Shown here: one piece after another, positions 1-64,000 of the stretch
Position numbering within the stretch: position 1 is the first letter of the stretch
How the letters are laid out: each line of letters begins with the position of its first letter
NCBI RefSeq assembly: GCF_002277955.1
Contig: NZ_CP018477.1
Coordinates: 124,001-188,000 of the forward strand
Origin: Thermogutta terrifontis
GTDB taxonomy: Bacteria > Planctomycetota > Planctomycetia > Pirellulales > Thermoguttaceae
Direction of reading: 5' to 3'
DNA length: 64,000 bases
Translations under genes and position numbers: made by a program
Notes under the pieces: model-generated
Databases searched by the model: none
Told to the model about the DNA's origin: nothing
What the model saw: the letters and a program-made list of their open reading frames with translations, nothing else

Positions 1-1493
1 TAGCGGGCTCTGCTGAGGATTTCATTCGCCAGGGCGCGGACTCTGAAATCCGGGTCCTGAGCAGCCATTGTACGGATGAGGCTTAAGGCTTCGGGCGCGG
101 ACATGGTCCCCAGTGCGGAAAGTGCTTCAAAGCGGACCGTTTCATCCGGATCACAAGCCAGCAACATCAATAGCGGAAGCGGGTCCAGACCGGTCGTGTC
201 CCAAATCGCTGAGACCGCTTGGCGACGCTCTTCGGGATTTGGATGAAACGCGAGTCGGCCGACCAGAAAGGCTTGCGGGATCCAGCCCACCTCGCGCAGT
301 TTTTCCTGGGCCTTTGCCGCGTCGGGACCCCCGGCCGCAAACTGGCTCCAGAGAGCCCGATCCCGCTGCCAAGGATTGTCCCGCAAGTGGCCGATCCCCA
401 CTGCGGCATCCGCGCTTCCGTCCCGAGTGTCCTGGAGCGACGAAGCTCCCGGTAACTCCAGACCCGGTGGCGAAACGGTGGTTCCACTCGGCGGCGATGC
501 TTCCATGTCCTGGGCCACCTGTTGACGGGGCTGCTCTTGCGACGCAGACAGTGGCTGGGCGCGGTCCGGAATGCGGAGCGTCGGCGGCATCTGCCCTGGT
601 CCGAAAGAAAGGGCGGTTTCCTCCGGCAAACGGCCAAAAGTGCGTGCATCCTGGTGGGACCTCCCGCCCGACGTTGGGATCGGATTACTCGCGGGAGAAT
701 CCGGCGTCATTCCGGTTTCCGTCTCATAATGCGTGAGTTGAAATCCCTCCGGAAATCCCTTTGCAGCGGCTGGCGGTTTCTCCCCGCTGACAACGGCAAG
801 TGGCGAATGCGCATTTGATCGCGGTGCCCGCAGGGGATTGGCGACGGGCTTTTGGGCTTCTGCTGCTTTGTTTTGGGATGCCTGTGATAACGCAGTTGGG
901 CTTTCTGACGCAGGCTCCTCGGCCAACCGCGGGTCCGGGGGCAGGTCCTGGAGGATGGCCGCGCACTGCACCGCCAGCTCCGCGGAAGTGCCCGAGCCGG
1001 GAGAAAGGCCTTCCAAATAATCTCGCAGAATTCGCCTTACCTTGTGCCGCCGGTCCGCCGGAATCTCCGGCCAGAGACCAAGGATGCCGGCCACGGCAGC
1101 GTCCGCCTGAGCGGCTGCCTGGGCGGACCTCCGCGCGGCAAACACCTTTTCCCAGAGCACTCGCGCAGCAAATTCGGCCACTTCTGGCTCGGGATGAAGA
1201 AGTCCGCGGGCAATCGCGGTGATGCCCGCCGGTCCCAGCTCTTCTAAGTCGGCAATCATCTGGAATGCCTGGGACTCCGGCATGGCGGCAAGCTCCCGGC
1301 CCACCTTCCGCACATGCACGCGAAGGACCACGTCTAGAAGCTGCGGTGCCCCTAAAATGAACAAACCGCACAATCCGGCGAGAAAACACAATTTGCGCAA
1401 GCAGATCAAAATTGCGGGAAGCCTCTTCGACCGCGAGGGCCGGCCAGCAGTTTGGGAGTCTGGAATTTGTTGGCTCAGCGGATTCGCACGCAT
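1..1493 (-). CDS. HEAT-repeat membrane protein, C-terminus cut by window edge
   Basis: An uninterrupted minus-strand frame runs from an ATG at 1493 to the window edge, giving about 497 residues without a stop. Residues about 34-55 form one hydrophobic segment after a basic N-terminus (RPSRSKRLPA), so the protein is probably membrane-anchored. Residues about 60-190 and the last about 110 residues have the helical, Leu/Ala-rich spacing of HEAT repeats (for example DPDETVRFEALSALGTMSAP near the edge). The middle, about residues 200-370, is a low-complexity Pro/Ser/Gln linker. HEAT repeats are protein-protein scaffolds, so no enzymatic role is implied. It is divergent from the gene beginning near 1728. 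The frame and composition are convincing; the partners are unknown. Confidence 0.72.
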   Translation of the reverse strand, partial: MRANPLSQQIPDSQTAGRPSRSKRLPAILICLRKLCFLAGLCGLFILGAPQLLDVVLRVHVRKVGRELAAMPESQAFQMIADLEELGPAGITAIARGLLHPEPEVAEFAARVLWEKVFAARRSAQAAAQADAAVAGILGLWPEIPADRRHKVRRILRDYLEGLSPGSGTSAELAVQCAAILQDLPPDPRLAEEPASESPTALSQASQNKAAEAQKPVANPLRAPRSNAHSPLAVVSGEKPPAAAKGFPEGFQLTHYETETGMTPDSPASNPIPTSGGRSHQDARTFGRLPEETALSFGPGQMPPTLRIPDRAQPLSASQEQPRQQVAQDMEASPPSGTTVSPPGLELPGASSLQDTRDGSADAAVGIGHLRDNPWQRDRALWSQFAAGGPDAAKAQEKLREVGWIPQAFLVGRLAFHPNPEERRQAVSAIWDTTGLDPLPLLMLLACDPDETVRFEALSALGTMSAPEALSLIRTMAAQDPDFRVRALANEILSRAR

Positions 1494-1727
1494 GACGGCC
1501 AGGGCAGCGGACAGCAAAGCCGAGAATCGACCGCGAGATTGTCGCACGAGGTCCGGACAGAGACAAGAGAAAATAGACAAGACAGAAAACTGTTATCTGT
1601 TCCACAAACTCTTGCGCGAGGAATTATTTACCCCGGCGAAATTGCTCGCCGAATAATGGGTAGAGTGACTTTCGGTGAACAAGGCCTTCTGTCCGCGAGC
1701 GGGGCGTCTGCTTCGAGAATCAGTCCT

Positions 1728-2717
1728 ATGACCTGGAAAATCTTCGCCCCTGATAACAATAACAGACCGAGAGAAAACGCAGTGGAAATCCCTCCGAACC
1801 TCTCGCCTGCCAGAGTCGCTACAGGCCCCTTCAGCAGACGCGATTTGCTGCGATGGTTGAGCCTCGGTTTGACGCTGGTGCTTAACGGGGATGTGCATCC
1901 GGTTCTGGCAGAGGTGGGGGCATCCCGCGGTCCCAATGAACCACCTCGTGGGAAAGCCGCAAAGCAGGAGGCGGTCAGCCGGATTCCCCTTGACCAGCTC
2001 AGCCCGACCTGGCGGGGGCAGGTCCTGGAAGTGGTCAACCATGCGGCCATGTTCCAGGTCATGAATTCCCCCATCATCGAGTGTGAGCCGGAATTCTATC
2101 GCTTCCTCGTCGAGCATCCCGAGGTGATTGTTGCCATGTGGCAGGCGCTGGGGATCACCAAATTGAAACTGGACGTGCTGGGTCCCCGGCAGTACCGCCT
2201 TGACGATAGTGCGGGCACCATTGCCCAGGTGGTTTACATCTACACGGGTACAACGCAGCACGTGGTGTATTCGGAGGGGAGCTACTCGGGCCCTCTCATG
2301 CTGCGACCGGTGCGGGGGAAAGTGGTCGTTGTCCTGAACAGCAGTTTCTTGCGGGAGGCGGGCGGAACACCGTATGTCTCGGCCCAACTGGACCTGTACG
2401 TACAGGTGGAACAGGCAGGCATGGAACTTCTCACACGGGCGATCCATCCCCTGCTCGGTTCGATGACGGAAAACAACTATCAGCAAACGATGAGTTTTGT
2501 AGGCTCGGTGTATCGCACAGCCCGACTCCGCCCCATCACTTTGCAGCGGCTTACGGCCGATCTCAAGATCGACTCCCAGACCCGGCAAACCCTCGCCGAC
2601 TGGATTACCCGCATCAGTACTTGGGAAGAGTCCGAGCAGACGCGTGCTGCGATGGCTGATGGCCTGCCCAGCCTGGATGAACAAAGCCTTCGCCCGGAAA
2701 GGATCCTTCGCCAGTAA
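1728..2717 (+). CDS. Hypothetical protein with twin-arginine signal
   Basis: I do not recognise a named family. The frame encodes about 329 residues from ATG 1728. A GTG at 1782, preceded by a GAGAGA stretch, is an equally good start and puts the signal closer to the N-terminus. The signal reads FSRRDLLRWLSLGLTLVL, a twin-arginine motif followed by a hydrophobic stretch, then a VLA/E-type cleavage region, so export by Tat as a folded protein is likely. The mature part is a mixed alpha/beta domain with phrases such as FYRFLVEHPEVIVAMWQALG. Upstream in-frame ATGs (1656, 1452) would only add poorly composed sequence. It is divergently oriented to the HEAT-repeat gene. Confidence 0.7.
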   Translation: MTWKIFAPDNNNRPRENAVEIPPNLSPARVATGPFSRRDLLRWLSLGLTLVLNGDVHPVLAEVGASRGPNEPPRGKAAKQEAVSRIPLDQLSPTWRGQVLEVVNHAAMFQVMNSPIIECEPEFYRFLVEHPEVIVAMWQALGITKLKLDVLGPRQYRLDDSAGTIAQVVYIYTGTTQHVVYSEGSYSGPLMLRPVRGKVVVVLNSSFLREAGGTPYVSAQLDLYVQVEQAGMELLTRAIHPLLGSMTENNYQQTMSFVGSVYRTARLRPITLQRLTADLKIDSQTRQTLADWITRISTWEESEQTRAAMADGLPSLDEQSLRPERILRQ

Positions 2718-2771
2718 TCGGCCTGCCCATTCATGGCAAAGAGTTCGGCAAGTGAGCGCCTATGACCACCC

Positions 2772-5700
2772 TCAGCCTTCCGCGGGTTTGGAAACAGGAC
2801 CTGCGGCCAACTGCAGGGCGAGGTCGTGAAGGGCCTTGATGTCGAGTTTTCCTGTGCCCAGCACGGGGATTTTTTCCACCCGATAGAAGTTTTCGGCTTC
2901 CGGGACCCAGAGAGCGGGAAAGCCATCATCGAGGAGTCGCCGCACGAGTTGCTCCGGCGTGTGCCGCAGTTCTGTGTAGAGAACAACGAGACGTTCGCCC
3001 TTTCGCGGATCTGGTACCCCCGTCACCGCCAGTGTGATCGCTTCCTCGTCGCCTCGGCCCTCGATCTTCCCCAGGGCCTCTTCGATGGCCAGATGGGGCA
3101 CCATTTCTCCGGCAATTTTTGAGAACCGGCTCAGACGCCCCGTGATACTGAGAAAGTTGTCGTCATCCACGAGGGCGATATCCCCGGTGATGTACCAGCC
3201 ATCCTGAATGACTTTCGCCGTCTGCTCAGGTTGGTGGAGATACCCCTTCATCACATTGGGACCTTTGACGCAGAGCATGCCGGGGACGCCAGGTCCGAGA
3301 TCTTCCCCGGTTTCAAGGTCCACAATTTTCACCGCGACGCCCGGAATAGGCCGCCCCACCGTGCCCTGTTTGGCAGAAACGAACCACGGCTCCCGGACAC
3401 GGGAAGGCGGAATGTTGGAAGACACCACCGGCGACAATTCCGTCGTCCCGTACCCCTCCCAGGGACGCACACCGAATTTTTTCTCGAAGGCATCGGCGAC
3501 CTCCGGTGGGAGTTTCTCTGCCCCCGTGATGACGACTTCCAGATGGGCGAACTCTTCCGGCTCGCAGCGGCGGATGTAGTTTCGCAAGAAGGTGGGTGTG
3601 GCCACAAGAATGGTCGCCCGGTATTTCTTGCACAGTTGGCCGATGGGCCGCGGCTCCAGGGGACTGAAGTGATAGACTACGGTGGGCTTAAGCTGAAGGG
3701 CCGTCCAAAGTGTCGTCGTATAGCCGAAAGAATGGAAAAACGGCAGGATTCCACACAACACATCGTTCCGTCGGAGATGAAGAATCTGATTGAATGCCGC
3801 GACATTGGAGCCGATGTTGAGATGGGTCAGCATCACACCTTTCGGCTTGCCCGTCGAACCGGAGGTGAAAATCACCGTGAGCACGTCATCCGGTCGGACT
3901 CTGTGCAGCCCCAGGATGCGTTCCAGGAGCCAGGCGGGTAGGAGAAGGGCCTGGAGGGCGGCCACCAGCTTGTCTGCTCTGGTGATCTGCGACCGCAGGT
4001 CCTCCAAATACACGACTTCAGCATCAAGATGGAAAGGAAATCGCTCGAGCACCCGGCGACTTGTGAGGACGTGGCGGATGCCCGCCGTCTTGATGCAATA
4101 GTTGATCAACTCTTCGGAAAGCGTGTAGTTGAGATTCACGCTGATGCGGCGGTCCACCGCTACCGCCGCGTTGGCGACCACCCCTGCCACCGAAGACGGC
4201 AGGAGGATCCCCACGTGGGTCTCATCATCGGCCAGAATCCGTCGTCTCAAGAACCGTCGCAGTGCCAGAACGGTTATGAGGAGTTTTCCACCAGTGAGTT
4301 CGATACCGGTCGTGTCCGCCAGCTTCCGCCGCCAGAAAAGGCTCCGGGCGGTCCGCAAGAACTGCCGCGGGGGAATGTGGGCGATCTCCTTTCGCAGCGC
4401 CACCGCTTTCGCTGCCAGGAGACTGACGGCCAACTGAGCTTCCCACGGGCGCTGCACATGACGCAGCGGTTCACCAATGTAAAGCGTCACCTGCAAGCGT
4501 CGCAGCCGAGGCCACTTCCAGAAATAGCGACCACCTGAATAGCTGAAAATGCTCCCCCAAACACCGTCGATATAAACAGGGATGACCGGCACATCAAGGC
4601 CCCGGGCGATCTTCAGAAAACCGGGCTGAAAGCCCCGCATCTGGCCTGTCCGCGTCATGCCACCCTCGGGAAAAATGCCCACCAACTCACCGTTTTGGAG
4701 GGCTTCTCGCGCCTGCCGTACGCCGTGCACGAGAGACTTGGAGCCGGGCACGATGGCGATCACCCCCGCCCGCTTCGCCAGGCTCCGAATCAATGGCGCG
4801 CTGATGTACTTGGCGTGAGCAATCATCCGGATCCGCCGGGGCATGGCCAGCATGATGAGCATCCCATCCAACCAGCTAATATGGTTGGAAACCACAATCG
4901 CACCTCCCTCGGCGGGAATATTTTCCAGCCCCACCACCCGAAAGCGATACACATGCCGGGCGATCCACCCAAAAAGAACACGAATAGCGTCAATAACCGT
5001 CAGCCAGAGGATCACTGCCGCGATCGGCAACGTGATCAGCCCAGCACACGCGAACATCTGGCGTGCTGAAAGTCCCAGGAAGCTTCCCAGAAACCAGTAC
5101 ACCACAGAGCCCGTGATCATGCCGGAGAAGCTCAAGAAGTTGTACGCCGCCAGGATTCTTCCCCGCTCGTACGTGGGACTTTCAAATTGCAGGATCGAAA
5201 TGAGTGGAATGTCATAAAGCCCCGCCGCACAACCTAAAAGAAACAGGAGTAGACAGGCGAGATAGTAGGGCGAGGAGTTCCAGTGACCCATTCCCGCTGG
5301 CAGCAAAGTAAAGGAGAGGGATATGATGGCGATGCCGAACGCGCCGATCGGCACCAGCCCCCGTTCGATCCGTCCGTGAGACCACACGCCCGCCACCACG
5401 CTTCCCACCCCAATTCCCAGGGTGAGCGCCGCGAGCATCGGACCGACGGCGGCCTGGCCGGTCGGACCCACCAGTTCCGGCACGGCCAGCTTGTCGATGG
5501 TGAGCTGAAGGAGAAGACCCAGGGTCCAGAAATAGGTGCTTCCCAAACCGGCGAGGGCCAGCGTGCGATGGCGGAAAAGTTCCCCGAGATCGCGAAAACA
5601 CTGAGCAAAGGGGTTGATCGGAATCCGCCGCGCAGGATCCGCAGGTGGCAGCGGCCGAATGAAAAGAGCGGCAAGCAACCCACCGACTCCGATTGCCAAA

Positions 5701-6317
5701 AGGCTGCTTGCATGGATCCACCAGCGATACTGGCCCGGACCAATTCCCAGCTGTCGGGCAAGGTCGGGATCGGGTAACGTCGTCAGACTGTAAAGCCAAT
5801 TTCCCAGGGAACCGCCCACAATCACAGCGATCATCGTGGTCAGCCCGATCAGGCCGTTCGCCGCTGAGATCGCCCGCGGACCCACGATTTCCGGGATGCT
5901 CCCATACTTGGCCGGGCTGAAAAACGTGCTGTGCACACCGGCCAGAAAAAGAACCCCCGCCATCGCCCAGATGTTACCCATCAAAATCGAAGCGACCGCC
6001 ATGAGGATGACGATCACTTCCGCGACCTTGGCCCCCACCAACACACTGCGCTTGCTGAAGCGGTCGGCGGCGGCCCCTGCCCAACCCGCCAGTAAAATGA
6101 ACGGGAGCAAAAAGATAAACGAACCTGCCGCCCGGGCAATGTCCGCACTTTCCCCGAGCTGGCTCTGGGCGAGGTCCTTTCCAATCGGGATGAAAAGCCA
6201 GCGGAGGATGTTGTCATTGAGCGTGACCGTAAACTGCGTGATCAGCAGCGCAATGAAGCTCCGTGTCAGGAGCGTCTCTTTCTGACCTTCCAAAGGTTCA
6301 ACCACGGAACGATTCAT
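2772..6317 (-). CDS. aas: LplT-Aas type fusion: MFS transporter / PlsC acyltransferase / acyl-ACP synthetase
   Basis: This 1181-residue protein joins three modules. Residues about 15-445 are a 12-helix major-facilitator-like transporter resembling the lysophospholipid flippase LplT. Residues about 455-650 are a PlsC-type acyltransferase with NHISWLD at 478-484 and FPEGG at 549-553. Residues about 690-1170 are an AMP-forming synthetase with FTSGSTGKPKG at 817-827, GYGTTE at 955-960, TGD at 1044-1046 and a likely catalytic Lys near 1157 (GTGKLDIK). By family knowledge such proteins flip lysophospholipids inward, activate fatty acids on acyl carrier protein and reacylate them at the inner membrane. 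In E. coli the transporter and the Aas enzyme are separate proteins; here they are fused. The ATG at 6317 leaves only a short cytoplasmic lead before the first helix. Confidence 0.93.
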   Translation of the reverse strand: MNRSVVEPLEGQKETLLTRSFIALLITQFTVTLNDNILRWLFIPIGKDLAQSQLGESADIARAAGSFIFLLPFILLAGWAGAAADRFSKRSVLVGAKVAEVIVILMAVASILMGNIWAMAGVLFLAGVHSTFFSPAKYGSIPEIVGPRAISAANGLIGLTTMIAVIVGGSLGNWLYSLTTLPDPDLARQLGIGPGQYRWWIHASSLLAIGVGGLLAALFIRPLPPADPARRIPINPFAQCFRDLGELFRHRTLALAGLGSTYFWTLGLLLQLTIDKLAVPELVGPTGQAAVGPMLAALTLGIGVGSVVAGVWSHGRIERGLVPIGAFGIAIISLSFTLLPAGMGHWNSSPYYLACLLLFLLGCAAGLYDIPLISILQFESPTYERGRILAAYNFLSFSGMITGSVVYWFLGSFLGLSARQMFACAGLITLPIAAVILWLTVIDAIRVLFGWIARHVYRFRVVGLENIPAEGGAIVVSNHISWLDGMLIMLAMPRRIRMIAHAKYISAPLIRSLAKRAGVIAIVPGSKSLVHGVRQAREALQNGELVGIFPEGGMTRTGQMRGFQPGFLKIARGLDVPVIPVYIDGVWGSIFSYSGGRYFWKWPRLRRLQVTLYIGEPLRHVQRPWEAQLAVSLLAAKAVALRKEIAHIPPRQFLRTARSLFWRRKLADTTGIELTGGKLLITVLALRRFLRRRILADDETHVGILLPSSVAGVVANAAVAVDRRISVNLNYTLSEELINYCIKTAGIRHVLTSRRVLERFPFHLDAEVVYLEDLRSQITRADKLVAALQALLLPAWLLERILGLHRVRPDDVLTVIFTSGSTGKPKGVMLTHLNIGSNVAAFNQILHLRRNDVLCGILPFFHSFGYTTTLWTALQLKPTVVYHFSPLEPRPIGQLCKKYRATILVATPTFLRNYIRRCEPEEFAHLEVVITGAEKLPPEVADAFEKKFGVRPWEGYGTTELSPVVSSNIPPSRVREPWFVSAKQGTVGRPIPGVAVKIVDLETGEDLGPGVPGMLCVKGPNVMKGYLHQPEQTAKVIQDGWYITGDIALVDDDNFLSITGRLSRFSKIAGEMVPHLAIEEALGKIEGRGDEEAITLAVTGVPDPRKGERLVVLYTELRHTPEQLVRRLLDDGFPALWVPEAENFYRVEKIPVLGTGKLDIKALHDLALQLAAGPVSKPAEG

Positions 6318-6675
6318 AGCCTTAGGGACACTTCTGGATCATGCTGTTCCGGCTCGGCACCACCCCCATTGTCTCTTCCCAAAACTCCTAGTTTACGAAG
6401 GATCGCTTCGAAAGGCATACTACACTTACCCCCCCATTGTGGCAATCGCAATTTTCCCGGCTATGCTGTCAAAAAACAGGCGTGACGGACTCCCAACAGG
6501 TGTCCGTCCCTTGTGCCTGTGACGGTTGCTTTCGCTGCCCGCCGAGGGATCCGGTCCCCGTTTGGCCCCATTTGGGCAATTCCAGCAGAACCAGCAAATC
6601 AATACCACAGAACGTTGCCGGTTTGGTTATACTGAGGGGAGAGAGTGTGCTCCCGATACGAAAGGACGACAAACG
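6318..6675. other. Intergenic region between divergent genes
   Basis: This 358-base gap separates the divergent aas-type and TM2 genes and should carry both promoters. A GC-poor stretch near 6380-6440 precedes the aas-type gene. The other side ends in AAAGGA about ten bases before ATG 6676, a good ribosome binding site. No convincing gene or RNA was seen. Confidence 0.4.
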
Positions 6676-7143
6676 ATGGCAGCTTCCCCGGGGCCGAGTG
6701 TTCCACCACCGGGCATCACAGTCTCCTGTCCGCACTGCGGGGTGGCCCTGCAAATTCCCGCGTCACAGGCCGGGGCGATCTGTGCCTGCCCAGTCTGCCA
6801 GGGAAAATTTCAGGCGCCGGTTCCGTCTGCGATGATGCCGGGGATGGGGCCGGGTGGCCCACCGCCTCTCCCCCAGCATGTCAGAGATTTTGTTTCCAAA
6901 AAGACCGCGGCCGGGGTCTGCGGCATCCTCCTCGGCGGCTTGGGAATCCATAAGTTTATTCTTGGGCTGACTTCCGCAGGCGTCATTATGCTCCTTGTGT
7001 CGCTGGTGGGTGGAGTATGCACCCTGGGAATCTCCACCGTGGTAATGAGTGTCATCGGGATCGTGGAGGGCATCATCTACCTGTCGAAAAGTGACGAAGA
7101 TTTCTACCAGACGTACGCGGTGGAAAAGAGGCAGTGGTTCTGA
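6676..7143 (+). CDS. TM2-domain membrane protein with zinc-ribbon-like N-terminus
   Basis: Start ATG 6676 has AAAGGA upstream and gives 155 residues. Residues about 15-45 contain two Cys pairs, CPHCG and CPVCQ, like a small zinc ribbon. A Pro/Met/Gly-rich linker follows. Residues about 75-140 match the TM2 family pattern: Lys-rich entry, a helix with GGLGIHKF, a turn, a second helix, and a closing acidic segment. TM2 proteins are small inner-membrane proteins of mostly unknown role. Fusion of a Cys-rich ribbon to TM2 is common in planctomycetes as far as I know. Translation from further upstream in the same frame would add implausible residues. Confidence 0.88.
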   Translation: MAASPGPSVPPPGITVSCPHCGVALQIPASQAGAICACPVCQGKFQAPVPSAMMPGMGPGGPPPLPQHVRDFVSKKTAAGVCGILLGGLGIHKFILGLTSAGVIMLLVSLVGGVCTLGISTVVMSVIGIVEGIIYLSKSDEDFYQTYAVEKRQWF

Positions 7144-7224
7144 AACACCCGGCCGCCCCGTGCCACGGCACAATCACCGCTGGTGACCGGAGAAGAACCG
7201 CTCGCTCCGTCTGTCACGCGGATG

Positions 7225-9960
7225 TCACGGCACCTGGTTCTGGAGAATCACCCGATCGATGTAGATGTTTGTCGGCGTTTGCGCCATGCTGCACCAGCCG
7301 ATCCATGTGAGATCTTTAAACTGCTGGCTGCCTACGGGAAGGTCCTGAAATCTGGCCTCACCATCCGGTCCGACGACCCGGAGTTGCCATTTGCCGGTCG
7401 CCGAGCTGCCCACCGGGCAGATGATTTCCAGCGTGATCCATCTCTCCAGCGGCAATTTGGCCAGTTCCTTTCCGCCGACGGTCAATCGGCCCTCGCGGAT
7501 CCACAATGACGGTCCAACCTGATAGGGCCCCGAGTCCCACGTCCGCCATTCGTGAAACAGCAGGGCCCCAGGTCCCAGCCACACGTCGAATCGCAGAGTG
7601 GTAACGCCGTTTGTATGATTCGGCCGAACGATCCAGTGCGGATTGAAGACGTTCGCCAACCCTTCGGCATCTCGCAGTAACAGCGACTTCTTACCGTCGG
7701 AGGCGCGCTCCGTCGTGACAACGACGGCATCTCCGCGGTTTTCCGAAATAGCCTGACCTTCTAGCGGTGGACGGCCGGCAGGCATAAACTCGAACGATTC
7801 GTCGAGCACCAGCGGCGGTGCCGGGGGAGGAGGCGGCGCAAATTCCACCGGCGGATATTCAAAACTCTCCGGAATTTTCCGCCACTCGGCGTCGCCCTCC
7901 AGTCCTGCCTGGGTGTAATCGAACGGCACAAAACCGATCTTGAAGGCCGGTGAATCCGGAAGCAACGTAAAATCACCCTTTTCCGGATCTCTGAACCGCG
8001 GATCCGCAATGATCGAACCGACATCCCAGCCTTTCGCTTGCCGTTCCTCCAGGGTCATTCCCTGAAAGTCGATCGGCTCTCGACCGCCATTCCAGTAGAG
8101 ATTGGATGCAAACTTGACGAGATCGTCATTGATTCGGCCGGCCGTGATGAGGGGGCCGTTGTCCCACAGGACGATATTCCTTTCAAAAAAGAAGGAAATA
8201 TGCTCCTCCACGCGGGATCGCTGAATTTGTCCATCCATGCTGTACGCAAAGATGTTATTCTCCACTCGGTTTTCCCGGCCATAGTGCTGATGGTAATTGC
8301 CCGTCTTTGTTCGATAGACGAGATTATTTTTCATCTCGATGTATGAACTACCTTCGTCGTTGTACAGACCCCAACCGCCGCGACCGTATTGATCATACGA
8401 ATAAACGTCATGGATCACGTTATGACTGACGGTCGTCCCCGGCGAAACACCCAGGGTATAAACACCTCCCATGTCGCTCAGCACGCCCCATCCCAGATGG
8501 TGAATACGATTGAATTCAATACGATTGTGATGGGCCAGCGATTCTTTGTAACCCCACACCCAACCCACGGAAATGCCTGTGTAGTAGAAATCGCTGATGT
8601 CGTTGTGGAGGACCTCGTTGTAACCGCTGTGGCCGATCCACACACCAATCGCCCCGTGATGGATGCGACCGCCACTGTGGATGATATTATTACGACACAC
8701 GATATGATGCGTTTGCACCGCGGGCTGGCTTAAATCGCTGCCCCAGCCTTCGCCGATCTTCACACCACCGCCTCCCAAATCATCGAGCCAGCACTTTTCG
8801 ATGCGGCAATGCGTGCAGCCCCGACGAAACCACACGCCAGAGATCCCCACATGTTTGATCTCGCACCCTTCGATATTCACATGGCGAGCACCGTCCAGCA
8901 TGATAACAGCCGGAATCGTCACTTCTGCCTGACTATTAGCGTGACCTTCCGGCGGCAAGATATACTGGCTGTATTCGAAGACCAAACCGCGAAGCGTCAC
9001 ATGCTCGACCCACTTCTCGTTTTCCGGTTTTCCCGCAATGACGACAAACTCGGGAACGACAGGGGCGATGACGACCGCCGTCGTCATGTCCTCATCCGGT
9101 CGCGGATAGTAAAAGAGGGTCCCGTCCCGATCGAGAAACCATTCTCCCGGCTCATCCAGGGCGGCCCGAAAATTTTCCAGATGGTACCGGCAATTCGGCC
9201 CCCAGTAGGCAAAACCCCAGGGGATCGGAGCCGTGATGGTGACGATGTTCTGCTGGGGATCGACGCCGGCCAGGCGGGATCGCGAAGTCTCCCAGGAATG
9301 ATAGGTCACCAGCGTCACGTCAGAGAGCCTTTCCCGAGGGATGTTGAAAAGGGGCGCGATATCTTCCCTCCGCGCCTGAAAGGCCCGATTGCTCGTTTCC
9401 ACCGATTGGCCCGTGGCAGAATCCACGAAATGGTCAATCTTTCTCTGCACGTAGAAGTAAAACTTATTGGGACTTCTCGCGCGGGTTGCCCGCCGTCCAT
9501 TGACCCACAGTTGTTCGAAATACCACTGGTCTGCGGCGACTTCCGGGATGTGTGTGGTCCACAGTCCATCAGGCTGTTTTTTCCATCCGGTGATGCGGCG
9601 GCCGCCGGTGAATCGAGGCTTTTCCGGCCCCTGCGCCTCGTAAATCACAGGAGATGCATCCGTGCCGCTGTCCTGCGGTTCCAGCACCAGCGGCTGGGAG
9701 AGGGTGTATTCCCCCGGCGCGATGCGGACGCGGAAAGTTCCCAAGCGGCCTTCCGCCCTCAGTTTGCGAATGACATCTCGGGCGGCTGTGAGACTGGCCA
9801 GCGGACCGTCGCTCCGATCCTGGTTCGGAGATTCGATCCTCCCCGACCACGCGTCGTTTCCCCGGGGACTCACGTAGATGACGGTTTCTTCACCGCGGAT
9901 ATCCAGCGAATTAACCAGTAAGACAGCAGCACACGTTGTCCAATACCAGATGGCACGCAT
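7225..9960 (-). CDS. Secreted right-handed beta-helix protein, possible glycoside hydrolase
   Basis: The 911-residue product starts with a Sec signal (residues about 1-23, ending near IRGEE). A typical opening follows, VIYVSPRGNDAWSG then DGPLASLTAARDVI, as in pectate-lyase-like and GH141-like secreted proteins. Residues about 300-650 contain short Asn/His/Gly-rich rungs such as HHIVCRNNIIHSGG and HNDISDFYYTG, characteristic of parallel beta-helices. Residues about 740-905 look like a laminin-G-like or polysaccharide-binding domain. It probably acts on a polysaccharide outside the cytoplasm, but I cannot assign a bond specificity or catalytic residues. It is monocistronic on the minus strand, downstream of the two-component genes. 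Confidence 0.83.
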   Translation of the reverse strand: MRAIWYWTTCAAVLLVNSLDIRGEETVIYVSPRGNDAWSGRIESPNQDRSDGPLASLTAARDVIRKLRAEGRLGTFRVRIAPGEYTLSQPLVLEPQDSGTDASPVIYEAQGPEKPRFTGGRRITGWKKQPDGLWTTHIPEVAADQWYFEQLWVNGRRATRARSPNKFYFYVQRKIDHFVDSATGQSVETSNRAFQARREDIAPLFNIPRERLSDVTLVTYHSWETSRSRLAGVDPQQNIVTITAPIPWGFAYWGPNCRYHLENFRAALDEPGEWFLDRDGTLFYYPRPDEDMTTAVVIAPVVPEFVVIAGKPENEKWVEHVTLRGLVFEYSQYILPPEGHANSQAEVTIPAVIMLDGARHVNIEGCEIKHVGISGVWFRRGCTHCRIEKCWLDDLGGGGVKIGEGWGSDLSQPAVQTHHIVCRNNIIHSGGRIHHGAIGVWIGHSGYNEVLHNDISDFYYTGISVGWVWGYKESLAHHNRIEFNRIHHLGWGVLSDMGGVYTLGVSPGTTVSHNVIHDVYSYDQYGRGGWGLYNDEGSSYIEMKNNLVYRTKTGNYHQHYGRENRVENNIFAYSMDGQIQRSRVEEHISFFFERNIVLWDNGPLITAGRINDDLVKFASNLYWNGGREPIDFQGMTLEERQAKGWDVGSIIADPRFRDPEKGDFTLLPDSPAFKIGFVPFDYTQAGLEGDAEWRKIPESFEYPPVEFAPPPPPAPPLVLDESFEFMPAGRPPLEGQAISENRGDAVVVTTERASDGKKSLLLRDAEGLANVFNPHWIVRPNHTNGVTTLRFDVWLGPGALLFHEWRTWDSGPYQVGPSLWIREGRLTVGGKELAKLPLERWITLEIICPVGSSATGKWQLRVVGPDGEARFQDLPVGSQQFKDLTWIGWCSMAQTPTNIYIDRVILQNQVP

Positions 9961-10115
9961 GGGGCAGGCCCTCTGATCGCAATGATTCGGGCGGGAGCAA
10001 ATTCCGATCGACGCCGTTTGGGTCGCGTTCCCGGGCCGCCAACCGTGCCCGTGAACGCGTAGGATTGTCCCTCATCGCAGCGGTCTGGACAAGTCCCCGA
10101 TCTGGGTTTCACCCA

Positions 10116-11063
10116 TCAACGGAGGGGCGTCTCTTCCGGCGCGTCCCGCGGTCCGACCACCGGCTGTTCTGGCGTGCCTTTTTCAGAGAGCCGCTTGACA
10201 AGCCGGATTTCATTGCCGCGTTCGTTGAAGGAGACCTCGTCCATGAAGGAATAGATGAGGAGCAGTCCCCGGCCGCATGGACATTCCAGGGATTCGGGAT
10301 CGTGAGGGTTGGGCAGGACGGAAGGATCAAAGCCTGGCCCCTCATCGCGAATGACGAACTCGAGCTTCTGGCGGGAGAGTTCCCCGCGAAAATAGACCCG
10401 CCGATTGCAGTAAGGGGGTTCTTTTCGGCGGCGCTCCGCTAGTGCGAAATACTGGGCCTCGTCTTCTTCTCGAAGGGCCGAAGATAGCTCGAGATTGCCA
10501 TGAAAGACAGCGTTGGAAAGGGCTTCCTGAAGGGCGATATTGATCCGCGTGATTTCGCCGCTGTCCAACTCGAGGCACTCCAGCAGGCCGTGCACAAAGT
10601 TCAGAATCGGTTTCAGAAGCTGACAATCACTCGCCAGGCTGAAGCTGAATCCACAATGCTGGAGGTACTGGTTGAGTCGCGAAATCTTGGCACGCTGGAC
10701 GGCCGCCTCCGCCACCTGATGGACGGTGGGAAGGAGCCGCCGCGCTGCCCAGCTTTTTGCCACATAACTGCTGGCTCCACGTCGGAGGGCCTCCAGGGCC
10801 AGATCTTCACTCCCGTGTGCCGTCACAAGGATGACCGGCAGGCCGGGGAAAGCCTGCCGTAGCGCGGCCACCAGTTCTAGCCCGTTCATGCCCGGCATCA
10901 GCATGTCGGTCACAATCACATGGGGCGAATACTCGGCGACGAGACGGATGGCCTCCTCGCCGTTGGCCGCCGTGATGACCTCGTAATCAGACGACCGGGC
11001 CAGTAAACCGGCCAGCCACTGGCGATCACCCGGCGAGTCATCCACAACCAGGACACGGATCAT
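10116..11063 (-). CDS. Response regulator fused to an RsbW-like HATPase domain
   Basis: The 315-residue protein has a receiver domain at about 1-120, with acidic pair D8/D9, phospho-acceptor D53 (VIVTDMLMPG), T81 and K103. A second domain at about 150-292 is a GHKL ATPase of the serine-kinase/anti-sigma class, with ALQEALSNAVFHGN around N184, DEGPGFD at 240-246 and GRGLLLI at 264-270. There is no histidine phosphorylation domain, so the ATPase is probably a protein-serine kinase or anti-sigma switch controlled by phosphorylation of the receiver. It lies 86 bases downstream of a hybrid histidine kinase in the same direction, the likely phosphate donor. The STAS protein near 62.5 kb is the sort of partner RsbW-like kinases use, although it is distant. 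Confidence 0.9.
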   Translation of the reverse strand: MIRVLVVDDSPGDRQWLAGLLARSSDYEVITAANGEEAIRLVAEYSPHVIVTDMLMPGMNGLELVAALRQAFPGLPVILVTAHGSEDLALEALRRGASSYVAKSWAARRLLPTVHQVAEAAVQRAKISRLNQYLQHCGFSFSLASDCQLLKPILNFVHGLLECLELDSGEITRINIALQEALSNAVFHGNLELSSALREEDEAQYFALAERRRKEPPYCNRRVYFRGELSRQKLEFVIRDEGPGFDPSVLPNPHDPESLECPCGRGLLLIYSFMDEVSFNERGNEIRLVKRLSEKGTPEQPVVGPRDAPEETPLR

Positions 11064-11149
11064 CCATCAGGCCCTTTCTGAAAGAAAGGTTTCTCGCAAG
11101 TTGTGTGGCCTGTCACGCTGTGTAAAGGTGCGACAATTCGCCAGCGCTG

Positions 11150-14100
11150 TCAAGTCTCGGAGGCCGCGTTCCCTGGAGATGGCTCCTTTCTTGAGGAAAC
11201 CAACCTTGGGATATTTTCGCCCTGGCCGAGTTCATTCAAGACCTGCTGGAGCAAATCCCGCAATCGCTGCAACCGCGCGGAGCAATCCGCCTCACGGTCG
11301 GTTTTTCCGAATGCTTCCACCGATGGTACCCCACCTGTCTCGAATTCCTTGAAAGTTTTCTCCAGCTCGTAGGCCACCTCGGCAGCCGTTTTCGCCCCAA
11401 AATGGCGGAAAGCACCTCCGAGAGTATGGGCGGCTCGTCGGGCGGTGGACCAATCCCGCCTTTCCAGGGCTTCTTCCAGCGCCTGCAATTGCCGGGGCAT
11501 GTCTTCGCGGAATGTCACGATCAGCTCGCGGAGCAAATCGGGATCGCCCCCCGCGGACCGCAGCGCGTGCTGCCAATCCACCAGTGCTTTGGGCGACGGA
11601 GCGCTGCTTATGGGCACCGACGATGTCTCTGCAATTGTTTTGTCGGAAGCCCGAGACGGTCCTTGCGTGTCGGCCCTCACGGTTTGCCCTGCTGCCGTGC
11701 TGTCTATCACCGGCATCACCTGCGTTTCTCCCACGTGGACCCCACGGACCTCGTGAATGACGTCGGCGATGGTCTGGAAAAACTCCGCTGCGATGAACGG
11801 CTTGGCGATGTAGCCATCCATCCCGGCGCTGAGCGCCTGTTCCCGATCCCCTTTCAGGGCGTGCGCCGTCATGGCGATGATAGGAATTCGGGGCAGTCCC
11901 AAACGCGCTTCGCGGGCACGGATTTCCTTTGTGGCGGTCAGCCCATCCATCTCCGGCATCTGAATATCCATGAGGATCAAATCGAACTCGCCATCGGCGA
12001 GCGCCTCGAGGGCCTCTTTCCCATTGGAGACTGTGGTCACGTGGTGACCGTGCTTCTCCAGGAGCCCGATCGCCACCTTTTGATTGAAGGGACTGTCCTC
12101 GACCAGGAGTACCCGTAAGGGGGACAACTCGGGAAAACTGGGGGGAATCGTCACGGGGGTGGCCGGCCGAAATTGAAGTCCCAGGACCTCCGCCAGCACG
12201 TTGTAAAGCTCGGACTGTTTGACGGGCTTGCGGAGCACCCCAGCCACGTCCATCCGTCGGAAAAGTTCTGTATCGCCCGGCCGATCTTCTGAGCTGAGCA
12301 CAATAATTGCCACTTTGTCGGCGGGATACCGTTTGCGGAGTTCCGCCACAAGCTGATAACCGTCCATCTGCGGCATCCGCACGTCGGTGATGACGACGGG
12401 TGGCGGGGCATGCTCTGCCTGCTCCATGATCTTTAAGGCCTCGGCACCTGACGCCGCCAGAACGGCTTCCAGACCCCAGCTTGCGAGCATCTCGGCCAAG
12501 ATTCTTCGATTGGTGGCGTGATCGTCCACCACCAGGATTTGCCGTGTGCCGAAAGTATCCAGTTCGGGCGTGGGCGGGGCAGCGGGGGCAGCGCTGGGGA
12601 TTTGAAAACGCGCGGTAAAGCGAAATGTGCTGCCACGGCCGGGTTCACTCTCCAGTTCAATCTGGCCGCCCATCAGATTGACCAGCCGCTGACAAATGGC
12701 GAGCCCCAGGCCGGTCCCGCCGTAGCGCCGCGTCATGCTTTGATCGGCCTGCTCGAACGCCTCGAAAATCCGCTTTTGCTTTTCCCGCGGGATTCCAATC
12801 CCCGTGTCCCGCACAACGAACTCGAGGACCGCCTCGCGCTCCTGGCGTTCTTTGGGGACAACCTCCACCACCACCTCGCCCTGCTCGGTGAATTTGATGG
12901 CGTTATCCACCAGGTTGATGAGGACCTGGCGAAGTCGCATGGGATCTCCCACGAGCTGATCGGGCACCTCAGCAGCGATGCGACAGGCCAGCTCGAGCTG
13001 TTTTCTGTGAGCCCGCACCGCCAGGGCCTTCATGGTGTCGCCCACCACCTCGCGGAGAGAGAACTCCACGGCATCCAGCTCCAGGCGGCCGGCTTCGATC
13101 TTGGAGAAATCCAAAATGCTGTTAATCAGGGCGAGGAGGGTATCGCCCGATTCGCGGATGATGCGGATGTACTCGCGCTGCTCGGGACTGAGAGGAGTCT
13201 GCTCGAGAAGCTGCGCCATGCCCAGGATGGCATTCATGGGAGTGCGGATCTCGTGACTCATATTGGCGAGGAATTCACTTTTCGCGCGGCTGGCTTCCTC
13301 CGCCGCCTCCTTCGCCTTTTCCAGAGCCCGTTGCACCGCCACCTTTTCCGTCACATCCCAGAACACCACCTGAACGCCAATAACCTGCCCCAGGGCGTCG
13401 TGGACGGGCGACTTGAGCACCTGAACATACCGCGTTTCGCCGTGCTTCTCGTATTCCTCGATGTCTTCGAACAGTTCACCGGTTTCCATCACGCGGCGAT
13501 CGTCACGGCGGTACTTTGAGGCCAGATCCGGAGGATAAAAGTCGAAATCCGTCTTGCCAAGAATTTCCTCCTTGGACAATCCCAGAAGCCGGCAGAACGA
13601 GCTGTTGGCGAACGTGAAGTGACCCTCCCGATCTTTGCGCAACACATGCACGGGAAGATTTTCCACAAGCGATGCATACAGAGCTTCCGAATCCCGGAGT
13701 TCCCGCTCGATCTTCTCGCGAAAGCGGATCTCTTCCTCCAATCGCCGATTGGCCTCTTCCAAACGCTTATTGACCTGCAGGAGCTCCCACGTCCGCTGCG
13801 CCACAAGCTCTTCCGTACGGATGGAACGCCCTCCCAAAAGGTTGATGTAAAACGACAGAAGCAGCGAACACAAGGCGCCGGTGATCAGGACGGCCCACGA
13901 TCCTGGCCCCCGACGCGCCGCCAGATACTCCGGGGAAACTTCCGCCCGAATCCGCCAATCCCGATCATCAAGCTGGATCCGCCGCTCAAACCGGGGTACT
14001 CCCTGAAGAGCTTCCCATTGGCTTTTCTCGCGGACATTCGCCTCCAGCAGTGTTTCCGGTTTGCCCGGCGAGGAGCCATCTTCCACCACGATCGACACGT

Positions 14101-14998
14101 TCTCGGCAAAGGCCCAGTTGGCCAGGGGCTGGAGCAGTTTTTCCACGTCCACCACCGCAACCAGCACGCCCTGACACTGCACCATTCGGTCTGTGGGTTG
14201 GGCGGGCACCGGCGTCCCATGGAATACCGGCGTGGCAAAAACCAACCATCGTTGGGCAAGCCAGTCGGAAGGGATTTTTGACGCGGCGTGTGCCGCCTTC
14301 CTGACCGCCCCCTGCGACTTCGCCACCTCCTCGCCGACTTTCTCCTGCCACTGGGATGGGTCAAGAACGCCAATTTTGGGCAGCAAAAACGTGCGATAGG
14401 GTTGGGCAGCACACCCTCCCTCCAGCACCGGTTGCCATTCACGCAGGGAAAACAGATCCAATCCTACAAGCCGGTCCAGCAAAGGACTCGGCTCGATATA
14501 GAGGATGGGAAAATAGATCGGTCGGCTGCCCAGGGGACGCGGTTCACCGCTGGGCGCCACTTCCCATAGGTTCAGTTGCAGGACGCCATGGTTTTCTGCC
14601 AAATCCAAGAACGCGAGCAGCTCATCGCTGTGCACCCGGGGAGCCCAGAGGACGAAATCCACGGCCGGGAACTGCTCAAATTGGGGGTGGCAAAATTCGC
14701 GAAATTCTTCTCTATGCACATCTTCCGAGGAGGCGAAAAAAGCGGCGAGGAACCGCACGAACTCCTCCGCCCGCCGGAGGTTGAATTCCAGGTCCCGCAC
14801 CTGTGCGGAGAGCTGACCGGCAAACTGTCCACCGATGCGGCCAACTTCCCGCTGGACCGTGATCCGCCAGACATAGACGGTGATTGCCAGACCGAGCACA
14901 AAGACGGTGCCCGTGACCAGCCACAGGGTGAACCGGAACCGTCGACGGCCTTGCCGCGGGAGGGTCCCGTCCACCATCCTGTCATTCGCAGAAGACAT
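11150..14998 (-). CDS. CHASE-PAS hybrid histidine kinase with two receivers and HPt
   Basis: This 1282-residue sensor has two membrane helices (about 24-44 and 368-390) enclosing a periplasmic CHASE-like domain. A coiled coil (400-435), a PAS domain (about 435-555), HisKA with SHEIRTP and H582, and an HATPase with N699 follow (DTGIGIP at 731-737, GGTGLGLAI at 760-768). Two receivers carry D872 and D1011, and a C-terminal HPt carries H1191 (RRAAHTLGG). All phosphorelay residues are present, so a His-Asp-His relay inside one protein is expected, ending on a separate regulator. The adjacent receiver-ATPase gene downstream is the best candidate. The ligand cannot be inferred from the CHASE domain. 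Confidence 0.94.
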   Translation of the reverse strand: MSSANDRMVDGTLPRQGRRRFRFTLWLVTGTVFVLGLAITVYVWRITVQREVGRIGGQFAGQLSAQVRDLEFNLRRAEEFVRFLAAFFASSEDVHREEFREFCHPQFEQFPAVDFVLWAPRVHSDELLAFLDLAENHGVLQLNLWEVAPSGEPRPLGSRPIYFPILYIEPSPLLDRLVGLDLFSLREWQPVLEGGCAAQPYRTFLLPKIGVLDPSQWQEKVGEEVAKSQGAVRKAAHAASKIPSDWLAQRWLVFATPVFHGTPVPAQPTDRMVQCQGVLVAVVDVEKLLQPLANWAFAENVSIVVEDGSSPGKPETLLEANVREKSQWEALQGVPRFERRIQLDDRDWRIRAEVSPEYLAARRGPGSWAVLITGALCSLLLSFYINLLGGRSIRTEELVAQRTWELLQVNKRLEEANRRLEEEIRFREKIERELRDSEALYASLVENLPVHVLRKDREGHFTFANSSFCRLLGLSKEEILGKTDFDFYPPDLASKYRRDDRRVMETGELFEDIEEYEKHGETRYVQVLKSPVHDALGQVIGVQVVFWDVTEKVAVQRALEKAKEAAEEASRAKSEFLANMSHEIRTPMNAILGMAQLLEQTPLSPEQREYIRIIRESGDTLLALINSILDFSKIEAGRLELDAVEFSLREVVGDTMKALAVRAHRKQLELACRIAAEVPDQLVGDPMRLRQVLINLVDNAIKFTEQGEVVVEVVPKERQEREAVLEFVVRDTGIGIPREKQKRIFEAFEQADQSMTRRYGGTGLGLAICQRLVNLMGGQIELESEPGRGSTFRFTARFQIPSAAPAAPPTPELDTFGTRQILVVDDHATNRRILAEMLASWGLEAVLAASGAEALKIMEQAEHAPPPVVITDVRMPQMDGYQLVAELRKRYPADKVAIIVLSSEDRPGDTELFRRMDVAGVLRKPVKQSELYNVLAEVLGLQFRPATPVTIPPSFPELSPLRVLLVEDSPFNQKVAIGLLEKHGHHVTTVSNGKEALEALADGEFDLILMDIQMPEMDGLTATKEIRAREARLGLPRIPIIAMTAHALKGDREQALSAGMDGYIAKPFIAAEFFQTIADVIHEVRGVHVGETQVMPVIDSTAAGQTVRADTQGPSRASDKTIAETSSVPISSAPSPKALVDWQHALRSAGGDPDLLRELIVTFREDMPRQLQALEEALERRDWSTARRAAHTLGGAFRHFGAKTAAEVAYELEKTFKEFETGGVPSVEAFGKTDREADCSARLQRLRDLLQQVLNELGQGENIPRLVSSRKEPSPGNAASET

Positions 14999-15375
14999 GA
15001 GACAAGCCTGAAACCCGGCTAATGAGTAATCCCTCGTTCTCCGTCCCGCCCGACTCCGCGCCGCACCGAAGCCGGCTTCTCGGCCAGACCCACCGAAAAT
15101 CCCTTCCCGCTTCTTTCCCGATAACCGGGAAACTCCTCCTTCGCCGAGCAGGAAAAACCGGGATCAACGGAAAAGTCTGCCACGAGAACCTCCCCATTCA
15201 ACATTCTAACAGAAAAAGAATCGGAAGAAATAATCTGCGTATTTTCAGGAAACGGTTCCGGCGATAGAGTTTGAAAAAAAGAGCCGTCGCATTAGCCGAT
15301 GGAGCGAAACAGGGCCGCGGCCTGAATGCCCGTGCTCATTCGCCGCAGCGGGAGCGATTCCCCCGCACCAGCAGC

Positions 15376-18300
15376 ATGTCGGCAGGGTCAGCACCATTGC
15401 CATCCGTATTTCGGGAAGTTGGACGCCTTCGCAAACTGATCGCCGGCACCATGCGTGCCGACCGCTTTCGGTTTGCGCAGCGGTTGCGGCTTCTCAATCA
15501 CCGGGCGAACCGGGGTGAATCCCTCGTCTCTGAACTCGACCGTTTGAAGAGCGAAATTGCTGCCTCGGCCGAACTCTGCCGTCAACGCCGGGAAGCCAAA
15601 CCGCATGTGGAAATCCTTCCCCATCTACCGATCGCCGCTCAATGTGAAGCGATTGCCGCGGCCCTCCAGGAAAATCCGGTGGTCATTGTGTGCGGGGAAA
15701 CGGGCTCGGGCAAATCGACCCAGCTTCCCAAACTGTGCCTGAAAATGGGGCGGGGTATTGAGGCGATGATCGGACATACGCAGCCCCGACGCATCGCCGC
15801 CCGCTCCATCGCCGCTCGCATTGCCCAGGAAATGGGCGTGACGCTCGGTCGTGAGGTGGGTTACAAAGTGAGGTTCTCCGACGTGACCTCCCCGGAGACC
15901 TACATCAAGCTCATGACCGACGGGATTCTCCTCGCGGAAACCCAATCGGATCGATTCCTCGAACATTACGACACGATCATCATCGACGAAGCCCATGAGC
16001 GGTCACTGAACATTGATTTTCTTCTGGGTTACCTGCGGCGTCTGTTGCAAAAGCGGCGGGATCTGAAGGTAATCATCACCTCCGCGACCCTGGATGCCGC
16101 GCGATTCGCCGAGCATTTTTCCTGGCGTGGCCGCCCTGCTCCGGTGATCGAAGTCCCCGGCCGATCCTATCCCGTGGAAGTTCGCTACCGCCCCCCTGTC
16201 CCGGACGAAGCCACCGGTGAGGCCGACTGGCAATCGGCGATCCTCGCCGCGATGGAAGAAGTCCTTCAGGAAGGCCCGGGGGATGTGCTCATCTTCATGC
16301 CCACGGAGCGGCACATTCACGAGACAACTCAACTCCTGCGGCGTCAGGCGACGGCTGATCCGCGTTTCCGAGAGTTGGAAATCCTCCCTCTCTATGCCCG
16401 GCTTTCTGCTGCCGAGCAGCAGCGGATCTTCGAGCCGCATTCGCACCGCCGGGTAGTGGTGGCCACCAATGTCGCCGAGTCATCGCTCACCGTCCCCGGG
16501 ATTCGCTACGTGATCGACCCGGGAGTCGCCCGACTGAGTCGGTACTCTCCCCGCACCAAGACCCAGCGGTTGCCGATCGAACCGATTTCACAGGCCTCCG
16601 CGGAGCAGCGGAAAGGTCGCTGCGGCCGGGAGGGGCCCGGCATCTGCATTCGACTTTTCAGCGAAGAGGACCTTCTGCAACGCGATCGCTACACCCCGCC
16701 CGAGATCGTCCGCACCAACCTGGCCTCGGTGATCCTCCAGCTTATGGCGCTCAATCTGGGCCGGGTGGAAACATTTCCTTTCCTTGATCCTCCCCGGGCC
16801 GATGCAATCCGGGACGGATACAAGACCCTTTTCGAAATCGGTGCGGTGGACGAGGACGCAAAGTTGACCCCTTTGGGACGCAAACTTGCGCGACTGCCCG
16901 TCGATCCGCGCATCGGGCGAATGATTCTTGCTGCCCACGATGAAGGATGCCTTCACGAGGTGCTCATCATTGCGGCAGCTCTGGAGGTGGATGATCCGCG
17001 GCTCCGTCCTCCCGAGCGGGCGGCCGAGGCCGACCTCTGCCATGCCCAGTTCCGCCATCCGGAGTCCGACTTCCTCGGCTATCTCAAACTCTGGGACTTC
17101 TATCAGTCCCTGAAAGCCAAGCTCTCCCGGAGCCAAATGCAAAAGGCCTGCCAGCAGAATTTCCTGTCCTACAATCGACTCCGTGAGTGGTCGGATATTT
17201 TTCGCGAATTGCAGGAGATCGTGGCCGAGTCCGGGATGAAACTCAACCGCCGCAAGGACGATCCCACGGCAATCCACCGGGCGATCCTCACCGGACTGTT
17301 GTCCAACGTGGCCATGCGGCACAACCGCTACGAGTACACCGTGGCCGGAGGTGGCAAGGCCGTTCTCTGGCCGGGGTCCGGCGTCTTTGAAACCAAACCT
17401 GCCTGGGTGATGGCCGCCGAACTGGTGGAAACCGCCCGCCGCTATCTGCGGGTGTGCGCCAGGATCGATCCCGCCTGGGTGGAAGAACTCGCGCCCCATC
17501 TGATCAAAAAAACCTACGTGGATCCGTACTGGAGTCGGCGTTACGGGGCGGCCATGGTCTATGAGAAAGTGCTCCTTTTCGGCTTGCCCGTCGTGCCCCG
17601 ACGACGAGTCCCGCTGGGACCTATCGATCCTCAAACCGCTCGGGAAATGCTCATTCAGCACGGTCTCGTGGAGGGCGAAATCGAGTGCCAGGCGGCCTTT
17701 TTCGAGCACAACCAGCGGCTGGTGCGAGACCTGGAAACCGCCCAGATCAAGCTCCGACGCCTGGACCTGCTTCTCGGTCAATGGGCTCAGTTCGACTTCT
17801 ACGACCAGCGGATCCCCTCGCACGTGTACGATCTCCAGGGACTCCTCGCCTGGTGGAAGGAAGCGTGCAGGGAAAATCCGAAAATTCTCCACATGCAACC
17901 GTCGGACGTCCTGAAGGAGGAGCTACCGGCCGACGTGTCCACGCGTTTTCCCGACCACTTCATCGTGGAAAAGGCCCCCATGCCTCTGACCTATCGCTTC
18001 CAGCCGGGACATCCCGAAGATGGGGTCACCCTCACCATCCCCGTGGAAGTTTTCCATCACCTGGACCCGCGACGTTTGGAGTGGCTGGTCCCGGGGATGG
18101 TGGAACCGAAGGTGGCCGCCCTCATCAGGTGCCTCCCCAAGGAACTACGTCGGCGATTGGTGCCCATCCCCGAGAAAGCGCGGCAAGCCGTGGAGCTGAT
18201 GCGGTTCGGAGAAGGCCGATTCCTGCCGGCTGTGGCGGAAGCCCTCTCGCGGATTTCTGGTGAAAAAATCCGTCTGGAGGATTTCCAGCTTGACAAGATC

Positions 18301-19341
18301 CCCCCTGAACTGCAAATGTCCATCAAGGTGGTGGACGATAAGGGACAGGTTCTGGCACAGGGCCGGGACTTCTGGCAACTGCGTGAAAAATTGGGAAGCC
18401 GGACCACGGTCGCCTATTCGGTCATCGACGATCCCGTCTGGACGAAAGACCATCTCCGTGATTGGCCCGATCAGGACCTCCCCGAAGAAGTGGAAGTACA
18501 CCGCGGCGGCATTCCGGTGAAGGCGTTCCCGATGCTGGTGGACGCGAGGGACTCGGTGTCCTTACGACTGGCCGACAGTGCCGCCCGGGCGGCCTACCAG
18601 ACCCGGTTCGGTCTCCGCCGCCTGCTCGCCTTCGCCACCCAGGAACGTCTCGATCCCCATTGGGATTGGTTTCCCGATCGGGATCGCCTCCGGCTCATCG
18701 CAACGCAACTTCCGGAATTCGACTTCCAGGACCAGCTTCTCCTTGCCCTCGTCGATCGCGCGTTCCTGGACGAGAGTCTGGTTGGGCCGTGGCTGATCGG
18801 GCAGTGGGGCCAGCTTCCCCGGACCCGCGACGAGTTCCGACGTCTCCGTCACGCCGGTCTGCAACGCTTGCCGCTGGCCATCCAGGAAGTGCTGTCGCTG
18901 GTTCGGCCGCTTCTTGATGGCTACCACCAGGCACGTCTGGCCGTTGAAAAACTCACTGCGCCCCAATGGGAAGAGGCCCGCCGGGATATCGAGGAGCAAT
19001 TGAACGAGCTGGTGCGTCCCGGATTCTTAACCCACACGCCATGGAACTGGCTTCGCCAGTATCCGCGGTATTTCCAGGGAATTTGTCGTCGGGCGGAAGC
19101 CCTGCAACTGGGCAATGCGATCCGTGACCGGCAGGCCCTGGCCACCTTCCGCCCCTACTGGGAAGCGTACCTTAAGCGCCGTCAACTTCACGAGGAAATG
19201 GACATTTTCGATCCCGAACTGATTCAGCTCCGCTGGATGCTGGAAGAATTCCGCATTTCCCTCTTTGCCCAGGCACTGGGTACCGCCCTGCCTGTGTCTC
19301 CGCAACGGCTGGAAAAGCAACTCGCCCGCGTCCGGGGATAG
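15376..19341 (+). CDS. hrpA: ATP-dependent RNA helicase HrpA
   Basis: The product is about 1321 residues from ATG 15376; an in-frame TTG at 15271 is an alternative start. The DEAH-box core shows GETGSGKST (about 107-115), DEAH (204-207), SATLD (236-240) and QRKGRCGR (411-418), followed by the helicase-associated domain and the long C-terminal region specific to bacterial HrpA. The length matches the family (about 1300). HrpA is a 3'-5' RNA helicase implicated in mRNA processing and in resolving stalled ribosomes. It stands alone and is divergent from the hybrid kinase. I prefer 15376 because the residues encoded upstream are low complexity and not part of the fold. Confidence 0.95.
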   Translation: MSAGSAPLPSVFREVGRLRKLIAGTMRADRFRFAQRLRLLNHRANRGESLVSELDRLKSEIAASAELCRQRREAKPHVEILPHLPIAAQCEAIAAALQENPVVIVCGETGSGKSTQLPKLCLKMGRGIEAMIGHTQPRRIAARSIAARIAQEMGVTLGREVGYKVRFSDVTSPETYIKLMTDGILLAETQSDRFLEHYDTIIIDEAHERSLNIDFLLGYLRRLLQKRRDLKVIITSATLDAARFAEHFSWRGRPAPVIEVPGRSYPVEVRYRPPVPDEATGEADWQSAILAAMEEVLQEGPGDVLIFMPTERHIHETTQLLRRQATADPRFRELEILPLYARLSAAEQQRIFEPHSHRRVVVATNVAESSLTVPGIRYVIDPGVARLSRYSPRTKTQRLPIEPISQASAEQRKGRCGREGPGICIRLFSEEDLLQRDRYTPPEIVRTNLASVILQLMALNLGRVETFPFLDPPRADAIRDGYKTLFEIGAVDEDAKLTPLGRKLARLPVDPRIGRMILAAHDEGCLHEVLIIAAALEVDDPRLRPPERAAEADLCHAQFRHPESDFLGYLKLWDFYQSLKAKLSRSQMQKACQQNFLSYNRLREWSDIFRELQEIVAESGMKLNRRKDDPTAIHRAILTGLLSNVAMRHNRYEYTVAGGGKAVLWPGSGVFETKPAWVMAAELVETARRYLRVCARIDPAWVEELAPHLIKKTYVDPYWSRRYGAAMVYEKVLLFGLPVVPRRRVPLGPIDPQTAREMLIQHGLVEGEIECQAAFFEHNQRLVRDLETAQIKLRRLDLLLGQWAQFDFYDQRIPSHVYDLQGLLAWWKEACRENPKILHMQPSDVLKEELPADVSTRFPDHFIVEKAPMPLTYRFQPGHPEDGVTLTIPVEVFHHLDPRRLEWLVPGMVEPKVAALIRCLPKELRRRLVPIPEKARQAVELMRFGEGRFLPAVAEALSRISGEKIRLEDFQLDKIPPELQMSIKVVDDKGQVLAQGRDFWQLREKLGSRTTVAYSVIDDPVWTKDHLRDWPDQDLPEEVEVHRGGIPVKAFPMLVDARDSVSLRLADSAARAAYQTRFGLRRLLAFATQERLDPHWDWFPDRDRLRLIATQLPEFDFQDQLLLALVDRAFLDESLVGPWLIGQWGQLPRTRDEFRRLRHAGLQRLPLAIQEVLSLVRPLLDGYHQARLAVEKLTAPQWEEARRDIEEQLNELVRPGFLTHTPWNWLRQYPRYFQGICRRAEALQLGNAIRDRQALATFRPYWEAYLKRRQLHEEMDIFDPELIQLRWMLEEFRISLFAQALGTALPVSPQRLEKQLARVRG

Positions 19342-19395
19342 GAAACCGGGTGGTCTATGGGGCCCTGTGTTGCCCGGACTACGCAGCCCCGTTTT

Positions 19396-19486
19396 GGTAG
19401 GGGCGATTCATGAATCGCCTACCACATTTAGATCAACGCCAGAGTTGCCCGATCCTGGTAGGGGCAATTCATGAATTGCCCCTACC
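19396..19486. repeat. Two copies of the GTAGGGGCAATTC palindrome
   Basis: 19396-19423 and 19457-19486 are copies of the 26-30 base palindrome (half-site GGTAGGGGCAATTC) found at more than ten places in the window. The second copy is a perfect 30-base self-complementary sequence. They lie between convergent hrpA and ferritin genes. The surrounding 19342-19612 holds no gene that I can support. Confidence 0.9.
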
Positions 19487-19612
19487 GGTCAGGCACACAG
19501 TTCTAAAAACCCCAACATTAACGAAGCGGCGACCTACCCAATCGGTCGGCCTGAAACCCGTCTGCTCCCCGCTATCCGCCGGGAGGGCAAACCTTTCAAC
19601 GCCACTGCATGT

Positions 19613-20101
19613 TCAGCTCCGCTGAGCCAGTTCGCGATCAATCCAGAACAGACCCTGCGGTGCATCCCCCACCAGCTTCAACCGCTGGACAATCGCGTCC
19701 ACGGAGGCCTCTTCCTCCACCTGTTCATCCACGAACCAGCGGAGGAAACTCTGAGTGGCCACATCGCCTTCCTGCTCTGCCAGCTTCACCAGATCAAGAA
19801 TTCGTTTGGTGATATGCTGCTCATGGGCCATCACGTCGTCAAACAACTGGGACAGTTTGGTCCAGTTATTGGGTGGCTGCTGAATGGCCTGAAGCTTCAC
19901 CTCTCCCCGGCGAAGGATGATGTACTCGTAAATCTTCTTGGCGTGTTCACTCTCCTCTTTGGACTGGACTTCCAGCCAGTGGGCCGCTCCGGGCAGGTTG
20001 AGCGCATGGCACCGTGCGGCCATCGCTAGATAAAGATAGGAGGAATACAACTCGGCGTTGAGCTGATCATTCAGAGCTTGCAGTAGCTTTGCACTCAGCA
20101 T
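19613..20101 (-). CDS. ftnA: Ferritin
   Basis: The 162-residue protein is a four-helix ferritin. It has LLQALNDQLNAELYSSYLYL with the first ferroxidase Glu, the KEESEHAKKIYEYI helix with the EExxH pattern, and VDEQVEEEASVD in the fourth helix. It stores iron by oxidising Fe(II) within a 24-mer in the cytoplasm. The start at 20101 is chosen because AAAGGAGTGAC lies just upstream on the minus strand; a GTG at 20125 would place that ribosome binding site inside the coding region. It is convergent with hrpA. The bacterial non-heme type is favoured over bacterioferritin because no obvious heme-ligand Met context is seen. Confidence 0.95.
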   Translation of the reverse strand: MLSAKLLQALNDQLNAELYSSYLYLAMAARCHALNLPGAAHWLEVQSKEESEHAKKIYEYIILRRGEVKLQAIQQPPNNWTKLSQLFDDVMAHEQHITKRILDLVKLAEQEGDVATQSFLRWFVDEQVEEEASVDAIVQRLKLVGDAPQGLFWIDRELAQRS

Positions 20102-20266
20102 GGCGTCACTCCTTTCCGTTGTCACATGTCAAAGGGGCCAATCGACTCGGCCACGGACTCGGCAGGTTTCCCTGTCAGGGCGTCCCGGACCGTGGTCTCT
20201 TTCCAGAATCGTGCGAAATTCATGTATTATTAGCGTCGCGATCAGAAAAGCAACTGGCGAAAGATC

Positions 20267-20535
20267 TGACCGATCCCCACTTCTGCAGAAACCTATAAGA
20301 CACCACGGGCGAAACGCGTTGGTAGGGGCAATTGGCGGGGGCAATACTTGAATTGCCCCTAACCGTTCAACCGGCAATTGACCCGACCAATTAAAGCTCG
20401 CTCGGTGAAATGGGTCCTCCAAACTTGGAAAGCGGACCTGACAAGTACGTCCCTCCGGGTTAAATCTCGCTGGCACGCCAACTCGTGTGGAAGTCCGAGT
20501 ATCCCGCAGCAATGAAAAAGCGAGAATGTGTCAGC
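20267..20535 (+). mobile_element. MITE-like palindrome element, copy A, with 9-bp target duplication
   Basis: The element begins TGACCGATCCCCACTT and ends in an imperfect inverted copy finishing GTGTCAGC. The 9 bases CGAAAGATC occur immediately outside both ends (20258-20266 and 20536-20544). Inside are an interrupted GTAGGGGCAATT palindrome (20321-20364) and a GGACCTGACAAG hairpin (about 20433-20456). It has no coding capacity. It aligns along its whole length with the copy at 38230-38485. It sits between the divergent ferritin and cupin genes, upstream of both. Confidence 0.8.
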
Positions 20536-20635
20536 CGAAAGATCGAAGACCGGCTGCGAAGGCGCAATCACTTCGCCTTTTCCCCTCAGAACCGGTAAAA
20601 TTGATTATTATCGCCGAAAAGCTACCGTTTCTTTG

Positions 20636-20677
20636 TGCTCATGTCAGTGCTGATCTTCATGCTCATGTCAGTGCTGA
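20636..20677. promoter_or_regulatory. Candidate operator: duplicated dyad upstream of cupin gene
   Basis: The 18-base sequence TGCTCATGTCAGTGCTGA occurs twice (20636-20653 and 20660-20677), 24 bases apart. The second copy continues to form the dyad ATGTCAG-TG-CTGACAT. It lies 75-120 bases before the cupin start. Paired dyads at such spacing often bind dimeric regulators, but no regulator is encoded nearby, so the function is inferred. Confidence 0.45.
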
Positions 20678-20752
20678 CATCACTTTGACGGCACCCTGGC
20701 TGCTAGGTTGGCGAAAGCATCACCGCCGTACAGGAATTTGAAGGACTACTCC

Positions 20753-21100
20753 ATGAGCAATCCGGAGCCTGCCCAGAACCTTTTTGCGCGGCCACTCGAA
20801 CTTCCTCAATTGCTCAGTGTTCAGAGTCAGGCGATTGTAAGCCGGATCCTCGTCAAACACCCCAGCGGATCGATCACACTTTTCGCATTCGATGAGGGCC
20901 AGAGCGTTGAGGAGCACACGGCCCCGTTCGACGCGATGATCCACGTTCTGGAAGGTGAGGCCGAAGTGAGTATCGCCGGAGAATGGCACCTGGTGCGTGC
21001 GGGCGAGGCCATCCTTCTGCCTGCCAATGTTCCTCACGCAATCCGGGCCCCCAAGGCCTTCAAGATGGTGCTCGTGATGCTCCGTCGGCCTTCCCAATAG
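20753..21100 (+). CDS. Small cupin-domain protein
   Basis: The 115-residue product starts at ATG 20753 with AAGGA eight bases upstream. A single cupin barrel covers most of it: the first motif is around HTAPFDAMIHVLEGEAEV, and the second around LPANVPHAIRAPKAFKMVLVML. Potential metal ligands include the His of EEHTAPF and the His of NVPHAI. Such small cupins bind metals or small ligands and are often stress-related, but the substrate cannot be inferred. It is transcribed alone, behind a possible operator at 20636-20677. Confidence 0.88.
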   Translation: MSNPEPAQNLFARPLELPQLLSVQSQAIVSRILVKHPSGSITLFAFDEGQSVEEHTAPFDAMIHVLEGEAEVSIAGEWHLVRAGEAILLPANVPHAIRAPKAFKMVLVMLRRPSQ

Positions 21101-21385
21101 TCAGGCTTTCCGGGAAAGATCTTCCTGGTTCATTCACCTGACGTGCTGACCGCATCGCACGGATGGCGCTGTTGATATCGCCTCGGTATCCTCTTACTGC
21201 GCCATTAAACTTTCCATACTCTGCGAAATACGCATACAACGAATCTTATCGAATTTCTCCAATACTTCTCGTCGATGCCGCCGATAGCGATAGCGGCAAA
21301 CAGTTTCTCCGTGCAAACGGTAAAGGCTTGCCAACCCGCCCTGCCAAACGCATTTACCCACCTCAATGCCAAGGAGGAGTTGAAC

Positions 21386-23287
21386 ATGAGAAAAACCGCT
21401 TTCTCGACCGCCATCTTCGGCATATGCAGCTCGGCCCTGTTATTGATAGGATTGTCTTCCCTCCGCGAACCGATTCCCGTCCTGGCGCAGAACCGTTCTT
21501 CTGGAACTTCCGCCAGGTCTGCCGATACGCTGGCTTACGCCTCTGATGCGGAAGACTTCGCACTGCGCACCGACGAAGGCGCGACGACGAACGATCCTTT
21601 CAACGGAGCCTGGGACACAGGGCCCGTGCCTGATGACCCGCTTGCCGCCCGGGAGTCCGCATCCTCAGCCGGATCCACCGATCCCGCCAGTGGGTATCGC
21701 TATTATTACCGATTTGTGCCCCAGGATGAGGATTTTGTCTGGATTGAGGATTCTGACGGCTGGCAACCGAAAACCCACTATGCCGGGGATTCAGAGAATA
21801 TCGATTTGTACGATTCTCCTCGCGATCAATTGACCGACTTGCCAGAGAGCGCGACACCCTCACTGGAGCAACAACCCCTTGAATCCGCGCCATACAGCTT
21901 TGTGGACGAGTACTCCCCCGAAGAGGCCGCCCGCTACGAAATGGCCCAGGAAAACCGGAGCGAGGAGAGTTCCTCCAGCCAACTCGAAATCGCTGAGGAC
22001 GGCTATTTCCCGTGGTACCAGAAGTATTACTACCTGATGGGAAGTCAGGAACACGTCGGTACCCGCCCCAATTTGTGTCGTGTTGAGGAGGAAAAAACGG
22101 CCGAACCGACGCCGGCCCCTGCGACTGATCCCTCGGGCGATGCAACCGACGGTCCTGGCTACAGTTTTGATGGCCGGACCTGGGAGCCGGATTATGAGGC
22201 CGACGTCGCTGCCGCCTGGCTGTTTGCCGCATCGCGTAACCTGACGGGAGCGGACGAGGCCGCGGAGCGGCAGCTCGCCGAAATGTCGGACAACTCTGCC
22301 CAGGAAGAAATGGAATCGCTCCCCGACGAAGCTTATGAAGAATGGGACGTATATTCCGAAATGACCGATCCTGCTTTGGAGGTGAACTCGGATGAGAGCG
22401 TCATGTTGCCTTCCGACGAGAATGCCGAGGAGCAACTGGAATCCCACCAGGCTGTGATGCCCGAGGAAGAAGAGGACTTCTCCCGCGATGCCTTGGACGA
22501 CTCCGGCGAGTACGAGTCGTACGATGATGCGATGGAATACAACGAGTCCCTCACTCCCGAGGAGCCTGCCGCACCGGAGGACGAAACAACCTGGACGATC
22601 GTCAATCCCGAGCCGATCGTCTCCTCCTCGGCCAACAGCGATGATGGCTCCCCGTCGACTCCGCTGATTTTCGACACCCCGTGGCACGGAGAACCGGGCG
22701 AGAACTTCTTCTGGGTGGAAAGCGACACCGTCCCCGAAAGCCCGGCCACGGTTGACCAATCCGCGGAATCCGAGCACATGGACTCCTCCTATGACTGGAA
22801 CTCGGGTGACTGGGATGCAGGCAGCATGTGGGACGTGGATATGCCCGGGTATCGGATGAGCGATGAGGCCCCTGCTGTGGGGGGAAATCGGGGCGGCCAA
22901 TTAGAGGATCAGCACGACTTGGAGGGCACCTCCGATCCTGCTGGGGAAAGCTCCCAAGGCGAAAATTTCCGGGGCGAAGGTCAAGAGGAAACTCCCGCCG
23001 AAGCTGGATCGGCTCCCTTGGACGAGGCAATGGATGAGCCGCTCCCGGACGCCATGTATACCGGGGAGTACCTGGAAGGGTCCTATCAATGGGAAAAGCC
23101 GAGTCTCCAGGAGAACGGCTTGGAAATGGACGTGGCTGAGCCAGTGGGGTCACAAGCGGTGCCCGCCGATGACGAGGGGGTGTCCCTCGAACGGGTCCTT
23201 CGCGGGTTGGCGGCCGCGACCATCGGTGCTTTCCCGCGGCTGGCTCTCCGGGACGTGAGCCTGGAAATCCCGGCCAACATTGAATGA
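21386..23287 (+). CDS. Secreted, highly acidic low-complexity protein
   Basis: From ATG 21386, directly after AAGGAGGAG, the product is 633 residues. A Sec signal (residues about 1-32, hydrophobic FGICSSALLLIGL) is followed by a mature protein dominated by Glu, Asp, Ser and Pro, with many Tyr and Trp (for example FVPQDEDFVWIEDSDGW). There are no Cys pairs or recognisable folded domain apart from a short hydrophobic C-terminal segment (GLAAATIGAFPRLALRDV). I do not recognise a family. Calcium or cation binding, or a surface-layer role, is possible by composition only. The opposite strand is also open over parts of this gene, but the signal peptide, ribosome binding site and consistent acidic composition favour this strand. 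Confidence 0.8.
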   Translation: MRKTAFSTAIFGICSSALLLIGLSSLREPIPVLAQNRSSGTSARSADTLAYASDAEDFALRTDEGATTNDPFNGAWDTGPVPDDPLAARESASSAGSTDPASGYRYYYRFVPQDEDFVWIEDSDGWQPKTHYAGDSENIDLYDSPRDQLTDLPESATPSLEQQPLESAPYSFVDEYSPEEAARYEMAQENRSEESSSSQLEIAEDGYFPWYQKYYYLMGSQEHVGTRPNLCRVEEEKTAEPTPAPATDPSGDATDGPGYSFDGRTWEPDYEADVAAAWLFAASRNLTGADEAAERQLAEMSDNSAQEEMESLPDEAYEEWDVYSEMTDPALEVNSDESVMLPSDENAEEQLESHQAVMPEEEEDFSRDALDDSGEYESYDDAMEYNESLTPEEPAAPEDETTWTIVNPEPIVSSSANSDDGSPSTPLIFDTPWHGEPGENFFWVESDTVPESPATVDQSAESEHMDSSYDWNSGDWDAGSMWDVDMPGYRMSDEAPAVGGNRGGQLEDQHDLEGTSDPAGESSQGENFRGEGQEETPAEAGSAPLDEAMDEPLPDAMYTGEYLEGSYQWEKPSLQENGLEMDVAEPVGSQAVPADDEGVSLERVLRGLAAATIGAFPRLALRDVSLEIPANIE

Positions 23288-23785
23288 GAAACTAACCTCG
23301 AACTCCCCCTTTCTGAACCGCCCCTGTGCCTGGCCTGACTTTCCCGTCGGGCCTTTTCTTTGCGCTCACGGTGACAGATTTCCGCCCTCGGCTTTGACTG
23401 CCGTCACCCGGACGAGAAGGCGGCTGACTGGAACTTTCCGAAAAGGAAATTTCTCTAATCGTTTGGCCGGGGGAACCGCAAGCTTCGCCGGAAGGAAAAG
23501 ACTAGAATTTTTTGGGAGGTGGGGCTTGCGGGAAATCGCGAGGAAATGGCGGTGGGGCGGAGGCCAATCAGTGCATCCTGATCACATTCTGCAGTTTCGC
23601 CATTTTTCCCCGCCGTCCCGGTTGAAAGTTTTTGCTTGGCAAATGCACGATTCCCAAGTTAAAATGGCCATAGTCCTCCAGAGTGTGGAGTGAACCCTCG
23701 TCGCATTGGGTGACCCGATCCAGTGGTGGGGGACACGACATCGGTCCTCAGCCGTTTGTTTGTAGGGCGTCGGAGAAACGGAACC
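23288..23785. other. Intergenic region upstream of the VWA gene
   Basis: About 500 bases separate the acidic secreted protein from the VWA gene. I see no convincing gene, hairpin terminator or RNA. A GGGAGGTGGGG stretch (about 23514-23525) is not followed by a sensible reading frame. The region probably holds the promoter of the downstream gene. Confidence 0.3.
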
Positions 23786-26700
23786 ATGGTGTGCACGCGA
23801 TTGACGGTGAAAATGACGGTCGGCCTGATGGTGGCATTGGGCGTGATGGGGTCGCTTTTCTCGGTGACCACGGCCGATGAAGCGGCCGCACCTCAGGCCC
23901 AGTTGGAGCTCTTCCAGGCGGCAGACGGCAGCCAGTACTTCGCGGCTGTGCTTCCGCCAGTCCCGGCGGTCCAGTCTGGTGGACGTCACATTGTCGTGCT
24001 CGTCAACACGTCGGCAGCCCAAACGGGAGCAGTGAGAGAGAAGTCGCTCGCTGCCCTGGAGAAATTTCTGGGAGAACTGACGCCAGCGGACCGCGTGCAG
24101 ATCGTGGCGGTGGACCTGAAAGCAGTACCGATGCACCCGGATTTTGTGGCCCCGGGGAGCCCCGAATTTCAGGCTGGCTGGGAAAAGCTGCAGAAGCGGG
24201 CACCTTTGGGATCATGTGATTTGAAAGCCGGATTGGAGGCCGCCATCGACGCCCTAAGCAAGGCCCCGGCGGACACACGCACCCTGGTCTATTTCGGCGA
24301 CGGCCTGAGCCGTGCTCACCTTCTTTCCTCGGACGAGATTGCCAATCTGGCCGCGCAGTTGTACGACGCGCATATCCCGGTGAACACCTACCTGATCGGT
24401 GTGCAGCGCGACGTGGGGCTGATGGCCTCGGTCGCCACGCACACCGGCGGCAATCTCCTCATCGATTCGCCCGAACTTGATGCGGCAGCGGTCGGCCATC
24501 AGTTGGCCGGTGCGGTCCATGCGACAGTCGTGTATCCCGCAGAAGCCCGCTGGTCAGAAAATGTCGCGGAAGTCTATCCGCAGCGGTTGCCCCCGCTCCG
24601 TTCCGATCGTGAGACGGTCGTGGTGGGCACGCTCAAGCAGGCGGGACCTGTCGAGCTCACTGTGAAGTTACCGGGCGGGGAGCAGAAATGGGCGTTGCAG
24701 GGGGCGGCTCACCCGCAGAACGGTTATCTCGTAAAGCTTGTGGAAACCGCCCGAAACACCGCTGGCAGTGCGGTGCCGGTTCCCGGAAAAGAGGCGCTCC
24801 TTCAGTTGGCCGAGAGCGCGGAAATCGGCGTTTACAATCTCACAGAACTGGCGCGGCAGGCACTGGAGCTGAATGACGTGGCTTCGGCTCAAAGGATGGC
24901 GGAAGCGGCGCTCGCTCAGGATCCTCAGAATCAAGCAGCCCGAAAAATCCTGACGCAGGTGAGACAGGTTTCCCAGGAGGTGGCCGCTCCGGCGGCGCCC
25001 GCTCCAGCGGCTCCCGGCGCGGCCCCGGCTCAACCGGCGGCTCCGCAGGCCCCGGCGGCTGACTTGAATCTCGTTGGACCGGCCGCTCCAGCGGCTCCGG
25101 CGGAAGTCCCGGGGGCGTTGGCCGAACAGGTACTCCGCGATCGCCAGATTCTGGCCGAGGCCATCACCAAAGATGTCCAGGCGGCGATCAACCAGGCCCG
25201 GCAAATGATGGGCACAAACCCCGAAACAGCCCGTGACCAGCTCAAGCTGAAGCTCGACGAAGTAAGCCGTGTTCCGGACCTTGATCCCGAGGTGCGGGAA
25301 CAGCTCCTCGATCAGCTCCGGACGGCGATCCGCCAGGCGGATGTGCGCGTGGTGGAACTTAACGAGCAGCGTCGCCGGGCGGCTCAGCTCGAAGCCCAGG
25401 CCACGGAACGCCGTCTCATTGCCGAGGGATTACTGCTTAAGGAACAGAAGCTCACGCAGCTCATGGAGCGCTTTAACTCGCTCATGAAAGAGGGTCGTTA
25501 CGAACTGGCTGAAGTGGAAGCGGCGGGCGAAGCAGAGAAACTTGCTCCGGACCTTCCCACGCCGCTTCTCGCCCGACACATGGCCAGCCAGGTTGGAAAC
25601 TTTGAGAAAGCCATGGTCCTCCGGGAAGCCCGGCAGAAAGGTGTGTTGGACACGCTGTATCAAACAGAGCGAGCCCACGTGCCGACGCCCGACGAGCCGC
25701 CGGTGGTTTACCCCGATGCCCAAACCTGGCAGGAGTTGACTGCCCGCCGGAAGGAGCGCTACCAGAGCATGGATCTGGGTGCTTCCAGCCCCGCGGAGCG
25801 GAAAATCCTCTCCGAGTTGAAAAAACCCACCGAACTGGACTTCGTGGATACACCTCTTTCCGAAGTGATCAACTATCTCCGCGATCGACACCAAATCGAA
25901 ATTCAATTGGATAAGAAAGCGCTTACGAATGTGGGCGTGGACACCAATACCCCGGTCACCAAGAGCCTCCGGGGAATCTCGCTGCGATCGGCCCTCCGCC
26001 TCCTGTTGCGGGACCTGGACCTCACTTACGTGATCAAGGATGAGGTGCTGCTCATCACCACTCCGGAACAGGCCCAGAACGATCTCGTGCTCAAGGTGTA
26101 TCCCGTCGCCGACCTCGTCGTCCCACCGAACTCAATCGGGGGTGCCGGTATCGGCGGGTGGGGAGGCATGGGAATGGGCATGGGAATGGGCATGGGCGGT
26201 TACGGAATGGGTGGTTACGGAATGGGTGGTTATGGGATGGGTGGTTTCGGAGGAATGGGCGGTTTTGGAATGGGTGGCTACGGAATGGGCATGGGTATGT
26301 TTAATGTGCCCAGTGCCCCCGCGGGTAATGGCGCTTTCCGAGCGTTCAGCGTTCAGGATGATCTGAGCAAAACGCCCGACGGCCAGCCCCGTCAAAACAC
26401 GACGTCCGCCATTCTTCAGGTGACCGATGATGTCCTCAATGGCCGGGTATCGCAGAGTCAATCACCGGCCGATCTCTGGGACTCCGTCTTCGCCCAGGGA
26501 ACGGTCCCAGCCAAAGATGTCCGTGAGGCCGTCCGACGTTTGGTTGCCGGTCAAAAGTTCGATCATGTGACGGCCCTCATCCACGCAGCCCTGCGGCACA
26601 ACCAGCCGCAACCCTGGATGTACGAGGGGCTGGCCCTGGCCCTGGAAGCGCAGGGTGGTTCGCGGGAAGAGATCGAACGGGCTCTGATGTCCGCGGCTGA

Positions 26701-27874
26701 TTTCGCCTCTGACCCCATGGACTTCCTCGTCCTGGGGATCCAGCTCGAGCGGCATGGTCTCGAGCAGAGAGCATTGGCCATGTACCGTCAGGTGGCGAAC
26801 CTGATGCCGGAATGGCCGGAACCTTATGTGGCCGCGTTGCGGTTGGCCCAAAAGCTCAACGATCGCGAAGCCCTGAAGTGGTCCACCGTGGGAATCCTCT
26901 CCCAGGTCTTCCCGCAAAAGCATCAGGACGTGTGGCTGAATGCCCTGCGAACGGCTAAGGCTCTTCTCGATGAACTCAAAGCTCAGAATCCCGAGGAAGC
27001 TCAGAAGTACGAACAGGCCCTCAACGAAGCCGTGGCGCGAGATTGCATCATCGAGGTTTCATGGGTGGGCGAAGCCGACCTGGACCTTCTCGTCGAGGAA
27101 CCGGGGGGAACGCTTTGCTCGCTCCGCAATCCGCGGACCACATCCGGCGGAGTTCTGGTGGGCGACATGAGCAGCCAGGCAGGCCGGGAATCCAGCGAAG
27201 GTTACAAGGAGTACTACGTTTGCCCGCGGGGCTTCAGCGGAACGTATCGCGCTGTGGTCCGCCGTGTGTGGGGGAACGTTGTCGGTGGCAAGGTCAAAGT
27301 GACGGTGTACCTCCACTTCCTTACGGACAAGGCCCAGTCCCTCACCAAGACCATCCCGCTCAAAGGCGATGAGGCCTACATCCAATTCGAGCTTGCCGAT
27401 GGTCGCCGCAAGGCGCCGCTGGCCGAACAGCAACTTGCCAGCGCCGTCATGAACCAAATTGATCTCCGCAACCGCATTCTGGCGCAGCAACTTGGTGACG
27501 GCGGAAATGCCCCGCAGGTGGATCCCAGTTCGATGGCCTCGTTCGTCCAATCGCGAACGGATGGTGGGGCGGGCGTCAATCCGGTGTGGCCGTTCATCCC
27601 CGTCCGGGGTGGCGCGGTCGGTTATGCCCCGCAAATTACCGTGATCCCTGAGGGTAGCATGCTGACCGCGGCGGCCACGGTCTCCGCCGATCGCCGCTAT
27701 GTCCGCGTGAACCCCTATCCCGTGTTCCAGGGTATTGGTGAGGTGAACATCTTCAACTTCGTGACGGGGGAAAGCGGTCAAGGCCTGGGTGGCACCGGCG
27801 GCCGAGGCTTCGGTGGCCTGTTCGGTGGTGGTTTTGGTGGATTTGGTGGCGGTTTCGGCGGTGGTTTCTTCTGA
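23786..27874 (+). CDS. Giant secreted VWA / secretin-N-like protein with Gly-Met repeats
   Basis: ATG 23786 gives about 1362 residues; GTG 23723 is an alternative start. A Sec signal occupies about residues 1-32. A von Willebrand A-like domain (about 60-260) lacks the usual DxSxS metal motif and has NTSAA in its place. An Ala/Pro linker (about 396-445) and a helical Gln/Glu/Arg-rich region come next. Residues about 670-775 resemble the STN/secretin N-domain (VDTPLSEVINYLRDRHQIEIQ, LRDLDLTYVIKDEVLLIT). A Gly-Met-Tyr repeat (about 787-838), helical repeats, a beta-rich domain and a Gly-Phe tail (about 1331-1362) end the protein. By family knowledge such planctomycete proteins are envelope-associated, but the function is unknown. 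Confidence 0.85.
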   Translation: MVCTRLTVKMTVGLMVALGVMGSLFSVTTADEAAAPQAQLELFQAADGSQYFAAVLPPVPAVQSGGRHIVVLVNTSAAQTGAVREKSLAALEKFLGELTPADRVQIVAVDLKAVPMHPDFVAPGSPEFQAGWEKLQKRAPLGSCDLKAGLEAAIDALSKAPADTRTLVYFGDGLSRAHLLSSDEIANLAAQLYDAHIPVNTYLIGVQRDVGLMASVATHTGGNLLIDSPELDAAAVGHQLAGAVHATVVYPAEARWSENVAEVYPQRLPPLRSDRETVVVGTLKQAGPVELTVKLPGGEQKWALQGAAHPQNGYLVKLVETARNTAGSAVPVPGKEALLQLAESAEIGVYNLTELARQALELNDVASAQRMAEAALAQDPQNQAARKILTQVRQVSQEVAAPAAPAPAAPGAAPAQPAAPQAPAADLNLVGPAAPAAPAEVPGALAEQVLRDRQILAEAITKDVQAAINQARQMMGTNPETARDQLKLKLDEVSRVPDLDPEVREQLLDQLRTAIRQADVRVVELNEQRRRAAQLEAQATERRLIAEGLLLKEQKLTQLMERFNSLMKEGRYELAEVEAAGEAEKLAPDLPTPLLARHMASQVGNFEKAMVLREARQKGVLDTLYQTERAHVPTPDEPPVVYPDAQTWQELTARRKERYQSMDLGASSPAERKILSELKKPTELDFVDTPLSEVINYLRDRHQIEIQLDKKALTNVGVDTNTPVTKSLRGISLRSALRLLLRDLDLTYVIKDEVLLITTPEQAQNDLVLKVYPVADLVVPPNSIGGAGIGGWGGMGMGMGMGMGGYGMGGYGMGGYGMGGFGGMGGFGMGGYGMGMGMFNVPSAPAGNGAFRAFSVQDDLSKTPDGQPRQNTTSAILQVTDDVLNGRVSQSQSPADLWDSVFAQGTVPAKDVREAVRRLVAGQKFDHVTALIHAALRHNQPQPWMYEGLALALEAQGGSREEIERALMSAADFASDPMDFLVLGIQLERHGLEQRALAMYRQVANLMPEWPEPYVAALRLAQKLNDREALKWSTVGILSQVFPQKHQDVWLNALRTAKALLDELKAQNPEEAQKYEQALNEAVARDCIIEVSWVGEADLDLLVEEPGGTLCSLRNPRTTSGGVLVGDMSSQAGRESSEGYKEYYVCPRGFSGTYRAVVRRVWGNVVGGKVKVTVYLHFLTDKAQSLTKTIPLKGDEAYIQFELADGRRKAPLAEQQLASAVMNQIDLRNRILAQQLGDGGNAPQVDPSSMASFVQSRTDGGAGVNPVWPFIPVRGGAVGYAPQITVIPEGSMLTAAATVSADRRYVRVNPYPVFQGIGEVNIFNFVTGESGQGLGGTGGRGFGGLFGGGFGGFGGGFGGGFF
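26157..26300 (+). repeat. Gly-Met coding tandem repeat
   Basis: Within the VWA gene, short units such as GGAATGGGCATGGG and GGTTACGGAATGGGT repeat about 15 times and encode GMGMGMG and GYGMGGYGMGG. Slight codon variation between units indicates older expansion followed by divergence. The region is prone to slippage. Confidence 0.9.
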
Positions 27875-27928
27875 AACCTGACCCCCAACAACTGGTCGAC
27901 AATATCTGGCCAATCGGAATCGTTTGAA

Positions 27929-27967
27929 AAATGGAGACGAGGGAACAATCGTCTCCATTTCTTTTTT
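27929..27967. terminator. Bidirectional intrinsic terminator
   Basis: A perfect 12-base stem, AAATGGAGACGA (27929-27940) paired with TCGTCTCCATTT (27949-27960), has an 8-base loop and is followed by CTTTTTT. On the other strand the stem is followed by a T-run as well (complement of GAAAAA at 27926). It lies between the convergent VWA gene and the gene ending at 27966 and can serve both. Confidence 0.9.
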
Positions 27968-30900
27968 ACCGGCTGAGGCGAATCCATTCTGCCTTCAGGT
28001 CGGGTGGAATCTCAAGAACCACCCCCTCGTGCTCGATCTTGGGCGTCAGGACAGCCCAACGCACCCAGTTTCCAGCAACCCGCCGGCCCACCTCGACATG
28101 AAGCGCCCCGGCCAGTTTCATCGGGAGCCGCACCCTAGTGGCGCCCGTGGGAATCAGCCACCATTCTTTTGCCTCGTGCAACTGCTCATCCTCTGCAACG
28201 GGCACCAGAATGAGGTAACCGTCCGCTTCGACCAGCAGTTGGTCATCCCATCGAATTTGTCCCGCTCCCTCCACGGCCATCACTTTTCCCGACCGATCGA
28301 GGGCCACAAGCCCCGGATACCAACCAGGCAAACACATGCTCACCGAGTGTCCGCAGGGAAGCGTACTGGTGAACGTTGCTTCCTGATCCTGGGCGTTGAC
28401 GAAGAGGTAGGCCTCGCCATTCTCCAGAGCGACCCGAAATCCCTGCACAGCCGGATTGTCTGGCGTGACGAAAATCCGCGCTATCCCCGCGCTGTCGATC
28501 ATCTGTCGCCATCTGCCGCGAAGTTGGAGGAACAGCTCGTCCGTTCCAGTTCCCGCGCGTCCCGCAACTTCCAGTTCCTTTTCCCATAAAACCATCAGCC
28601 GTTGCGAATGGCTCTGGAGAAGTCGTTCACTGGCCGGGCTTATCGCGCCTGGGACAATCACCATCCGCACCCCTTCCAGCGTTCCTTCGTCGATTGCGTC
28701 ATCCCCGGCGATGGCAAAGTCCACACCAAGCGTGAAGAGAACCCGGCTGGTGAGGAGAACCGCCTCCCGAGCCACCGCAGCACGCTCCGGTGGCGCACTG
28801 TCGGGAGAGATCACGAGGACAGCGGGTTTTTCCCACCTGGGAACAAGTCGAGACAGTAAAAGCGAAGACGCCCGATAAAACCGCAGCGACGACCGCTCCG
28901 TACCATCACAGGTCCGCAGCAGTCCCCAGGGGAAGACGCGGTCATCGTCATCCCGCCAGCACCAGTTCCTAGCAGCACTGCCCCCCAAAGCAAAGACGTA
29001 TTGCGGAAAGAGCAGGAAGAGTCGCTCTTGCTCGGCCACTGATCGCCGAATATGGTAGCCGTGGCCGCCCAATTCGTGCTCCCAGGCGGGATGCGTTTTC
29101 ACCCCGAACTCTCCAATCGCCAGAGATTTACCCTTCAGCCGCAAATCGATCCATTTGACAGTTGGAGCGAATTCTTCCAGATCCACCCGGGGTGGACCAA
29201 AATACCCGATTTCCGCCACATCCAGACCGTCGAGCGTTCTCCGCGGATCGAGTCCGCCGATCGGCCTCTGGTAATACTCGCTGATGATCGGATGCCGCTG
29301 GTCCACTTCCCGAATCGCTGCCACAAGACGCGCGTTCCAGTGCTCGGTCTGCGAATATTGCCAGGCCAGCGAACGTTGCTGCTCATTCCTGGGGCGTAAC
29401 TGATAATCGCCGTTGAGATAATAGATGAGCCCATCCAGATGTTTGTATCGCTCCGCGAAGGTCCTGGCGAATCTGGCCTGCCTTTCCAAAGTGGCTTCGT
29501 CCACCGCAACATCCTGGCCGATGAACAGCCCCGCCCGATAAATCACCCCCGCTCTGCCCGCCAGATAAAGTATGGCGTCCAGTTGCCGCCATTCGGATTC
29601 GCTCAGTTCGTAGGGGTCGCGCCACCAGGTTTGCAGATTGGCGACGAAGTCGATGCCGGCGTCGTGCATCTTCTGAAAGTTTTCCGCCCAGAACACCGGA
29701 TCGCTTTGACTGGGCGATAGAAACCAGTTGGACCAGGTCGTGGTTCCACAGAGAAAACGTGGCCGACCACTCAGACGAAAATAATTCTCTCTGAAATCAA
29801 AGCCGATCTTCCCCGGTACTGAGCGGCCATCCCACACGACAAACCCCGCCCGCCCGTGATCCAGCACCTGGCCGTCAGCGGTTTGCAGTGTCACCTCCAT
29901 CTCGTACAGGCCCTCGTTCAACGGTTCGAATTGTATGTGGGTCTCGAACTTCTCGCTTGGCGATAAGCGGGTTATCGGGGCGGCGTCGTGCCAGATTATC
30001 TTTTCGTTCTTCTCCCGGCTTGCCTCCCCGCAGAAAGGAAGCTCCCAGCGTCGCAGCACGCTTTGCAATCTGCCGGAAAACAAATTCTTGCAGGAATTCT
30101 CCACGACAACGGTTACCCGGGGCTCTTCATCCGGGCGGTAACAGGCCAGGTCTGCGGCAACCTGGCAGAAGTGAATTCCAGCACGCATCCGCTTGAGAAG
30201 CGGCACGAGCACACTCTGGCGAAATTCCGGAATCGCCGGAAGATTGGCACCTTCCAGTCCGAAAAACGCCCAGTGGGAGCCGCGGAATGGGCCAGCGACG
30301 TGGGTCAGCATCGCCCCAACCGTGCCGCAAGGGCGCCCCCAGCGATCGTAACCGTGCACAATGGGTTCCCAGCGGGCCTGCCGCCGTAACACGCCCACCG
30401 CGGAATACCCGCTCAAGGGCTTTTCCGTTTTCCATGTCCAATCGCCGGCTCGCAGCTCCACTACATCCTGCAAAGGCGCGTCGGCGTCAAACAGGCCCAA
30501 TTGCCAGGGGCTCACTTCCAGACCATCTTCGGGTTTGCCGAAGTGGGTGTTGACGACGGGCAAATACTCCACCGCTTCCAGTTGCACGTCGTCAAACCAG
30601 GCACTTCCTGCCGCCTGGTAGAGTCCCAACCGCACTTCGACCCGCTCGGCACCCGGCGGTATTTTCAAGTTGGCCACGACCCGCTGCCAATCCTGCGTGC
30701 CCCGGAGATTGGCGTAATCGTGCGGTTCGATCCACTTCTCACCGGCAAACGGATACACCGCGAGAAAAGCGTAGCCCGATCCGCTGACGTTTTCCGTCCT
30801 GATCCATGCCGAAATCCGCAGCGTTTGCCCCGGCGTCACATCCCTGACGGCCTGCCACATGATGGCGCTGCCTTCCTGTGTGAGACTGAACTTCGCCGCA

Positions 30901-31949
30901 CCCCGGCCGGAATGCCCTTCACCCGTCACCCATCCACAGCTTTCCGGCGAGGACCTGCGCCAGGGTGACTTCTCCGGCGTCTCAGCCGATTCTTCGAAGG
31001 AGGAATCAGCAAGCAGGGGAGTTACACTTGCCGGTTGCCCCGGCACACCGGCCACCCAACCCGATTTGGAACGCCTCGCGGGAATATCAAAGGCGTAACC
31101 GCCGAACGTGAGCAGGTCCGCACCGTCGGTCAGAAATCGCAACAAACCGGCGCGGGCTTCGGGCAGATAGTATCGAGCGTCGGGAAAGACAAGCAGTGAG
31201 ACGCCCTTGCAAACTGCCGGACACCAGGCGGCCGCCAGCTCCTCCCAGGTCATGAACTCCGTCCGATAGCCTGCCTGCTCCAGGGCTGCCACGATTGCCC
31301 GAACATTCACACTCTGAGAGAATCGAAGACTGGCCGGTTCGACGATAACCGCCAGATTCTCGCCTGGGGCTGTTTCCCAGAGGGCCGGTTGCCAAACGGA
31401 GACGGGTTCCACCACCACGTCGCGAAACCAGCACCGGCCCTGCGCCTGATGGAGTCCCAGCCTGATTTCCATGCGAAAGGCGCGACGATCCGTTTGCCCT
31501 TCCCATGTGAAGGTTTTCCAGTCTTGCGTTCCACTGAGCTGAGCAAAATCTGTAAAACTGACAAGCTGTCCCCATTCGTCGTACTGATAAACAGCCGCGT
31601 AAGCATAGCCAGTCCCCTGCGGTGGCCGAACATCCTCGCATCGCACGGTTGCCCGCACCCGCAGCAACTCTCGCGGGGGTACGAAGCATCGGGCAATGGT
31701 CACCTCTCCCGATTGATCGCAGAACAGCGTTACCCCGCCGTCGGACTCCACCGTCGCTTCGGCCCCCACCAACTGCCAGTCGTCGCGACCGATCCTCCAG
31801 GCGATCGTTGGCTCCTCTGCCGCTACCCAATCATGGACCATTCCTCCCGCAACAAGCATGATGCTTCCCAGAAGAGCCAGGAACGGCCCGGGGCGCGCGG
31901 CCCTGTCAATTTCCATCCGAAAGAACCCTTCATGCGCTGTGGGTTTCAT
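27966..31949 (-). CDS. Secreted multidomain protein with glycoside-hydrolase-like barrel
   Basis: The 1327-residue protein starts at 31949, preceded by AAAGGACAAACAC. A hydrophobic signal lies at about 23-44. Two similar jelly-roll, carbohydrate-binding-like domains follow (about 48-175 and 330-460), each with phrases like AQLSGTQDWKTFTW and ANLRGTQDWQRVVANL. Between and after them are glutamine-amidotransferase-like segments (AVIVEPASLRF, LLTFGGYAFDIP). A clan-A-type barrel spans about 700-1000: RFLCGTTTWSNWF, YYLNGDYQLRP near 846 and AIGEFGVKTHP near 944. The GEFG Glu fits a nucleophile, but the usual NE acid/base pair reads NGD. It probably acts on, or binds, an extracellular glycan; whether it is catalytically active is uncertain. 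Confidence 0.8.
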   Translation of the reverse strand: MKPTAHEGFFRMEIDRAARPGPFLALLGSIMLVAGGMVHDWVAAEEPTIAWRIGRDDWQLVGAEATVESDGGVTLFCDQSGEVTIARCFVPPRELLRVRATVRCEDVRPPQGTGYAYAAVYQYDEWGQLVSFTDFAQLSGTQDWKTFTWEGQTDRRAFRMEIRLGLHQAQGRCWFRDVVVEPVSVWQPALWETAPGENLAVIVEPASLRFSQSVNVRAIVAALEQAGYRTEFMTWEELAAAWCPAVCKGVSLLVFPDARYYLPEARAGLLRFLTDGADLLTFGGYAFDIPARRSKSGWVAGVPGQPASVTPLLADSSFEESAETPEKSPWRRSSPESCGWVTGEGHSGRGAAKFSLTQEGSAIMWQAVRDVTPGQTLRISAWIRTENVSGSGYAFLAVYPFAGEKWIEPHDYANLRGTQDWQRVVANLKIPPGAERVEVRLGLYQAAGSAWFDDVQLEAVEYLPVVNTHFGKPEDGLEVSPWQLGLFDADAPLQDVVELRAGDWTWKTEKPLSGYSAVGVLRRQARWEPIVHGYDRWGRPCGTVGAMLTHVAGPFRGSHWAFFGLEGANLPAIPEFRQSVLVPLLKRMRAGIHFCQVAADLACYRPDEEPRVTVVVENSCKNLFSGRLQSVLRRWELPFCGEASREKNEKIIWHDAAPITRLSPSEKFETHIQFEPLNEGLYEMEVTLQTADGQVLDHGRAGFVVWDGRSVPGKIGFDFRENYFRLSGRPRFLCGTTTWSNWFLSPSQSDPVFWAENFQKMHDAGIDFVANLQTWWRDPYELSESEWRQLDAILYLAGRAGVIYRAGLFIGQDVAVDEATLERQARFARTFAERYKHLDGLIYYLNGDYQLRPRNEQQRSLAWQYSQTEHWNARLVAAIREVDQRHPIISEYYQRPIGGLDPRRTLDGLDVAEIGYFGPPRVDLEEFAPTVKWIDLRLKGKSLAIGEFGVKTHPAWEHELGGHGYHIRRSVAEQERLFLLFPQYVFALGGSAARNWCWRDDDDRVFPWGLLRTCDGTERSSLRFYRASSLLLSRLVPRWEKPAVLVISPDSAPPERAAVAREAVLLTSRVLFTLGVDFAIAGDDAIDEGTLEGVRMVIVPGAISPASERLLQSHSQRLMVLWEKELEVAGRAGTGTDELFLQLRGRWRQMIDSAGIARIFVTPDNPAVQGFRVALENGEAYLFVNAQDQEATFTSTLPCGHSVSMCLPGWYPGLVALDRSGKVMAVEGAGQIRWDDQLLVEADGYLILVPVAEDEQLHEAKEWWLIPTGATRVRLPMKLAGALHVEVGRRVAGNWVRWAVLTPKIEHEGVVLEIPPDLKAEWIRLSR

Positions 31950-32000
31950 GTGTTTGTCCTTTCAAGTCCACTCCCGGATTAGTCTCACCGAGCGCGATCA

Positions 32001-32194
32001 GTGTGGACCTAAGCAGGATCCCTCGGAGGGACCTGCCTGTCAGGTCCACATTGTTTGGACCATCCATTTCATGGACCGCGCTCCAACTGCTGGGTTCAGT
32101 TGCTGGCCAAACAGTAAGGGCAAAGCATGAATTGCCCCTGCAACACGTTTCGCCGTGGTATCTCGCGGGTTTTGACAAAAGGCGATATGGGTCA
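32001..32194 (-). repeat. Truncated copy of the palindrome element
   Basis: Read on the minus strand, this starts TGACCCATATCGCCTTTT. It aligns with the copies at 20267 and 38230 through the GGGGCAATTCATG palindrome (32106-32136) and the GGACCTGACAGGCAGGTCC hairpin (about 32030-32048), but the far end is missing. No flanking duplication was seen. It occupies most of the gap between the divergently read gene at 31949 and the lipoate ligase gene. Confidence 0.7.
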
Positions 32195-32241
32195 GAAATG
32201 ATCCGCATCGGTTACCTCGTTTGACGTCATGAGTGTATCGC

Positions 32242-32997
32242 TTATCTTTCCCAGTGCCATGCCACCTGGGAATAGCGACTGGCCAGAAGCTCTTGCGTTT
32301 GTTCTTCCGGCCAGTGCTGGAGAATCCTGTTGGCCAACCATGCCTGACGGATCCGTGCGACGATCTGGTCTCGATCAAGAGGCAAATTAGCCACAAACAT
32401 TTCATGCGCGCGACCGGCGCGATAATCTGGCTCTCGCGGCGGCTGCCGGAGCAGCTTTCCCAACCACGCTAAGTCAAACTGGTAGAGAATCGTTCCATGA
32501 TAGAGGACGCACCGCCGTCCGAAACGCACGCTGTTGCCTGAGACCTTGCGCCATTGTGACGCATTCTCCCAGGAATGGCGCACACCGTCAGGGACGATGG
32601 CCAAATCACTGGCTCCCGCTTGAAGCACCCTCAGCCCGTTGACTGACAGCGCCTCTCCAAGCCTTGCGAGAACCTGGGCATGGAGATGATCGACCTTCCG
32701 CCAGCCAGGCCGGGCGTCTAACTGAACCACCAGCGAATACATCAAGCAGCCCGGCCCGATGACCACGGCACAGCCTCCGCTGCATCGCCGCAAAATGGGC
32801 ACGGCCAGGGACCGGCACTGCGACACGTCTACCTCTTGCTGCACACATGAGGCCCGCCCGACGACGACGGCCAGCCGAGGAGACTCCCACACCCGCAACA
32901 CTTCGCCCAGTTGACCAGCGTCGGCTGCGCGGAGCAGCGCCTCGTCGAGCGCGAGGTTCTCCTCGGGAGTTGGCAGCGTCAATTCCAGGTACTGCAT
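32242..32997 (-). CDS. Lipoate-protein ligase A family protein
   Basis: The 251-residue product from ATG 32997 has the biotin/lipoate ligase fold. It shows NLALDEALL near the N-terminus, RRCSGGCAVVIGPGCLMYSLV (lipoyl-AMP-loop equivalent of RRxSGGGAV), and KVSGNSVRFGRRCVLYHGTILYQFDL. By homology it transfers lipoate, or octanoate, to E2 or GcvH domains in the cytoplasm. It lacks the C-terminal accessory domain of E. coli LplA, so it may be an LplJ/LipM-like enzyme. The central motif has GGC rather than GGG. The in-frame ATG at 33069 would add 24 poorly conserved residues. It is divergent from the HEAT gene at 33230. Confidence 0.86.
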   Translation of the reverse strand: MQYLELTLPTPEENLALDEALLRAADAGQLGEVLRVWESPRLAVVVGRASCVQQEVDVSQCRSLAVPILRRCSGGCAVVIGPGCLMYSLVVQLDARPGWRKVDHLHAQVLARLGEALSVNGLRVLQAGASDLAIVPDGVRHSWENASQWRKVSGNSVRFGRRCVLYHGTILYQFDLAWLGKLLRQPPREPDYRAGRAHEMFVANLPLDRDQIVARIRQAWLANRILQHWPEEQTQELLASRYSQVAWHWER

Positions 32998-33078
32998 CGG
33001 TTTCCGGATCGCCGCAAGCGAGAACGCTCCCCCGTTGGGGCAATGACTCCTACCGAATCCAATATCCAATTAAAACAC

Positions 33079-33109
33079 TTGACATACGCGCAAGTTTTCT
33101 GCATAAAAT
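33079..33109 (+). promoter_or_regulatory. Sigma-70-like promoter upstream of the HEAT-repeat gene
   Basis: A perfect TTGACA (33079-33084) is followed after 17 bases by CATAAA, or after 19 bases by TAAAAT (33104-33109), in an AT-rich stretch about 120 bases before the gene at 33230. It was judged by eye only. Confidence 0.6.
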
Positions 33110-33229
33110 ATCTCCAGTCGATTGACGGCCGAGAACGATCGCCCCTTGCGGTGCAGTCGGCTCTCGGTCACACCCTTGTCCTGGGCGGCAGATTCTCGTG
33201 GCCGCCACTTCGGAGGTGGAGGATTTACC

Positions 33230-34336
33230 ATGGTACGCGACAATCCACCCGTCGCAACGGGAGTGGGCGAACCAACGGGGCTGCAGCGGGGAAAAGCCGA
33301 GGACGCTTCTCTTGCATCGGAAACAGGCAAACCAACTGACAAGACCACTTCTCCCCCAACCATTCGCCCACACAGGCAACCATCTCTGGTTTGGCTTCTG
33401 ATTTCCCGCGTGGTTCTCCCGCTTGTTCTCGTCACGGGCATCGCGCTGGGGTTCGCGCGGGTCCGGGGGCTTCTCGCCCCGCGGGTGGAGGTGGGCAACG
33501 TGGTGGCCCAACTCCGTCTCGGGGGACAAACACGCTGGCAGGCCGTCGCCTACCTCACTCCCTTCATTTTCGACCAACGCTACGATGATCTGCGACGTGA
33601 TCCGGTGTTGGCTCAGGCCCTCGCCGACTGCCTCACGGAAGAACTCGACCAGCCGTTGGCGGGCTATTCCGATATGTCGATTGCTGCCCGGGCACATCTC
33701 TGCCGGATGATCCGCTGCATGGATGTTCCCTCGGTCATTCCCTCTCTCGTGAAAGCTGTTCAGTGGCGCGGCGGTGGCTCGCCGGAAATGGATTCACCTG
33801 TGCGAAAAGCAGCGGCGGAAGGGTTGTACCAGTTGGGTGAACGTCTCGGCCCGGAGGTTCTTCAGACCTATCCGGAGGTCCTCCCTGCTCTTCTGGTCGC
33901 GGTGGACGACCCAGTGGATCCTGTCCGCTCGGCGGCCGCGCTGGCGCTGGGACTGCACGGAGGACCGGAAGCCTGTGATAAGCTGGAAACGCTTCTCGGT
34001 GATCCCAACCCTGCCGTCCGCTACAATGCGGCCATCGGTCTGGCCATGGCAGGTGACGCGGCAGGCATCGCCATTCTCGAAGAGTTATTCCACTCCAAAG
34101 AGACGGAAAAGCTTGCCACGACGGGCAATCTGGAATCCATCAACGGTATGCGAACGCGGCAGCTTCTCGTGATGGGACTTCGCTCCGTCAATCGCTTGAT
34201 GGACATGGACCCCACCGCCCCGGTCGATGGTTTGCGTCCAGTTCTCAGCCAGCTCCAGTACAGCCTGGTTCCAGAGGACGTCAAACAACTGGCTTTCCAG
34301 GTGGAGGTCAAACTCAACCAGCGCACCGTCCGCTGA
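33230..34336 (+). CDS. HEAT-repeat protein with N-terminal membrane anchor
   Basis: ATG 33230 follows GGAGGTGGAGGA, giving 368 residues. A polar N-terminus is followed by a transmembrane segment at about 52-76 (VWLLISRVVLPLVLVTGIALGF). Residues about 95-365 contain HEAT-like helical repeats, for example PALLVAVDDPVDPVRSAAALALG and KLETLLGDPNPAVRYNAAIGLAM. No catalytic motif is present. It resembles the anchored HEAT protein at the window start in plan but not obviously in sequence. A role as a membrane-tethered scaffold is inferred. Its promoter is probably at 33079-33109. Confidence 0.85.
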   Translation: MVRDNPPVATGVGEPTGLQRGKAEDASLASETGKPTDKTTSPPTIRPHRQPSLVWLLISRVVLPLVLVTGIALGFARVRGLLAPRVEVGNVVAQLRLGGQTRWQAVAYLTPFIFDQRYDDLRRDPVLAQALADCLTEELDQPLAGYSDMSIAARAHLCRMIRCMDVPSVIPSLVKAVQWRGGGSPEMDSPVRKAAAEGLYQLGERLGPEVLQTYPEVLPALLVAVDDPVDPVRSAAALALGLHGGPEACDKLETLLGDPNPAVRYNAAIGLAMAGDAAGIAILEELFHSKETEKLATTGNLESINGMRTRQLLVMGLRSVNRLMDMDPTAPVDGLRPVLSQLQYSLVPEDVKQLAFQVEVKLNQRTVR

Positions 34337-34430
34337 GGGTATTAAAACGAGAAGCCGATTGTTGAGGAATGAGCGATCCAAATACGAATTAATCTCGGAA
34401 CAAGTGGGTTATGCGACAGAGTTGAGACTG

Positions 34431-34458
34431 TTGACTCGAGCTTATGGTCGATCATAAT
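34431..34458 (+). promoter_or_regulatory. Promoter-like sequence before the island gene pair
   Basis: TTGACT (34431-34436) and CATAAT (34453-34458) are separated by 16 bases, about 110 bases before ATG 34568. The region is AT-rich compared with its surroundings. It was judged by eye only. Confidence 0.5.
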
Positions 34459-34567
34459 AGATTTTCGGTTATTCGTAGCCTTCTGGTCTGGATGATAGTA
34501 GGTTGATCTCCATTACCGGAGGCATGGTTATCTGTGGGTGATCAGCGCGAAAAAGGAGGCAAGTGCG

Positions 34568-35656
34568 ATGAGGGCATCGAATTCAACTACTCATTTTTCA
34601 TCCCGCACTTCGGGAATCTCAAGAAGGGCATTCGTTTTGGGGACTGGTGTATCGATCGTGCAGCTCGGCATTTTAGGAACGCACGCTAAAGCGGATGTGT
34701 CTTCTTCTGCAAATATTCAGGCCTTAAAGCAATTATTCTCGGCTAACGGCAGCAGTAGTGTAACGGGTAAAAAGCGTCCATGGCTCCAGTACACTTCGCC
34801 GGATTCGATCGACTCCGATGACGCCACTTTCCGTACAATGCTTGAAAAGATGGACCAATTTGAGCGCATAAGTCTTGCGCAGAGTTTTCAAATACTGCCC
34901 GCCATCGACCTTCGTGATTACGGGAGCTTTGGGCTTAAGCCCTATCGGGATTATCGCGACGACGAGCGGCCGAAAACGTATAACGAGGTTCCCCCACCCA
35001 TCGTAGAGCGGGCGCTCCAGGCCGGGCGAATTGACGTGGACCTGGTTAGCGCAGACAGACTTCGTCGACAGTTTATATGGGTTTCAACTAATTCTTTTGC
35101 GTATCCGTTCACCTATTCAATCGATTATGACAGTAGGGTTGTCTGGCTCGCCAAATCCTTGGATATATCCGACTCAGCCCTGCGACGAAAGAGCACCTTC
35201 GAGGTTGAGCGCACAATATTGGAAAAATTTTTCGTTGAAGTTTGGGACAAACTGACCCCTGAACAGCGGCAGAAAGTTCTCGATAACATCGAAACGGCGA
35301 CCGGCCGAGCCATTCCGAACAAGGTTGCGCTTGTATCGCTTGGCGGTGCTGGTGCGCTTATGGCGCTGGGCGCTGCTGTTACACTCGCCGGCTTCTCTTT
35401 TTACACCACAATGTCCGTCGTGATCTGCACGGTCGCAGGTTTCTTTGGGGTAACACTCCCGTTTGTTGTCTATACAACTGCCTCGTCGCTTGTCTGCATC
35501 TTGTCCGGACCAATTGGCTGGGCTATCGCCGGCATATTGGCCGCCGTGGGAACAGCGCTGTTACTTCAAGCGAATCCCAAGAAAACGCTTTCTTTCGTGA
35601 TGGCGCTTCATTTCCTCAAAGCTCAGGCTTTTCATGAAGCCGGGCTTCTGGCATGA
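34568..35656 (+). CDS. Tat-signal protein with YaaW-like hydrophobic C-terminus
   Basis: The 362-residue product has GGAGG upstream of ATG 34568. Residues 18-38 form a twin-arginine signal (SRR-AFVLGTG then a hydrophobic run ending in HAKA). The middle is polar. Residues 229-241 read LTPEQRQKVLDNI. Residues about 252-335 form Gly/Ala-rich hydrophobic segments with VTLPFVVYTTASS and GPIGWAIAG, a pattern I associate with the YaaW/UPF0174 (DUF3944-like) family, though I cannot confirm it. The gene overlaps the helicase gene by four bases (ATGA), so translation is coupled. Composition is visibly AT-richer than its neighbours, suggesting recent acquisition. The function is unknown. Confidence 0.8.
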   Translation: MRASNSTTHFSSRTSGISRRAFVLGTGVSIVQLGILGTHAKADVSSSANIQALKQLFSANGSSSVTGKKRPWLQYTSPDSIDSDDATFRTMLEKMDQFERISLAQSFQILPAIDLRDYGSFGLKPYRDYRDDERPKTYNEVPPPIVERALQAGRIDVDLVSADRLRRQFIWVSTNSFAYPFTYSIDYDSRVVWLAKSLDISDSALRRKSTFEVERTILEKFFVEVWDKLTPEQRQKVLDNIETATGRAIPNKVALVSLGGAGALMALGAAVTLAGFSFYTTMSVVICTVAGFFGVTLPFVVYTTASSLVCILSGPIGWAIAGILAAVGTALLLQANPKKTLSFVMALHFLKAQAFHEAGLLA

Positions 35657-37101
35657 TCCAGATGGGAATAGCCTCGCTGTTTGCTCATCAAAAGCGTGCC
35701 ATCGAGCGCGCGGTATCGCAGCGTCGGCTATTAATCGTACGGCCATTTGGCAGTGGTAAAACACTGATCGGACTGTGCGTCGCCGATCAATTGCTCAGCC
35801 ACCAGGCACGCTATGGGCTTTGGGTGGGGCCGGCCCACTTGCTTTCTCAAGTTAAAGATGAAGCAAGAGATTGGGGGTTGACCCTCACCATTTGTCGCGT
35901 CTCGGATACGCCCGCTTCATTTCAACCCGGCCTCCATCTGGCTAGCTATAACCGTCTGCGACTATCAAGCGAGATTTTTTTATCCCGTCAATGGGACTTT
36001 GTTATCGTCGATGAGGTGCACCGTGCTAAGAACCCCAGCACCTGGAACTACCAACTTCTCGCAAAATTGAGACGCCAAGCCCCATGGTTCGTGGGCTTAA
36101 CAGGATCGCCGTTTCAAAATGGACCGTACGAATTCTTTCAAATCGTGTCACTGTTCACGGGAAGCCGGATCATCCGAAGACTGGAGGAGTGTCTCGAATA
36201 CAAGCGGAAGAAGCCTCTGACGTTCTGGGAATTCCTGTGGTGGAAGCTCTTTAACCGACGGCCGAATCGGGGGCCTGTTGTCGGTATTCGAAATCCCGAT
36301 GGTATAAAACAACTGCTTCAGCCCTATATCGACTTTGCCGATGGAGAAGAGATTGTCCGGGAGTGTCACATCCCTTCGGTCGATGAAGAGGTGGTGAGTG
36401 TGCAACTGGAAGCCACGGAACTCGACCAATATCGGCGTCTTGCAGGGCAAATTAGGAAAAAGGCTCTGCGCCAGTTTTTGACGGATGACCTCGACGACTC
36501 CGAGACCGCAAGCAGTTTCGCACGCCTTTCGGAACTCCGCCAGTTTCTTTTGTCATTCGAGGGAAACCCTTCTTCCAAAACACGCCAACTATGCAATGAC
36601 GTGGCAAATGCAGCAAAGGATCCCTCCGCGCGAATTCTTGTCTTCTCAAATTTTCTGGACCGTGGCGTCCGCGTCATAGCCGAGTGCTTACGCACCCTTA
36701 GTGTGCCACATCTAACTTATACTGGGCAGATTTCTCATCGCCAGAAGTCGCGGCAGATCAGGTCCTTCTCCGAGGGCCTTAAGCGAGTCCTCATATTATC
36801 CCCCGTCGGATTCGAAGGCCTCAATCTAAACAATACGACTCACATTTTTATCGCCGACCCGCATTTTAATCCAGAGGTAACACGACAACTCGTAGCACGA
36901 GCGACGCGAGCAAAAAGCTCCGTTTCCAAGGTGACCGTTTATCACTACATTGCCGTGTCCGACAAATTGGCCACCGGCACTGTGGATCAGGCGGTACGGC
37001 GAATCGCCGAGCGCAAGAATCAGGTTAATAACGAACTGAGGCACATCCTTTCCGACCTGAGCTTTGATAATTGTTCATCCGCTCGAATTGTGGAAGCATA
37101 G
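35653..37101 (+). CDS. Compact SNF2-like superfamily 2 helicase
   Basis: The 482-residue protein contains both RecA lobes of an SF2 ATPase: FGSGKTLIG (Walker A, about 32-40), DEVHRAKNP (about 120-128), GLTGSPFQNG (motif III), ILVFSNFLDRGV, SPVGFEGLNL (motif V) and QLVARATRAKS (motif VI). There are no accessory nuclease or DNA-binding domains, and the insertion between the lobes is short. It resembles the SNF2/Rad54-like translocases found in DNA-processing and anti-phage operons. Its start overlaps the stop of the Tat/YaaW-like gene in ATGA. Codon use is AT-rich like its partner. The activity is probably DNA translocation; the target is unknown. Confidence 0.88.
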   Translation: MIQMGIASLFAHQKRAIERAVSQRRLLIVRPFGSGKTLIGLCVADQLLSHQARYGLWVGPAHLLSQVKDEARDWGLTLTICRVSDTPASFQPGLHLASYNRLRLSSEIFLSRQWDFVIVDEVHRAKNPSTWNYQLLAKLRRQAPWFVGLTGSPFQNGPYEFFQIVSLFTGSRIIRRLEECLEYKRKKPLTFWEFLWWKLFNRRPNRGPVVGIRNPDGIKQLLQPYIDFADGEEIVRECHIPSVDEEVVSVQLEATELDQYRRLAGQIRKKALRQFLTDDLDDSETASSFARLSELRQFLLSFEGNPSSKTRQLCNDVANAAKDPSARILVFSNFLDRGVRVIAECLRTLSVPHLTYTGQISHRQKSRQIRSFSEGLKRVLILSPVGFEGLNLNNTTHIFIADPHFNPEVTRQLVARATRAKSSVSKVTVYHYIAVSDKLATGTVDQAVRRIAERKNQVNNELRHILSDLSFDNCSSARIVEA

Positions 37102-37194
37102 GAGGATACAGGGGAGAACGCCAGAACCAGGCTTACCACAGCTGCATAAGGCAAATCTCACTGTTCGCACTACGACACAACGGCACCGTTTCTC

Positions 37195-37232
37195 ATAGGT
37201 TGCCAAGTAGTTTTACAACCTATCCATTAATT
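37195..37232 (+). terminator. Possible terminator after the helicase gene
   Basis: ATAGGTTG (37195-37202) pairs with CAACCTAT (37216-37223) around a 13-base loop, followed by CCATTAATTTTT. The stem is weak and the loop long, so this is tentative. It lies about 95 bases after the stop at 37101. Confidence 0.35.
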
Positions 37233-37352
37233 TTTAGGCTCTGTAGCCATTCCTCCCGCTACTGGCCGCGCAAAATAGTATATCGTCTAACACCACTCGG
37301 TTTGAGCGAAATTGCTAATGTAACGAGACATTAGGCCGTATGTAACGATATT

Positions 37353-37862
37353 TCACCACCGGTTGCGGTGGATGCGGGTAGGGTCGAAGCGGTCCACCGG
37401 GGCCGGTTTCTCCGCGGGATACCCCACCAGTATGAGGCTGTGCGGAATGACGTGGTCCGGGATGTTGAAAATATCCCGCATCCCCTCCACACGGTTCTCG
37501 CGGGGATAGACTCCCGTCCACACAGCTCCCAGCCCGAGTCCGTGGGCCGCCAGCAGGATGTTCTGGGCGGCAGCCGCACAGTCAATGACCCAGTATCCCT
37601 TGGAAAGCTCCAGACTCAGGTCGCCGCACACCAGAATGCCCAGGGGAGCGGTGCGTGCAGGCTCGGCATTGGGAAAACGTGCGGCAATTTCCATCAGTGT
37701 AGCGCGGTGATCAATGACCACGAACTGCCAGGGCTGAGCGTTTCTGGCGCTCGGGGCAGCCATCGCTGCTCGCAACAGCTGCTCCTGAATGTCCTCCGGT
37801 ACGGGACGCTCTTCAAAGGAGCGGATGCTCCGCCGCGTGAAGATGGCCGTCAAAACGTCCAC
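37353..37862 (-). CDS. Nitroreductase family protein
   Basis: The 169-residue product starts at GTG 37862 with GGGAGG upstream. It has the small FMN-dependent nitroreductase pattern: TRRSIRSFEERPVPE at the N-terminus, APSARNAQPWQFVV around residues 36-49, the central IDCAAAAQNILLAAHGLGLGAVWTG and the C-terminal LVGYPAEKP. These enzymes use NAD(P)H and FMN as homodimers. The substrate cannot be assigned. It is transcribed toward the island helicase and is not in an obvious operon. Confidence 0.93.
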   Translation of the reverse strand: MDVLTAIFTRRSIRSFEERPVPEDIQEQLLRAAMAAPSARNAQPWQFVVIDHRATLMEIAARFPNAEPARTAPLGILVCGDLSLELSKGYWVIDCAAAAQNILLAAHGLGLGAVWTGVYPRENRVEGMRDIFNIPDHVIPHSLILVGYPAEKPAPVDRFDPTRIHRNRW

Positions 37863-38229
37863 GTGTCAACCTCCCGAACATTTTGCCATTTCCACCAGGC
37901 GAGGACTCCGGGACCAATCCCCGGCAGCGCCCGCCTCCCCACCACGCCCTCCTCGCCTTTGAACCCGGAACACTCCGCCACGAAAAACCGGGCTGCGCTG
38001 CCCGTTGATCCATCGTGCGGGCATCGACGTAGAAAAATAGTCTAGCACATAGGGAGCGCACGCTGAATCGCGAGCGACGAATAGTCCGGGTTAACGCGGC
38101 CTGCTTGAACCAAGTTGCTTCGGGCAACGCAACGGCTCAGGTATCGAAGATCGGCCCTGCTTGCTACAATGACTCTACCTTAACTTCGGCAGTCAATGGA
38201 CGGCAATTTTCGTCAATCCCATCGCGGGG
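37863..38229. other. Intergenic region upstream of element copy B
   Basis: No gene, terminator or RNA is supported here. The last nine bases, ATCGCGGGG (38221-38229), are the left copy of the 9-bp duplication that flanks the mobile element beginning at 38230. Confidence 0.4.
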
Positions 38230-38485
38230 TGATCCATCCCGACTTTTGCAGAAACGGATGAGATGCCCACGGATGCAATCTGTTGGTACGGGCAATTCAT
38301 GAATTGCCCCTACGGTTTAATCGCCAACTGAACCGAGCAGTTGGAGCCCGGTGGGCGAAATGGATGATCCAAGCTGGGAAAGTGGACCTGACAAGCGGGT
38401 CCCGCGGGGTTGAATTTCGCTGCCGCGCCAACCGGTGTGGACATCCGGGTCTCCATCGCCAGGGGAAAAGTGGGGATGTATCAGC
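38230..38485 (+). mobile_element. MITE-like palindrome element, copy B, with 9-bp target duplication
   Basis: The element begins TGATCCATCCCGACTTTTG and ends with GAAAAGTGGGGATGTATCAGC, imperfect inverted ends. The 9 bases ATCGCGGGG flank it exactly on both sides (38221-38229 and 38486-38494). Inside are the GGGCAATTCATG palindrome (about 38284-38312) and the GGACCTGACAAGCGGGTCC hairpin (about 38384-38402). The whole 256 bases aligns with copy A at 20267. It lies between nitroreductase and lutA-type genes. Confidence 0.82.
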
Positions 38486-38558
38486 ATCGCGGGGATAAGT
38501 TTGGCCGGGTTTTCCCTCGACCACGCACAGCATCCCAAGAGAAGGACTCAAGGCATTC

Positions 38559-39335
38559 ATGATTCGCATCGGGGACAACGGTTTGCCACAATGGGACTAT
38601 CCCCGTTACGAAGCCGGGGAAAAGGTCGCCCTGTTCATTCCCTGTTACATTGACCAGTTCTATCCCCAGATTGCGCAGGCAGTGGTGGAAATCCTCCATC
38701 GCCTGGGCATCCCGCTTGTCTATCCGGAAGAGCAGACGTGCTGCGGCCAACCGGCCTTTAACTCCGGCTACTGGGAAGAAGCTCGCCGCGTCATCCGGCA
38801 CTTTTGCCGGGTGTTTGCGCCCTATCGGTACATTGTCTGTCCGTCGGGCTCCTGCACAGCCATGTGTCGGGTGTTCTTCGAGCAGGCAGACCCTGAAAAT
38901 CCGCAAGTCGGAGAGGTCGGCCGGCGAGTATTTGAGTTCACCGAGTTTCTGGTCAACGTGCTGGGAGTGACAGACTTGGGAGCCCGGTTTCCTCACAAGG
39001 TGACGCTTCACAGCGGCTGTCATGGACGGCGGGAACTGGGAATCCTCGAGCAGCCGATCACGCTTCTTAAAAATGTGAAGGATCTGATTTACTGTGAACT
39101 CCCCAACATCGAGGAGTGCTGCGGGTTTGGCGGGACATTCAGTGTGAAGATGCCCGGCACATCCATCGCCATGGGCGAATCAAAGGCCGCCAACATTTTG
39201 CGTTCCCGCGCGGATGTTGTTACTTCCGTGGACATCAGTTGTCTGATGCACGTGGGCGGTATCATGCGACGCAAACCAGAAATGCGGCATATCCGCGTCC
39301 TTCACATTGCTGAGATTTTGAACAGCCGGGAGTGA
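38559..39335 (+). CDS. lutA: L-lactate oxidation complex (Fe-S)-binding subunit LutA
   Basis: The 258-residue protein has two CCG-type cysteine-rich motifs, QTCCGQPAFNSG (C61/C62) and EECCGFGGTFS, plus C29 and HSGCHGRREL. This matches LutA/YkgE, the heterodisulfide-reductase-like subunit that works with LutB and LutC to oxidise L-lactate to pyruvate at the cytoplasmic face. An AAGGACTCAAGG stretch precedes ATG 38559. The next two genes, in the same direction with gaps of 83 and 106 bases, encode LutB and LutC, supporting the assignment. The electron acceptor is not evident from the window. Confidence 0.93.
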   Translation: MIRIGDNGLPQWDYPRYEAGEKVALFIPCYIDQFYPQIAQAVVEILHRLGIPLVYPEEQTCCGQPAFNSGYWEEARRVIRHFCRVFAPYRYIVCPSGSCTAMCRVFFEQADPENPQVGEVGRRVFEFTEFLVNVLGVTDLGARFPHKVTLHSGCHGRRELGILEQPITLLKNVKDLIYCELPNIEECCGFGGTFSVKMPGTSIAMGESKAANILRSRADVVTSVDISCLMHVGGIMRRKPEMRHIRVLHIAEILNSRE

Positions 39336-39418
39336 CACGGGGCTACAATGAACTTGAAGGGTTCACTGTAAAAATTGGTGATTTTTGAAAGCTTTCTCCA
39401 TCCCGGAGTTCCGGACGG

Positions 39419-40900
39419 ATGACGGTTGCCAATCAGCACCATGTGGTGTCACTTCGCGGGGCCGCCTTCTGGAAGGCCGAGAACAAGGGCTTGGCCGAGC
39501 CGCGAGGATCCAAAGCCCTCGGGGAATCGGCAGAACGCTCCAGCAAACACAACCGGCAGGTCGCCCTGGCCATTCCGTACTGGGAATCCTGGCGTGAGGC
39601 CGCGCACCAGGTCAAACGGTACGCGATCCATCATCTCCCGGAACTTCTCCAGGAATTTGAGCGCAACATCACGGCCAGAGGTGTGACGGTTCTCTGGGCC
39701 CGCGATGCCGAAGAAGCCAACCGCCATCTTCTGAACATTGTGCGCGAGCACAATGTGAAGACCGTGGTGAAGTCAAAGTCCATGGTCAGCGAGGAAATGG
39801 AGGTCAATCATGTGCTGGCCTCGGTGGGCGTCAAGGCCCTGGAAACAGACCTGGGCGAGTTCCTTGTGCAACTGGCGGGTCAGCGGCCGACCCATATTGT
39901 GACGCCCGCCCTTCACCTTTCCGCTGCCGATGTGGGGCGACTCTTTGCCGAAAAGCTTGGCGAACCCTTCACCACCGAACATGAAAAACTCACCGATATT
40001 GCCCGGCGGCATCTTCGGCAGGAGTATCTCCGCGCGGACATGGGGATTTCCGGGTGCAATTTTGCCCTGGCCGATGTCGGTGCGATCTGCGTCATTGAGA
40101 ACGAGGGGAACGCCGGGCTGTCGATGGCGGCCCCACCCGTGCATGTCGTACTGATGGGCATTGAAAAGGTCATCCCCAGCATCGACTATCTGCCGCTATT
40201 TCTCAATTTGCTTGCGCGGAGTGGCACCGGGCAGAAACTGACAACCTACACGCACGTGTTGCTCGGCCCATCACCCGGCCGGAAGATGTATGTCATCATC
40301 ATCGACAACGGCCGCTCCAATGTGCTGGCGGACCCTGCCGCCCGCAGCAGCCTCTTTTGCATCCGTTGCGGGGCCTGCCTGAATACCTGCCCGGTTTACC
40401 GTCGCGTTGGTGGTTGGGCCTACGGTTGGGTGTATCCCGGTCCGATTGGGTCCATCCTCACGCCGCACCTTGTGGGATTTGAGGAGGCCGGAAAACTGCC
40501 CTTTGCCTCGTCCCTGTGTGGGGCGTGCGGAGAAGTCTGTCCCGTGAAAATCGATATCCCCCATCAGTTGGTTCATCTGCGCCATCGGGCGGTGAACACG
40601 CGATCGCCCGTCCGATCGCCGTTTGAGCGACTGATTTGGCGGGCCTGGGCCTGGGCCATGTCTCACCCATTACTGTACCGGCTGGCGATGGGCGGCGTCC
40701 GGCTGGGGGTGCGCCTGGCGCGATTTCTGCCGTTCCACCCGGGTCCTTTGGGTGCGTGGACTCGGGGCCGGGACTTACCCGCCGTTCCGCCCCGCAGTTT
40801 CCGTGCCTGGTGGCGACGACAAAAGGAGCGTTATCATCAGACAGCGGCCAGTGCGACGAGGTCTGCTTCAAGGCACCAAAGCGCTGCAACAAACTCATGA
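39419..40900 (+). CDS. lutB: L-lactate oxidation iron-sulfur protein LutB
   Basis: The 493-residue protein has an N-terminal LUD domain (about 60-310: [48 protein letters not shown]). A ferredoxin-like double cluster domain follows, with [15 protein letters not shown] and [12 protein letters not shown], each able to hold a [4Fe-4S] cluster. The tail has hydrophobic stretches and a basic C-terminus. This is the LutB/YkgF arrangement. LutB relays electrons between the LutA/LutC subunits and the quinone pool or another carrier. Confidence 0.94.
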
Positions 40901-41006
40901 CGGGGTCGAAGGATTCTCCAAACCACGGTGTCGAGAAACGCTTTTTCCTGTTGGGCAGCTTTGACAGGCCGAATCACAAACAATCATCCGCAAGGACACA
41001 AGCACC

Positions 41007-41663
41007 ATGGGCGCACGAGAAGTGATCCTGGATCGCATCCGAAAGAACCTTGGAACAGTCGCGGAGGAAAATCCGCCACCCGTTCCCGAGGTCTGGCCCC
41101 GGAGCCAGATCACTCCGGCGGACCTCGCACGCCGTTTCTCCGAGGAATTACGTGCCGTCCACGGCGAGCCGCTGCTTCACTGCGATTGGCCGGGCTTGCA
41201 GGAAGATTTTCAGACGCTCGTGGAAAAGTCAGGCTGGCGCGAGGCGCTGGTGATGGATCGGCCCCTGGCATGGCAGCTCGCCAACAGTGCTACGGGACTT
41301 CAAACCATCGGCATCCCAGACACTCCCGTGCCGCGCGATCTGGAAACCATTCCCGTTAGTATCCTGGAAGCCGAGTGTCTTCTCGCCGACACCGGATCGG
41401 CCGTGGTTGTTTGTCGCAATCCCGGTGAGCGACTGGCCTGCTATCTTCCCCCCGCGTGTGTCATCGTAGCCACCGTGGATCGACTCTGCGAGCACCTACC
41501 GGCCGCCTGGGACCGGATCACGGGGGTGGCCCGTCAACCCGAATGCCGCGGGGAATGCGTGATCATCACGGGGCCCAGCCGCACCGCGGATATCGAAAAG
41601 ATTCTCATTCTCGGGGTTCACGGCCCCAAGAGACTGGTTGTCTATCTTATCGGTGCTGAATAA
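41007..41663 (+). CDS. lutC: LutC/YkgG family LUD-domain protein
   Basis: The 218-residue product opens with MGAREVILDRIRKNLG, and AAGGACACAAG lies upstream of the ATG. The rest matches the LutC LUD fold: ECLLADTGSAVVV, LPPACVIVATVDRL and a C-terminal GPSRTADIEKILILGVHGPK. By homology it is the third component of the lactate oxidation system with lutA and lutB immediately upstream. Its 3' end overlaps the convergent hydrolase gene by 22 bases. Confidence 0.94.
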   Translation: MGAREVILDRIRKNLGTVAEENPPPVPEVWPRSQITPADLARRFSEELRAVHGEPLLHCDWPGLQEDFQTLVEKSGWREALVMDRPLAWQLANSATGLQTIGIPDTPVPRDLETIPVSILEAECLLADTGSAVVVCRNPGERLACYLPPACVIVATVDRLCEHLPAAWDRITGVARQPECRGECVIITGPSRTADIEKILILGVHGPKRLVVYLIGAE

Positions 41664-43774
41664 CCGATCCCTGGCTCTTCAGAAAGCCGCAAGACAGGAA
41701 ACCGCCGAGATGGTTCCGGCGGCGGAGCCGGTGGATCCACGGGGGGCAGTCGGATCGGGGCCGGTGTTGGTAGCAGGTCCTCTCGTGCCTCTCGGGTTTG
41801 CATGAGACGCTCCTCCTGACGCACCTCGTCGAGATGCTCCAGGAGAATGCGTTTCACCTCGAGAATGGCAAGCGGGTGAGTGTGGATTGTTGTATGCTCC
41901 GCGGGAACGGCCAGCTCGGAATTCGCGCGGTCCGAATGGGCACTTTCCCAGGAAAGAACACCATCCGTGGTGCCCGTCACACGGCCCCATAGCCCGCCAT
42001 CCAGAGAGACCCCCACGATATTGTGATGAAGAACCCAGGACGCCCGGGGCGCATTGTTGAGCACCGGAAAAATGGGACACTCAGGAGCGAGTGCGTCCAC
42101 GCTGTCGGTAATTTTGAGAAGGTTGTCGGGGATGAGCAGTTCCGCGTTCTCTCGGAAAAATCGTTCCTGCGTTTGCAGCAACTGCTGCGGAACCCGGATC
42201 AGCTGGGCGGCAAGTCGCTGTGTCATCCCATTAGAAAAATGCGATCCCCAGTGGGGAGTGGCCAGTGTTATGATGCGGCGGACGGAAGGATTGGGATGGA
42301 AGAAGAATATTTCCCGCAGTTCCGCCAGCGTCTCCGGATCAGCGCGGACTTCAGAAAACGGATGATCGCTGACCAGCCGCCAGAACTCGTCACCGCTTTC
42401 CATCACCTGCATTTCGGCGATCAGCCCGCCCATGCTGTGGCCCACCAGGATCATCTGATCGAGTGCCGGCTGCACGTGCTGGGGATCGATCGTCTGCCGC
42501 AATTCGCGAAGTTCACGTCGGAACTGGGCGGCGGAAATCCAGAACGGTTGACCGGTGGGATATAAATAAAACCAGAACTGGTAGTTGTGGCGGATTTCCG
42601 GAATACTGCGGAGATCATTGAACATCTGCATCCAGGTCATGGGACTGGACCACCAGCCGTGAATAAAAACCACCGGAATCTTCTGCGGTTCATAGGGCTG
42701 GACCATGTACAGTCCCGTGAGCGGCTTGTCCCGCCCCGGTTGCAGCGTGAGGAGGGTTTCCGGTCGAAGCAGCCCCACGGTCGCCAGCGAGGGTCCAAAG
42801 GCAGGATTGGAGAGAAACGCCGCCAGAGGCGTTGTCAGATCAGCCTGTAACGGGACTTGTTTTCCGTTCACGTTGACATCACTGGTGGCCACCGGATCAT
42901 ACAACTCAAGTTGGGCCTCATAATGGCGCTCTTCTCGGGAGGATTTGGGCGACGCATCAAAATTGGGAAACTCCGGTCGCAGAAAGACGGTGACCGGGAA
43001 ACTCAAGTCAGGCGGATAATACCGAGCGGCAGGTGGCTCTCCGGGATAACTTTTTCGCACCGCGATGAGTGGCACTCCCAGCCCGAAACTGACGTGATGG
43101 TTCCGCAGGCCGATGATCCGATAATCCGACACGAACTCGAAACGGCCGAAATCCTCCGGCCGCCACCTCTCGTCACAGATGATGCACTTGAGCCTCCACA
43201 CCGCATCGGCGGTGCGGACCTGAAACTCCGTCCCCGGCCGAAGCTGCTCCCCCTTGCAGACAATCCGCAGGGCAGATTCGAGGGCCGCGTTGTACAGATC
43301 GCAGGCGCCACGAAAATGGGGGTCGTATGCATTCCGGGTGGAATCAAAACGGGGGTCGAAAAGGTACTGGTAAGCCCGCAACACGGTGCCCCCGTACAGA
43401 TCGAGCGCCAACCGCGGCTCCGTCCGCTCCAACCGACGCGCCAGAGCGAAACTCACCTCGGCATAGGCGTACAATCCCTCCAGGGAAGGCTCACGATCCA
43501 CCACCGCCTGAACTTTCTCGAGCAACATTCGCGGAGGATCGTCAAGCGAGTTTTCCAGATCATGTTGCCGGAGAAACTGGCGGGTCCGCTCTCCCAGCGG
43601 GACAGGCTGCGGCCGAAACCACCCCGGTCGGGCCATCAGGCCGTGTCTGGGGAGAAGGCCTCGTCGTTCGAAACGCCGCAGCGCGCAGCCTAGCGAGGTC
43701 GCACACACAGCGACCAGGAGCACTGCCAGCAGCACTCGCGCGCCACGCCGTTGCATCAGCACGGGGCCATCCAT
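41642..43774 (-). CDS. Large membrane-associated alpha/beta hydrolase
   Basis: From ATG 43774 the product is about 710 residues. A hydrophobic N-terminal segment (VLLAVLLVAVCATSLGC) ends at a Cys and may be a lipoprotein signal, though the lipobox is imperfect. A long uncharacterised region (about 25-370) precedes an alpha/beta hydrolase domain. That domain has IPVVFIHGWWSSPMTWM as the oxyanion region, VGHSMGGLIAEM with the nucleophile Ser in GHSMG, and THPLAIL near the end as the likely His. It resembles lipase or esterase proteins of unknown substrate. Its stop is at 41642, so its end overlaps the convergent lutC by 22 bases. Confidence 0.84.
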   Translation of the reverse strand: MDGPVLMQRRGARVLLAVLLVAVCATSLGCALRRFERRGLLPRHGLMARPGWFRPQPVPLGERTRQFLRQHDLENSLDDPPRMLLEKVQAVVDREPSLEGLYAYAEVSFALARRLERTEPRLALDLYGGTVLRAYQYLFDPRFDSTRNAYDPHFRGACDLYNAALESALRIVCKGEQLRPGTEFQVRTADAVWRLKCIICDERWRPEDFGRFEFVSDYRIIGLRNHHVSFGLGVPLIAVRKSYPGEPPAARYYPPDLSFPVTVFLRPEFPNFDASPKSSREERHYEAQLELYDPVATSDVNVNGKQVPLQADLTTPLAAFLSNPAFGPSLATVGLLRPETLLTLQPGRDKPLTGLYMVQPYEPQKIPVVFIHGWWSSPMTWMQMFNDLRSIPEIRHNYQFWFYLYPTGQPFWISAAQFRRELRELRQTIDPQHVQPALDQMILVGHSMGGLIAEMQVMESGDEFWRLVSDHPFSEVRADPETLAELREIFFFHPNPSVRRIITLATPHWGSHFSNGMTQRLAAQLIRVPQQLLQTQERFFRENAELLIPDNLLKITDSVDALAPECPIFPVLNNAPRASWVLHHNIVGVSLDGGLWGRVTGTTDGVLSWESAHSDRANSELAVPAEHTTIHTHPLAILEVKRILLEHLDEVRQEERLMQTREAREDLLPTPAPIRLPPVDPPAPPPEPSRRFPVLRLSEEPGIGYSAPIR

Positions 43775-43874
43775 AGGCGACGGGGGGATTCCCTTTCGGC
43801 CGGGGTACCCATCCAATCGCGCCGGATATACTCCCCCTCGTCCCGCCCGTCAATGGCGATTCGGCTTTCGGCAA

Positions 43875-43923
43875 GGGCAAAGGGCAAAGGGCAGGGGCAA
43901 AGGGCAAAGGGCAAAGGGCAAAG
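43875..43923. repeat. GGGCAAA short tandem repeat
   Basis: About seven consecutive heptamer units of GGGCAAA, one degenerate (GGGCAGG), lie just before a block of palindromic repeats. A heptamer unit does not preserve a reading frame, and no gene covers it. It is expected to be length-variable. Confidence 0.9.
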
Positions 43924-43938
43924 CTCATCAATGCCCTT

Positions 43939-44522
43939 TCACGGGGGACTGAAGTCCCGCGCCGAAAGCGGGGCTAAAGCCCCGCACTCCATGGAGTGCG
44001 GCGATTGATCGCCGATTTTTGGTAAAGGCTTTAACCTTCACAACCTTCCCGTTGGCCCAGAACGAAACCGGAGTAACCGCTCGGGGTGGAACCCGACCCT
44101 CCAATCCGCGCAATGGAGCGCCGCCTTCCGCGGTGGCCGTCGGCCCGGGTGGCACCGGGCCCTCCAATAAACGTGGATTCCACCCCAGCCGCGGCACTGG
44201 TAGGGGCGATTCATGAATTGCCCGTATCCCAGATTACGGGCGCTTCCGAAGGGACCCGTTCTGGAGGGACCTGCTTGTCAGGTCCGATGAACAGCGATCG
44301 TCGATCCATTCCTTCTCGCCGGGCACGACAAGCGTGCCCCTCCGAAAAAGTCCCGGAGGGACCTGCTTGTCAGGTCCGATGAACAGCGATCGATGATCCA
44401 TTCCTCCTCGCCGGGCACGACAAGCGTGCCCCTCCGAAAAAGTCCCGGAGGGACCTGCTTGTCAGGTCCGCTACACATTCCGCTGGTTTAAACGGTAGGG
44501 ACAATTCATGAATTGCCCCTAC
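43939..44522. repeat. Palindrome-module cluster between hydrolase and galK
   Basis: The order is: GACTGAAGTC hairpin, GGGGCTAAAGCCCC hairpin, CACTCCATGGAGTG, GGCGATTGATCGCC, a decayed AAGGCTTTAACCTT, a GTAGGGGCGATTCATG palindrome (about 44200-44226), then three copies of the GGACCTGCTTGTCAGGTCC hairpin, two of them in a 122-base direct repeat with a GGGCACGACAAGCGTGCCC hairpin. It ends with another GGGACAATTCATG palindrome (44494-44522). No TGAC-type terminal inverted repeats are visible. There is no coding capacity beyond chance. Confidence 0.85.
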
Positions 44523-44613
44523 CGGTTTCCGAGATCCCATCGTCTCCCGCCCCGCGCAAGTTTATGAACGACGGCGAAGAGAACGGCTTCCAGCGCTTGA
44601 GATCCGTGTCTAT

Positions 44614-45771
44614 TTACGCGGTGCAGCAGGCTTCCACGAGACACGCACCGGCGCTGGCGCGGCAGATGTACACGCTGGGTTCGTTGCCGGTCTTCTGACG
44701 ATACAACTGAGCCACGGTTTGGGAGAAACTCTCCGCCACCGCGTTTTCCACCAGTGCCACGGCGCAACCGCCAAACCCGGCCCCCGTCATCCGGGCCCCC
44801 AAACAACCGGGTTGCTGAAGGGCGATCTCCACCATCGCGTTGAGCGCCGGGCTGGAAACCTCGTAGTCGTCCCGTAGGCTTTTGTGGCTTTCCACCATCA
44901 GGCGTCCGAACTGCCGAAGGTCGCCTGCCTGGAGGGCCCGGGCCGCCCTCAGCGTGCGGTCGTTCTCAGTGATCACGTGGCGCACCCGTCGCCGCGTGAT
45001 TTCGTCCAATTCGTTCGCCCGCCGCTCGAATTCTTCCATGGTAATGTCGCGCAGGGCTTTCACCCCGAACTGTTGGGCCGTCCGCTCACACGCAGCACGG
45101 CGCTCGTTGTAGGCGGAGTCGGCCAATCCGCGACGGGTTCCGGTGTCAAGAATCACAATCCGTGCGGTGTCGGGGATGGGTACATGGGTCAATTCCAACG
45201 ACCGACAGTCGATGAGAAGGGCGTGTCCTTCCTGGCCGCAGGCGGAAATAAGCTGATCCATGATGCCACACTGGACCCCCACCCACTGGTTCTCCGCCTT
45301 CTGGGAGAGAAGGGCCATTTTGACCGGATCCCAGGGAATTTCGGCAGTGGAAGAAAATGCCCTGGCGCAGGCCACTTCGAGGGCCGCCGACGAAGACAGG
45401 CCTGCCCCGATCGGTACGTCACCCATGATGACGCCTTCCCACCCACGCAGGAAAAATCCTTCTTCCTGGAGGGCCCAGGCCACGCCTTTCACATACTCCA
45501 GAGAACCCGAGTCGGAATGGCGGATGGCGTCCAGGTGGAATTCTCCGTATCGCTGCGTATCCGCAAAATGCACCTTGACCCATCGATCGGGACGCCGCCG
45601 AAGGGCAATCCATATTGCCCGGTCGATGGCCATGGGCAGTACAAAGCCGTCGTTGTAATCCGTGTGCTCGCCGATGAGATTGACGCGACCGGGGGCCCGC
45701 ACACACAGATCGGGTGCCCCCTGCCACTTTTCTTGGAAGAATTTGACAAGGCTCTGGAAAGTCACCCTCAT
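44614..45771 (-). CDS. galK: Galactokinase
   Basis: The 385-residue product shows the GHMP-kinase signature. It has RAPGRVNLIGEHTDYNDG near the N-terminus, PIGAGLSSSAALEVA in the ATP-binding loop and MTGAGFGGCAVALV near the C-terminus. The galactose-binding EHTDYN region is intact. It phosphorylates galactose to galactose-1-phosphate in the cytoplasm. The chosen ATG at 45771 begins RVTFQSLVKFFQEK; an upstream TTG at 45816 would add 15 residues not seen in the family. It is divergent from the RmlD-like gene. No galT or galE lies in the window. Confidence 0.95.
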   Translation of the reverse strand: MRVTFQSLVKFFQEKWQGAPDLCVRAPGRVNLIGEHTDYNDGFVLPMAIDRAIWIALRRRPDRWVKVHFADTQRYGEFHLDAIRHSDSGSLEYVKGVAWALQEEGFFLRGWEGVIMGDVPIGAGLSSSAALEVACARAFSSTAEIPWDPVKMALLSQKAENQWVGVQCGIMDQLISACGQEGHALLIDCRSLELTHVPIPDTARIVILDTGTRRGLADSAYNERRAACERTAQQFGVKALRDITMEEFERRANELDEITRRRVRHVITENDRTLRAARALQAGDLRQFGRLMVESHKSLRDDYEVSSPALNAMVEIALQQPGCLGARMTGAGFGGCAVALVENAVAESFSQTVAQLYRQKTGNEPSVYICRASAGACLVEACCTA

Positions 45772-46054
45772 AGCTCGCGGAGACGACAAAAAACCAACAA
45801 TGGGACGGACCACCAATCCCTCTCAGAGAGACGTCAACGGTCTCGCTCGGATCCCGATTTTTACGCCCGAACACGGCCGCCGTGGGGTTCAGTGCCCTCT
45901 CTCAAAAACGGCACAATTGTGGTATGGTGCCCCGTCAAGGTACGATCGTCAAGATAGACCACCAGGTGGCGGTTTCCCTTTTTCGAAATGTAACCGGCGG
46001 TTGCGTAACTCGGGGGGTGAAACTTCAGTTTGATGACCGTCCGAAAACGTAAAA

Positions 46055-47206
46055 ATGGACCTTGAAACAGGCCTTTATCGAACAACCACTTGCTCCGAGA
46101 CGAATCCTTCAGCCGAATTGGGATCGACGCCCAGTGCCGACGTGCCGCTGCCCATTCTTGTGACGGGGCTGGCAGGGGTGGCGGGCTACCATGCTTTCCG
46201 ATGGTTGTCCGCTCGCTATCCCGGCCGGGTGTTTGGGCTGATTCCCGCCCGCAATCCGCACGTCAGGGGTGCGAACGTCCTTTGTGGCAATATCGAGGAT
46301 CGCGCGTGCCTGGAAACCCTCTTCCGCCAATACGAATTCGCGGCGGTGCTCGATGCGGTGGGCAATTGCGCCCTCAAACCGTGCGAGCTTGAACCCAAAA
46401 TTGCCTGGATGATCAACGTGGAGGGGTTGAAAAACATCTTGCGTGCGGCGGGACACCACCGACCGCGAATTGTGCGATTATCGGTGGACCTCGTTTTCTC
46501 AGGGAAAAAAGAAGGTGGCTATGTCGAGGAGGATCCGCCGGATCCTGTGACCGTGTACGGCAAAACGATGGCTGTGGCCGAACAGATTCTTCTGGACACC
46601 GATCCCACGGCCTGCATTCTGCGGATTTCGCTTCCCATGGGACGGAGTCCCAATGGCCATGCAGGGGCCATCGACTGGATCGAATCGCGGTTTGCGGCGG
46701 GCCGACCGGCGACGCTCTATTGGGACGAGATTCGCACTCCGACCTATGTGGACTGCCTGAGCCGCGTGTGCTGGGAGGCTCTGCGTCGACCAATGGCCGG
46801 CATTTTTCACGCCGGTGGACCGGTACGACTGAGCCTCTATCAGATCGGGCAGATTATCAATCGCGTGGGCGGTTACGATCCCGACCTTCTCTTCGGAATT
46901 CCGCGGCGGATGGCGGGGCCGATTCCACCCCGAGCAGGCAATGTGACAATGGATAGTTCAAAACTTACCCGCACGTTGGGCTATGCTCCTTTTTTGCCCT
47001 GGCCATTCGACCGGCGCCTGCTGCCCACCGATCGAGAATGGCATCGGCGAAGGGAGCCGTTTTGGCCTGAGTTACAGGGTATGGGGAGTTTGCGTGACGC
47101 GGGTGCTATAGATAAACTGTTGTGTCAGCCGCACAAGCTGGAGGAAATAGAGTCAGTGAGCGTTCTCCGGTTGCCAAGGCAATTGGGGAAAACTTGCGGA
47201 TATTGA
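46055..47206 (+). CDS. RmlD-like NAD(P)-dependent sugar-nucleotide reductase
   Basis: The 383-residue protein has an N-terminal Rossmann motif (ILVTGLAGVAGYHAF, about 34-48). A Tyr-Lys pair sits in VYGKTMAVAEQI, and a substrate-binding region contains RISLPMGRSPNG and DEIRTPTYVDCLSRV, typical of the dTDP-4-dehydrorhamnose reductase (RmlD_sub_bind) group. It probably reduces or modifies a nucleotide sugar for polysaccharide synthesis. The glycosyltransferase downstream and galactokinase upstream fit carbohydrate metabolism. The first 30 residues are polar, so a later start cannot be excluded. No strong ribosome binding site is seen at 46055. Confidence 0.85.
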   Translation: MDLETGLYRTTTCSETNPSAELGSTPSADVPLPILVTGLAGVAGYHAFRWLSARYPGRVFGLIPARNPHVRGANVLCGNIEDRACLETLFRQYEFAAVLDAVGNCALKPCELEPKIAWMINVEGLKNILRAAGHHRPRIVRLSVDLVFSGKKEGGYVEEDPPDPVTVYGKTMAVAEQILLDTDPTACILRISLPMGRSPNGHAGAIDWIESRFAAGRPATLYWDEIRTPTYVDCLSRVCWEALRRPMAGIFHAGGPVRLSLYQIGQIINRVGGYDPDLLFGIPRRMAGPIPPRAGNVTMDSSKLTRTLGYAPFLPWPFDRRLLPTDREWHRRREPFWPELQGMGSLRDAGAIDKLLCQPHKLEEIESVSVLRLPRQLGKTCGY

Positions 47207-47513
47207 CGAAATCGCAATAAACTCCTGCGTTCGGTTGACCGACAAAACAAGCGAGAGGCGATGCCCGCTCTCCGCAGCGGCAGCAGGCTGGCTGATATGA
47301 ACAGACACTCGCACGTGCATCCCTCGACGTTTCAGTCCGGTGTAATCCAGTGCGTTCCCTGGGCGGCAAGCGTTGAGGGCGGCACAAGGCCCTCGGGTAT
47401 GGCGTTCATAAAAAAGAGGAACTCGGCAGGAATCCGGCGCTGGCCTTGCTGCAAATTGGGCAGTCACTGGCATCAGGTGACCACCTCCGTGTGCTTCTGA
47501 AGAGGACCTTCCG
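47207..47513. other. Intergenic region before the glycosyltransferase
   Basis: This 307-base gap has no supportable gene or palindromic repeat. AGAGGACC ends just before GTG 47514, a fair ribosome binding site for the glycosyltransferase. A small open frame at 47261-47500 has no recognisable composition. Confidence 0.3.
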
Positions 47514-48443
47514 GTGTTGCGACTTTCGGTAATCATCCCCGTTGTCCGCACGCTGCCACGTCTTGAAGACACTCTCGTCTCCGTCCTGGAGTACGGACCG
47601 GACAATTGCCAAGTGATCGTCGTCCTGGATCAGCCCTATTCCGATCCGTATGGCCTGGAAGGAGAAATCACGTTCATTCGAGCGGGGGAGGGATTGCAGC
47701 TTGCCCGGGCACTCAACTTGGGCTGTCGCGCGGCAAGTGGCGAATGGATCCACTTTCTTCCCTGCGGTAATCTCGTGGCACGGAACTGGGCGGAAAACGC
47801 GCTCGCGCATGCCACCGACCGGCGCATCGGGGTCATTGTCCCGCTGACGGTGGATGCTCGGGATGAGTCGCGGATTCTGGCAGCCGGAATGGGCTACGAT
47901 AATGCCGGACGGCTCGTCCACCTTCAACGGGGGGTTTCCCTCGAAGGCACAACCCTCGCCCATCGCAGTCGGGTTTTACCGCATTTCTCCGGGGCGTTCT
48001 TCCGCCGGGACACGCTCCTGGCGCTCGGAGGAGCGGACGAGTCGCTGGGAGACGGCTGGGTCCTTGCCGACGTCACCCTCCAGTTTTTCCGTGCCGGTTT
48101 TGTCAGCGTTCTGGAACCAACCTGCGTGGTGCGGGGTGATCCTGCTCTGGAGCCTGTGGGCTATGACTACGCGGCTGCCCGAGACGCCGAACGTTTCTTC
48201 TGGCGGTGGAGTGATCGTCGTGGTTCCACGATTCTCCGGCATCTCGCCCTGCTGACCGGTCAGACGTTGGCCGCCCTCCCGCGAGGACAGCTCTGGCCGC
48301 ACGTCGCCGGGCGGCTCGCCGGGTGGCGAGGCAGCGCCGCCACAGGGCTTGTCAAAAACAATGGAACACTGCGGTCAGCCATCCGGCAAAATACCTGCGA
48401 CCGTTCCCCGCCCGAGGCCAGCTACATCGCCAAAGCGGGTTGA
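47514..48443 (+). CDS. Family 2 glycosyltransferase
   Basis: The 309-residue protein starts at GTG 47514. The N-terminal LRLSVIIPVVRTLPRLEDTLVSVL and IVVLDQPYSDPY resemble a GT-A fold. GLQLARALNLGCRAASGEWIHFLPCGN occupies the place of the catalytic DxD segment, although no clear DxD is present there. FFRRDTLLALGGADESLGDGWVLADVTLQF near residue 170 matches the common GT2 acceptor-binding region. The C-terminus is basic and divergent. The sugar donor is unknown. It follows the RmlD-like gene in the same direction. Confidence 0.83.
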   Translation: MLRLSVIIPVVRTLPRLEDTLVSVLEYGPDNCQVIVVLDQPYSDPYGLEGEITFIRAGEGLQLARALNLGCRAASGEWIHFLPCGNLVARNWAENALAHATDRRIGVIVPLTVDARDESRILAAGMGYDNAGRLVHLQRGVSLEGTTLAHRSRVLPHFSGAFFRRDTLLALGGADESLGDGWVLADVTLQFFRAGFVSVLEPTCVVRGDPALEPVGYDYAAARDAERFFWRWSDRRGSTILRHLALLTGQTLAALPRGQLWPHVAGRLAGWRGSAATGLVKNNGTLRSAIRQNTCDRSPPEASYIAKAG

Positions 48444-48602
48444 TGACAAAAAGCCCGGTGCGCCTTGGGAGTACAACTTCCAGGCATCCCGGTTGGAAGG
48501 GCGGTCAAACGGCGGATTCTACCGAAGTTCTGTGTCCATTGCCCGCAGAGGACTATGGACTCGGGGCTGACTGATCGTCCGGCGGTTTTCTATCACTCCA
48601 GC

Positions 48603-49649
48603 TTATTCGCCGACCGCCTGCGCCGGATCGGAGATGACATCCTCGATGCAGATGGCCTTGTGTCCCTTAAAAATACCGGGCCGGGCAAGGAACTTGGGGA
48701 TACCTTCCACCCGAACGAGCAGCGGCGTGTGGATATCTTTTTTGGTGGTGATGATGTCGCCCACCCGAAGACCAATGAGGTCCTGCGTGGTGATGGTGGT
48801 GCGTGCCAGTTGGACAACGAGTTGCACGGTGGAAGTGCGAAGAGCCCGACCAATCCGCTCGGTCGCGTCGGGGCTGACCTGGCGCTTTCCGTAGGAGGCC
48901 CAACTGTTGGCGGAAAGTTTATTGGCGATCGGCTCGATGGCGTTGTACGGAATACATAGATTAGCCATTCCGCGGACTTCGCCCAGCGCGAGTTCGAAGC
49001 TGACCAGCACAATCACTTCGTTGGGGGGCACAATCTGAACGAGCTGCGGGTTGCTTTCCACGCGGACGACGCTCAATTCCAGGGGGAGCACATTTTCCCA
49101 AGCGCGTTTCAATTCTTCCAGAAAAAGGGAAGTGATTCGTCCCACGAGCCGCCGTTCAATCTCGGAAAGCGGCCGTCGGGTGATCGGTGTGGGTTCCCGA
49201 CCACCCCCCAGCAACCGATCAATCATCGGATAGAGGATGGTCGGATTGATGTCCAGAATGAAGTGTCCCTCCAGCGGTTCCGCGCGAATGAGGTTGAAGC
49301 ACGTGGGATTGTCGAGGCTGAAAACGAATTCGCTATAGGTCAATTGATCGACGCTGGTGAGCTTCACTTCCACCATGCAGCGGAGCATGGCGGACAACCC
49401 GGCGGCAAAATTGCGGCTGAAACCCTCATGAAGCGTTTGGAGCGATCGCATTTGCTCTTTGCCGACCCGCTCCGGACGCTTGAAATCGTAGGGGATGATC
49501 TTTTCCCGAGATTTTTTGACCGGCGGTGGTGGCGAAGAAGCCGCCGGCGCAGTGGGGACATCCCGGGGAGCCTCGGCGGGCTTACCTTTTCCGACCGACG
49601 CGAGAAGACTCTCGATTTCAGCCTGCGTCAGAACTTCGTCGGACGACAT
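48603..49649 (-). CDS. fliM: Flagellar motor switch protein FliM
   Basis: The 348-residue product from ATG 49649 follows GGAGG on the minus strand. It begins SSDEVLTQAEIESLL, the conserved CheY-P-binding-type N-terminal motif of FliM. A Pro-rich linker precedes the FliM core (YDFKRPERVGKEQMRSLQTLHEGFSRN, MIDRLLGGG) and a C-terminal SpoA domain (LRVGDIITTKKDIHTPLLVRVEGIPKFLARPG). FliM sits in the C-ring and transmits chemotaxis signals to the rotor. No other flagellar gene occurs in the window, so this is an isolated copy. Confidence 0.95.
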   Translation of the reverse strand: MSSDEVLTQAEIESLLASVGKGKPAEAPRDVPTAPAASSPPPPVKKSREKIIPYDFKRPERVGKEQMRSLQTLHEGFSRNFAAGLSAMLRCMVEVKLTSVDQLTYSEFVFSLDNPTCFNLIRAEPLEGHFILDINPTILYPMIDRLLGGGREPTPITRRPLSEIERRLVGRITSLFLEELKRAWENVLPLELSVVRVESNPQLVQIVPPNEVIVLVSFELALGEVRGMANLCIPYNAIEPIANKLSANSWASYGKRQVSPDATERIGRALRTSTVQLVVQLARTTITTQDLIGLRVGDIITTKKDIHTPLLVRVEGIPKFLARPGIFKGHKAICIEDVISDPAQAVGE

Positions 49650-49752
49650 GCGATCCTCCGCCAACAACACCTCCGTGTGAAGATGCCGTCACGAAACATC
49701 AGCACGCAGTCCTCAGCCGGTGCAACACCACCCCGGCAGGACGCTGCGTGTG

Positions 49753-51030
49753 TCATTCCCGCACCTGACCGTTGCCGATGACCACGTACTTGTAACTGGT
49801 CAGTTCATTGATTCCGCAAGGACCCCGCGCGTGGAACTTATCGGTGCTGATTCCGATTTCCGCGCCCAATCCGAATTCGCCGCCGTCATTGAAACGCGTG
49901 CTGGCATTGACCATCACGGCCGAGCTATCGATCCTTTTGGTAAACTCCTGGGCGGCGATCAGATCACGCGTCACAATCGCCTCCGTGTGTTTCGAGCTGT
50001 ATTTGTTGATATGCTCGATCGCCGCGTCCAGATCCTCGACCACCTTCACCGAAATGATGGGGCCCAGGTACTCGGCGTAATAATCGTCTTCCGTGGCGGG
50101 TTTGGCAGCCGGAAAATATTGCCGGGTGATTTCATCACCCCGGATTTCAATACCACGTTCGGCAAGCGCCTGAAGAATCCGGGGCAGGAGCGTGCTGACA
50201 ACAGCCTTGTGGAAAACGAGTGACTCGGCCGCGTTGCAGACGCCCATTCTCTGGCACTTGGCGTTGACGACGATCCGTTCCGCCATATCCGGATCGGCGC
50301 TGGCATCCACATAGACGTGGCAATTACCGGCGAAGTGCTTCATGACCGGCATTTTGGCCTCTGCCGTCACCCGCCGGATGAGACTTTCCCCGCCGCGTGG
50401 AATGGTCAGGTCGATGTATTCCGGAAGGTTGAGGAAGTGTCCCACCGCTTCGCGGTCGGGCGTTGCCACGAGTTGGATGGCATGGGTCGGCAGACCCACG
50501 TCCGCGCCGGCTTCCATCATGATGTCCACGATGGCCTGGTTGGAATGGGCTGCCTCTTTCCCACCACGCAGGATGACGGCATTCCCACTTTTGACACAAA
50601 GCGCCGCCGCATCCGCGGTCACGTTGGGCCGGGACTCGTAGATAAAGAAAATGACCCCCAGCGGGACCCGCACTTTCTGCACGAGCAACCCGTTCGGCCG
50701 CACCGAAGACCAGATCACCTCCCCGATTGGTTCCGGGAGCATGGCGATCTCTTCCAAAGCGCGGGCCATGGCCTCGATGCGGGAAGGCGTCAGCTTGAGA
50801 CGGTCGATCTGGGCGTCTGTCAAACCAAACGACGGGGCAGCGGCGAGATCCTTATGATTGGCGTCCGTCAGTGCGACCATCCGTTCTTTCATCAGTTTCG
50901 CGCAGCGAGACAGCCACTGCTGCTTGATCGCACCGCTGAGCCGCGCCAGTTCAACCGACGCCGCCTTGGCACGCCGGGCCACTTCCAGGCAGTATTCTTT
51001 AAGGTCAAAAATCCCGTTCTCGTTACCCAT
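49753..51030 (-). CDS. proA: Gamma-glutamyl phosphate reductase ProA
   Basis: The 425-residue protein matches Pro[21 protein letters not shown] near the start, [38 protein letters not shown], the catalytic Cys in [17 protein letters not shown], and [22 protein letters not shown] near the end. It converts gamma-glutamyl phosphate to glutamate semialdehyde, the second step of proline synthesis, using NADPH. The length is normal and no proB lies nearby. It is followed on the same strand, 103 bases on, by fliM, with no evident functional link. Confidence 0.97.
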
Positions 51031-51175
51031 AGTCGCGAGCAGTTATTCCTGTTGCGAGCGTGTGTCCGTCCCAACCGGCTTTCAAACGGCTGGTTAACGG
51101 CGATCTGTCAAGACATTCCCTTGAGGAAGTATCCCGATTTCCGGCCTCGCCGTCAACCGACGTTTCGCCCGAGTC

Positions 51176-52015
51176 ATCCCCATTTCCCCACTTTTCCTCT
51201 GGCAACGTGCATGCGTACCTCCACAGGGGTTTGGTGGGAGCGAAATACCACCCGGAGGGACCCGCGTGTCACGTCCACCTGTCGGAGGGATCTGCTTGTC
51301 AGGTCCGCTACACATTTCGCTGATTAAACGGTAGGGGCAATTCATGAATTGCCCCTACAACGTCGGAGGGACCCGCCTGTCGGGTCCGATGAACACCGAT
51401 TGATGACCCATGCCACTTCACCGGGCACGACAAGCGTGCCCCTCCGGAATTCTGGGGGACACCTGTCGGAGGGACCTGCTTGTCAGGTCCGTCATTCTTC
51501 GTTCGATCATCCATTGCCATCCCGCCGGGGACTGAAGTCCCGCGTCGAAAGCGGTGCTAAAGCCCCGCACTCCATGGAGTGCGGCGATTCATCGCCGCTT
51601 TTCGGTGAAGGCTTTAGCCTTCACAACCTTCGCGCTTGCGGTTGTTTTGCCGAGATCACGAAAACGATTCCCGGGTAGGGGCCGTTCATGAATTGCCCCT
51701 ACAACGTCGGAGGGACCCGCCTGTCAGGTCCGATGAACACCGATTGATGACCCATGCCGCTTCACCGGGCACGACAAGCGTGCCCCTCCGGAATTCTGGG
51801 GGACACCTGTCGGAGGGACCTGCTTGTCAGGTCCGCCGTTTAACGTTTGATCATCCATCCCTATCACCGGGCACGACAAGCGTGCCCCTCCGAAGGACGT
51901 TTCCCATTTCGCGGACACCATAAGGATTCACCGGTACGGGCAATTCATGAATTGCCCCTACGACGCCTTTAGGCCGAGCTATGTCGCAGGTTTTTGCAAA
52001 AGTGGGGAATGGTCA
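51176..52015 (-). mobile_element. Long palindrome element, copy D
   Basis: Read on the minus strand, the right edge begins TGACCATTCCCCACTTTTGC (52015 downward). The other edge is ATTTCCCCACTTTTCC near 51181-51196, giving imperfect inverted ends. Inside are three GGGGCAATTCATG palindromes (about 51331-51358, 51676-51703, 51933-51961), five-hairpin and GCTTGTC-hairpin modules, and a GACTGAAGTC-to-AAGGCTTTAGCCTT block (about 51528-51634). No flanking duplication was recognised. It fills most of the proA-tyrA gap. Confidence 0.72.
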
Positions 52016-52155
52016 GCCATTTGGTGGGCTGTTCCCACAATCGTTACCACCCTGCAAGGGCTTAAATATGAAACGAAACTCAAAGCCCCGGGGCGACTGG
52101 TTACGAATCACCTGCTAAAATAGGGCGTTCACGCATTCATGGAGCGGGGATTGTC

Positions 52156-53001
52156 ATGGCACGCTGGAAAACAGTTTCGATTGTGGGGGTGGGATTGATT
52201 GGGGCCTCCATCGGGCAGGCCCTGCTGCGACGGCGGCTGGCCGATGACGTCATCGGTATCGCCCGACGTCAAACAACGCTCCGCGCCGCCCGGCGTGTGA
52301 ACGCGGTCACGCACACGACGATTGATCTGGCCCGGGGTGTGGCCGAAGCCGACCTCGTCGTCGTTTGCACGCCGGTGGCTACCATCCCGGAGTTGGTACG
52401 TCGCGCCGCGGAACACTGTCCCGAGGGGACCCTGATTACCGACGCCGGCAGCACCAAAGCCGCTATCGTGGCAGCTCTTGACAACAACTTGCCACGAGGC
52501 TGCCGCTTTTTGGGGTCCCATCCCCTGGCGGGGAGCGAAAAGACCGGCCCCAGTTATTCGGACGCGGAACTGTTTGAGGGGCGTGTCACGATCATCACCC
52601 CCACGCGCAACACCCGTGCCGAAGACTTCGATGCCCTGGAGGAATTCTGGACCGGTCTTGGATCGGTCGTCGTGCGGATGTCCCCGGAAGAACACGACGA
52701 AGCCATCGGGATGACCAGCCACTTTCCCCATCTGGTGGCATCGCTTTTGGCGGGAATGTTGCCCGAGCAATGGTTTCGGTTCACCGGAACCGGCTTTCTC
52801 GATACGACACGGATAGCGGCCGGAGACATCGAGCTGTGGAAGCAAATCCTTATGCAGAACCGCCTCAATGTCATGAAGAACTGCCAGGCGCTGGCGCAGG
52901 AACTGCTTCGGGCGGCCCAGGCTCTCCGAGATGGAAATGAAAAGGTTGTTGAGGAAATCTTGACGCGAGGGAAAAAGAATCGCGATGCTTTGGGAGGTTG
53001 A
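52156..53001 (+). CDS. tyrA: Prephenate dehydrogenase family protein
   Basis: The 281-residue product has the TyrA Rossmann motif GVGLIGASIG (about 11-20), then DAGSTKAAIV, the active-site-like SHPLAGSEKTG and the downstream HDEAIGMTSHFPHLVAS. It likely makes hydroxyphenylpyruvate, or arogenate-derived tyrosine precursors, with NAD(P). It is the only member of the aromatic pathway here. Its end overlaps the PurS-PurL gene by 17 bases in a different frame, so the two are likely co-transcribed, even though the pathways are unrelated. Confidence 0.93.
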   Translation: MARWKTVSIVGVGLIGASIGQALLRRRLADDVIGIARRQTTLRAARRVNAVTHTTIDLARGVAEADLVVVCTPVATIPELVRRAAEHCPEGTLITDAGSTKAAIVAALDNNLPRGCRFLGSHPLAGSEKTGPSYSDAELFEGRVTIITPTRNTRAEDFDALEEFWTGLGSVVVRMSPEEHDEAIGMTSHFPHLVASLLAGMLPEQWFRFTGTGFLDTTRIAAGDIELWKQILMQNRLNVMKNCQALAQELLRAAQALRDGNEKVVEEILTRGKKNRDALGG

Positions 53002-55891
53002 TATCTATCCGGCCCCCGGTCAACCGGATGTCGTCGCAGAGCAGGTGCGTCACGATGGACTGGACCTGGGGATTCACGGTGCCTGGCAGGTGGCGGCCGG
53101 TCGTGGCTACCTCGTCGAAGGTGATTTCACCCACGCCCAGGTGCAGCGACTGGCCGAGGAACTTTTTGCCGACCCGGTGGTGGAGCGGTTCGTGATCGGG
53201 CAAGCCGGGGATTCTGTTTTGCTGGAGCCACCCGGCCCCGATATGCACCCCGTCTATGTGCTTCCCAAGCCCGGTGTCATGGATCCCGTGGCGATGAGTG
53301 CGGCCGCCGCCATCGAGGACTTCGGCTGGCATGCCCGGGCGGTACGCACGTTTCGGAAATACTGGTTTAGTGGACTGTCGCACAATGACTTGCGACGCAT
53401 CTGTCAGAAAATCCTGGCCAACGACGCTATTGAACAGGTCATCTTCGGCCCACTGCCATTCCGTACCCTGGAACAGGGGCGACCGTACGAATTCCGCCTG
53501 ATCACCGTTCCGCTCCGGGAGATGGATGATCAGGCCCTGCTCCGACTGAGTCGCGAGGGCCAGCTTTTCTTATCCCTGGTTGAGATGCGGACCATTCGGG
53601 ATTTTTACCGCTCTCTCGGCCGGGACCCCACGGATGTGGAACTGGAAACCCTGGCCCAAACCTGGAGTGAACATTGCAGCCATAAGACGCTCACCGGGCA
53701 GATTTCTTATCGCGATGAGCAGCGGCAAATCCAGTTTCAGAATATGCTCAAGGAGACCATTTTTGCCGCCACCCACGAAATCCGCCGCCGGCTGGGCGAT
53801 CGCGACTGGTGCGTGAGTGTCTTCGAAGACAACGCGGGCGTCGTGAAGTTCGACGATGATTACCATGTGGTTTTCAAAGTGGAAACGCATAATCATCCCT
53901 CGGCTCTGGAACCCTACGGTGGTGCCAACACCGGGATCGGTGGTGTCATTCGCGATCCGATGGGTACGGGGCTGGGAGCCAAACCGATCTGCAATACCGA
54001 CGTGTTTTGCTTCGCCCCGCCGGACATTTCCCACGATGAGCTTCCCCCCGGGGTGCTTCACCCACGACGGGTGATGAAGGGAGTGGTGGCGGGTGTCCGT
54101 GATTACGGAAACCGGATGGGCATCCCCACGGTCAACGGGGCGGTTTATTTCGACCGGCGCTATTTGGGTAATCCGCTCGTTTATTGCGGCAATGTAGGGC
54201 TCCTTCCCCGTGACAAGGCCCACAAGGCGGCCCAGCCAGGCGATTTGATTGTGCTTGTCGGCGGCCGGACAGGGCGGGACGGCATCCACGGTGCCACGTT
54301 CAGTTCCGCCGAATTGACCACCGAAAGTGAGACTCTCTCCGGCGGCGCCGTCCAAATCGGGAATGCGATTACAGAAAAAATGCTCCTCGACGTCCTGCTT
54401 GTGGCCCGCGATCGCGGTCTGTACCACGCCGTGACGGACTGCGGTGCCGGGGGGCTTTCTTCAGCGGTGGGAGAAATGGGACGCGCTATCGGGGCGGAGG
54501 TGGACCTCGAACGCGTTCCCCTTAAGTACGAAGGGCTTTCTTACGCGGAAATCTGGATTTCTGAAGCTCAGGAGCGGATGGTTCTGGCCGTGCCGGAAGA
54601 GAAATGGCCGGAACTCCAGGAGCTTTTCGCCTCCGAAGGCGTCGAAGCCACGGCCATTGGGCGGTTCGTTCCCACAGGACGCCTGGTCCTCCGTTACCAG
54701 GGCCATCAGGTCGCCGACCTGAGCATGGAATTCCTCCACAAGGGCCGGCCGGCCGTGGTTCGCGAGGCCGTTTATGCACCGGCCTCAACCGTCCCGATGG
54801 TGCTGCCTCCGGAATGTGAAATCAACTGGACGGCCGACCTGATTGCGATCCTCGGCTCTCTCAACGTGTGCAGCAAAGAGTGGATCATCCGTCAGTACGA
54901 TCACGAAGTGCAGGGCGGCAGCGCGATCAAGCCGCTGGTAGGACGGTGGAACGATGGGCCGTCCGACGCCGCTGTCCTCCGGCCTGTTCTCAGTTCCTAC
55001 CGTGGCCTGGTGATTGCCTGCGGGATGAATCCCAAGTATGGCGACTACGATACTTACTGGATGGCGGCCGCCGCCATTGACGAAGCAGTGCGGAACTGTG
55101 TCGCCGTCGGCGCCGATCCCAGCCGCATCGCCATCCTCGATAATTTCTGCTGGGGAAACACCGATCGGCCGGAGGTGCTCGGCTCGCTGGTTCGGGCAGC
55201 GCTGGCGTGCCACGATGTGGCAGTAGCACTGGGAACGCCTTTCATCAGCGGTAAGGACAGCCTCAACAACGAGTTTCGGCTCAGCGAAACCGAAACGATC
55301 ACCATTCCACCGTCACTCCTCATCAGCGCACTTGGCCAGGTGGACGACGTGCGTCGCTGTGTCACCATGGATTTGAAACAGCCCGGCAACGCGATCTACA
55401 TTGTGGGCACTACGGCTGATGAGTTGGGAGGTTCTCACTGGGCGGAAATCCACGGACTATCCGGCGGCACCGTTCCGCGGTGGGACGGAGAGCGGGCACG
55501 AGGCGTATTTGAAGCGATGCACCGGGCCATCATGACGGGGTGCGTCCGGGCATGCCACGATCTGAGTGAAGGCGGCCTGGCCGTTGCAATTGCCGAGATG
55601 GCGTTTGCCGGCGAATTCGGGGCCGAAATCGACCTGGACGCCGTTCCCTGCGCAAGTTCAGACCTCGGACCCGTTGTTCGATTGTTCAGCGAGTCCAACT
55701 CGCGGTTTCTCTGTGAGGTCCCTGTGGAGCGGGCCTCCGCATTTGAAGGCTTATTTGCAGGACTGCCAATCGCGCGACTGGGCACGGTGCAGGAAAAACC
55801 CCACCTGGTTGTCAAGTGGAGAGGTCAAACGTTGATCGACACGGCGGTTGAAAACCTGAAACGAGCCTGGAAACAACCGCTGGCCTGGTGA
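52985..55891 (+). CDS. purL: Formylglycinamidine ribonucleotide synthase, PurS-PurL fusion
   Basis: The 968-residue protein is longer than a small PurL (about 740). Residues about 1-80 and 90-175 resemble two PurS-like modules (EQVRHDGLDLGIHGAWQV and FRKYWFSGLSHNDLRRI). A linker leads to the PurL core, with WSEHCSHKT near 227-235 and ETHNHPSALEPYGGANTGIGG near 300-320. It converts FGAR to FGAM with ATP and ammonia from PurQ. The PurS fusion is unusual compared with separate PurS in many bacteria and would replace the dimeric PurS that bridges PurL and PurQ. PurQ lies 94 bases downstream. Confidence 0.94.
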   Translation: MLWEVDIYPAPGQPDVVAEQVRHDGLDLGIHGAWQVAAGRGYLVEGDFTHAQVQRLAEELFADPVVERFVIGQAGDSVLLEPPGPDMHPVYVLPKPGVMDPVAMSAAAAIEDFGWHARAVRTFRKYWFSGLSHNDLRRICQKILANDAIEQVIFGPLPFRTLEQGRPYEFRLITVPLREMDDQALLRLSREGQLFLSLVEMRTIRDFYRSLGRDPTDVELETLAQTWSEHCSHKTLTGQISYRDEQRQIQFQNMLKETIFAATHEIRRRLGDRDWCVSVFEDNAGVVKFDDDYHVVFKVETHNHPSALEPYGGANTGIGGVIRDPMGTGLGAKPICNTDVFCFAPPDISHDELPPGVLHPRRVMKGVVAGVRDYGNRMGIPTVNGAVYFDRRYLGNPLVYCGNVGLLPRDKAHKAAQPGDLIVLVGGRTGRDGIHGATFSSAELTTESETLSGGAVQIGNAITEKMLLDVLLVARDRGLYHAVTDCGAGGLSSAVGEMGRAIGAEVDLERVPLKYEGLSYAEIWISEAQERMVLAVPEEKWPELQELFASEGVEATAIGRFVPTGRLVLRYQGHQVADLSMEFLHKGRPAVVREAVYAPASTVPMVLPPECEINWTADLIAILGSLNVCSKEWIIRQYDHEVQGGSAIKPLVGRWNDGPSDAAVLRPVLSSYRGLVIACGMNPKYGDYDTYWMAAAAIDEAVRNCVAVGADPSRIAILDNFCWGNTDRPEVLGSLVRAALACHDVAVALGTPFISGKDSLNNEFRLSETETITIPPSLLISALGQVDDVRRCVTMDLKQPGNAIYIVGTTADELGGSHWAEIHGLSGGTVPRWDGERARGVFEAMHRAIMTGCVRACHDLSEGGLAVAIAEMAFAGEFGAEIDLDAVPCASSDLGPVVRLFSESNSRFLCEVPVERASAFEGLFAGLPIARLGTVQEKPHLVVKWRGQTLIDTAVENLKRAWKQPLAW

Positions 55892-55985
55892 CCTTCGCAT
55901 GTTGGGGCCAGCAGGCAGAACCGGCCAACCCGCATGGCAGTCATTCACTGAAAGCAATTCTGTTGTGACGTGAAAATCGGGAACG

Positions 55986-56804
55986 ATGGCAAAACCACGC
56001 GTTTTGGTGCTGCGAGCACCGGGAACAAATTGCGACGTTGAAACCGCCTATGCCTTTGAACAGGCGGGAGCGATTGCGGAACGCCTGCACATCGCCAGGC
56101 TGCTGGAACGGCCGGCCCTCCTTCGGGATTTTCAGATTCTTTGCGTGCCCGGTGGTTTCAGCTATGGAGATGACGTGGCCGCCGGCCGGATTCTGGCCCT
56201 TCAAATTCGGCACCATCTGCTGGCTGCGATCCGGGAATTCCACGAGCGCGATCGGCTGATCCTGGGGATCTGCAACGGGTTTCAGGTGCTCCTCAAAGCG
56301 GGGATCATCCTTCCGCCGGATTCCGACGGTAAACCTGTGGCTACCCTGACATGGAACGACACGGCGCGGTACGAGGATCGCTGGGTGTACCTGAGCGTTG
56401 TCAGCGACCGATGCGTCTTCCTTCGCGGGATCCGGGAACTCCAGTTGCCCGTGGCCCACGCGGAGGGAAAATTCGTCGTCCGCGATGCGGATTGGCTCGA
56501 GCAGTTGGTTCGCCAGGGACACGTGGCGCTGTGTTACCAAATGCCAGGTCCAGCCGGTACAACAACAGCCCAGAACATCGCTTCGCAGCCGTGGCAGATG
56601 AGGGTGCCCTACCCCTGGAATCCCAATGGCTCGATGGGAAATGTGGCGGGAGTGTGCGACGCGACGGGACGCATCTTTGGGTTGATGCCCCATCCGGAGC
56701 GTTTCATCGATGTGACCCATCACCCTCGATGGACCAGGGACGAGCGGTATGATCCTCCCCACGGTCTAATCATCTTTCGCAATGCCGTCAGTTACTTTGA
56801 GTGA
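55986..56804 (+). CDS. purQ: Formylglycinamidine ribonucleotide synthase glutaminase subunit PurQ
   Basis: The 272-residue protein is a class-I glutamine amidotransferase with nucleophile C96 (GICNGFQVL) and a His/Glu pair near H236/E238 (MPHPERF). It supplies ammonia to the PurS-PurL protein encoded upstream. The coding region ends in SYFE and a TGA that belongs to a palindromic repeat (GTGAAGGCTTTAGCC...) which recurs at 57229 and 57778. The natural stop may thus have been replaced by the repeat array, though the conserved catalytic core is complete. Confidence 0.95.
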   Translation: MAKPRVLVLRAPGTNCDVETAYAFEQAGAIAERLHIARLLERPALLRDFQILCVPGGFSYGDDVAAGRILALQIRHHLLAAIREFHERDRLILGICNGFQVLLKAGIILPPDSDGKPVATLTWNDTARYEDRWVYLSVVSDRCVFLRGIRELQLPVAHAEGKFVVRDADWLEQLVRQGHVALCYQMPGPAGTTTAQNIASQPWQMRVPYPWNPNGSMGNVAGVCDATGRIFGLMPHPERFIDVTHHPRWTRDERYDPPHGLIIFRNAVSYFE

Positions 56805-58059
56805 AGGCTTTAGCCTTCACAATCTCACCGTTAATCCAGATGTAAACGGAGTACCAGTTGGGTGGAAGCCGTTCCTCCAATCCACGCCATGGATAGACGC
56901 GTCTACGGTGTCCAATCGTGACGCGTTCAATTACTCCGGGCACGACAAGCGTGCCCCTCCGAGGGTTCATTGCACGTCGTGGAAGGCGCCCCTCCCGGTA
57001 GGGGCAATTCACGAATTGCCCCTACAATGTCGGAGGGACCTGCTTGTCAGGTCCGTTTTTTCGGAGGGCCCCGCTTGTCGGGGCCGCCTCTCGGAAAGAC
57101 CCGCTTGTCGGGTCCGTCATTCAACGTTCGATCGTCCGCTCCGCTGCAGCGGGGACTGAAGTCCCGCGCCGAAAGCGGGGCTAAAGCCCCGCACTCCATA
57201 CAGTGCGGCGATTTATCGCCGCTTTTTAGTGAAGGCTTTAGCCTTCACAATCTCACCGTTGATCCAGATGTAAACGGAGTACCAGTTGGGTGGAAGCCGT
57301 TCCTCCAATCCATGCAATGGATGGACGCGTTTACGGTGTCCAATCGTGACGCGTTCAATTACTCCGGGCACGACAAGCGTGCCCCTCCGAGGGTTCATTG
57401 GACGCCGTGGAAGGCGCTCCTCCCGGTAGGGGCAATTCATGAATTGCCCCTACAATGTCGGAGGGACCCGCTTGTCGGGTCCGATGAACACCGATTGATG
57501 ACCCATGCCGCTTCACCGGGCACGACAAGCGTGCCCCTCCGGAATTTTGGGGGGACACCTCTCGGAGGGACCTGCTTGTCAGGTCCGTTTTTTCGGAGGG
57601 CCCCGCTTGTCGGGGCCGCCTCTTGGAAAGACCCGCTTGTCGGGTCCGTCATTCAACGTTCGATCGTCCGCTCCGCTGCAGCGGGGACTGAAGTCCCGCG
57701 CGGAAAGCGGGGCCAAAGCCCCGCACTCCATACAGTGCGGCGATTTATGGAGTGCGGCGATTTATCGCCGCTTTTTAGTGAAGGCTTTAGCCTTCACAAT
57801 CTCACCGTTGATGCAAATGTAAACCGAGTACCGGCCGTGGTGGAAGCCGTTCCTGCAATCCATGTAATGGATAGACGCGTTTACGGTGTCCAATCGTGAC
57901 GCGTTCAATTACTCCGGGCACGACAAGCGTGCCCCTCCGAGGGTTCATTGGACGCCGTGGAAGGCGCTCCTCCCGGTAGGGGCAATTCACGAATCGCCCT
58001 CAACCCGCACATTGCGCCCGCGGAATCTAATAGGTTTCCCCAAAAGTAGGGATTGGTCG
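56801..58059 (-). repeat. Three-unit tandem array of palindrome modules after purQ
   Basis: Three units beginning at 56801, 57229 and 57778 each start with GTGAAGGCTTTAGCC, then GTTGATCCAGATGTAAACGG, GGGCACGACAAGCGTGCCC, GTAGGGGCAATTCATG and several GGACCTG/GGACCCG/GGCCCCG GCTTGTC hairpins plus the GACTGAAGTC-CTAAAG-ACTCC block. Unit lengths are 428 and 549 bases; the second contains extra modules. The right end (about 58036-58059) is an inverted element end, CCCCAAAAGTAGGGATTGGTC; the left end is missing and abuts purQ. The whole array is non-coding. Confidence 0.88.
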
Positions 58060-58250
58060 AAAGAGAGGGGCAAAATTGCCCTTTGCGGATTTTGCCTGGC
58101 GTGCTAGATTGGGCGGGACGCGCCGGTTAAAAACGGCAGAGATTGGCGGAAATAGCGGGAGTGCTGACGCCCGTTGGATGACGGGTTCTGATCCCCTGGT
58201 TTTCCGCCCAACACGGAAATGGACTTCCCTCTTAAGGAGAGCCGTGGAGC

Positions 58251-59456
58251 ATGGAAGCTCAACTGTCCCGTCTTGCCTGCGCCCTTCTTGTCGTCGCCAC
58301 CGCGGCGGGAGCGTCCTATCCCACCCCTAATTTCATCATCCATTGCCAGGATCCCCAGCTTGCCCGGGAGCTTGGCGAAGCCGCGGAAAAATATCGAAAA
58401 GAGCTAGCGCAATTGTGGCTGGGGCGCACGCTGCCTGATTGGTCTCGGCCGTGCCCGGTGACGGTCCACGTGGGACCAAACCTTGGAGCTGGGGGGGCCA
58501 CGACGTTCGTTTTCGATCGGGGAGAAGTTTACGGTTGGAAAATGACGATCCAGGGGTCCCGGGAACGGCTCCTGGACTCGGTGCTTCCCCACGAGATCAC
58601 CCATATGATCCTGGCCAGCCACTTTCGCCAGCCGCTGCCCCGCTGGGCGGACGAGGGAGCCGCCACCACGGTGGAGCACATCAGCGAAAGGGAAAAGCAT
58701 CGTCGCATGCTCCTCGAATTTCTCCGCACCCGGCGGGGAATTCCCTTCCGTCACATGTTCGCCATGGAAGAATACCCCCAGGATATCATGCCGCTTTATG
58801 CCCAGGGGTACACACTCGCCGAGTTTCTCATTCAGCAGGGGGGACATCGCAAATTCATTCAGTTCCTGGAAGATGGCCTCAAGGACAACAATTGGGACGC
58901 TGCCCTGGCCAGGCATTACCCGTACCAGGACCTGGGTCGGCTGCAGTTAAGCTGGGTGGACTGGGTTGCCCGGGGCTTTCCCCAGCTTGCCCCGGTGTCT
59001 ATGCCGACGGCACCGGAAGCCACACTCGTGGCGGCGAATCTTGGCGGTACCACGTCTGACTGGCGGGCGAAAGGGTCATCGCAGGGTGTGGTATCTTCCA
59101 TCTACCAGCAGTTGGCAGCGTCCCCACTTGAAGTGGGGGCTTCCGCTGCCGGAAGTCCATCCAATTCGGGACAACTCGTCGCTGGTGGGCCGGGGGATGG
59201 TCCACGATATGATCCGTATAATCCCCCTCTGGTGGACGTTTCTGGGTGGCGTCCGTCGCCGATGGTGTCACCGCTTAGCGCCCAGGGAGTCTCGGTCGCT
59301 CCAGGACGGCAATCTGGGGATTGCGGGTGTGGCGGGACGTCGGCTGAGCTTCAGAATTCCAAGCCTGTGCTCCAAAACGAGGTGGCCTATCCCCAGACGG
59401 CAGAGGGGGCATCCAAGGTCCTTATGGAGTGGAACAGTCCCACCGTGTGGCGGTGA
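58251..59456 (+). CDS. Secreted gluzincin-type metallopeptidase
   Basis: The 401-residue protein has a short Sec-like signal (residues 1-21, ALLVVATAAGAS). The zinc motif HEITH spans 114-118, and a Glu at 135 (RWADEGAA), 17 residues downstream, is the expected third ligand, as in M1-like and DUF1570-type gluzincins. Residues about 150-250 remain helical. The last about 120 residues are a Ser/Pro/Gly-rich tail. Substrate and exact family are unresolved. It is downstream of the repeat array and unlinked to the ribosomal genes that follow. Confidence 0.83.
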   Translation: MEAQLSRLACALLVVATAAGASYPTPNFIIHCQDPQLARELGEAAEKYRKELAQLWLGRTLPDWSRPCPVTVHVGPNLGAGGATTFVFDRGEVYGWKMTIQGSRERLLDSVLPHEITHMILASHFRQPLPRWADEGAATTVEHISEREKHRRMLLEFLRTRRGIPFRHMFAMEEYPQDIMPLYAQGYTLAEFLIQQGGHRKFIQFLEDGLKDNNWDAALARHYPYQDLGRLQLSWVDWVARGFPQLAPVSMPTAPEATLVAANLGGTTSDWRAKGSSQGVVSSIYQQLAASPLEVGASAAGSPSNSGQLVAGGPGDGPRYDPYNPPLVDVSGWRPSPMVSPLSAQGVSVAPGRQSGDCGCGGTSAELQNSKPVLQNEVAYPQTAEGASKVLMEWNSPTVWR

Positions 59457-59609
59457 AGATATTGGGCAACGCCGTGTTTCTCGAACGGTTTTCACATGCT
59501 GTCGCGGCATGAAAGTTGGGCAATGGCGATTTCCGGAATGCGTTGAAGTCAAGGGCGAAAAACTCCAGCAACACGCCTTCGACAGCACGCCAACCATTAG
59601 CCAGCCGGT
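59457..59609. other. Region after the metallopeptidase, no feature supported
   Basis: A weak hairpin CATGC...GCATG occurs around 59496-59512 but has no T-run. No gene is supported. The remainder, up to 59694, contains a partial palindrome element. Confidence 0.3.
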
Positions 59610-59694
59610 CAGGCATTAGTCGGGGCGATTCACGAATCACCACTGCGGTAGGGATAATTCATGAATTGCCCCTCCAATGCCAAAGTGGGGATCG
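59610..59694. repeat. Decayed palindrome element
   Basis: A degenerate GGGGCGATTCACGAATCACC and then a GGTAGGGATAATTCATG palindrome (59647-59675) are followed by GCCAAAGTGGGGATCGGC (59680-59697), which resembles an inverted element end. The other end is not recognisable. Confidence 0.6.
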
Positions 59695-59914
59695 GCGAAG
59701 TAGGCTCCCTATTGAAAGAACCAGCCGCATCTGGCACACTTAAATTTTTGCCCTCCCCGTATGTCGCCCCCGTTATCGTGCCGGGTGCGGGACCGATCCG
59801 GTAGCCGAAGGGAAGACTGCGGGGCATCAGCCACAATAGTGGACACAATCCATAGACCGAAAAATTGCGGCTAACTCGCGTACACAATTAAAGCTAGAGA
59901 GGGAGAGTGAGTCC

Positions 59915-60343
59915 GTGGCCGTTCGTATTCGCATGAAAAGATTTGGCCGAAAGCACCGTCCGTTCTTCCGCATCTGCGCCACAGATGCGCGGGCGCCGAG
60001 GGACGGTCGGGTGATCGAGGTGCTGGGAACGTATGACCCGATGATCCCGTTGACGGACGCGCGGGTCACGCTCAACTTCGAGCGGGTTCAGTACTGGTTG
60101 AGTGTGGGTGCGCAGCCCAGTGAAAAGGTGAAAATCCTTCTGAAGAAATACGGTCCGAACGGTACCCATCTGGAAAAGCAGCGGGAAGCCGTGGAAAAGT
60201 TGCGGCAGATGCAGGCAGCCCGCAAGGCAGCGGCGGAACATGCATTGGTCCTGGCGGAGCAGAAGAAGGCCGCCAAGAAAGCCCTGGAAGAGGCTGCCCG
60301 CGCTGCGGAGGCCGAAGCTGCTGAAGAGGCGTCCGCTGAGTGA
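59915..60343 (+). CDS. rpsP: 30S ribosomal protein bS16 with long charged C-terminus
   Basis: GTG 59915 with GGGAGAGTGAG upstream gives 142 residues. Residues 1-82 match bS16 (AVRIRMKRFGRKHRPFFRI, RVIEVLGTYDPM, RVQYWLSVGAQPS). The remaining about 55 residues are an Ala/Lys/Glu-rich helix-like extension beyond the usual 80-90 residues. It starts the rpsP-trmD-rplS group, with only three bases before trmD. In many bacteria rimM separates rpsP and trmD; none is present here. Confidence 0.96.
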   Translation: MAVRIRMKRFGRKHRPFFRICATDARAPRDGRVIEVLGTYDPMIPLTDARVTLNFERVQYWLSVGAQPSEKVKILLKKYGPNGTHLEKQREAVEKLRQMQAARKAAAEHALVLAEQKKAAKKALEEAARAAEAEAAEEASAE

Positions 60344-60346
60344 TCC

Positions 60347-61168
60347 ATGCGGATTGATGTTCTGACGCTGTTCCCGGAAATATTTCACAGCTACCTTGGG
60401 CAGAGCGTCCTGAAAAAAGCGATCGAGCGGGGGCTGGTGGAGATTCATCTCCATAACATCCGCGATTGGAGTCACGACAAGAAGCACCACAAGGTGGACG
60501 ATCGGCCGTTCGGCGGCGGACCCGGAATGGTGCTCATGGCGCCGCCCGTTGTCGAGTGCGTCGAGGCAGTCCAGGCGATGGCCGATCAGCCGGGCCACCT
60601 GGTCATGCTGACGCCCCAGGGACGAAAACTCAATCAGGCAATTGTGGAGGAACTGGCGCAGTATCCGCGGCTGTTGCTTTTATGCGGGCGGTACGAGGGG
60701 TTTGACGAAAGAATCCGACTCATTTTGAAACCCGATGAAATTTCCATCGGGGATTACGTGCTCAATGGGGGCGAGGTGGCGGCCATGGTGGTGATCGACG
60801 CCGTGATCCGTCTCGTCCCCGGAGTACTGGGAGACGAGGAAAGCAGTCGCCAGGACTCGTTTTCCGGTCCTGAAAGATTGCTGGACCACGCCCAGTACAC
60901 CCGGCCGAGGTGTTATCGGGGTTACGAAGTCCCGGCTGTGCTGCTCAGCGGCAACCACCGGGCAATCGAACGGTGGCGGCTGATGGATCGGCGTCGCCGC
61001 ACCGAAGAACGACGGCGTGATCTGCTGGATTCAACGACTCCCAGGTCGGGAGAGAGTACACAGGACGAAAAAGCCTCCAAGAATTCGCTTGGCGGGTGTG
61101 GCGACGGAGGTTCAAACGCTGAAAGCTGTGCCACAGAAAGCCAGAAGAATTCAGAAAAAGGTAGTTAA
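60347..61168 (+). CDS. trmD: tRNA (guanine37-N1)-methyltransferase TrmD
   Basis: The 273-residue protein has the trefoil-knot signatures [13 protein letters not shown] and [37 protein letters not shown] near the start and [13 protein letters not shown]. It makes m1G37, which prevents frameshifting. A Ser/Glu/Lys-rich C-terminal tail of about 35 residues exceeds the usual length. It starts three bases after rpsP. Confidence 0.96.
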
Positions 61169-61188
61169 GCATAAATCAGAGGCCTGCC

Positions 61189-61626
61189 ATGAACAAAGGT
61201 GAACTGTTAAAGGCGGTTGAGCAACCCTGCTTGAAAACGGATATCCCCTATTTTGAAGTGGGGGATACCGTGGACGTCCATTGCCGGATCATCGAAGGCA
61301 ACAACGAGCGCATCCAGATCTTCAGCGGTGTGGTCATCGCCCGCAGCGGAAGTGGCACGCGGGAAATGTTCACGGTGCGGCGAATTGTCCAGGGCGAAGG
61401 TGTGGAACGAAAGTTCCCGCTCCATTCCCCTCGAATCGCCAAAATCGAGGTGAAGCGGACGGCCATCGTTCGTCGCGCAAAACTGTACTTCCTCCGCGAT
61501 CGGGTGGGCAAAGCCGTGCGCCTGCGCGAACGGCGTCCCGATCAGATGCAAAAGCGGTTCAATCGGGAACGCGCCTACTGGGCCAAGCGGGGCGGTCAAC
61601 CCGTGGAGCAGACAACCTCTGCGTGA
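61189..61626 (+). CDS. rplS: 50S ribosomal protein bL19
   Basis: The 145-residue product contains [63 protein letters not shown] and [19 protein letters not shown], the bL19 core. A short extension follows. It lies 20 bases after trmD, completing the ribosomal group; rnhB, found here in some bacteria, is not present. Confidence 0.97.
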
Positions 61627-61776
61627 TCACCGCTGGCTGCACCGAACCGGCAGGCGGACCACAAACACCGCTGAATTGGTGTGGGAGACGTCCGCGTGGT
61701 CCCGGACAACCCAAGAATGGCAAAGCGACAGCGGCACGAAAAGTTTTCGCTTTGGTCTTGGTTAAAAAGAATAACC

Positions 61777-61811
61777 CGCGAGATGGCGTTGACCATCTCG
61801 CGATTTGTTTT
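61777..61811 (+). terminator. Intrinsic terminator after rplS
   Basis: A perfect 10-base stem CGCGAGATGG (61777-61786) / CCATCTCGCG (61793-61802) with loop CGTTGA precedes ATTTGTTTTTT. It ends the rpsP-trmD-rplS unit about 150 bases after rplS. It also shows that the YraN-type gene should not start upstream of it. Confidence 0.88.
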
Positions 61812-61866
61812 TTGGGGCGAAAAGCTCCCTGGATCATGGGGGGAAAGCCGCGAGTCTTACGATTGC

Positions 61867-62259
61867 GTGAATCACAATCGGCCTCCGCGGAATTCCCGCA
61901 GGATGCTGGGCGATGTGAGTGAGGCAGCCGCCTGTCGCTTCCTTGTTCAGCGTGGTTATCAAATCCTCGCGCGAAATGTTCGGTTCCGCTCTGGCGAAGT
62001 GGACATCGTGGCCACCGATGGGAAAACGTGGATCTTTGTGGAAGTGCGTTCCCGCCGTTTGGACTCTGATCCTGATATTGCAGAAACCGTGACGACGGCC
62101 AAGCAGCGTCGCGTGATCCGGGCGGCTTTGCAGTACCTGAGGTCACACGGTGGTCCACGGCGACCGATGCGGTTCGATGTGATCACCGTGCTCTGGCCGA
62201 AAAACGACATCGACATTCCCAAAATCACCCATTGGGAGTCCGCGTTCGGCTGCGACTGA
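61867..62259 (+). CDS. yraN: YraN (UPF0102) family protein
   Basis: The conserved part begins RRMLGDVSEAAACRFLVQRGYQILARNVRFRSGEVDIVATDGKTWIFVEVRSR, characteristic of YraN/UPF0102, a predicted endonuclease-like fold with the catalytic-type acidic and EVR motifs. I place the start at GTG 61867, giving 130 residues, close to the family's about 120. ATG 61903 is also possible. Longer starts at 61681 or 61717 would run through the perfect terminator at 61777-61802. The function is unknown; the downstream position relative to rplS is conserved in many bacteria. Confidence 0.82.
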   Translation: MNHNRPPRNSRRMLGDVSEAAACRFLVQRGYQILARNVRFRSGEVDIVATDGKTWIFVEVRSRRLDSDPDIAETVTTAKQRRVIRAALQYLRSHGGPRRPMRFDVITVLWPKNDIDIPKITHWESAFGCD

Positions 62260-62377
62260 GGGAGCGAAAATTTTCCCCCGCTGTGCGTTCCGGGGTCAAA
62301 GGGCAAACCCGGCGGTAGCAGAACACTTCAATTGCGGGAACGCTTGCAGATTGGGAATCTCTTTTCATCCCGGTCCT

Positions 62378-62758
62378 TCAGCGCGGTTTGCGGGGAAAAC
62401 CGGCCATCACGGCGGTTTCCACGTCGTCATAGACGGGAAGTCTCCGAATCAGCCCCGTCACTTCCAGGGCCCGGCGATTGTTCGGGGAGACGTGGCACAG
62501 GCGAACGAGTCCTCCTCGCGCTTCCAGGTTCCTCTGCAACTTCACGAGTTGGCCAATCAAAAAAGAGTTCAACAACTGGATTCCATCCAGACAGAGGATG
62601 ACCCGATTCACCAAACAGCGTTCGAGCAACTGACACAGCTCGTCGGCCAAGGGGACAAGTTCCGAAGTGCCTTCCCCGCGGGGAACAGGCCGCACGATAA
62701 GCCAGCCTTCTCCCCGCATGACTTCCAGATCCCAGCCTAGCGTCGTCTGCGCGTTCAT
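62378..62758 (-). CDS. STAS-domain (anti-anti-sigma-like) protein
   Basis: The 126-residue protein starts at ATG 62758 after AGGAGTCGGTC on the minus strand. Its core VILCLDGIQLLNSFLIGQLVKLQRNLEARGGLVRLCHVSP and LEVTGLIRRLPVYDD resemble the STAS domain of SpoIIAA/RsbV. The Ser in LLNSFLIGQL is the likely phosphorylation site. RsbV-type proteins are phosphorylated by RsbW-like kinases. The receiver-ATPase at 10116 is a candidate class of partner, although distance makes linkage speculative. Confidence 0.88.
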   Translation of the reverse strand: MNAQTTLGWDLEVMRGEGWLIVRPVPRGEGTSELVPLADELCQLLERCLVNRVILCLDGIQLLNSFLIGQLVKLQRNLEARGGLVRLCHVSPNNRRALEVTGLIRRLPVYDDVETAVMAGFPRKPR

Positions 62759-63150
62759 GACCGACTCCTTTCTCCCTCCCACCAAACAACACGGACAAGA
62801 CTCAAGCCCCCGGGAGCCGCTGCCAAGACAAGGATGCAACTTCAACGGCTGGTCCTGGAGATTTATTCTCGCCTTGGGGCCTCGCTGCGCCAATAACCTG
62901 GCCGAGGGGGAAATCTTACCTGTATTGCCTACTCATTCCATGTTCGCAGGCCGCTTCCGAACGGTTTTCCACAACGGGGGACCAAGTGGCTTGACAGAAG
63001 GTTTTGCAGCGAAGCGAGACGCAGACCTCGCAAAGCACCACTTCAAGCTGGAAGCAACTCACGGTATCGGTCTGGGCGTGCGCGACAACCAGGCCAAGCA
63101 ATTCCAACAAGCAGAGCAGCATTCCGGTTTGGGGTTGGTCGGCACCGACC
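62759..63150. other. Intergenic region before element copy C
   Basis: About 390 bases without a convincing gene. Both strands are partly open, but neither has a ribosome binding site or recognisable composition. It ends directly at the TGAC edge of the mobile element at 63151. Confidence 0.3.
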
Positions 63151-63670
63151 TGACTTATCCCCACTTTTACAAAACCCTACGACATCCCACGGGCACCACG
63201 TATCGTAGGGGCAATTCATGAATTGCCCCTACCCGGGAATCGTTTTCGTGATCTCGGCAAAACAACCGCAAGCGCGAAGGTTGTGAAGGCTAAAGCCTTC
63301 ACCGAAAAGCGGCGATGAATCGCCGCACTCCATGGAGTGCGGGGCTTTAGCCCCGCTTTCCACGCGGGACTTCAGTCCCCGGCGGGAGGGCAATGGATGA
63401 TCGAACGGTGAATGACGGACCTGACGAACGGGTGCCTCCGAGAGGGGGACCCGACGGGCAGATCCCTCCGAAATTTTTTCGGAGGGGCACGCTTGTCGTG
63501 CCCGGCGAAAGCCAGAGGATCATCCATGTTGGAACCGCGGACCTGACAAGCAGGACCCTCCACGAGGCGGACCTGACAAGCAGTGCCCGCCGGGTCGTAT
63601 TTCGCTCCCACGCGAACCCCTGTGAAGGTCCGCGCCCCCGTGGGCGAGGGAAAAGAGGGGATGAGTCAGG
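63151..63670 (+). mobile_element. Palindrome element, copy C, with inverted ends
   Basis: The left end TGACTTATCCCCACTTTT (63151-63168) and right end AAAAGAGGGGATGAGTCA (about 63651-63668) match in 16 of 18 positions after inversion. Inside: GTAGGGGCAATTCATG palindrome (about 63204-63231), the five-hairpin block in reverse order (about 63282-63380), a GGGCACG-type hairpin and GGACCTGACAAGCAG hairpins. The bases next to the ends, GCACCGACC and GCAATGACA, agree at only 6 of 9 positions, so a target duplication is not clear here. Confidence 0.78.
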
Positions 63671-63876
63671 GCAATGACAGGTGGATGAGAGGACGTGTCA
63701 AACTTACAATAGCCACCGGCGTGCATGCAGGGTTCTGAGAACGAACTCGTTCTTTTCTCGGTGGAACACGGAAGTGAATTGTTTTTGCCAGGATCAAAAA
63801 GACAGGCTCTGACTCAGCATGACAGATGCGCACAGCGCGGGGTGTTACTGTGATGGTCGGGGAGAGGAGCCGTTCC

Positions 63877-64000
63877 ATGAGCAGATTCCAACCTTGGGCG
63901 TTCGTCCTCATGGTGGGCGCACTTCTGATGGGCACGGTTTGCCGCGGCCAGAGTCAGGCCGCGGAGGCCCGTCCGTCAAGGCCCAACGTGATTCTCATCA
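63877..64000 (+). CDS. Sulfatase, N-terminal fragment at right edge
   Basis: From ATG 63877, preceded by GGAGAGGAG, 41 residues are visible before the window ends. A Sec-like signal (VLMVGALLMGTVCRG) is followed by RPNVILI, the opening of the sulfatase alkaline-phosphatase-like fold. The catalytic Cys/Ser-formylglycine site lies beyond the edge. Planctomycetes carry many secreted sulfatases. An upstream ATG at 63853 is in frame but would overlap the ribosome binding site. Confidence 0.82.
   Translation, partial: MSRFQPWAFVLMVGALLMGTVCRGQSQAAEARPSRPNVILI

Follow-up and report, generated by a model that had tools for sequence, protein, structure and literature searches.

CTTGT hairpins of Thermogutta terrifontis are very probably GGAG-tagged REP elements of Y1/HUH transposases

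The CTTGT hairpins of T. terrifontis were assigned with high confidence to non-autonomous REP elements, which are organised in REPINs and BIME arrays and are present or past substrates of a Y1/HUH RAYT (TnpAREP). The assignment was based on the existence and architecture of the hairpin family, the RAYT genes found in association with it, the confinement of its copies to intergenic DNA and the covariation of its stems between organisms, all of which are presented below. A conserved 5' tetranucleotide was present, but it was GGAG and not GT(A/G)G. By the strict published wording, the hairpins are a GGAG-tagged variant and not a GTAG REP.

Copy number and structure of the CTTGT hairpins

T. terrifontis R1 has a single chromosome of 4,810,751 bp (CP018477; PMC5673643), and the window is the whole 64-kb stretch of it (64,000 nt) from 124001 to 188000. 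Each hairpin consisted of a GGAG foot on the 5' side, a 7-bp stem and the loop CTTGT. A total of 607 exact GGAG-N6-GCTTGTC sites were found in the whole genome, compared to 2 for the reversed-pattern control, and the detailed hairpin statistics were determined from the first 1.248 Mb of the 4.81 Mb. In this sample, 605 copies were recovered when up to 5 mismatches were tolerated (REPs are expected at more than 100 per genome), and 270 CTTGT sites had a fully paired stem of 7 bp or longer, against a chance estimate of about 0.1 (1948 CTTGT sites/4^7). Within the window, GCTTGTC occurred 37 times against 8.8 expected, and none of 100 shuffles was as high. No strand bias was found in the first 1.25 Mb (188 copies on the + and 171 on the - strand). 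In the two same-genus genomes searched, GGAG-N6-GCTTGTC was at background level only, and the count of GGCNNTTTANNGCC across relatives was no higher than its control.

A sequence-only reading of the window had described hairpins with a constant CTTGT loop and four stems, GGACCTG, GGACCCG, GGGCACG and GGCCCCG, and all four were found there with matching complementary arms. The kit did recur as proposed, but the "nine places" given were far too few, as hundreds of sites exist in the genome. The other loops named were also found, with TAAA and TGAA being the opposite-strand readings of TTTA and TTCA. As for constancy, the loop was mostly CTTGT but varied once it was no longer required by the search (410 of 605 copies with CTTGT).

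The foot GGAG, usually in the context TCGGAG, preceded 338 of the 364 CTTGT hairpins with at least 6 of 7 pairs in the first 1.248 Mb. Four stem classes, GGGCACG (Z, 94 copies), GGACCTG (Yt, 68), GGACGTG (Yg, 52) and GGACCCG (Yc, 50), made up 264 of these 364 copies. The constant foot and the major class GGACGTG had been overlooked in the first reading, and GGCCCCG was a rare variant with 3 exact copies in 1.248 Mb. Across the 605 copies, the loop was the most variable part of the hairpin, chiefly at its two T's. Two variants, CTCGT in 77 copies and CCTGT in 56, each differ from CTTGT by a T-to-C change at one of the middle T's and may be subfamilies.

Repeat sites within the window

The sites in and around the hairpin region, followed by the three other clusters of the window, were as follows.

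55986..56804, + strand: ORF adjoining the hairpin region, which we take to be purQ-like from its sequence
56801..56820, + strand: second hairpin of the TTTA module, GTGAAGGC-TTTA-GCCTTCAC, repeated at 57229-57248 and 57778-57797
56938..56960, - strand: REP with Z stem GGGCACG, loop CTTGT and foot GGAG (CTCC on the + strand)
56998..57025: GTAGGGGCAATTCACGAATTGCCCCTAC, a separate palindrome carrying GTAG at each end, also present at 57426-57453
57032..57054, + strand: REP with foot GGAG, stem GGACCTG (Yt, stem at 57036) and loop CTTGT
57063..57085, + strand: REP with foot GGAG, stem GGCCCCG (rare Y variant, stem at 57067) and loop CTTGT
57093..57115, + strand: REP with loop CTTGT whose foot has decayed to GGAA and whose arms AGACCCG/CGGGTCC pair over 6 bp
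57175..57222: TTTA-family inverted pair, foot to foot, GCGGGGC-TTTA (57175-57192, - strand) and GCGGCGA-TTTA (57205-57222, + strand, foot decayed to ACAGT)
57366..57388, - strand: REP with Z stem GGGCACG
57460..57540: REPIN of a Yc REP, GGACCCG (57460-57482, + strand, stem at 57464), and a Z REP, GGGCACG (57518-57540, - strand), tail to tail, start-to-start distance 58 nt
57564..57647, + strand: three direct REPs, GGACCTG (57564, stem start 57568), GGCCCCG (57595, stem start 57599) and decayed AGACCCG (57625)
57707..57771: TTTA-family inverted pair, GCGGGGC with loop TTTG (57707-57724, - strand) and GGAGT-GCGGCGA-TTTA (57749-57771, + strand)
57916..57938, - strand: REP with Z stem GGGCACG
58251..59456, + strand: 401-aa ORF on the other side of the hairpin region
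44263..44469: BIME array of the CTTGT family, Yt+ Z- Yt+ Z- Yt+, repeating every 92 nt
51254..51891: second cluster of REPs, in which Y and Z alternate with the strand
63481..63591: third cluster of REPs, composed of Z+ Y- Y-

Two copies had a 6-bp stem, at 57098 and 57630. The first TTTA hairpin (56801..56820) started in the stop-codon region of the purQ-like ORF, which ends at 56804. The GTAG-ended palindrome GTAGGGGCAATTCATGAATTGCCCCTAC was embedded in the REP arrays at 56998..57025 and 57426..57453 and looks like a different, double-footed repeat family sharing the array; GTAGGGGC-N12-GCCCCTAC gave 96 matches in 1.248 Mb with both strands counted, so about 48 sites. A 309-aa ORF (56970..57899) crossed the repeats. 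It looks spurious, arising from stop-poor palindromes, and such genes may be called by automatic annotation.

Two RAYT clades with GGAG-footed hairpins

The TTTA/TTCA hairpins were a second GGAG-footed REP family with the layout TGGAGT-GCGG-nnn-TTTA/TTCA-nnn-CCGC, in which nnn was nearly always CGA or GGC; 126 of 138 members were fully paired and 130 were preceded by TGGAGT. The T. terrifontis genome had a single Y1 transposase gene, at genome positions 896451-897032 on the - strand, which scored above the PF01797 cut-off and was identified as a RAYT by NCBIfam NF047646 (83 bits, cut-off 80). This RAYT (clade A) had intact HUH and tyrosine motifs and was flanked by GGAGT-TTTA hairpins, its own REPs in inverted orientation, and its flank also held a compensated version of the GTGAAGGC-TTTA-GCCTTCAC hairpin, GACGGC-TTTA-GCCGTC. 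Relatives with 58-59% identity in two other genera shared the GGAGT foot, lower stem and loop and had different but paired upper stems (CAA, CGA, GAA), while more distant relatives kept GGAGt with other stems and loops. The RAYT of L100, itself a relative of the Thermogutta gene, was flanked by GTAG-footed hairpins that had the same TTCA/TTTA loops, which suggests that foot and stem changed there and the loop stayed.

In a scan of public genomes with GGAGGGNCNNGCTTGTCNNGNCC, the matches listed came from a Thermogutta MAG and many Verrucomicrobia, Lentisphaerae and Kiritimatiellae, and one of those listed adjoined a RAYT gene (L190, positions 157-675). The clade of this RAYT (clade B) had seven members with support 99/97 and was separate from that of the Thermogutta RAYT. 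All seven loci were flanked by GGAG-GG hairpins with the loops CTTGT, CTTGC, CTCCGT or TCCT, and with stems that differed and were paired. One clade B RAYT with 44% identity, with GGAG hairpins beside it, was present in the same-family genome G007. The CTTGT family is the REP type of the clade B RAYT, a clade different from Thermogutta's own. The clade B RAYT was not detected in T. terrifontis (G000) or in the other Thermogutta genomes searched, so the CTTGT family looks orphaned in Thermogutta and, in T. terrifontis, has no physical link to a transposase.

The CTTGT family in Thermogutta is probably a relic population, or else one moved in trans by the remaining RAYT. That the family is no relic but is currently mobilised by the clade A RAYT of the genome, with the shared foot GGAG as the link, is possible but rather doubtful. 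The foot is common to both families, the HUH and tyrosine motifs of the resident RAYT are intact, and 255 of the 605 copies in the 1.248 Mb sample matched a class consensus exactly, all of which would fit with such mobilisation; against it, the families differ in their loops, in the lower part of the stem and in the base that follows the foot, and MAG-77 contained about 300 CTTGT copies while no RAYT was found in this fragmented MAG. MAG-77 was about 80-96% identical to T. terrifontis in aligned blocks. REP clusters were common to both, with units gained, lost or swapped within them, and neither an empty site nor a fresh insertion was seen among comparable gaps. Over 3,645 bp, the MAG-77 contig L171 matched T. 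terrifontis at 99.15% identity, compared to about 80-96% for other contigs, which reflects either contamination during binning or a recent transfer.

Inverted neighbours carry different stems

In the CTTGT family, tail-to-tail neighbours had a spacing of 58 nt and foot-to-foot neighbours one of 31-35 nt, as in REPINs and BIMEs. Among the four stem classes, inverted neighbours at most 150 bp apart joined one Y and one Z in 112 of 112 cases, and direct neighbours within 150 bp were Y-Y or Z-Z. The same Y/Z rule with exact motifs held in T. terrifontis (104/104) and in MAG-77 (23/23), and close inverted pairs of the TTTA/TTCA family joined CGA with GGC in 50 of 50. At RAYT-flanking loci (n = 20), inverted neighbours differed in 51 of 59 cases and direct neighbours agreed in 39 of 42. 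The rule was broken in genome G013, which had many inverted TTTA-family neighbours with identical stems.

At 37 °C, the long hairpin of a natural Y-Z pair was predicted at -21.2 kcal/mol versus -17.1 kcal/mol for two local hairpins, and with identical arms the predicted values were -35.4 versus -16.5 kcal/mol. The expectation that the Y-Z mismatches would favour folding into two local hairpins was rejected, because the long hairpin was still slightly better and the gap was only narrowed. Selection on inverted partners to fold separately is possible; the still favoured long fold and the departure of G013 from the rule speak against it, and descent from one asymmetric unit predicts the same pattern.

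A wider proposal is offered as a tentative one that we consider unlikely, namely that stems are selected to be self-complementary yet non-complementary to the inverted neighbour, which drives the paired changes, and that about 600 CTTGT copies outlived their own transposase and are perhaps served in trans. Under such selection, the two GGAG-footed RAYT/REP systems would keep left- and right-end hairpins orthogonal, and each end hairpin would fold alone and avoid collapse into one long hairpin. The RAYT serving in trans would belong to another clade and share only the GGAG foot with the CTTGT family.

Stem pairing between and within organisms

The search pattern used across organisms left 3 of the 7 stem pairs free, and a few of the matches (e.g. 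Halomonas, Rubrobacteraceae) may be chance. Among the matches listed, 44 organism-distinct hairpins from 28 organisms were Watson-Crick paired in 108 of 132 free-pair cells, compared to 59 in shuffles with a largest value of 72. For the 27 distinct same-pattern hairpins from other organisms among the matches listed, the covariation score was 0.304 against 0.085 in shuffles that ignore relatedness (0/500), and the double-changed cells numbered 26 against 7.8 (0/500). All four Watson-Crick pairs were found at stem position 3 across the hairpins of other organisms.

In T. terrifontis, the stem variation after removal of duplicates consisted of the four discrete classes. Among the 605 copies in 1.248 Mb, 351 stem pairs carried a change in one arm only and 18 in both arms (11.4 expected); within classes, two-sided changes were not clearly above chance. 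Individual copies were therefore not maintained by compensation, and the paired differences mark spreading versions, not the repair of single copies. As copies were not compensated in place, selection is placed on the folded strand of the element as transposase substrate and not on each copy. The compensating stems of the sequence-only reading were thus upheld between organisms by strong covariation, while within the genome they came down to four classes. Its view that the hairpin and not the sequence is selected applied at the family level, where one foot and loop recur with a variety of paired stems, but foot and loop were conserved in sequence. Loss of covariation upon removal of copies, which it took as a refutation, was seen in part within T. 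terrifontis.

Ancestry alone, in which a few founders were copied often without selection on pairing, is improbable as the source of the paired differences. The concentration of 264 of 364 copies in four classes and the near-chance two-sided changes within classes agree with it, but why every founder version is paired is left unexplained. Between organisms, it is contradicted by covariation beyond 500 shuffles, by the four Watson-Crick pairs at position 3 and by the RAYTs of two clades with many different yet paired stems; inside T. terrifontis it stands as a description of the variation. Quite improbable, too, is a mutational origin of the matching arms, in which template switching during replication copies arm to arm and perfects quasi-palindromes. 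Such a process would need no function to produce compensated stems around an unaltered loop, and 39 of the 605 copies were hybrids with arms from two classes; the 351 one-sided changes left uncorrected show, however, that correction is not frequent, and the conservation of the GGAG foot and the hairpins flanking RAYT genes are both left unaccounted for.

Genomic placement of the hairpins

The CTTGT copies were extragenic, with 7 of 551 in predicted genes versus 429 expected (simple hexamer gene predictor). Their placement tracked intergenic length in tandem (54% of copies versus 55% of length), divergent (29% versus 28%) and convergent gaps (18% versus 17%), and no preference was found for orientation relative to tandem genes (161 same, 130 opposite). 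A search of the hairpins against Rfam gave no match; with neither an Rfam family nor a context or orientation preference, they lacked the marks of a structured RNA. Between RNA and single-stranded DNA, both named in the first reading, the evidence leaned strongly to single-stranded DNA, by the HUH transposase link, the absence of an Rfam match and the lack of preference for gene direction or convergent gaps. Action in RNA (3' stem-loops, terminators, stability elements) with host selection on each copy is highly improbable: the hairpins are intergenic and could fold if transcribed, and such side effects of REPs occur elsewhere (PMC3733652), but placement follows intergenic length without regard to gene direction, Rfam gave no match and stem pairs are not maintained in place.

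Discussion

By analogy with its family, the RAYT would act on the folded strand while the DNA is single-stranded; such action in this genome, and any current movement of CTTGT copies, are inferred. It would read the GGAG foot, the loop and the fact of pairing, and not the stem sequence. The stem sequence could then drift between lineages only with both arms matching in the spreading copy, and each spreading version would leave many descendants as a discrete stem class, which would then decay without compensation. For group 3 TnpAREP in vitro, cleavage needs the tetranucleotide and a loop base, complement-swapped stem blocks are tolerated without drastic effect, and stem mismatch impairs the reaction (PMC8266576), which matches the constant foot and loop and the variable paired stems found here.

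The Thermogutta hairpins resemble the REP/BIME and TnpAREP system of E. coli (RAYT group 2/subclass 2.2) in being extragenic palindromes with a 5' tetranucleotide and hundreds of copies, in the alternation of inverted REPs with different stem types and in having one REP-flanked Y1 transposase. Alternation of y and z REPs is the E. coli pattern. The E. coli types are y, z1 and z2 (PMC8266576). Unlike the GTAG-footed E. coli elements, those of Thermogutta have the foot GGAG, perfect short stems without a bulge and a conserved loop, and the abundant family lacks a detectable cognate RAYT in the genome. Perfect 7-9 bp stems beside the tetranucleotide and inverted doublets are shared with the short REPs of group 3/subclass 2.5 in Stenotrophomonas and Pseudomonas (REPINs), for which loop base and pairing matter in vitro and stem sequence is tolerated (PMC8266576); their foot is GT(A/G)G, however, and the motifs here are DHVH/WQ in clade B and NHYH in clade A. 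Judged by motif alone, clade B (DHVH, WQ, YIRMNP) resembles RAYT subclass 2.7 and the Thermogutta RAYT (NHYH, YTHQNP) subclass 2.8 (PMC6006769). The feet reported are GT[AG]G for subclasses 2.7 and 2.8 and CnGA for class 3, and class 3 has been reported from Planctomycetes, one genome of which carries about 600 hairpins (PMC6006769).

In the REP literature searched, which covers the field incompletely, the GGAG tag was not found; the tags described were GT(A/G)G, CGTC and CnGA, and the search for GGAG-tagged REPs returned chance letter matches and known GTAG work only. REPs, REPINs, BIMEs and RAYTs are already known, while a GGAG tag and an apparently orphaned family seem to be a new variation on them. 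These hairpins provide a natural experiment on which substrate features a single-strand transposase recognises: in two RAYT clades across Planctomycetota, Verrucomicrobia and Lentisphaerota, the foot and much of the loop were kept and the stems were swapped. The orphan-looking population makes the persistence of REPs without a transposase a testable question, and the strict Y/Z rule does the same for why inverted REPs in arrays differ in stem.
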